Origin: a virus
Length of the DNA: 26,421 nucleotides
IMG/VR virus record: IMGVR_UViG_3300008470_000504
Coordinates: 1-26,421 of that record
Direction: 5' to 3' (one strand)
The notes under the pieces were generated by a model. That model was given only the letters and a program-made list of their open reading frames with translations. It was not told where the DNA came from and did no database searches. Shown piece by piece: positions 1-26,421 of this stretch. Position numbers and translations under genes: made by a program. Within the stretch, counting starts at the first letter, position 1. Every line of letters begins with the position of its first letter.

Positions 1-50
1 AAACATGCAACGCACCAATTGTAAATATCGCTACACAAATTTCGCTTTGG

Positions 51-161
51 TGTTTACTGGCATGTTTACCGTAGTTAAAAAATTTATTAAATTTGCGTAA
101 ATAAAAACTTTAAAAGTTAATGTTTGTAGGTGTTACAATAGCGGGTAAACATGCGTAAACA
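51..161. repeat. Cluster of GTAAAC boxes upstream of terminase
   Basis: TGTTTAC occurs at 51-57 and 63-69, and its reverse complement GTAAACA at 145-151 and 155-161, so paired boxes face each other across about 75 bp. The longest inverted match is 11 bp, GCATGTTTACC at 60-70 against GGTAAACATGC at 144-154. AAACATGC also appears at 1-8. Within each side the boxes are 12 and 10 bp apart, roughly one helical turn, as expected for protein binding sites. The position just before the small terminase fits either an operator for the late promoter or a cos/pac recognition site. That reading is inference; the repeats themselves are directly visible. Confidence 0.5.
65..95 (+). promoter_or_regulatory. 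Bacteroidetes-type promoter for the terminase genes
   Basis: TAAATTTG at 88-95 matches the -7 consensus TAnnTTTG. TTTA at 65-68 lies exactly 19 bp upstream, where the -33 TTTG box should be, so that box is imperfect. The 13-mer ending at 95 is identical to the one ending at 7403, ahead of the gpW-like gene. The predicted transcript would start near 99 and have a leader of about 80 nt. Confidence 0.5.
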
Positions 162-178
162 AAACAAGGAAAGGAACA

Positions 179-850
179 ATGCCATTATATCAAAAAAAAG
201 AATATCAGGAGCTCTGTCAAGTGTCAAGACCCTATCTAGCACAGTACATTAAGAGGGGAAAGGTAATTTTAAGGGAAGACAATTTGATTGATACCTCAAA
301 TCCAATAAATCAAGAGTTTATGGACAACAGGGTAAACAAGCCTAAAGCCCCACCAGTAAAGGAAACTAAGCCTAAAAAAGTAAAACCACAAAAGAAAGCG
401 GTTGCACCTGCACCACCAGAGCGAGAAACTAGGGAACCAGTTTCAAAGTTTGCAAAGAGCGAAGATGAAGCTCAGGGGGCTGTGGATAAATACAATTTGG
501 ATAGACAGCTTAAAGAGTTGGAAATCGAAAAGAAGTTACAGGAAATAGAAAAAACTAAGATACAGGTTCAAAAACTTAAAGGTGACGTTATTCCTACCGA
601 CTTGGTTAATATGGTATTTGCTCAACATTTCACTTCGGTTACTAATGCGTTTTACAATGCGGCTGATAATTATATTGCTATTATAACGGCAAGGCTCAAC
701 GGCAAGAAAGACGATATTGCTTTTATTCGTGGCGAGTTAATTAAAACGATTAATCAGGCTGTAAAGGATGGTATTGTAGAAAGTAAGCAAAGCATGGGAA
801 ACATAGCGAGAGAATATAGCGACAAACGAGGTAAAGGAGAAAGCAGGTAA
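179..850 (+). CDS. Terminase small subunit, Nu1-like
   Basis: The product (223 aa) probably recognises phage DNA and loads the large terminase for packaging. Residues 1-30 look like a short winged-helix DNA-binding segment. A basic, proline-rich linker follows at about 53-85, then a charged helix (about 105-135) likely to form a coiled coil. After this comes a G-x-VIPTDLV motif, which resembles the segment after the coil in Nu1-like small terminases. The ATG follows a purine-rich AAGGAAAGG stretch. The stop overlaps the next ATG (TAATG), so translation is probably coupled to the large subunit. The assignment rests on domain layout and on adjacency to a clear GpA-family gene; sequence similarity alone would be weak. 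Confidence 0.75.
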   Translation: MPLYQKKEYQELCQVSRPYLAQYIKRGKVILREDNLIDTSNPINQEFMDNRVNKPKAPPVKETKPKKVKPQKKAVAPAPPERETREPVSKFAKSEDEAQGAVDKYNLDRQLKELEIEKKLQEIEKTKIQVQKLKGDVIPTDLVNMVFAQHFTSVTNAFYNAADNYIAIITARLNGKKDDIAFIRGELIKTINQAVKDGIVESKQSMGNIAREYSDKRGKGESR

Positions 851-2874
851 TGGAAGATTATTTAGGACACATAGAATCACTTTTGGATAGTTGCGATTAC
901 CAATTGTCTGACCAGTTGCCGAGCGTCTGGGCTGAAGAAAACAGGGTAATGAGTACCGAAAACAGCCCGAAGCCTGGTAGGTTTAGTTTTAACTATACAC
1001 CATACACAAAGGAAATGTTGGATTGTATAAGCCCGAATCACCCTGCGAGAGTTATAGCCATAATGAAGGGGGCTCAATTGGGTATGAGTACAGGTATTAT
1101 TGAAAACGCAATTGGATATATTATAAGCCAGAACCCTGGCAATACGTTGTTCTTAACGGGTCATGCTGATTTGGCTGACGAGGCTATGAATGGTAAGATT
1201 GACCAAATGATTGACAGTTGTGGTCTGCGGGATATGATTCGCCCAAATGTAATGCGTAAAAAAAACCAACGAACGGGAGATACTAGTAAATCAAAGGAGT
1301 TTCCTGGTGGTAGTTTGGTGGCTGGGTCTGCTGGAAATCATAAGCTTTTACGGCAAAGGTCGGTGAGGTATGGTTTTATTGATGATTTTGATGCAGCCAA
1401 AAAAAGCACTAAGGAATCGGGTTCAACTACCGAAATGATTGAACAACGTTTTGCGGCTTATATGGACAAAATGAAATTGTATTATATTTCAACTCCGGAG
1501 GTAAAACAAACTAGTAATATTGAGCCAGTTTATTTGAAGGGTGACCAGCGAAAGTTTCATTTGCCTTGCCCTTGTTGCGGTGATTATATTACATTGGAAT
1601 GGACTATTGTGGTTGACGGCAAAACTTACGGTATAACATACCAAAGGGATGAACATGGCGAACTTGTTGAAGGTAGTGTGGGTTATACTTGTCAAAGTTG
1701 TGGCGAGTTTTTTACTGAGCAGCACAAACACGAAATGAACTTGCGGGGTGAGTTTAAACCAACGGCAAAACCAAGTCAACCAGGTTATTATAGTTATCAT
1801 ATAAATTCGTTATATGCTGCGGCTGGAATGTATAATTGGGAGCATTATGTAAGGCAATATATTGATGCGAACCCTGCCAACGGTGAACAGAATTTAAAAA
1901 AGATGCAAACTTTTGTGAACTTGGTTTTGGGCGAAACGTGGGAAGAAAAAGGTGAAGCACCTAAAGCCAATGCACTACAAAAGAACATGCGAAATTATGA
2001 AATTGGTGAATTGCCTGAGAAAATGTCTATTGACGATGGCAATGGAAATATTTTGTTATTAACATGTGCATGTGATTTAAATGGCAAGCTGGATGACGCT
2101 CGTTTAGACTATGAGGTTGTTGCATGGACTGAAAGCGGAAGCAGCTACAGCATAGGACATGGAAGTATAGGAACATTTATTCCTAACCAAACACAGGCCC
2201 AAAAAGATAAAACCGATAGACAAAAGTGGACTTATATGATTAATGAGCCTGGCAATGTTTGGGCCGAGTTTATGAAAGTCGTTAATGGTGTTTATTTAAC
2301 GGACACGGGCCGCAAGATGAAAATATTTGTAACTGGTGTAGATACTGGAAATACTTATGGAGGCAATGCTTATGCATTTTTAGATAAGTATGGTCACTCT
2401 GGTAGTATTGTTGGAGTAAAAGGTAAGGACGCAGACAAAGCGAGGCGGTTTGGTATTGATACAGCCAGTTTTAAGAAATCCCGTGAACGTAGTGATTTAT
2501 ATTTGGTTGAGGTGGGCCAAATTAAAGATCATTTAGCTGAGGCCATGAAATTGCGTTGGTCTGAAAGTAAGGACACCGAACAGCCTGTTGGGTTTATGAA
2601 TTTCCCTATCCCGTCAAAGGGCCTTTATACTTATAAGAATTATTTCAGTCATTTTGAGGGTGAGCATAGGGTTATAGAAAAAAATGCAGGAGGCAATGGA
2701 ATTGGAGCTCGTTGGGTAAAGAAAAACTCAGCCGCTCAGAATCACCTTTGGGATTGCAGGATTTATAATATTATGCTTCGTGATTTGGTTGCCTCACTGG
2801 TAGCAAAGGAAATGGGTCTAAAAGATTACAGCTGGAAAGACTATGTTGATTATATTACAGGAAATAATCAATAA
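850..2874 (+). CDS. Terminase large subunit, GpA family
   Basis: The 674-aa product is the packaging motor and headful or cos nuclease, close in length to lambda gpA (641 aa). The deviant Walker A segment MKGAQLGMSTG is at residues 72-82 and the Walker B-like YGFIDDFDA at 174-182. A zinc ribbon typical of the family has cysteines at 240, 242/243, 281 and 284. The family motif around 355-370 (FVNLVLGETWEEKG) precedes the nuclease domain. In that domain acidic residues appear in CACDLNG (near 409) and GVDTGN (near 498). The gene overlaps terS by one base. Lambda-type phages continue directly to gpW and portal, but here those genes come 4.5 kb later. Confidence 0.95.
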   Translation: MEDYLGHIESLLDSCDYQLSDQLPSVWAEENRVMSTENSPKPGRFSFNYTPYTKEMLDCISPNHPARVIAIMKGAQLGMSTGIIENAIGYIISQNPGNTLFLTGHADLADEAMNGKIDQMIDSCGLRDMIRPNVMRKKNQRTGDTSKSKEFPGGSLVAGSAGNHKLLRQRSVRYGFIDDFDAAKKSTKESGSTTEMIEQRFAAYMDKMKLYYISTPEVKQTSNIEPVYLKGDQRKFHLPCPCCGDYITLEWTIVVDGKTYGITYQRDEHGELVEGSVGYTCQSCGEFFTEQHKHEMNLRGEFKPTAKPSQPGYYSYHINSLYAAAGMYNWEHYVRQYIDANPANGEQNLKKMQTFVNLVLGETWEEKGEAPKANALQKNMRNYEIGELPEKMSIDDGNGNILLLTCACDLNGKLDDARLDYEVVAWTESGSSYSIGHGSIGTFIPNQTQAQKDKTDRQKWTYMINEPGNVWAEFMKVVNGVYLTDTGRKMKIFVTGVDTGNTYGGNAYAFLDKYGHSGSIVGVKGKDADKARRFGIDTASFKKSRERSDLYLVEVGQIKDHLAEAMKLRWSESKDTEQPVGFMNFPIPSKGLYTYKNYFSHFEGEHRVIEKNAGGNGIGARWVKKNSAAQNHLWDCRIYNIMLRDLVASLVAKEMGLKDYSWKDYVDYITGNNQ

Positions 2875-2878
2875 AAGT

Positions 2879-2909
2879 TTTGTACTTTAAAAAGTAAAAC
2901 ATATATTTG
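2879..2909 (+). promoter_or_regulatory. Strong Bacteroidetes promoter for the recombination cassette
   Basis: TTTG at 2879-2882, a 19-bp spacer and TATATTTG at 2902-2909 give a perfect match to the TTTG-N19-TAnnTTTG consensus. It begins just after the terL stop and points into the 3010-7355 cassette. The predicted start is near 2913, giving a leader of about 97 nt. The spacer contains the palindrome TACTTT-AA-AAAGTA (2883-2896), a plausible operator that would block polymerase when bound. The XRE-type protein at 3461 is the obvious candidate ligand, by inference only. Confidence 0.75.
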
Positions 2910-2913
2910 CTTC

Positions 2914-2990
2914 AACTAATAAAGGTTAGTTAATTATCAAACAAAAAACGTTCTTACCTACCAACTTTTCAGCAGTTGGTAGGAATTTTA
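2914..2990 (+). promoter_or_regulatory. Structured 5' leader with two hairpins
   Basis: The leader can fold into AACTAA/TTAGTT (2914-2919 with 2926-2931) and a perfect 10-bp stem, CCTACCAACT/AGTTGGTAGG (2957-2966 with 2974-2983, 7-nt loop). The second stem is followed by AATTTTAAAA, a poor U tract, so it may be a weak terminator of terL readthrough, an attenuator, or an RNA-stabilising structure. Because the promoter at 2879-2909 lies upstream, the hairpin is in the cassette's own leader and could not simply end the previous unit. The rest of the 135-bp gap shows no ORF. Confidence 0.5.
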
Positions 2991-3009
2991 AAACTAAAAG
3001 GAAAAGTAA

Positions 3010-3504
3010 ATGGAAGAAATAATATCAAAGGAACACATGGAAGAACCAGTAATTAGGTTTGGTGACGGTCTAAATTTAGATAATTTATTTAGAGTTAAGG
3101 GCCGTCAGGGGCTTTATACTTTACGAAGTGGAGCTAGTAAGTCTGGCATGGTAGGCATGATGGAATTCCTAGACATGAACAACACTAAAACGGTTCACAA
3201 AAGAGATTTAGAATGTTTAGGTGAGTTAAGAATTTCAACATTTAATGATAGTAAAATTGAATTAATAACAATAAACGAAATTTTCAGCAATCTACACGAC
3301 CAAGAATCTGAACTTGTAAAGGTTGATTTAGATGCAAAACCTATTGAGGAATTAATGGAAATAATGGCCCCAAACTTTAGTTCAGATTTTAAACAGAGCC
3401 ACGCCAAAAGGGTTTATGCATGGTATAAATATATTATTGAAAAATTAAAAGCAGCTACAGATGAAGAAGATACTGGAAAAGATAAAACAGAAGATAAAGA
3501 GTAA
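3010..3504 (+). CDS. DUF5606-like protein
   Basis: This 164-aa soluble protein resembles DUF5606, a small protein family conserved in Bacteroidetes cells and of unknown function. Visible family-like features are VKGRQGLYTL at residues 29-38, the ECLGELRIST strand at 68-77, a following IxEIFSNL segment (88-95), an acidic middle, and RVYAWYKYIIEKL at 134-146. The C-terminal 18 residues are highly acidic and charged. The ATG follows AAGGAAAAG. It is the first gene after the cassette promoter, and its 3' end overlaps the XRE-type gene by 44 bp. I assign the family from remembered pattern, not from a search. The role in the phage is unknown. Confidence 0.55.
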   Translation: MEEIISKEHMEEPVIRFGDGLNLDNLFRVKGRQGLYTLRSGASKSGMVGMMEFLDMNNTKTVHKRDLECLGELRISTFNDSKIELITINEIFSNLHDQESELVKVDLDAKPIEELMEIMAPNFSSDFKQSHAKRVYAWYKYIIEKLKAATDEEDTGKDKTEDKE

Positions 3505-3823
3505 GAGTACTATGGAATCCTACGCTGAAAAAGTGGGGGTTCGTAGAGCTACTTTATCAGACTTCCTTCACCAAAAGGTAGATATTAGGGTTACGACCTT
3601 AAACAAAATAATTGAACCTTTGGGTTTAGATATAATGGAAAAGCTACCAGGTAAGCTAATTCATGTGGAAAGCGTTCATTATAAGGAGAAAAAGTATAAG
3701 GAAGGCGAAAAGTTTAGCAAAGGAAATAAGATTGTTTTTTGTTTTGGGTGTACAAAAACAACATATCAGGCTATTTTGTTAAAGAATACAGCAACAGAAG
3801 AATTAGAACTAAAAATATTATAA
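3461..3823 (+). CDS. XRE-type helix-turn-helix regulator
   Basis: Residues 3-58 of this 120-aa protein fit a five-helix XRE/Cro-like domain: a basic first helix (3-13), MESYAEKVGVRRATLSDFL as helix 2, turn and recognition helix, then a segment ending LGLDI. The C-terminal half (about 66-120) looks beta-rich and may bind a ligand or a partner. A later ATG at 3512 would avoid the 44-bp overlap with the previous gene but would remove helix 1, so I prefer 3461. It probably controls the cassette, perhaps through the palindrome at 2883-2896. That link is inferred from position alone. Confidence 0.7.
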   Translation: MKKILEKIKQKIKSKSTMESYAEKVGVRRATLSDFLHQKVDIRVTTLNKIIEPLGLDIMEKLPGKLIHVESVHYKEKKYKEGEKFSKGNKIVFCFGCTKTTYQAILLKNTATEELELKIL

Positions 3824-3826
3824 AAA

Positions 3827-5533
3827 ATGGGGCAGAAAGAAGTGAAGATAATAGGGTTAAAAGTTAACAATCAGCTTGGAATATTGCATAGTTGTGAGCT
3901 AGAATTTGACGTAAATAACAAGTTAATAGCTGTTTTGGGTGAGGTTGGTGCAGGGAAAACCACTTTACAAAAGAGTTTGATGCTAGGAACACAGGGTAGT
4001 GACGCATTAAAGAACGATAAACTGCTTTACGGTGATATAGACGAAGAAGTTCAGCTTTTGGACGGTGATACTAAATTGTTTGTAGGGTGCAAAACTAACA
4101 AGGATAAATCCCTTGAATATGTACTTTATACGAAGGACGAAGCTGGAAAGGTAATAAAAAACCCTGTGATTGATGGGGTTAAATCAACTCCAGCAAATTA
4201 TTTAAAGAATTTACAAACTTCTTTAACCTGGCGAATGGACGAGTTGACTAATGACAACCCGACAATTCAGCGAAAAATACTTTTAGATTTATACAAAGGT
4301 GATTTAATAGAGGCGGGTGTAGTTTTTGACAAAACCAGTGTTGAATACAGTAAAAGCATTTTAGGAAGAATTGAATTAGCTGAAAATGCAAGGTCTGAAA
4401 AAGAGTTTAAGCGAAAACAAGTTGGAGGGTTTTCTAACCAGTTGGAACCGTTGGGAATTATAGTTGATAAAACTGAAACACACCCAACGAGGCAAGATTT
4501 AAAGACATTAGAAGAAAAAGCTTCAAAACTGGGTTACGACATTAACAACGTAGAACAGGCGAAGACCCAAAAGCTTGAATCGTTAAAGAACCAGGCGGAT
4601 GGGGTTGTTTTAAAACTAAAGGACGAAAACAGAAAGATTCAAGAACATAATAGGTTATTAGAAAGTGATTTTGAAAAGAATAAAGCTACTTACAGCCAAA
4701 ACCAAAGGGTATTAGACGGGATTATTAGTGATTTAAATGTACTAAAAGAAGCGGGGTGTTATGCTCACGACGAATTTGTTGAAATAAATAATAAATTAGC
4801 TTCTGGATTCCTACTAAAAGAACCAATGTGTGAGCAGTTAAAAACTGAACTTGAATTTAGCGAAGAAGGAAAGCTAATTACCACCGAATGGAACGAAGAA
4901 GGTACGGTTCAAGGCTTGTTGTATGACTTGGTAGGTGTTCGTTCTAGTTATATAGCTAGAAGTACTGAACCACTTGACGACACTACGGTAATCCAAACGG
5001 AGCTTGAAAACATTAATAATGACATTGTATTAGCAAAGGAACATAATAAGAAATGTGATATGATGGATGCGTTTTTGGAATGGCAAGCAGAAAACAACGA
5101 AGTAATTGACCTAAGAAACCAATATGTCAACATGCTAAAGGGTGTCAATACTGGTGTTGATGGTTTAAATATTAATGTTGATAAACAAGATGCAAAGCTT
5201 GAAATATATTTGACTTATAATGGTCAGTACGATGTTGAATACTTTAACAACCCACAAAGGGAACATAGGAAGTTGAGCAGCTACAGCGGAACACAAAAAC
5301 CGTTAATTTGTTTGTTACTTCAAAATTATTTGTTAAGTAAAAAACCAAAAGCAATGCGATATTTATGGATTGATGATGTGCCAATTGACAATAAGACAAA
5401 AGCATTATTGACCAAGATGGGCCAAGAATTAAACCTAACAATATTTGTAAATATAACAGGTGATTTCAATAAAGATGTATTAAAGAATGGTGAAATACTT
5501 ATCCAAGGCGGTGAGGTGTTTTTTAAAAACTAA
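3827..5533 (+). CDS. Rad50/SMC-like ATPase
   Basis: The 568-aa protein has a split ABC-type ATPase around a helical middle. Walker A is GEVGAGKTT at residues 38-46. A charged coiled-coil arm spans roughly 225-310 and a second helical segment 385-440. The signature-like LSSYSGTQKP is at 483-492 and Walker B is RYLWIDDVP at 511-519. The usual catalytic Glu after the Walker B Asp is Asp (517), and the switch His after the last strand is not evident (FVNITGDF). I see no CxxC zinc hook. SMC-like ATPases of this kind act in end processing with a nuclease, as SbcC with SbcD or T4 gp46 with gp47. No gp47/SbcD-type nuclease gene is nearby; the YqaJ-type exonuclease at 6311 is the only nuclease candidate. 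Confidence 0.8.
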   Translation: MGQKEVKIIGLKVNNQLGILHSCELEFDVNNKLIAVLGEVGAGKTTLQKSLMLGTQGSDALKNDKLLYGDIDEEVQLLDGDTKLFVGCKTNKDKSLEYVLYTKDEAGKVIKNPVIDGVKSTPANYLKNLQTSLTWRMDELTNDNPTIQRKILLDLYKGDLIEAGVVFDKTSVEYSKSILGRIELAENARSEKEFKRKQVGGFSNQLEPLGIIVDKTETHPTRQDLKTLEEKASKLGYDINNVEQAKTQKLESLKNQADGVVLKLKDENRKIQEHNRLLESDFEKNKATYSQNQRVLDGIISDLNVLKEAGCYAHDEFVEINNKLASGFLLKEPMCEQLKTELEFSEEGKLITTEWNEEGTVQGLLYDLVGVRSSYIARSTEPLDDTTVIQTELENINNDIVLAKEHNKKCDMMDAFLEWQAENNEVIDLRNQYVNMLKGVNTGVDGLNINVDKQDAKLEIYLTYNGQYDVEYFNNPQREHRKLSSYSGTQKPLICLLLQNYLLSKKPKAMRYLWIDDVPIDNKTKALLTKMGQELNLTIFVNITGDFNKDVLKNGEILIQGGEVFFKN

Positions 5534-5539
5534 ATAAAG

Positions 5540-5809
5540 ATGGAGTATTTAAAATTATTAGGTTATTTGTTGTTATTGGTTATTATTTTTATATGGGTAG
5601 GTAGTCCAGAAATAAACTTCAAACCATTTTCTTTTAGACTTGTTTCGTGGAGGATTTCAATGTTTTGGGTTTTCTTAATGATTTCCCTGTTCTTTTACGC
5701 CTCTGAATATAAAAGAATAGGAAAGAAAAAAGGATGGAAAGCAGGGGCTGATTTCGCTATAAGTATTTTTGAAGAAAAATTAGAAGAAAAAAGAAATTCA
5801 AACAAATAA
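5540..5809 (+). CDS. Small two-helix membrane protein
   Basis: The 89-aa product has two hydrophobic segments, about residues 5-21 and 38-54, joined by a short loop. A lysine-rich, probably cytoplasmic tail (55-89) includes the basic KRIGKKKGWKAG stretch and an acidic helix. It follows the ATPase gene by 6 bp and precedes the annealing protein by 2 bp, so it is co-transcribed with recombination genes. A holin role seems unlikely, because a better lysis cassette lies at 9288-10344. I do not recognise the family; membrane anchoring of the recombination complex, or superinfection exclusion, is only a guess. Confidence 0.65.
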   Translation: MEYLKLLGYLLLLVIIFIWVGSPEINFKPFSFRLVSWRISMFWVFLMISLFFYASEYKRIGKKKGWKAGADFAISIFEEKLEEKRNSNK

Positions 5810-5811
5810 AG

Positions 5812-6318
5812 ATGGAAGGAAAATTAGAAGAATACAGGTTTAAAGATTTATTAGCTTTTAAGGAGGCATTGAAAAAAGCACCTGCACCAGCATGGACAGA
5901 GCAAAGAAATATCGGTTCAAGAAGCGTTCCTTATATTGGGATTGCTGTAAAAGAAGCTTTAGCTGATACAATGTTTAAAGAATGGAACGTTGTAGAAGAA
6001 AAATACATGAATGTCTTAAATGAAATTGTTTGTACTGTTAAAATAAACGCTTTGCCTGATTATGTTGGTGCTGATTACATAACTTTTACAGGTAGTGCAT
6101 CAAAACCAATACAGGTAGACGCTAAATCAATCGCATCCGAGTTCCCAAAAGGTAAAAAGGCCAACGCTCTAGAATATTGTTTGCCAGCCGTTAGAAGTGA
6201 ATCTATTGGAAACGCTTTTGAAACTTTAGGCAATATATTTGGCAGAAATTTGGCCCGTAATGCTTCGAATGATTTTGGTTTCGATTTGGCTTATGTAACA
6301 GCTACGAAAGGTGAATGA
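5812..6318 (+). CDS. Rad52/Sak-like single-strand annealing protein
   Basis: This 168-aa protein matches the layout of phage Rad52-like annealing proteins. A VPYI segment (39-42) is followed by a helix and a Trp (EWNV, 57-60). Strands IVCTVKI (72-78) and ADYITFTGSAS (87-97) come next. The C-terminal helix pair LPAVRSESIGNAFETLGNIFGRNL (124-147) corresponds to the 'A..SdA.kra...LG..FG' element of that fold. Such proteins coat single-stranded DNA and anneal it to complementary strands. The YqaJ-type exonuclease gene overlaps its 3' end by 8 bp, which is the usual pairing of annealase and exonuclease. The fold call is from pattern and context; an unrelated conserved phage protein remains possible. 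Confidence 0.6.
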   Translation: MEGKLEEYRFKDLLAFKEALKKAPAPAWTEQRNIGSRSVPYIGIAVKEALADTMFKEWNVVEEKYMNVLNEIVCTVKINALPDYVGADYITFTGSASKPIQVDAKSIASEFPKGKKANALEYCLPAVRSESIGNAFETLGNIFGRNLARNASNDFGFDLAYVTATKGE

Positions 6319-7084
6319 ATTTGAAGAAATATCATCAAGTTTTAAAATGGTTGGAACTGTCAGCTCTAAAACAGAGTCTGACAGTTTACAACGAAATGAA
6401 GCTTGGTTGCAAAAGCGAAGCGGCTGTTTTACTGGCAGCAAATTATCGCTTTTGATGGGTTGCGGAAAAGCAACTTCAAAAATCCCGTGGGGTGACACCG
6501 CAAAACTTTTTGATTTTAGTGTAACGGCTGAAAAGTACATTTATAACGTAGGAAAAGAAAGGCTAACAGGTTTAAGGTCACAACAACAAAGTAGTAAGCA
6601 AATGCAGCACGGAACAGACCATGATCCGCTACTAATTCAACAATTATTAGATGATGGTGTAATAACTGACTTTGAAGAATTAGGTTTTGAATACTTTGGC
6701 GACTACCATAACGGTGGAGCCTCGGCAGATGGTAGGGCTATATATAAAGGCGTTTTAGTTGGTTGCGAAATAAAGTGTTGCGTTAGTTGGGATGGTCACT
6801 ACAAACGAATGTATGAAGCCGTACACGATAAGCATGACGACTTCTGGCAACACCAGGGTGAAATGTTAGCAATGGGAGTTGATTCTTTGCTTTATGTTGT
6901 AGCAATGCCAATGCAGGTAGAAAAATATGACACTCAAATAGTAGCGGCATCGGTAACACACCAAGAAGCCTTGATGCATAGGTGTAGAATTGCTGACATG
7001 GCAATAAAATTGTGGAGTAAATACACTTACAAAGAAGCTCTTCAAATAGCTTGTAATAACTACAAAGAACTTATTAATAATTAA
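6311..7084 (+). CDS. YqaJ-type viral recombination exonuclease
   Basis: The 257-aa product has the motif order of YqaJ/lambda-exonuclease-like PD-(D/E)XK nucleases. These are NEAWLQKRSGCFTGS (29-43), QHGTDHDPLLIQ (99-110), the catalytic SADG (138-141, Asp140), GCEIKCC (151-157, Glu153 and Lys155), and the downstream WQHQGEML (179-186). The enzyme should degrade one strand of duplex DNA from ends and hand the single strand to the annealing protein upstream. The GTG start at 6311 overlaps the previous gene by 8 bp. An in-frame ATG at 6347 would shorten the protein by 12 residues without touching the domain. Confidence 0.85.
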   Translation: MNEFEEISSSFKMVGTVSSKTESDSLQRNEAWLQKRSGCFTGSKLSLLMGCGKATSKIPWGDTAKLFDFSVTAEKYIYNVGKERLTGLRSQQQSSKQMQHGTDHDPLLIQQLLDDGVITDFEELGFEYFGDYHNGGASADGRAIYKGVLVGCEIKCCVSWDGHYKRMYEAVHDKHDDFWQHQGEMLAMGVDSLLYVVAMPMQVEKYDTQIVAASVTHQEALMHRCRIADMAIKLWSKYTYKEALQIACNNYKELINN

Positions 7085-7097
7085 ACAAATAAAAAAA

Positions 7098-7355
7098 ATG
7101 GACAAGGTAAACGAATTATCAGAAGAATTATTTAAAGAGGTAGAAAATAGGTTTATGCATCAGTACTCTAAAAACCACTGGCCCGCAAAATTAAGAAAAG
7201 TGATGAACACTAAAATGGAAGCGGCTTTTCATTATGGTCAAATTTCTTTAGATGGAAAAATAAACGCATTAAATTCAAGCTTACAAAAAGCATTGAGCCG
7301 ACCTCAACCAACTTTGGGCCATAGATTAAAATATTTATTTACAGGCAAATTATAA
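7098..7355 (+). CDS. Small hypothetical protein, last gene of the cassette
   Basis: This 85-aa protein has no signal peptide or membrane segment. It is mostly helical in composition and basic, with a heptad-like N-terminus (LSEELFKEVENRF), several aromatic residues (HQYSKNHW), and a basic C-terminus. It lies 13 bp after the exonuclease and 8 bp before the terminator at 7363. I do not recognise it. Its position suggests an accessory recombination or nucleic-acid-binding role, but nothing in the sequence proves that. Confidence 0.6.
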   Translation: MDKVNELSEELFKEVENRFMHQYSKNHWPAKLRKVMNTKMEAAFHYGQISLDGKINALNSSLQKALSRPQPTLGHRLKYLFTGKL

Positions 7356-7362
7356 ACAAATT

Positions 7363-7393
7363 AAAAGGAGCTAAGTTTTAGTTCCTTTTTTTT
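7363..7393 (+). terminator. Rho-independent terminator closing the cassette
   Basis: AAAAGGAGCTAA (7363-7374) pairs with TTAGTTCCTTTT (7378-7389), giving a 12-bp stem with one G-U pair, a 3-nt loop and a run of T to 7393. The T run leads into the next promoter element, so termination and re-initiation are back to back. Confidence 0.85.
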
Positions 7394-7395
7394 AT

Positions 7396-7403
7396 TAAAT
7401 TTG
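7396..7403 (+). promoter_or_regulatory. Promoter -7 element for gpW-like and portal genes
   Basis: TAAATTTG matches TAnnTTTG and sits in a 13-mer (7391-7403) identical to 83-95 upstream of the terminase genes. No good -33 TTTG is seen at the expected distance, where the terminator stem lies. The next ATG is at 7408, so the transcript would be leaderless or nearly so. Confidence 0.5.
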
Positions 7404-7407
7404 TAGC

Positions 7408-7713
7408 ATGGTTGTATATAGTTCAGCATCTAAATATTTGGAATCAGCGACACAGGCTTGCGATAAGATAGCGAAAATAGACGCTATTATATCGGCTTTA
7501 GAAGATACAGCCCTAAAGGGTGCAGCAAACGACCACATTGAAGAATATTGGTTGGATGACGGCCAATCTAAAATCAAAACAACTTACAAAGGTGTTGACG
7601 AAATTTTTAAATCAATTAATTCTTTTTTAAAACTGAAGGAATATTGGGTTAATAAATTAAACGGCCGAGCATTTAGAATGGTTGGAAGCAAACAATTAAG
7701 AAGAGGATATTAA
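7408..7713 (+). CDS. gpW-like head-tail joining protein
   Basis: A 101-aa, mostly helical protein directly before the portal gene, the slot that gpW occupies in lambda (A-W-B). The second half carries DDGQSKIKTTYKGVDEI (residues 50-66), then a helical region and KLNGRAF (73-79). This resembles the 'DGq.k..y.s.....I..le.....lngr' pattern of gpW-type adaptors, which plug the portal after packaging. The start lies only 4 bp beyond the promoter element. The family call rests mainly on gene order, size and this pattern. Confidence 0.5.
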   Translation: MVVYSSASKYLESATQACDKIAKIDAIISALEDTALKGAANDHIEEYWLDDGQSKIKTTYKGVDEIFKSINSFLKLKEYWVNKLNGRAFRMVGSKQLRRGY

Positions 7714-7714
7714 T

Positions 7715-9301
7715 ATGGATTTATTCAAACATTTTAGAAGAGATGTAGTTGTACCTGAAATAGACGCTTCTTATGGTGGTAGTTATCGCCCTCTTTTTCA
7801 TGTTAGTTTTGATGGAGAAAAAAACACTGGAGAACTAGGTGAACCTACTGTATATCATTTAAATTATGTTTCATTAAGGGCAAGAAGTTGGCAATCTTAT
7901 TTAGATAATCCAATCACTCAAATGGTTCTTAATAGGTATGCGACTTGGATTGTTGGCAGTGGTTTAAAACTACAAAGCGAGCCAGTTAAAAGCATTATTG
8001 ACAAAGGTGTTGACACCGACAAAGTAAGTAAATCAATTGAAGACCGTTTTAAGATATTTTCATTATTACAAGATGGTGATTTTAGCGAAATAGACAATTT
8101 AAATAGAATAGCTAAAACCGCATTTATTAATAGTAAAATTGGAGGCGATGTTCTTGTTGTTTTAAGGGTTGAAAAGGGCCAATTAAATATCGAACTTGTT
8201 GACGGAGCTCATGTTGAAACACCAGTATTTAATGATAGTACATTAAAGAAAGCACCAGGTACAGAAATTAAAAACGGTATTGAAGAAAATGCCCGTGGTG
8301 AACATGTTGCCTACTGGGTAAAAGGTAAAGATTTAAAATATAATAGAATTGCAGCAAAAGGAAGCCGAACCAATAGGGAATCAGCTTTCTTGGTTTACGG
8401 GCTTCGTTATAGGTTAAATGATAATAGAGGTATTCCTTTAATTTCAACAAACCTTGAAACCATTCAAAAAATTGACAGGTACAAAGAAGCAACCGTTGGG
8501 AGTGCTGAAGAAAGAGCGAAAATAGCTTATACAATTGAGCACGCCGAAAACTCAACAGGTGAAAACCCTTTACAGGCCCGTTTAGCTACGGCATTTAATA
8601 CGGATGCAGCTCAAGAAGTTCCTACAGATATAACAGGAAAGGCACTAGCGAATGAAGTAGCTGTAAGCACTCAAAAAACTGTTTATAACATGCCTATCGG
8701 GGCAAAACTAAAGGCAACAGAAACAGATAGTGATATTAACTTTGAAGGTTTTTACAAACCCAATGTTGAATCTATTTGTAGTGCAATTGGTATTCCTCCA
8801 GAAGTAGCATTAAGCAAGTATGACAGTAACTTTTCAGCTTCTAGAGCTGCTTTAAAAGATTGGGAACATACAATTAACGTAGAAAGAAACGATTTTTCAT
8901 TCCAATTTTATAAAAAGATTTATAGTGTCTGGCTTGATTTAGAAATATTAAAAAATAGTATTCAAATGCCTGGTTACTTAAACGCTATTGCAAGCGGTGA
9001 CAAGACTACTATTTACGCTTATAAACAATGTAGATTTGTTGGAACTAACGTTCCGCATATTGACCCCGAAAAAGAAGTAAGAGCTGAAAGGTTAAAATTA
9101 GGTAAAAGTGGAGATAGTATTCCTTTAACTACTGCCGAAGCAGCTACCGAAGCTTTAAATGGTGGTGATTACACAACTAACGTTGAACAATATCAAGGCG
9201 AATTAGAGTTGGTTAAAAAGGCTGACATTTATGTTGACCCACAACCGCAACCGCGACAAGTAACTGAACCAACAAAGAAGAAAAAAGATGAAACTAAATA
9301 G
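7715..9301 (+). CDS. Portal protein, lambda gpB family
   Basis: The 528-aa product should form the dodecameric ring at the head vertex. The N-terminal region has the family pattern LRARSWQSYLDNPITQMVLNRYATWIVGSGL (residues 51-81 region), where early residues pack the portal core. Mid-protein segments include NFEGFYKPNVESICSAIGIPPEVALSKYDSNFSASRAAL (about 342-380), typical of the lambda-type portal fold. The C-terminus is lysine-rich. Length agrees with gpB (533 aa). It starts 1 bp after the gpW-like stop and its 3' end overlaps the holin-like gene by 14 bp. Confidence 0.93.
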   Translation: MDLFKHFRRDVVVPEIDASYGGSYRPLFHVSFDGEKNTGELGEPTVYHLNYVSLRARSWQSYLDNPITQMVLNRYATWIVGSGLKLQSEPVKSIIDKGVDTDKVSKSIEDRFKIFSLLQDGDFSEIDNLNRIAKTAFINSKIGGDVLVVLRVEKGQLNIELVDGAHVETPVFNDSTLKKAPGTEIKNGIEENARGEHVAYWVKGKDLKYNRIAAKGSRTNRESAFLVYGLRYRLNDNRGIPLISTNLETIQKIDRYKEATVGSAEERAKIAYTIEHAENSTGENPLQARLATAFNTDAAQEVPTDITGKALANEVAVSTQKTVYNMPIGAKLKATETDSDINFEGFYKPNVESICSAIGIPPEVALSKYDSNFSASRAALKDWEHTINVERNDFSFQFYKKIYSVWLDLEILKNSIQMPGYLNAIASGDKTTIYAYKQCRFVGTNVPHIDPEKEVRAERLKLGKSGDSIPLTTAEAATEALNGGDYTTNVEQYQGELELVKKADIYVDPQPQPRQVTEPTKKKKDETK

Positions 9302-9497
9302 TGACACAATTAACAATTTCCTAGACAGCCTAGAACAACAACCAATATTAAAAGGAGCTGTTCCCGCTGTTGCTGGGGTTGCTGTTTCTTTTTTTGAAAA
9401 TGTGGAGCAATGGCTTCGAATTACTGGTTTAGCTATTGGTATCTTAATTGGATTAGTTACTTTGTATTTAAAAATGAAACAAGCTTTTAGAGGATGA
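9288..9497 (+). CDS. Holin-like small membrane protein
   Basis: The 69-aa protein has a moderately hydrophobic stretch at 22-36 and a clear membrane segment at 43-62 (ITGLAIGILIGLVTLYL). An N-terminal polar helix and a short basic tail flank them. Size, topology and the overlap with the following DUF5675 gene suggest a holin or a holin-like regulator of lysis. It overlaps the end of the portal gene by 14 bp. The function is inferred from context, since small membrane proteins have many roles. Confidence 0.55.
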   Translation: MKLNSDTINNFLDSLEQQPILKGAVPAVAGVAVSFFENVEQWLRITGLAIGILIGLVTLYLKMKQAFRG

Positions 9498-9994
9498 ATT
9501 CACATTTACTTATATTAAGGCGTGACTTATATAGTAATGACACCACTTTGGGTGACATGAGTTATATTCAACACGATTCAATCGAAATACCTTTCGGTCA
9601 CAGCTTAGAAGATACGGTTAGGGCCAACGGGATAAAAGTATATGGAGATACAGCTATTCCAGCCACAGAAATAGGTGAGGAGTATTTTGTTGATATAAGA
9701 ATAAGCCCCAAATATGGAGAAGTAGTTGTTTTTTATACACATAAAGAACTATTAGCTAATGGTGAATTTAAATATATTCTTAATTATAAAGGTATAAGGT
9801 TTGAATATATATTGGGCCACGGAGGAAACCACCATAAGGATACGATGGGGTGTGTTTTGGTTGCCAAAACAAGAAATGACGCTAATATGTCAATACAAGG
9901 TTCTTTGAAAAAAGAACTCGTTGCACTGGTTAAGAAATTACAAGAAACTTGTGACGTTCGTTTACGGGTTATAAATAAACCACAAAAGAAATAA
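9494..9994 (+). CDS. DUF5675 protein, possible peptidoglycan enzyme
   Basis: The 166-aa product has the layout of DUF5675. An N-terminal strand LLILRRDLYSNDTTLGDM comes first, then HSLEDTVR (36-43), a middle RISPKYG (69-75), and the hallmark GHGGNHHKDTMGCVLVA at 108-124. The His109 and Gly-Cys (119-120) arrangement recalls the HGxx..S/T-x-GC motif of YkuD L,D-transpeptidases, so a cell-wall role during lysis is plausible. It overlaps the holin-like gene by 4 bp and precedes another two-TM protein. Family assignment is fairly secure; enzymatic activity is inference. Confidence 0.7.
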   Translation: MNSHLLILRRDLYSNDTTLGDMSYIQHDSIEIPFGHSLEDTVRANGIKVYGDTAIPATEIGEEYFVDIRISPKYGEVVVFYTHKELLANGEFKYILNYKGIRFEYILGHGGNHHKDTMGCVLVAKTRNDANMSIQGSLKKELVALVKKLQETCDVRLRVINKPQKK

Positions 9995-9996
9995 TT

Positions 9997-10344
9997 ATGG
10001 CAGTAGACCCGATTACAGCATGGGCGAAAGTCTTTCAAGGTGTTACTAAGGTTGTTAATACTGGTTTAACATTGGTAGGCGACAAAACCCGTGACGGTGG
10101 CGACAGCGTTATTAAAGAAGTTGACCGTGACTCAGATGCAAAAGGTATTTTTAAAATAAGTAGTAAACGAGTTTTAAATATTACAGGTTCTGGCGGTGCT
10201 ATTATTTATGGAATGGGTTATTTAACCAAAGCAAGCACAGAACAAGATAAATGGGTTGGTTTGTTTTTAATACTTGGAGGCATGTTTTACAGTTTGTCCA
10301 TGACTTATATAACTTATTTGACGGAAAAAGCTAAAAAAGTATAA
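9997..10344 (+). CDS. Two-TM protein of the lysis cassette
   Basis: This 115-aa protein has a polar N-terminus with a charged VDRDSD segment (42-47) and two membrane segments, about 60-76 (glycine-rich) and 87-107. It ends in a short lysine tail. It follows the DUF5675 gene by 2 bp and is the last gene before the promoter element at 10374. A second holin, antiholin or spanin-like role is possible. No lipobox or signal peptide supports a classical spanin. I do not recognise the family. Confidence 0.55.
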   Translation: MAVDPITAWAKVFQGVTKVVNTGLTLVGDKTRDGGDSVIKEVDRDSDAKGIFKISSKRVLNITGSGGAIIYGMGYLTKASTEQDKWVGLFLILGGMFYSLSMTYITYLTEKAKKV

Positions 10345-10373
10345 AAAAATTTATTGTGTATTTGTAATTTATA

Positions 10374-10381
10374 TATATTTG
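10374..10381 (+). promoter_or_regulatory. Promoter -7 element for the head genes
   Basis: TATATTTG matches TAnnTTTG. A TTG at 10354-10356 is 17 bp upstream and could serve as a weak -33. The 10-mer ATTTGTTAAA (10377-10386) recurs exactly at 17929-17938, at the sheath promoter. The ATG at 10388 is 6 bp after the element, so the message would have an extremely short leader. Confidence 0.5.
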
Positions 10382-10387
10382 TTAAAT

Positions 10388-11386
10388 ATGCCAAAGGAAA
10401 TATTATTATACGGTGAAATTTATAGTCATTCAAGTGTTGAGTTTATCAATGCTATAAATGAACTACCTGATAGTGAAGACTTGGTTGTTAGAGTTAATAC
10501 TGGTGGTGGAAGCCCTGAGTATGGTTTTGGCATGGCTGCAAAGTTTCAAGAATTTAAAGGAAATAAACTTGTAAAGGTTGACGGCAAAGCTCATTCAACT
10601 GGTTTTTTCTTCTTAGCTTATGCTGACCAAGTAGAATCTCTTGATGTTAGTGAATTCTTACTACACAGAGCAGCTTATCCAGATTGGTTTGAATCTTCTG
10701 AATACTTTACATCGGAATTAAAAGCAAACTTAGAGAGAGTAAATAAATCTTTAAGAAGTGCAGTTGAAGCAAAAATAGACGTTGCAAAGTTTGAAGAACT
10801 TAAAGGTGTTAAATTAAAAGATATATTTTCTCCAGATGCTAGAATAGAAGTTATTCTAACAGCAAAGGAAGCGAAACAAATAGGTTTGATTAATAAAATT
10901 AACAAGTTAACCCCAACAAAGAAAGCTCAAATAGATGCTAGAATTGTTGAAATGGCTGCTAATTACATTCCTACACAAGAAACTAAAAAGCCAATTGAGG
11001 CTAAAAAAGAAATTACAAATAATAATAATCAAAATAATAATAAGATGACTAAAGATGAATTAAAAGCTAATCATCCTGACGTTTATAGCCAAGTTTTCAA
11101 CGCTGGTTCTGAATCTGGGATTACAGCTGAAAAAGATAGAGTTGGTTCTTGGATGGTTTTTGTTGATGCTGATGCTAAAGCGGTGACCGCTGGTATTGCA
11201 GAAGGAAAACAATTAAGTGCAACATCTATGGCTGAATTGAATAGAAAAGCAGTAAGCGCAGCAGCTTTGACAGCTTCTGAAGCTGAAAATGCTCCAGTAG
11301 TACCAACAGAAGCTCCAGCTGTAATAGAAGCTACAGAAACTGAAGCTTTTGATAAAGAATTAGCTAACATATTAAAAACTAAATAA
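10388..11386 (+). CDS. ClpP-like prohead protease fused to scaffold
   Basis: With the ATG at 10388 the protein is 332 aa. A TTG at 10379 lies inside the promoter element and is an unlikely start. Residues 1-190 form a ClpP/S14-like protease: VNTGGGSPEYG (36-46), nucleophile Ser70 in KAHSTGF, and His93 in EFLLHRAA. An Asn-rich linker leads to a C-terminal domain beginning MTKDELKANHPDVY and containing DRVGSWMVFVDAD, typical of Mu gpI-type protease/scaffold proteins. It should cleave scaffold and capsid precursors during head assembly. The third catalytic residue is not obvious. Confidence 0.85.
   Translation: MPKEILLYGEIYSHSSVEFINAINELPDSEDLVVRVNTGGGSPEYGFGMAAKFQEFKGNKLVKVDGKAHSTGFFFLAYADQVESLDVSEFLLHRAAYPDWFESSEYFTSELKANLERVNKSLRSAVEAKIDVAKFEELKGVKLKDIFSPDARIEVILTAKEAKQIGLINKINKLTPTKKAQIDARIVEMAANYIPTQETKKPIEAKKEITNNNNQNNNKMTKDELKANHPDVYSQVFNAGSESGITAEKDRVGSWMVFVDADAKAVTAGIAEGKQLSATSMAELNRKAVSAAALTASEAENAPVVPTEAPAVIEATETEAFDKELANILKTK
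11045..11386 (+). CDS. Nested scaffolding protein from an internal start
   Basis: An ATG at 11045, in frame with the protease, would yield a 113-aa protein equal to its C-terminal domain. In Mu (gpI/Z) and lambda (C/Nu3) the scaffold is made this way. The codons before the ATG encode an Asn-rich linker in an A-rich stretch (11018-11043), which suits Bacteroidetes initiation that often lacks a Shine-Dalgarno sequence. The protein is helical and alanine-rich with an acidic end, as scaffolds are. Internal initiation is inference from the analogues. Confidence 0.5.
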   Translation: MTKDELKANHPDVYSQVFNAGSESGITAEKDRVGSWMVFVDADAKAVTAGIAEGKQLSATSMAELNRKAVSAAALTASEAENAPVVPTEAPAVIEATETEAFDKELANILKTK

Positions 11387-11388
11387 TC

Positions 11389-11832
11389 ATGAGTGTTACA
11401 GAAGTATTAAACACTGGTAATCAAGCTCATTTTGATTACGATGTTTCGAAAATATTTGTATTTGGAAACAAATACGATGGTGCTACCCTTTTAAATGGTA
11501 GTGGTGGAATTAAAAGCTTTTTACCTGGTACATTACTTGGAAGAATCAGCGCATCTTTAAAACTTGTTCCTTTGGCTTCAGGTGCTACAGATGGTTCTGA
11601 AAAACCAGTAGGTATCTTATTGACTTCGGTTAATGACTTAGGTATTGCAGGAGAACAAGTTGTTGATTACTGTATCTTTGGAGAGGTAGTTCAAGAAAAA
11701 GTTATTTTAGACGGAGCTGACACTTTAGACACTTTAATCGGTGGAGTTACTATTGGTGACTTAGTGCAATCTTCTACGATGGGAATTAAGCTTGTAGAAA
11801 GCGATGAATTAACTGGTTTTGATAACCAATAA
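11389..11832 (+). CDS. Head decoration protein, lambda D-like
   Basis: The 147-aa product contains FLPGTLLGRISASLKLVPL (residues 45-63) and ATDGSEKPVGILL (66-78), a signature of D-like head decoration proteins. These trimerise on the capsid surface and stabilise the packaged head. A beta-rich C-terminal part follows. The gene starts 2 bp after the protease stop and is followed at 11 bp by the capsid gene, the usual C-D-E order. The N-terminal 40 residues are longer and less typical. Confidence 0.85.
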   Translation: MSVTEVLNTGNQAHFDYDVSKIFVFGNKYDGATLLNGSGGIKSFLPGTLLGRISASLKLVPLASGATDGSEKPVGILLTSVNDLGIAGEQVVDYCIFGEVVQEKVILDGADTLDTLIGGVTIGDLVQSSTMGIKLVESDELTGFDNQ

Positions 11833-11843
11833 AAAATAAAAAA

Positions 11844-12914
11844 ATGTCTACGATAACTACCGTTGATGCAAGAGGAAGGTTTACAAAACAACTTGTTGCT
11901 ATATACAAAGAAAGAGTAATGACAACAGCGTTTTTGCGTTCGTTTTTTACTACAAAAGAATCTGATACAAAACAAATTTCAATTGAAGTTCAACGTGGAA
12001 CTGAAAAAATTGCTGTTGATGTTGAAAGAGGAACAGAAGGAAATAGAAATCAATTTTCTAAATCAAGTGAGAAGATATTTGTACCACCATATTACCGTGA
12101 GTACTTTGATGCAACTTCACTAGATTTTTATGACAGACTATTTACTGAAAATGGAACTGTTGATGCTACAAGCTTTTCACAATGGTTGTCTACAGTTGTT
12201 GAGAAATTGGCAATGTTGCAAGATAAAATCGAAAGAGCTTACGAATTACAATGTGCTCAAGTTTTTCAAACTGGTATTGTAACCCTTGAAAAAGGAACAA
12301 ACATTGATTACAAACGTAAAGCGGCTTCATTAGTTGATTTAGGTGCTGGAAATTACTTTGCTGATGCAGGTGTTAACCCTTATACAACACTAGAAGCTGC
12401 TGGAACATTTATTAGAACAAAAGGTAAATCGTCAGGAAATATCTTTAATGTCATAATGGGTGGAAATGCTTACAGTGATTTTGAAGAAAACCCAATTGTA
12501 AAAGAGAGAGCTGATATCAGAAGAATCTCTTTAGACTCTATTAGACAACCACAAAGGGAAGCAACTGGTGGTGTTTTACAGGGTGAAGTTAGTGCTGGCC
12601 CTTATAGATTTAGATTATGGACTTACCCTGAGTATTACGATACTAAAACGGTTGAAAATAATGCTTATATTGACCCTAAGAAAATAATCATTTTACCAGA
12701 AGCTCCTAAATTTGTTTTAGCGTTCGCAGCTGTACCTCAATTAATGGGAAAAACTGCTGAAGTAGGTGCTGGATTATCTTCTAAAAGAGGTGCGTATTTA
12801 GTTGGTGAGTATTTAGACGAAAGAAACACTTCTCACGATATAGATATCAAATCGGCTGGTGTTGCAATACCAGTTTCAATTGACCAGTTATACACTGCGA
12901 AAGTAGTAGCTTAA
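11844..12914 (+). CDS. Major capsid protein, lambda gpE family
   Basis: The 356-aa protein (lambda gpE is 341 aa) has the features of the gpE HK97-fold family. These are an N-terminal TTAFLRSFFTTKE segment, the E-loop region IEVQRGTEKIAVDVERGTEGN (about 48-68), and PYYREYFDATSLDFYDRLF (83-101). Further on come FNVIMGGNAYSDF and the strand RFRLWTYPEYYDT. It is flanked by the decoration gene and a strong terminator, which fits a highly expressed product. The start ATG follows an A-rich tract without a clear Shine-Dalgarno sequence. Confidence 0.93.
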   Translation: MSTITTVDARGRFTKQLVAIYKERVMTTAFLRSFFTTKESDTKQISIEVQRGTEKIAVDVERGTEGNRNQFSKSSEKIFVPPYYREYFDATSLDFYDRLFTENGTVDATSFSQWLSTVVEKLAMLQDKIERAYELQCAQVFQTGIVTLEKGTNIDYKRKAASLVDLGAGNYFADAGVNPYTTLEAAGTFIRTKGKSSGNIFNVIMGGNAYSDFEENPIVKERADIRRISLDSIRQPQREATGGVLQGEVSAGPYRFRLWTYPEYYDTKTVENNAYIDPKKIIILPEAPKFVLAFAAVPQLMGKTAEVGAGLSSKRGAYLVGEYLDERNTSHDIDIKSAGVAIPVSIDQLYTAKVVA

Positions 12915-12927
12915 TAATATTAATTTT

Positions 12928-12960
12928 AAAAGCCCACTTATTCAATAAGTGGGCTTTTTT
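12928..12960 (+). terminator. Strong terminator after the capsid gene
   Basis: AAAAGCCCACTTA (12928-12940) pairs perfectly with TAAGTGGGCTTTT (12946-12958) around a 5-nt loop, followed by TT. No clear TAnnTTTG promoter lies between it and the next gene at 12975. Downstream neck genes are therefore probably expressed by partial readthrough, giving more capsid than neck protein. Confidence 0.9.
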
Positions 12961-12974
12961 ATAAACTTAAAATC

Positions 12975-13376
12975 ATGGGTAGAAAATATAAAGTAATTGC
13001 GCTTTCTTTAGGCGGTTTAAGAAATAAAGTTTTTAATAGTGGTGAAGTTATTGACGAATCTGCTTTTGGTTCACAAAATATTGCTCAATTAGTAAAAGGT
13101 GGTTTTATTAAAGAAAACTCAGTAAAAACTGCAAGCGTTAAAGATACGGTTGAAATGATTCAAAATGCTGAATCAATTGAAGGTGTAGATAAAATTATTG
13201 GTGATGATTCTAGAGCTGGTGTTATAAAGGCTGGTGAAGATAAAATTGAAGAATTTTTAATGACTTCTATTGAAGAAGCTCAAAACGAAAGTCAATTATC
13301 TGCTTTAAACCAAGAAATAATGAACGAAGATGTTCTTGTTGCTTTTGAGGCTAAAAAAGAAGAATTCACTGCTTAA
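12975..13376 (+). CDS. Conserved neck-region protein of unknown function
   Basis: The 133-aa protein begins with KYKVIALSLGGLRNKVFNSGEVIDESAF, followed by LVKGGFIKE (about 39-47). This short SH3-like or beta-hairpin module is common in small phage head-completion proteins. The rest is acidic and helical and probably unstructured in part. It begins 15 bp after the capsid terminator and is followed after 12 bp by the interrupted joining protein gene. Position argues for a head-completion or capsid-associated role, but I cannot name the family. Confidence 0.7.
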   Translation: MGRKYKVIALSLGGLRNKVFNSGEVIDESAFGSQNIAQLVKGGFIKENSVKTASVKDTVEMIQNAESIEGVDKIIGDDSRAGVIKAGEDKIEEFLMTSIEEAQNESQLSALNQEIMNEDVLVAFEAKKEEFTA

Positions 13377-13388
13377 TAATTAAATCTA

Positions 13389-13766
13389 ATGAGCTTGATT
13401 GAACAAGCCAAACAAGATTGGCAGGATATTACAACAGATTTGTGTGGTTTTGGGGTTGTTATTAATTTAACAACACCCACAAACTCGCAAACCCTTTAAA
13501 TAAAAGGGTTACATTCTAAACATCATATTGGAATTGATACTGACGGCAATGTGGTTAATACTAAAAATGCTCACATTAGCTTCAGCGAACAACAATTGAT
13601 TGACGCTTTGTACCCTTATAGAAATACAGGCGATGAGGTGGCTTTATTTAACCACAAAATTGATGTAAAAGATAGTACTGGAAATATTAAAAATTATGTT
13701 ATACGAGAATGGTTTCCAGATGAAACTATTGGCGTTATACTTTGCATTTTAGGAGACTTTGAATAA
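13389..13766 (+). pseudogene. Head-tail joining protein gene with in-frame TAA
   Basis: One continuous reading frame encodes 125 codons typical of a small head-tail adaptor: MSLIEQAKQDWQDI, then FGVVINLTTP, KGLHSKHHIGID, VNTKNAHISFSEQQL, and WFPDETIGVILCILGDFE. TAA at 13497-13499 splits codon 37 from the rest, with no change of frame. The part before is 36 codons. After it, the only start is a weak GTG at 13551, which would lose the KGLHSKHH region. Gene order puts it in the lambda FII-like slot. This could be a true nonsense mutation, a sequencing error or readthrough. Elsewhere TAA clearly works as a stop, so reassignment is unlikely. Confidence 0.75.
13452..13510 (+). other. Two hairpins around the in-frame stop
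   Basis: GGGGTTGTTA (13452-13461) pairs with TAACAAC-A-CCC (13468-13478), 10 bp with one bulged A. AACCCTTT (13490-13497) pairs perfectly with AAAGGGTT (13503-13510), leaving AAATA as the loop. The TAA at 13497-13499 sits at the top of this stem. There is no T run, so neither is a terminator. A role in stop-codon recoding is speculative. Confidence 0.4.
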
Positions 13767-14365
13767 TGGCATTAATCACAAACATAATACCAGCGCAAAA
13801 CTTTGAAGTAATTCGTGATGCGATTGGTTTTGTATTGGCTGAAGAATTAGCTAATCAATTCGCATTAACATCAGACGAAGATTTAAACGCAAAAGTATGG
13901 ATAGAAAGGATATTACCTTTTCATCATACCGATGTTCCAGCTGTAAACGTATTATTTAACGGTGGTAACTACACACAACAAACCACAATAAACAGTGACG
14001 GTGATTATACTTATTTTATTGATGTTTATCATAGTGCTAAAACTTCGGCTACTAAAGATGGAGATAAAACCGCATCAATTAAACTCCACAAGTTACTGGG
14101 AGTATGTCGGGCGATTTTAGAGAACCCAATTTACAGAACGTTAGGAATTGCCCCGCCTTCACTACAACACACCTCAGTCACTACAATATCAATAGCAGAC
14201 GCAAAAGATAATCAAGATGCGGTTAGTGTTATGATGGGCCGTTTGACTTTTAATGTTAGAGCCTGTGAAACTACTAAATTGGCTGACGGATTGGCTCTTT
14301 TTTCTTCTACTACAACTGTTAAACTAGGAAACACCGATAAAGGTTATATCTTTATACAAGAATAA
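13766..14365 (+). CDS. Tail completion or terminator protein
   Basis: The 199-aa protein carries VWIERILPFHHTDVPAVNVLFNGGNY (residues 45-70) and TYFIDVYHSAKTS (81-94). An alpha/beta core then continues to a terminal domain (GRLTFNVRACET). This profile, with the slot directly before the tail genes, fits tail terminator or tail completion proteins (lambda gpU/Z or Mu neck equivalents) that cap the tube. Its ATG overlaps the preceding stop by one base and its own stop overlaps the next gene. The assignment is from context and pattern, not a firm family match. Confidence 0.6.
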   Translation: MALITNIIPAQNFEVIRDAIGFVLAEELANQFALTSDEDLNAKVWIERILPFHHTDVPAVNVLFNGGNYTQQTTINSDGDYTYFIDVYHSAKTSATKDGDKTASIKLHKLLGVCRAILENPIYRTLGIAPPSLQHTSVTTISIADAKDNQDAVSVMMGRLTFNVRACETTKLADGLALFSSTTTVKLGNTDKGYIFIQE

Positions 14366-15411
14366 TGGCTGGAACAACTATCATACGAAAACTTTCAAAC
14401 GGCAATGTATTTGTTGACAAAGGTGGTGACGGTGATTATTCATTTGCTCCAGATAAAGACGTTTACAATTTACCCGAAAGAGTTGGGATTGAAGTACGCC
14501 ACAAAAACGGTTCAAGACAAGCTGTTTTCCTAGTAGACGAGGTTGACAAAGTTGTGCGAAAAGACGGTACAGAAGTATCTATAAATGATGCAAGTACTTT
14601 ATTCAACGAACTGATTAACTTTTTTTTTTTTAAATTAGCATCTGGTGGAAGTGGTACTGGTCAAGGTTATATTGGAGTTTTTCAAGATTTTAATGCTCTT
14701 ATAACTGCACACCCTACAGCTGATTTATATGATTTAGCATACGTCGAAAATAGTCAAGGAACCGCCTGGTTGCCTGGCTCAATGCTTGGAACGTATTACA
14801 GCAAAGGAACATATTTATGGAATGGTACAGCTTGGGAATCGGGTGTTGACGAAATTTCACAACAGCTTGAAGACAATATAAACGATATTATATTTTTAAA
14901 TAATACTATTGTTTTACATATTGGTGACTTAAATAATCCGCACGACACCAGCTTGTCAAACTTAACCGATATACCTGCTATTCCTAATGATGGAAATGAT
15001 TATGTATTGGTTGAAAATAGTAACGCTGTTACATGGCAAGAAGATAAAGGTTCTTCTTTATTGGCTGTAGTTGATGTTGATTGTACTTTGGTTGGTGGTC
15101 ATGTTATTTATACGGTTCCTACTGGTAAAAAAATATTTTTCAACCATGCTTATGGGTTATTAAAAACTGTTAGCGGGGGTTCTGGTATTGCTAAGAATCC
15201 AAAAGTTAGCATTGGAGTAAATGGAGCTAGTGATTTATATTCAAATACAAGAATTGTGGGTGTTAATTCTGTAAATGATTATTATCATTTTAATAGCTCT
15301 GGAAATAAAAGATTAGCTGATTCTACAAACACAATTGATTTATTAGTAAATTTACAAAGTAATGCAATAGCATACGTTTTAACAATTTATATATACGGAA
15401 ATGAGTACTAA
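14365..15411 (+). CDS. Fibre-like structural protein A
   Basis: A 348-aa modular protein. Residues 1-90 form a beta-rich N-terminal domain. Residues 100-160 resemble Bacteroidetes phage fibre modules (GVFQDFNALITAHPT...LYDLAYVENSQGTAWLPG...YLWNGTAWESG). A helical stretch (161-190) leads to a short PHDTSLSNLTDIPAIP segment. The C-terminal domain (about 231-348: YTVPTGKK, TVSGGSG, YSNTRIVG, YYHFNSSG) is paralogous to that of the next gene. Twelve consecutive T (14620-14631) encode FFFF and could be a slippage point. It is probably a surface fibre or decoration. Its site between neck and sheath genes is unusual, so it may attach to head or collar. Confidence 0.65.
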   Translation: MAGTTIIRKLSNGNVFVDKGGDGDYSFAPDKDVYNLPERVGIEVRHKNGSRQAVFLVDEVDKVVRKDGTEVSINDASTLFNELINFFFFKLASGGSGTGQGYIGVFQDFNALITAHPTADLYDLAYVENSQGTAWLPGSMLGTYYSKGTYLWNGTAWESGVDEISQQLEDNINDIIFLNNTIVLHIGDLNNPHDTSLSNLTDIPAIPNDGNDYVLVENSNAVTWQEDKGSSLLAVVDVDCTLVGGHVIYTVPTGKKIFFNHAYGLLKTVSGGSGIAKNPKVSIGVNGASDLYSNTRIVGVNSVNDYYHFNSSGNKRLADSTNTIDLLVNLQSNAIAYVLTIYIYGNEY

Positions 15412-16003
15412 TAATAGAATATCGGCTTTCGACGAAACCACGGGCCAACAAATAAAATTAGGATTAAATAATTTAACAGCAACTACAAACCCCGTAGTCG
15501 GTTCCGATGGAACTATTGATTACGAGGTGGGTAGTAAGTGGATAAACGTAACTTCGGGCGAAATCTTCGAATGTTTAAGTAATGCAACAGGTGCAGCGGT
15601 TTGGAAGTCAACAACAGATACAGGTAGTGCAAGTCCTATAATTAAGTTAGCTGAGATTGCTGCTATAGATTGCACTACAGAAGCACAAACAGCTCTATAT
15701 ACAGTTCCAGCAGCTACAAAGACTTTCGTAACTGAAATGATTATAGAATTAACTACAATCACGGGGGGTACTGGTAACACTAAGTTCCCGAAGATAAATG
15801 TAGGTATTGGAGGTAGTTTTAATAATATATTTTCAAACACTAGAATAAGCGGTTTAGATGCTACAACAGAATTTTACCACTTCAATACAAGTGGCGTGAG
15901 TGCTAAGGGTGTAGCTACAGATGTTATTTCATTTGATGTAGATACTGCCTCAAATTCTACTGCTTACGATGTAACGGTTCACTTATTTGGGTACAATAAA
16001 TAA
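15401..16003 (+). CDS. Fibre-like structural protein B
   Basis: The 200-aa protein overlaps gene A by 11 bp. Its C-terminal half (about 95-200) repeats that of A: YTVPAATK, TITGGTGNTKFPKINVGIGG, FSNTRISG, FYHFNTSG, then a strand-rich end VTVHLFGYN. Its N-terminal part (30-70: GSDGTIDYEVGSKWINVTSGEIFECLSNATGAAVW) is paralogous to residues 30-66 of the next gene. Gene B is therefore a bridge that shares one module with each neighbour, which suggests duplication and module swapping. A role in surface adhesion is likely, but the receptor is unknown. Confidence 0.65.
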   Translation: MSTNNRISAFDETTGQQIKLGLNNLTATTNPVVGSDGTIDYEVGSKWINVTSGEIFECLSNATGAAVWKSTTDTGSASPIIKLAEIAAIDCTTEAQTALYTVPAATKTFVTEMIIELTTITGGTGNTKFPKINVGIGGSFNNIFSNTRISGLDATTEFYHFNTSGVSAKGVATDVISFDVDTASNSTAYDVTVHLFGYNK

Positions 16004-16006
16004 TAG

Positions 16007-16561
16007 ATGTCTTACGAGGTAATAGTCATAAATTCAGAAACAGGGGCTCAAGAAACTATACTAGTAAATAATAGTTCTAGTGTAGCTCCTGTTGCCACTG
16101 ACGATGTAGGTTTTGGATATAGCGTGAATAGTGGTTGGGTTGATTTAATTACTAAAAAAGTTTATAAATGTGTAGATAATACGGTAGGTGCTGCGGTGTG
16201 GAAAGAGATATCTAGGGATATATCTACAGGGGCGGTATTATTTGACAAATTATTTGAAATAACATTAACAGGTAATGTCAACTACTTAGATATACCAGAC
16301 ATTTGGAAATATAATAAGATTGAAGTAAATTCCACAAAGAAGGTCGATATTAAAGGTTTAACCTCTACAGGTGTACCTGATGGTTTTACAATTTGCGTTC
16401 ATAATATAAGTACTCACGAACATAAGTATAAGAAGAATCAAAATGCATCTCCTGCAACATTTAGGTTTGATGCAGATGATATAAAGGTTAAAAAGAAAAC
16501 TTTTATTTGGTGGACTTGGAATACAAATGACAATAGGTGGAATGCTCAAAATAATCACTAA
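16007..16561 (+). CDS. Fibre-like structural protein C
   Basis: The 184-aa product shares with protein B the 'D...YxVxSxWxxxxxxxxYxCxxNTxGAAVW' module (about residues 30-66). Its C-terminal domain (about 85-184) is unrelated to those of A and B. It is beta-rich and ends in a tryptophan-rich strand FIWWTWNTNDNRW. Aromatic-rich ends of this type are often glycan-binding, but that is only inference here. It begins 3 bp after gene B and its stop overlaps the next gene by one base (TAATG), so the set is co-translated. Confidence 0.6.
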   Translation: MSYEVIVINSETGAQETILVNNSSSVAPVATDDVGFGYSVNSGWVDLITKKVYKCVDNTVGAAVWKEISRDISTGAVLFDKLFEITLTGNVNYLDIPDIWKYNKIEVNSTKKVDIKGLTSTGVPDGFTICVHNISTHEHKYKKNQNASPATFRFDADDIKVKKKTFIWWTWNTNDNRWNAQNNH

Positions 16562-17502
16562 TGGCAAAAAGACTATACAGAGAACCCGTGGCAAATGGGG
16601 AAGTACCAGCAATGGAATATACAGAATCACCCACTGAGGGTTATACCCTTTGTGGTACCGATGTGAAATGTATTGGAATGTACTGGGATAGTGCCGAAGG
16701 AATGACTGTTGATGATGTTGTAAGTGAGTTGAAACTTGCTTACTCAGGAGTCTGGGGCGGGTATGAAGATGAAGAAAAAGAGTATTTAGCGATGTACTGC
16801 GTAGCTGCAAAAGCAGATAGAGATACTTTAGGTGTTGAATCAGAGGTTTACATGACAAACGGTTATGCAAATCATGAATACGCTATGCACGAGTTTATCC
16901 GAAAAGATATGCGTTCAAAAAACATAAACGAAGTTGATTACATCGGCATAAGGGAACTTACTCTTAGGTTACAATTCAGAAGAACTTGGAATCATGGTCA
17001 TTTATTGAAAATAGAGTTCTTTGAATCTTATGAAGAATCCACTAATATAGGTACTAATAAATTGTTAGAAATAGAAACGGAATACACTGTCAATTCAAGT
17101 GGTGATTTAGTTCATAGAGAAAAGACTAGGAAATGGTTTCTTTCTGACAACATAATAGTAGGGGTTGAAACTTTATCTCCAAAAACAGTATTGGTTGAAG
17201 ATAGTATAAAAGAAGGTAATAGAAGAAGGGTTAATATAGTTGACCAACTAAAGAAAAATATTCCTGGTCTAATTATGGCAACTCAGTCAGTAGATGTAGA
17301 TACTGCAAGGGCAATGGGTGGTGCTTTATTTGTAGCATATAAAACAGGGTTTGAATTGTTTATAGAATTAAAATTATTCAATCTTGCTGATGATATACTT
17401 ATAGAAACTAGTGCAAATTTTTCTTGGATAGAAGACCAAGTACCGAATGCTCCAGATGGATATTTAGTGCGTAATTACTTGCATGACCAAATAACTTACT
17501 AA
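16561..17502 (+). CDS. Hypothetical protein upstream of the DUF1353 gene
   Basis: The 313-aa protein shows no signal peptide, membrane segment or recognised motif. It begins with a short proline-containing segment (YREPVANGEVPAMEYTESP) and then a mixed alpha/beta body. Its fold seems globular, with several Trp and Tyr residues and a charged middle (VHREKTRKWFLSDN, about 184-197). It overlaps neighbours at both ends by single bases, so it belongs to the fibre-like operon. It may be a structural or assembly factor for the fibre-like genes. I do not recognise it. Confidence 0.6.
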   Translation: MAKRLYREPVANGEVPAMEYTESPTEGYTLCGTDVKCIGMYWDSAEGMTVDDVVSELKLAYSGVWGGYEDEEKEYLAMYCVAAKADRDTLGVESEVYMTNGYANHEYAMHEFIRKDMRSKNINEVDYIGIRELTLRLQFRRTWNHGHLLKIEFFESYEESTNIGTNKLLEIETEYTVNSSGDLVHREKTRKWFLSDNIIVGVETLSPKTVLVEDSIKEGNRRRVNIVDQLKKNIPGLIMATQSVDVDTARAMGGALFVAYKTGFELFIELKLFNLADDILIETSANFSWIEDQVPNAPDGYLVRNYLHDQITY

Positions 17503-17918
17503 TGATAGTAACAATAGAAAACATAGAAAGATATTTATTGTTTAGTGGTTTGGTGTTGTCACCAGTTTACCCGATTACTAAATGGGAGCATTTTGAAATT
17601 CAAGAACCCATAAAGGTAGAATTATCTAATGGTGAAATAATAAATATACCTCACGGTTTTACTTTTGATGGTTCTTCAGCTCCTAGGTTTATTTGGAATT
17701 TATTTCCTAGCTATGGAGATTTTTTATTTGCTGCATTAATCCATGATTTTATGTATAAAACGGATTATAAAAGAAAAGAACTTGGTACATATAAGGCCCA
17801 AAAGTTTGCAGATGACGAAATGTTAATTTGGTCAAATTTACTACATTCAAATAAAATTGGAAATAAATTAAGACACTTAGCTGTCAGAATTTTTGGTAAG
17901 AATATTTATATACAATAA
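17502..17918 (+). CDS. DUF1353 protein
   Basis: This 138-aa protein matches DUF1353, a small family found in many phages. An N-terminal beta domain leads to IPHGFTFDGSSAPRFIWNLFP (residues 48-68), then FAALIHDFMYKT (77-88) with a His-Asp pair, ADDEM (104-108) and a final AVRIFG. The HD and DxxM-like positions could bind metal, so a hydrolase-type activity has been suspected for the family, but its function is unestablished. It is the last gene before the sheath promoter, and only 40 bp separate it from the sheath gene. Confidence 0.8.
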   Translation: MIVTIENIERYLLFSGLVLSPVYPITKWEHFEIQEPIKVELSNGEIINIPHGFTFDGSSAPRFIWNLFPSYGDFLFAALIHDFMYKTDYKRKELGTYKAQKFADDEMLIWSNLLHSNKIGNKLRHLAVRIFGKNIYIQ

Positions 17919-17925
17919 TTTTTTA

Positions 17926-17933
17926 TACATTTG
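17926..17933 (+). promoter_or_regulatory. Promoter -7 element for the tail genes
   Basis: TACATTTG matches TAnnTTTG, and ATTTGTTAAA (17929-17938) is identical to 10377-10386 at the head promoter. A good -33 box is not visible at 19 bp, since the nearest TTTG is 30 bp upstream. The sheath ATG at 17959 is preceded by an A-rich leader of about 20 nt. Confidence 0.5.
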
Positions 17934-17958
17934 TTAAACTAATAAAAATTAAACAAAA

Positions 17959-19476
17959 ATGGCAATAAGTACTTCAGTAGGTACGGAGCGAGTTAGTAGA
18001 GTTGTAGGTTACACTATTGTAAAAGGCAACTTTCAAGAATCGACCCCAAACCTGCCACAAAGAATAGCTATATTGGCGGAAGCTAATGAGGCGAATCAAG
18101 CAGGGTTAAGCACTGACCCCGTAGAAATTACAACAGCGCAACAAGCTGGTGAACTATATGGTTATGGCTCTCCAATTTACAATATTTTAAGAATTCTTAG
18201 ACCTACCACTGGTGGAGGTATTGGAGGAATTCCAACACTTGTTTACCCTCAAGAGAAAGCGGTTGGTGCATTGGCAGCGGCTAGAGATTTAACTCCAAGT
18301 GGAGCGGCTACAGCAAACGGAACCCATACAGTTGTTGTCAATGGCCGTAGGGGTGTTGACGGTTCAAGATATGATTTTGTTGTTGCAGATGGTGACACTG
18401 TTACTGAATTAGTTCCTAAAATAATTGACGCGATAAACAACGTTTTATCTGCTCCAGTTATAGCAACCGATGGAACTGGCAAAATAACAATGACATCTAA
18501 ATGGAACGGATTAACTTCTGAAGATTTAGTAGTTTCAATAGATACAAATGGTTTAGACCTTGGTGTTGCTTATGCAGTAGTAAGTTCAGCTTCTGGTGCA
18601 GGTTCACCAAACGTAACGGCTTCGTTGAATCTGTTTGGTAGTAACTGGAATACTGTAGTTATAAATAGTTATGGAGCAGCAGCTTTTGACGATTTAGAAG
18701 CTTTTAACGGAATTCCTGACCCTACTACACCAACAGGAAGATATGTTGGTATTGTTATGAAACCTTTTATAGCTTTATATGGTGACGTTACGGCTGACCC
18801 TAGTGTATTAACAGACGCAAGAAAATCACAAGTAACTAATGCAGCATGTCCAGCTCCTTTGTCTAAAGGCTTGCCAATGGAAGCGGCTGCAAATATGGCG
18901 ACATTGTTTGCAAGGGTTGCTCAAGACCAGCCTCATTTAGATGTAAATAGTTTAAGTTATCCAGATATGCCAATCCCAGTTGATGAGGTTATTGGTAGTA
19001 TGTCGGATTATAACTTTAGGGATTCAATCGTTAAAAAAGGTTCTTCAACAGTTGATTTAATCGCTGGAAGATATGCGGTTCAAGATTTTGTTACAACTTA
19101 CCATCCAGATGGTGAAGTTCCACCTCAATTTAGATACTGTAGAAACTTAATGTTGGATTTCAATGTTAGATTTTCTTATTATTTATTGGAACAAATTAAT
19201 GTTGTTAATAAAACAATTGCAGCCGATGCAGACATCGTTTCTGTTAAAGGTATAATTAAGCCTAAACAATGGAAACAAGTTGTTGACAAAATGGCTACAG
19301 ACTTAGGAAAAAGAGCCTTAATTGCAGACGTTGCATTTATGCAAGAATCAATCGTTGTTGGATTAAGTACATCAAACCCTGACAGGTTAGAAACTTTCTT
19401 TAAGTATAAACGAACAGGAATTGCTAGAATTGCATCTACAACCGCTGAGGCTGGATTCAATTTTGGTACTATTTAA
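17959..19476 (+). CDS. Contractile tail sheath protein
   Basis: The 505-aa product resembles sheath proteins of Mu-like myoviruses, which polymerise around the tube and contract on infection. The N-terminus includes the conserved GNFQESTPNLPQRIAILAEANEANQAG (residues 23-49) and then AGELYGYGSPIYNILRILRP. Mid-protein segments (about 112-230) form a beta-rich protruding domain. The C-terminal region (about 340-505) holds the conserved core that contacts the tube, with DFNVRFSYYLLEQINVVNKTIAADADIVSVKG. It has its own promoter element and precedes the tube gene by 20 bp, in line with high expression. Confidence 0.9.
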   Translation: MAISTSVGTERVSRVVGYTIVKGNFQESTPNLPQRIAILAEANEANQAGLSTDPVEITTAQQAGELYGYGSPIYNILRILRPTTGGGIGGIPTLVYPQEKAVGALAAARDLTPSGAATANGTHTVVVNGRRGVDGSRYDFVVADGDTVTELVPKIIDAINNVLSAPVIATDGTGKITMTSKWNGLTSEDLVVSIDTNGLDLGVAYAVVSSASGAGSPNVTASLNLFGSNWNTVVINSYGAAAFDDLEAFNGIPDPTTPTGRYVGIVMKPFIALYGDVTADPSVLTDARKSQVTNAACPAPLSKGLPMEAAANMATLFARVAQDQPHLDVNSLSYPDMPIPVDEVIGSMSDYNFRDSIVKKGSSTVDLIAGRYAVQDFVTTYHPDGEVPPQFRYCRNLMLDFNVRFSYYLLEQINVVNKTIAADADIVSVKGIIKPKQWKQVVDKMATDLGKRALIADVAFMQESIVVGLSTSNPDRLETFFKYKRTGIARIASTTAEAGFNFGTI

Positions 19477-19496
19477 TAATTTAAAACAAGAACAAA

Positions 19497-19907
19497 ATGC
19501 CAACAGGAGGAGATATTCTCGAAATAACATATAATCACCCGACATTAGGTTCGGGTGTTATATTCGCCAAATCAAACGAAGATAGTACATTTGATACAGG
19601 TGGTTACAGAAGTGCAGACGATGCCAATATGGTAGACGGAGGCGGAAACATGATTGACCAAATGAACCAGGTAAGATGGAAATTTGGTTGTACAGCTTCA
19701 TGGGATCAGAATACCAATAACGAATTAGATGTAATCAGCGAACTTGCAGGTAATGCACTACAGGCTGAATATACTATATCAGTTATAAATGGTACTGTTT
19801 GGGGTGGTACAGGGAAACCAGTGGGTGACTATGAAGCAAATGCTAATCAATCAACATTTGCTTTATTATTATCAGGTGGTGGAAAATTAAAGAAAATTAG
19901 TGGTTAA
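19497..19907 (+). CDS. Tail tube protein
   Basis: The 136-aa protein has the size and composition of a Mu-like tail tube subunit (beta-barrel, few cysteines). It reads PTGGDILEITYNHPTLGSG, FDTGGYRSADDANMVDGGGNMIDQMNQVRWKFGC, and a C-terminal GGGKLKKISG. It lies between the sheath and the tail chaperone genes, the invariant position in contractile-tailed phages. Identification depends more on order than on strong motif recognition, since tube proteins diverge quickly. Confidence 0.8.
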   Translation: MPTGGDILEITYNHPTLGSGVIFAKSNEDSTFDTGGYRSADDANMVDGGGNMIDQMNQVRWKFGCTASWDQNTNNELDVISELAGNALQAEYTISVINGTVWGGTGKPVGDYEANANQSTFALLLSGGGKLKKISG

Positions 19908-19926
19908 TAATTAAATAGGTAGGAAA

Positions 19927-20334
19927 ATGGAAAAAGTAGCAAAAGAAACAGCACTTAAAGAAGTGCAAAATTGGTTAGAGTACAAAAAAGTTGATGAAAC
20001 TAAAATCAAAGAAAATAAAGCAAACATCGAAAATTTAGCTTCGGCTATTTCGGCTGGTCATGTTGTTTTAGACAGTGATTTTAATTTAGTGCATACCTTA
20101 AAGTTTCCAATATTGGCAGAAGATAATTCTCCTGTAGCGGAAAAACTAACGTATAAACCTAGATTAAAAATGAAGGAAATTCGTAGAAAAACAAAAAACG
20201 TTGATGCATCCGATACTATGGGTCTATTGTCTGCTTATGTTTCTGCAATTACAACTCAAAACACTGGTATAATTGATGAATTAGATTCGGAAGACAATAA
20301 AGTGGCTCAAGCTATTGCTATATTTTTCCTGTAA
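19927..20334 (+). CDS. Tail assembly chaperone, short (unshifted) form
   Basis: The 135-aa product sits between tube and tape measure genes, where lambda G/T and P2 E/E' chaperones lie. It has a helical, charged N-terminus and a segment KLTYKPRLKMKEIRRKTK (residues 77-94) typical of these proteins. The stop TAA at 20332 comes right after ATA TTT TTC CTG. Shifting back by one frame there reads through to 20495, giving the longer form. The short form would bind the tape measure and coat it during assembly, by analogy with gpG. Confidence 0.75.
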   Translation: MEKVAKETALKEVQNWLEYKKVDETKIKENKANIENLASAISAGHVVLDSDFNLVHTLKFPILAEDNSPVAEKLTYKPRLKMKEIRRKTKNVDASDTMGLLSAYVSAITTQNTGIIDELDSEDNKVAQAIAIFFL

Positions 20335-20381
20335 GTCAAAACTCCCTCGATAATATGGTTAAAACCGTAGTGAGGGAGTTT
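20323..20381 (+). promoter_or_regulatory. Probable programmed -1 frameshift signal
   Basis: TTT-TTC (20323-20328) is a slippery run in which a Phe tRNA on TTC can re-pair with TTT one base back. Ten bases downstream a perfect 10-bp stem, AAACTCCCTC/GAGGGAGTTT (20339-20348 with 20372-20381), can form. Its 23-nt loop contains an inner stem, TATGGT/ACCGTA. The canonical X-XXY-YYZ heptamer is not perfect (A-TTT-TTC), so slippage by one tRNA is likelier than tandem slippage. There is no T run after the stem, so it is not a terminator. Confidence 0.7.
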
Positions 20382-20495
20382 AAATTTGACCCCAATTCTA
20401 TTGATGAGTTGTATTCAGATAGTTGTGACTATTTGGGTTTAGAGTATTGGGATAACGATGCTCACCAAATGCATGAAGAATTAAAGAAAAAATAA
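20328..20495 (+). CDS. C-terminal extension of the tail chaperone (shifted frame)
   Basis: After a -1 shift, reading continues from CCT at 20328 through 20495 and adds 55 residues, giving a fusion of about 189 aa. The extension has a DPNSIDELYSDSCDYLGLEYWDND segment, like the short WY-rich tails of GT/EE'-type chaperones. That tail recruits the tube to the coated tape measure. The frame is open upstream back to 20301. An ATG at 20355 could give a free 46-aa protein, but it lies inside the hairpin. The stop is immediately followed by the tape measure ATG. Confidence 0.7.
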   Translation, partial: PVSQNSLDNMVKTVVREFKFDPNSIDELYSDSCDYLGLEYWDNDAHQMHEELKKK

Positions 20496-22298
20496 ATGTC
20501 AGCTTTTACTATTCCAACAATATTTAAGGCAATAGATAAATTTTCGGGGCCTGTAAAGGCAATGAAATCTAATCTTAGTTCTTTTGCTCAAAAAGCAGAA
20601 GTTGGAATATCACGTTTAGATAGAAGTGTAAGAAAGTTTACTCCCTCGCTTGGTGGCATGGCAAAGCAAGCTTTGTCGTTTGCTAGTGCTGGCATTTTAA
20701 TTGCAGGAATAGGTGGTGCGGTTGCTACGGTAAGAGACTTTGAACAAGCTAATGCCGATTTATCAGCGGTAATGAATACCACTTCTGAAAACTCGCAGAA
20801 GCTTTTTAACGATGCGGCCCGTTTAGGTGGTCAGACATCTAAAACAGCCACGGAAGTAGTAGGGCTTCAAGAAGCTTTTGCTCGTCTTGGTTTTGAAACG
20901 CCCGCTATTATCAACATGACAGAGTCTACAATCTCTGGAGCTGTTGCTATGAATGCCGAATTATCAGAAACGGCTGAACTAGTTGGTGCGATGGTTAAAA
21001 CATTTGACGGCTTTTCGTCACTTGATACACCAAAGATTATTGACCAAATGACGCTCGCTACTCAAAAGTCAGCGTTAAACTTTGAAAAACTTCAAACTTC
21101 TTTACCTATTGTAGCTGGTGCGGCTAATGCGGCTGGAATACCATTCACAAAAATGACTGCCTTATTGGGTAAGCTTTCGGATTCTGGTATTGATGCCAGT
21201 AGCTCGGCAACTGCTTTAAGGAATATATTTTTAGAAAGTGCAAAAAGAGGCGATTCTTATAGTGAAATATTACAAAGCATACAAAAGAATCAAGATAAAT
21301 TAACAGCGGCAAATGACGCTTTCGGTAAAAGAGGGGCCGTTTCAGCTTCTATACTGGCTAATAATTTAAAAGAGGTTGATATACTTGCCAAGAAACTAGA
21401 AAACGATTTTAAAGGGGTTGCAGCAGCAGCAGAGGCGAAAAGATTAAATACTTTTGGAGGCTCTTTAGACTTGTTAGCTTCTAAATGGAGTGGTATCTTA
21501 TTAGCAGCTGATGATTCAGCTAGTGGCTTAAAAAAAGTTACTAAGGTTATACAGTTTTTAACCAAAAACCTAGAAACGGTTGTAAATGTTGGGGCTTTAT
21601 TGGTTGCGGGGTTTGTGGCTCTTAAAATTGCTGTTTTAGCTGGTAACGTTGCAATCTTTTCATATAATGTTATTACAGGCATTGCAGCGGTTAATTCTGC
21701 TACAATGGCCGTCAGTATTGGAGCTTCAAATGTAGCAATGCGAGCTCAACAAATAGCGACTTATGGAGTTATTGCAGCGCAATGGCTTTGGAATGCTGCT
21801 TTAGCATCTGGAGCAATAGCTATGCAGGTATTAATATCTCCTATTACTGGTTTTATTGCTTTAGGGGTTATTCTAATAGCTACTATAGTTGGAATGTTTA
21901 ACCATTGGGAAAAGATTAAAAAAGCTTTTACAAGTGGTGATATATTAGGTGGGATTAAGTTAATTGGATTAGCTTTAGTAGATTCATTGTTGCACCCTGT
22001 TCAATTACTTTTGGAACTACTTGCTAAAGTGCCAGGCATGGCGAATCTAGCAGGTGGTGGAGCTGTAAAAATCCAACAAATAAGAGAAAACTTATTTAAA
22101 ACAGATGCAGAAAAAGCAGAATCAAGCCCTAAAGGGTTATTAAATCCAAGGCTTGAAGAACAAAGAAATTCAGTTGAAAGGCGTGAATCTGTAGAAAAAC
22201 AAGATTTTAATTTAAACATTAACGACCTAACAGGTAGGGCATCTTTTGAACAAGAACTACCTCCATTTATTAACCTTTCGTCAACAGTAGGATTATGA
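20496..22298 (+). CDS. Tail tape measure protein, TP901-type
   Basis: The 600-aa protein carries the TP901 tape measure core in its N-terminal half (about 77-245: FEQANADLSAVMNTT, GLQEAFARLGF, SSSATALRNIFLESAKRG). Alanine- and valine-rich membrane-like segments follow at about 355-400 and 445-470, as expected for a protein that is ejected into the envelope. Its length sets tail length; by the usual 1.5 A per residue rule the tube would be about 90 nm. The stop overlaps the gp46-like ATG (ATGA, 4 bp). Confidence 0.9.
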   Translation: MSAFTIPTIFKAIDKFSGPVKAMKSNLSSFAQKAEVGISRLDRSVRKFTPSLGGMAKQALSFASAGILIAGIGGAVATVRDFEQANADLSAVMNTTSENSQKLFNDAARLGGQTSKTATEVVGLQEAFARLGFETPAIINMTESTISGAVAMNAELSETAELVGAMVKTFDGFSSLDTPKIIDQMTLATQKSALNFEKLQTSLPIVAGAANAAGIPFTKMTALLGKLSDSGIDASSSATALRNIFLESAKRGDSYSEILQSIQKNQDKLTAANDAFGKRGAVSASILANNLKEVDILAKKLENDFKGVAAAAEAKRLNTFGGSLDLLASKWSGILLAADDSASGLKKVTKVIQFLTKNLETVVNVGALLVAGFVALKIAVLAGNVAIFSYNVITGIAAVNSATMAVSIGASNVAMRAQQIATYGVIAAQWLWNAALASGAIAMQVLISPITGFIALGVILIATIVGMFNHWEKIKKAFTSGDILGGIKLIGLALVDSLLHPVQLLLELLAKVPGMANLAGGGAVKIQQIRENLFKTDAEKAESSPKGLLNPRLEEQRNSVERRESVEKQDFNLNINDLTGRASFEQELPPFINLSSTVGL

Positions 22299-22771
22299 GT
22301 TTTGATTTATTACTATATGAAACTGGTGACGGTGGGGATTTACAGCTTTTAGGAAACGACCTTGCAAATACATCGGGATTATTTAATATGGTGTATATGG
22401 CTTTATTTGGTGGCAACCCGCAAGCCGTAACAACTGACAACGAAATAGAAACCGAACAACGGTTGGACTGGATTGGGAATTCTGTTTTATTTGGCAACAA
22501 AGAAGACATACAATTTAACTCTTTTACAGAACGTGCATTATTAGAAAATGCATTAAATAGTGACGGAAGATTAAAAATAGAGGACGCAGCTAAAAAAGAT
22601 TTAAACTTTTTAGCTAACTTTGCGGACATAGAAGTTTCGGTTTCTGTTCTTTCGGATAATAAAGCTGGTATTTATGTAAAACTACAAGAGCCAGATAATT
22701 TGCAAGAAAAGGAATTTGAAATAATATGGGATTCCCTAAGAGGGGAAGCAATAGAAAATAAAACAATATAA
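22295..22771 (+). CDS. Baseplate protein, Mu gp46-like
   Basis: The 158-aa product fits the Mu gp46 family (T4 gp25-like wedge component). It has a short N-terminal ETGDGGDLQL (residues 8-17), MALFGGNPQA (32-41), RLDWIGNSVLFG in the middle and a C-terminal alpha/beta fold ending in a repeated strand. In Mu the order gp46-gp47-gp48 matches the three genes seen here. Its ATG overlaps the tape measure stop by 4 bp. Confidence 0.75.
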   Translation: MSFDLLLYETGDGGDLQLLGNDLANTSGLFNMVYMALFGGNPQAVTTDNEIETEQRLDWIGNSVLFGNKEDIQFNSFTERALLENALNSDGRLKIEDAAKKDLNFLANFADIEVSVSVLSDNKAGIYVKLQEPDNLQEKEFEIIWDSLRGEAIENKTI

Positions 22772-22775
22772 TAGA

Positions 22776-23965
22776 ATGGCTGTTAATATACCAACATTTA
22801 AACAATTATATGATGATATTATAGCTGATTTAGAGGCTGAATTAAATATAACGATACCTATATTTGGAAAGTCTTTCTTGAGGGCTTTCGCAGTAGTACA
22901 GGCATCTAAACAAAAGCTTTATTATTTAAGTATAGCAAATTTACAGAAGAATATATTCGTAGACACCGCAGAGCCTGAAGCTTTGGGTGGTACTTTGGAA
23001 CGTTACGGAAGAATAAAATTAGGTAGAAGCCCTTATAAATCAACCCCAGGAAGTTATCAAGTTTCTGTAACTGGTGATATCGGTGCTGTTATACCTGTTA
23101 ATACAACTTTTAAAAGTAGTGACACTTCTACAAACCCTGGTAAACTATATGTTCTTGATGCTGAATATACATTTGTTGCAGGTGTTAACCTAATAATTGT
23201 AAGAGCTTTAGAAGGTGGGCTTGATAGCCAATTGTCAATCGGTGACATTGTTACAAGTACTTCACCTATTGCTAATGCAGAATCTAAGGGCGCAATAACA
23301 AACGAAACAATTGAGCCATTAGCTGCCGAAACTGTAGAAGAATACAGGGCCAAAGCAATACAGGCATATCAATTAGAACCACAAGGCGGAGCGGCTGCCG
23401 ATTATATTTATGGGCTGAAGATGCTCAAGGTTTAAAAAGGGTTTATCCTTATACTAAATCTGGATTTTCCAACGAAATACAAATATTTATTGAAGCTACT
23501 GTAGCCGATTCTATTGACGGAAAAGGCACTCCGTCAGCTGCATTAATTCAAGAAGTTGATGACGTAACAGAGTTTGACCCAGATAATACCAAACCTATAA
23601 GCGAAAGAGGTAGAAGGCCAATTGGAGTATTTAATATTGATTTTTTACCTATAATATTAAAAACTGTTGATGTTGAAATTATTAATTATGCTAATTTAAC
23701 GCCAACTATAGAATCGTCTATCAGTAATTCTATAACCAGTTTTGTTGACACTGTTAGGCCCTTTGTTGACAACGCTGATGTACTTGCTGACAAAAACGAT
23801 ATTTTAAGTATTAATAATTTAATATCAGTAATATTAAAGGCAGTACCAGGCGGAGTATTTGAACAAGTTATTCTTCGTATAGACGGGGTTGAATTACCTA
23901 CATTTTCATTTCAATTTGGGGATATATCAACAGTTGACTCAATAACTTTTTCTACAAATGTTTAG
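22776..23965 (+). pseudogene. Baseplate J (Mu gp47-like) gene with a frameshift
   Basis: The N-terminal 219 codons encode a gp47/baseplate J-like wedge protein up to AADYIYGLKMLKV and TAA at 23433. One frame back, from about 23408, the sequence continues as LWAEDAQGLKRVYPYT and runs without stop to 23963, ending VPGGVFEQVILRIDGVELPTFSFQFGDIS. The family usually reads ADYI-x-W-A-x-D-x-x-G-V/L at this point, so one T appears to be missing near 23406-23409. Joined, the product is about 396 aa. No good slippery heptamer is present, so a real deletion or a sequencing error is likelier than programmed shifting. The stop overlaps the next gene by 8 bp. Confidence 0.8.
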
Positions 23966-24848
23966 TGAGGTAATAGAAAAAATATCAAAAAAGTTTTACC
24001 CGAAAGGAAGGGCGTTTTATAGCCGTTCTGGAGGTGTAAAAGAACAGTTTCATAAGGCTCTAGCAAAAAGTGAAAATAGAGCTTATAGTGATGCTTTAGC
24101 TGTGTTGGATAGTTTGCTTCCAGATACCGACAAGTTCACGGCCGAAGATGCAACAGATTGGGAGCGTAGATTGGGGCTGATTTCTAATCCTTTGGTTGCT
24201 TTGGCTGATAGAAAATTAGCTATTACAAGAAAAATACAACACCCTGGTACGATAAAAGCTCGTCAGCATTATAAATATTTAGAAGGACAACTTCAAGCCG
24301 CTGGGTTTGATGTTATTGTTACCGAAAATAGATTTGTAACCTCTACACTTATAGCCGACCAAATGGGTGTATCTGAAGTGGGGCTTGCCGAAATGGATGG
24401 TGAAAACTTAAATCCAGATAAATATGAAGTTGTAGACCCTGATACTTTACTTTCTACACTTGTTGAAATGGGTGTATCTGAAATGGGAGTTTCTGAAATG
24501 GCTGGTTATGATTCTGAATTTAAATATGAAATTGCTGCAAACAATATACCACCAGAGTTAGACGCTGATTTTTACCACGATATTAATCAGGCTGAAATGG
24601 GTGACAGTGAAATGGGTGTAACCGAAATGAATGACACTTTAGATTTTAATATAGCTTTAAGGTCAACATTTTTTGTTTCTGCAAGTTCGTTTCCTAGTAT
24701 AGCAACAATTTCACTTGAAAGAAAAGATGAATTTAGACAATTAATATTAAGATTGAAGCCAGCCAACACCATTGCATTCTTATTTGTGCAATATGTAGGC
24801 GATGACTACAATAATGATTATAGTAATGATTTTAATAACGACGAATAA
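23958..24848 (+). CDS. Baseplate protein, Mu gp48-like (DUF2313)
   Basis: The 296-aa protein has the gp48/DUF2313 core in its N-terminal 120 residues: LDSLLPDTDKFTAEDATDWERRLGL, RKLAITRKIQHPGTIKARQHYKYLEGQLQAAGFDVIVTEN. These proteins join wedge components to tail fibres. An insertion after residue 130 contains MGVSE-type repeats in three clusters (see repeat entry). The protein ends with a low-complexity acidic tail YNNDYSNDFNND. It overlaps the previous gene by 8 bp. Confidence 0.85.
   Translation: MFSEVIEKISKKFYPKGRAFYSRSGGVKEQFHKALAKSENRAYSDALAVLDSLLPDTDKFTAEDATDWERRLGLISNPLVALADRKLAITRKIQHPGTIKARQHYKYLEGQLQAAGFDVIVTENRFVTSTLIADQMGVSEVGLAEMDGENLNPDKYEVVDPDTLLSTLVEMGVSEMGVSEMAGYDSEFKYEIAANNIPPELDADFYHDINQAEMGDSEMGVTEMNDTLDFNIALRSTFFVSASSFPSIATISLERKDEFRQLILRLKPANTIAFLFVQYVGDDYNNDYSNDFNNDE
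24361..24630 (+). repeat. MGxSE-encoding repeats in the gp48-like gene
   Basis: AAATGGGTGTATCTGAA is repeated exactly at 24361-24377 and 24466-24482, and a related version is at 24595-24630. Translated, the clusters read MGVSEVGLAEM, MGVSEMGVSEM and MGDSEMGVTEM. Slippage or recombination between copies could change their number. Confidence 0.7.
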
Positions 24849-25376
24849 ATGGCAATTTTAACGATACCCAATTTAAAAATAGAGGTTGATGATTTAATTA
24901 AAGCGAATGGAAATAGGGAAATAACAGGCCCTATTCATAATGGCGTTTTGCAAGATGTTATTGATTCTTTACAATTCTATACTGACAATTTAACTACTAC
25001 ATATAAAAAAGTTAGTTATAATTATACAAATTTTTTAATAGCAGCAACCGAAAACACAATTGAAGTTGATGATATTTTAGATGGTTTCAAAATTTTTAAT
25101 ATTATTGCAGTTGTAAAAACCGCTTTTGTAGGTGTTGGAATTAGTGCCGTTGTATTAGATTTAGGAACTAATGAAGTTGGACAAGAAGCAAAATATACAG
25201 CTTTTGACCCTTACGACATGAATGTTGTTGTTGATACAAATTATGATGTTGAAGCTAATGATATTTAATTTGGCGGAGATAGAAAGTTTACTATAAGAAC
25301 GACATCAACGGGGGCTGATTTGGCTGCTCTAACTGGTGGGGATATTGATATATATTATGAAATTAAACAAATTTAA
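24849..25376 (+). pseudogene. Distal tail protein gene with in-frame TAA
   Basis: The frame encodes 139 codons, then TAA at 25266-25268, then 35 further in-frame codons (FGGDRKFTIRTTSTGADL ... DIYYEIKQI) to a second TAA at 25374. The last part looks like the final strands of a beta-rich fibre protein, so the first TAA seems to interrupt the gene. The N-terminus carries ANGNREITGPIHNGVLQDVIDSL (residues 19-41), a pattern I associate with Bacteroidetes phage tail proteins. The next gene starts 1 bp after the second stop. Nonsense mutation, sequencing error or natural readthrough cannot be separated here. Confidence 0.6.
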
Positions 25377-25377
25377 A

Positions 25378-26421
25378 ATGAAAAATTTAACAACATCAAT
25401 TTTAGCTTTTTTAATAGTTTTTATTTCTTTGGGGCAAAGTAGCGCAATCCATAAAGATGTAAGAGTGACACAAAATGCAATTGTAGGCGAGTCATTAACC
25501 GTTGGAAGTAAAAGCAGCGAAACAAGTGCTGGACTAATATTAAACGCAACAGACAAAGGGTTTTTAATAGAAGCTATTAACACAACCCAAAGGGATGCAA
25601 TAGTATTACCTACTCATGGTTTAATAATTCATAACCTAACTACAGACCAGTATGAACAAAACACTGGTACATCGGGCGTTCCTGTTTGGACTGCTTTTGG
25701 TGGTGAAACAACAGAAGTTGACCCAGTATTTACAGCAAGTGCAGCCACTAACGTAGTAGACAACTTAGCTTCTAATGTATTTTTGGCGGGTGATGGAACT
25801 TATCAAAGTGCAGGAGCAGATGGTAATGGTATTTACGATGGTAGTGGTAATGTTCCAGTAGCTACTATTGTTTCTACTTTGGATACTAAAGGTTTAATAT
25901 TAAAAGGTGTAGATGACCTATCTGCGTCTAATTTTATAACGGGAAGATATAATTCTAGTACAGAAATTTTTAGCGTAAGCAACAAAGGTACTATATCTAA
26001 CGATTATCAAGCGGGTTCAGTAATGCTAAGCTTAAAAGCTAGTGGAACAACTAGACTACTTTTAGATGCTAGTGGAGTAATGACTCAAACGGTTTCTTTT
26101 GGTAACAATACAGATGCTTTTATATTAAGAAATTCGGGAGCTGTCAATGTCTTTACATTAACGGGAAACGGAACTTTAGAACAAAGAAGTGGGGCAACGA
26201 TTGTAAATCAAATATCTCCTGCTTTTGATACTTACTTTAATAACGGAAATAATTTTATTGTAGGTGGAAGCGTTGCTCTAGGTTCAGAGGATATTAGTTT
26301 ACAGGGAGAAACTAGAATAGGTGATGATTTACAGGTGGATGGTTTAGCGACTATTGTTACTACGGGTAAAATGCTGTCTTTAGAAAGCTCGTCAACATCG
26401 GCTTATGTTGATATTAAATCA
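25378..26421 (+). CDS. Tail fibre-like protein with signal peptide (partial)
   Basis: The open frame runs from 25378 to the window end (348 codons, no stop). It begins with a lysine and a hydrophobic stretch (residues 6-19), then SSA, typical of a Sec signal peptide with probable cleavage after residue 23. Residues 52-111 (GLILNATDKGFLIEAINTTQRDAIVLPTHGLIIHN...VPVWTAFGG) follow the 'GFLxPxxTxxQRDAI..PxxGLxIxN' module common in Bacteroidetes surface and fibre proteins. Beta-rich repeats follow, including VFLAGDGTYQS and NGIYDGSGNVP. The missing C-terminus may hold an intramolecular chaperone. No alternative early start exists. Confidence 0.75.
   Translation, partial: MKNLTTSILAFLIVFISLGQSSAIHKDVRVTQNAIVGESLTVGSKSSETSAGLILNATDKGFLIEAINTTQRDAIVLPTHGLIIHNLTTDQYEQNTGTSGVPVWTAFGGETTEVDPVFTASAATNVVDNLASNVFLAGDGTYQSAGADGNGIYDGSGNVPVATIVSTLDTKGLILKGVDDLSASNFITGRYNSSTEIFSVSNKGTISNDYQAGSVMLSLKASGTTRLLLDASGVMTQTVSFGNNTDAFILRNSGAVNVFTLTGNGTLEQRSGATIVNQISPAFDTYFNNGNNFIVGGSVALGSEDISLQGETRIGDDLQVDGLATIVTTGKMLSLESSSTSAYVDIKS

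Follow-up and report, generated by a model that had tools for sequence, protein, structure and literature searches.

A recombination gene cassette at the terL/head-operon junction in a clade of phages of Bacteroidota, and its probable relocation from the replication region

Single-strand annealing proteins (SSAPs) of phages belong to several families, including Rad52/Erf/Sak and Red-beta/RecT (reviewed in PMC8093625). In modules where they are paired with a lambda-exo or YqaJ nuclease, adjacent genes encode resection and annealing. The locus described here contains a pair of this kind, with an annealer of RAD52 fold and a nuclease homologous to lambda exonuclease. It differs from such modules in that it lies, in this clade, between terL and the head operon, and in that genes for an SMC/RecF-type ATPase and a helix-turn-helix (HTH) protein travel with the pair. 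Temperate phages also have inter-operon cargo sites, or morons, with an independent promoter and variable content between otherwise syntenic genes. The present site has both of these features but, unlike morons, holds a core replication and recombination function, which stands in place of the usual early copy and has been retained across a deep clade. Among described phages, Cellulophaga phage phi38:2 of the phiSM group (KC821629) has a homologous SSAP (gp41, 43% by tblastn) and exonuclease (gp40, 34%), the same order of terL, gpW-position gene and portal, and myovirus tail genes; unlike in the DNA studied here, its pair is on the minus strand beside a helicase, without the ATPase. A literature search, with incomplete coverage of subscription papers, gave no account of recombination genes between terL and portal.

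The whole stretch of DNA analysed, here called the window, is a 26.4-kb (26,421 nt) IMG/VR virus record. It ends within the structural region, and the replication module lies beyond it. Pfam and PHROG-type profile matches identify terS, a GpA-type terL, portal, protease, major capsid, tail sheath, tape measure and baseplate genes. On the strength of the tail sheath gene the phage is a myovirus, with a contractile tail; the preliminary description, made from this sequence, had wrongly called it lambda-type. The host is assigned to the Bacteroidota through its relatives, which are Cellulophaga and Flavobacterium phages and Pedobacter, Allomuricauda and Bacteroidetes contigs. These relatives are in part metagenomic contigs, with unconfirmed ends.

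Seven ORFs, all on the plus strand as are the other window features described below, occupy positions 3010–7355, between terL (850–2874; Pfam GpA_ATPase 1.5e-57, GpA_nuclease 1.1e-44) and the next head gene (7408–7713). The seven-gene unit reported in the preliminary description, including an ATPase, an annealing protein and an exonuclease, is thus real. We propose that a complete recombination module moved, in the ancestor of the clade, from the replication (early) region to the space that separates the head operon from the terS-terL unit, where early-type expression would be expected; we put the probability of this reading at about 0.78.

The first gene, g3 (3010–3504, 164 aa), is present only in cassettes at the terL site and in one fragment (L197). 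It is followed by a 120-residue Cro/Xre-type HTH protein (3461–3823), which matches phrog_3557 (1.9e-6) and, just under the cut-off, Pfam HTH_3 (1.5e-4). The third gene (3827–5533) encodes a 568-residue ATPase with a coiled coil, for which the AF2 model (pLDDT 87.6) matches the SMC head (3.3e-12), Rad50 (9e-9) and RecF (9e-6) in Foldseek. Like SbcC/Rad50, SMC and RecF it has an ABC-type head and coiled coil, with a Walker A motif (residues 38–45, GEVGAGKT), a signature-like SGTQK and a Walker B (LWIDD). The Walker B ends in ID-D/N-V rather than the usual D-E, so that D or N replaces the usual catalytic glutamate. Unlike in SbcC/Rad50 the coil is short, the window sequence has no CxxC zinc hook, and Pfam, PHROG and NCBIfam scans of the seven cassette proteins gave no match to a Mre11/SbcD-type partner. 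The earlier label of Rad50-like therefore describes the head fold, and not membership of the Rad50/SbcC family. Next is a predicted membrane protein of 89 residues (5540–5809), which varies among relatives and for which no Pfam or PHROG family was found.

The annealing protein (5812–6318, 168 aa) matches phrog_15333 (4.7e-38), a family of unannotated function, and none of the named SSAP families (Rad52/22, Erf, Sak3, RecT) by Pfam or NCBIfam. Its AlphaFold model (pLDDT 77.8) nevertheless has human RAD52 as each of its 14 best PDB matches in Foldseek (best E 1.8e-7, probability 1.00, TM 0.52–0.56). As modelled, it is a protein with the RAD52-type beta-beta-beta-alpha fold, and the preliminary name of Rad52-like annealing protein is right by fold. 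The exonuclease (6311–7084, 257 aa) matches phrog_149 (4.5e-21) and the PDB profiles of LHK-exo (3syy, 1.2e-12) and lambda exo (1avq, 4.5e-4), and the catalytic D...ExK residues, D140 and E153-x-K155, are invariant across 9 aligned sequences. Pfam YqaJ matches the homologue in G007 (1.3e-12), not the window protein. By homology and catalytic residues it is a YqaJ/lambda-exo-type nuclease, much as had been described. The last gene, g9 (7098–7355, 85 aa), is found only in cassettes at the terL site and has a conserved C-terminus, R-x-K/R-F-L-F-T-G-K-L. The right neighbour at 7408–7713 matches phrog_5196 (2.4e-18; function unannotated); its previous description as gpW-like reflects position only, with no gpW match in Pfam or PDB profile searches, and it is here called the gpW-position gene.

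Related loci were found by scanning viral contigs with terL, the ATPase, the SSAP, the exonuclease and g3, and all of them were then searched with HMMs. The cassette is located between terL and the gpW-position gene, with both sides spanned, in the window and in G001, L007, L010, L013, L015, L115 and L116 (the last counted with a partial terL). It is seen from one side only in L002, L012, L030, L033, L054, L006, L008, L009 and L148. With both sets counted, the cassette is present, whole or partial, at the terL site of at least 16 contigs besides the window. The terL identity of these carriers goes down to 55–65%, with the cassette still present. Cassette-free sites, in which terL and the next gene are 4–275 bp apart, occur in phi38:2 (146 bp to the gpW-position gene), G007, G016, G023, G024, G025, G026, L049, L055 and Pedobacter loci. 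The direct junction of terL and the gpW-position gene that the preliminary description had suggested looking for is therefore found in cassette-free relatives, and homologous cassettes are indeed located elsewhere, in the replication module. A scan of 84,980 species genomes with the ATPase alignment gave no homologue at that sensitivity; a terL scan of the same kind of genomes found Pedobacter and Allomuricauda loci, all without the cassette.

Other sequence is also seen at the junction. FCV-1 has ParB and PAPS-reductase genes here and FL-1 an insert of about 8 kb, while the junctions of G019, L069, L089 and L091 hold other sequence again (unrelated small genes in G019). L189 has terL and the gpW-portal genes on opposite strands, and in further terL relatives terL is followed by genes of glycosyltransferase type or by the tail sheath gene.

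Homologues of the SSAP, the exonuclease and/or the ATPase are found in the replication-type region of phi38:2, G007, G023, G024, G025 and G026, mostly near a COG1061-type helicase. The genes run helicase-exo-SSAP in phi38:2, where they are on the minus strand, helicase-ATPase-exo in G007, and SSAP-exo-ATPase-helicase in G023, G024, L119, L123, L131 and others. The ATPase was not found in an HMM search of phi38:2 (first 50 of 54 kb) nor in the searched parts of G026, and therefore seems to be accessory. Two genomes are particularly informative. G001 (46 kb, near-full) carries the cassette next to terL, and its primase-helicase replication module contains no SSAP, exonuclease or ATPase; it is the only phage with the cassette at this site for which the replication module is sequenced. 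G019 (45 kb) has HTH-ATPase-x-SSAP-exo, in the same order as the window, between primase and helicase, and the four proteins are 48% (HTH, over 88 aa), 51, 64 and 53% identical to those of the window.

In the ATPase tree the early copies are basal and the terL-site copies are nested, with G019 placed within the latter (support 99/98); a topology in which the terL-site ATPases form one clade excluding G019 is rejected (AU p 0.00016). The terL tree agrees, with G019 inside the cassette clade and the cassette-free phages outside. The exonuclease tree has weak branches and can be explained by a single move, a second not being required, and in the poorly resolved SSAP tree the terL-site copies fall into two groups. 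The trees were rooted at the midpoint, and the direction of change also leans on the state of the terL site in outgroups. Because 4–275 bp separate terL from the next gene in more distant relatives, which carry the homologues beside a replication helicase, the comparison indicates that the cassette at this site was not inherited from the ancestor of the group. The simplest reading of the trees is that the block moved once from the early region to the terL site, in the ancestor of the clade, and later back to the early region in the G019 lineage. Since G001 has the cassette at the terL site with no copy in its replication module, while G019 has a replication copy inside the cassette clade, the block would have entered the site and probably left it again on at least one occasion.

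The transcription signals around the cassette were then compared with those mapped in flavobacteria, where the sigma-A box TAnnTTTG is located at -12 to -5 and only 5.5% of mRNAs are leaderless (PMC9723704). The sequence at 2879–2909, previously called a perfect promoter, is a match to the Bacteroidota sigma-A type, TTTG-N19-TATATTTG. This pattern has 2 matches in the window against 1.27 expected, and because it alone is at chance level, the promoter is significant only through its position in relatives: TAnnTTTG is found just after terL in 9/12 loci with the cassette there, against 1.4 in shuffles. A sigma-70 promoter scan, which is of the wrong type for these hosts, gave matches at background level. 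Within the promoter is a dyad, TACTTTAAAAAGTA (TAC-N8-GTA, 2883–2896), which is a candidate operator. The dyad follows terL in 9/12 loci; shuffled sequences gave 0.5, and never more than 3. A stricter form of it occurs 11 times in genomes with the HTH gene (0.53 expected) and twice in genomes without it (1.2 expected); one of the 11, in L002, sits within terL and is probably there by chance. G019 has five sites of this stricter form, lying close to or at the 5' ends of minus-strand genes of the replication module or of accessory genes, including the recombination block. A leader hairpin, CCTACCAAC / GTTGGTAGG (2957–2983), is predicted 5' of the first gene (RNA fold of 2910–3015, z -2.1).

The cassette promoter of G001 is a 66-bp copy, 87.9% identical (E 3e-10), of the minus-strand promoter that precedes the FolE/QueD genes at 37.3 kb. 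Its neighbours in the replication module suggest that it is of an early type. A weaker copy also precedes the terS-terL unit in G001, and hence this class of promoter may be early-to-middle rather than strictly early. The window promoter has the dyad, with no long copy within the available 26 kb.

At the right-hand end, the window has an intrinsic terminator at 7363–7393 (12-bp stem, 3-nt loop and T-run; folding z -4.0 for 7340–7410). This is as strong as had been described, but it is not general: of the 15 loci in which it was looked for, it is strong in the window and in the cassette-free phi38:2 and G023, and absent or weak in most phages with the cassette at this site. phi38:2 and G023 thus have a terminator at the junction even without a cassette. 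Immediately downstream, the element TAAATTTG (7396–7403) forms the -7 box of a promoter of the head operon, which has a predicted leaderless start at the ATG at 7408, 12 nt from the box. The box has the same spacing from the gpW-position ATG in most of the cassette-bearing phages checked (13–14 nt in L013 and L010; absent in L148), and likewise in the cassette-free phi38:2, G007 and L055, and in L069. As background, a box ending 2–8 nt before an ATG is found at 17/364 ORFs. The head operon therefore has its own conserved, probably leaderless, start. That this promoter is kept with and without the cassette implies that the junction is a boundary between units that predates the cassette. The cassette had been placed inside the packaging operon; this is not supported, given that the gene 3' of it has its own conserved promoter. 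As for the self-contained unit that was described, the sequences argue for a conserved promoter of its own and for a head operon that restarts itself; the strong right-end terminator is the window's own.

It could be argued that this is the normal, ancestral late or packaging region of the clade, that nothing was relocated, and that lambda is simply the wrong comparison. All close relatives except G019 do carry the genes at this site, as the preliminary description had allowed for; it had coupled this with shared late transcription, which looks wrong in view of the separate promoters on both sides of the cassette. These promoters also speak against an ancestral location, as do outgroup phages with related terL, whose site is empty or differently filled and whose homologues lie in the replication module, and the ATPase and terL trees, which nest the terL-site state inside. 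We therefore regard this explanation as unlikely.

The same distribution bears on the opposite view, of a recent moron-type insertion of a foreign cassette unrelated to the recombination genes of the phage itself. The cassette's own promoter and terminator would fit such an insertion, as would the other inserts at the same junction in FCV-1 and FL-1. However, because the genes adjoin terL in every close relative but G019, the cassette is, judged by its distribution and by the low terL identity of some carriers, an old, clade-level relocation and not a recent insert; the term cargo-like is apt for its relocation and independence, and not for its age. Moreover, sister phages have a homologous module in their early region, and in G001 the cassette stands in for the missing early copy. 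A foreign recent insertion is accordingly very improbable. We also considered a defence or anti-defence unit, of the Lamassu, Wadjet or PARIS kind, made of an SMC-like ATPase and a nuclease, in place of a recombination system. Sites of this kind often hold defence-type genes, and the Foldseek matches of the ATPase include the Lamassu, JetABC, AriA and retron Ec83 ATPases, but PADLOC gave only marginal scores (best 8e-4 over 33 aa). The partners here are a RAD52-fold annealer and a YqaJ/lambda-exo nuclease, and the trio is found next to the replication helicase and primase in many other phages, which makes a defence function very unlikely.

Relocation of a recombination module from the replication region is thus the preferred explanation, and the following mechanism can be suggested for it. 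The gap after terL would act as an inter-operon slot, with the head operon starting at its own promoter, so that inserts in the slot break no operon. The module would have kept or gained an early-type promoter whose TAC-N8-GTA dyad is a likely binding site for a regulator, perhaps the HTH protein of the cassette itself, and we would expect it to be expressed with the replication genes in spite of its late address. Going by their families, the exonuclease would resect DNA ends, the RAD52-fold protein would coat and anneal single strands, and the ATPase would be a DNA clamp or a regulator of ends. Jointly they may support recombination-dependent replication, repair and concatemer formation. RAD52-like phage recombinases recombine short and diverged homologies and shape mosaicism (PMC3945230), from which it may be speculated that duplicated early promoters provided the homology for relocation. 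A bolder version, which we offer as doubtful, is that the ATPase, annealer and exonuclease work as a recombination machine of a new, three-part type, controlled through an operator and an HTH regulator of its own. Duplicated early promoters would then be the places where recombination carries the block back and forth between the replication module and the slot after terL. If so, the phage would move its own recombinase with its own recombinase.

The significance of these observations is that a core replication function would have crossed the early/late divide in both directions, in moves that can be placed on a tree and for which relatives with empty, donor and recipient sites are known. The junction of terL and the head operon appears to be a transcriptional boundary that was already in place and into which whole functional modules can be inserted, for recombination here, for ParB and PAPS-reductase in FCV-1, and for other genes elsewhere. 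The TAC-N8-GTA dyad is a testable candidate operator for a regulon of early type in phages whose hosts belong to a little-studied bacterial phylum. Annotators often infer the timing of expression from the position of a gene, and in this clade position probably misleads.

The candidate operator of the cassette promoter, the dyad TAC-N8-GTA, also occurs within the structural region of G019, a phage placed inside the cassette clade whose recombination block lies in the replication module. There (L161) it is found in two near-identical 50-bp repeats, at 3392 and 6137, each preceding a small set of minus-strand genes, one set after terL and the other between portal and protease.

At L189 (4268-7626), terL is on the strand opposite to the gpW-portal-protease-capsid genes, the strand switch falling at the same junction between terL and the gpW-position gene. 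Flavobacterium phage FL-1 (L114) has replication-type genes between portal and head protease, and therefore a second large insert in the structural region. In the relatives at L034-L044, arrays of glycosyltransferase and sugar-modification genes lie immediately downstream of terL. In the window, the baseplate J gene (22776-23960) is split: a 219-aa ORF ends at 23435, compared to about 390 aa in relatives, and the remainder runs to about 23960 in a different frame, without a start. This is either a contig frameshift or a genuinely broken gene.

The replication modules of G001, which carries the cassette at terL, and of the Cellulophaga phage phi38:2 hold 7-deazaguanine genes of FolE-QueD-QueE type (L021 and L022, 31.8-44.4 kb, and L016, 36-45 kb, respectively). 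Judging by sequence, a nearly identical promoter is predicted to drive one of the G001 7-deazaguanine operons and the cassette. In the window, between the cassette promoter and the first cassette gene, is a strong leader hairpin, CCTACCAAC-N9-GTTGGTAGG (2957-2983), possibly an attenuator or stability element, whose conservation is not obvious.

In much of the phage group, the Bacteroidota sigma-A type box TAnnTTTG lies 12 nt upstream of the ATG of the gpW-position head gene (7396-7411 in the window, and in relatives), and we therefore predict a conserved leaderless mRNA for this gene.
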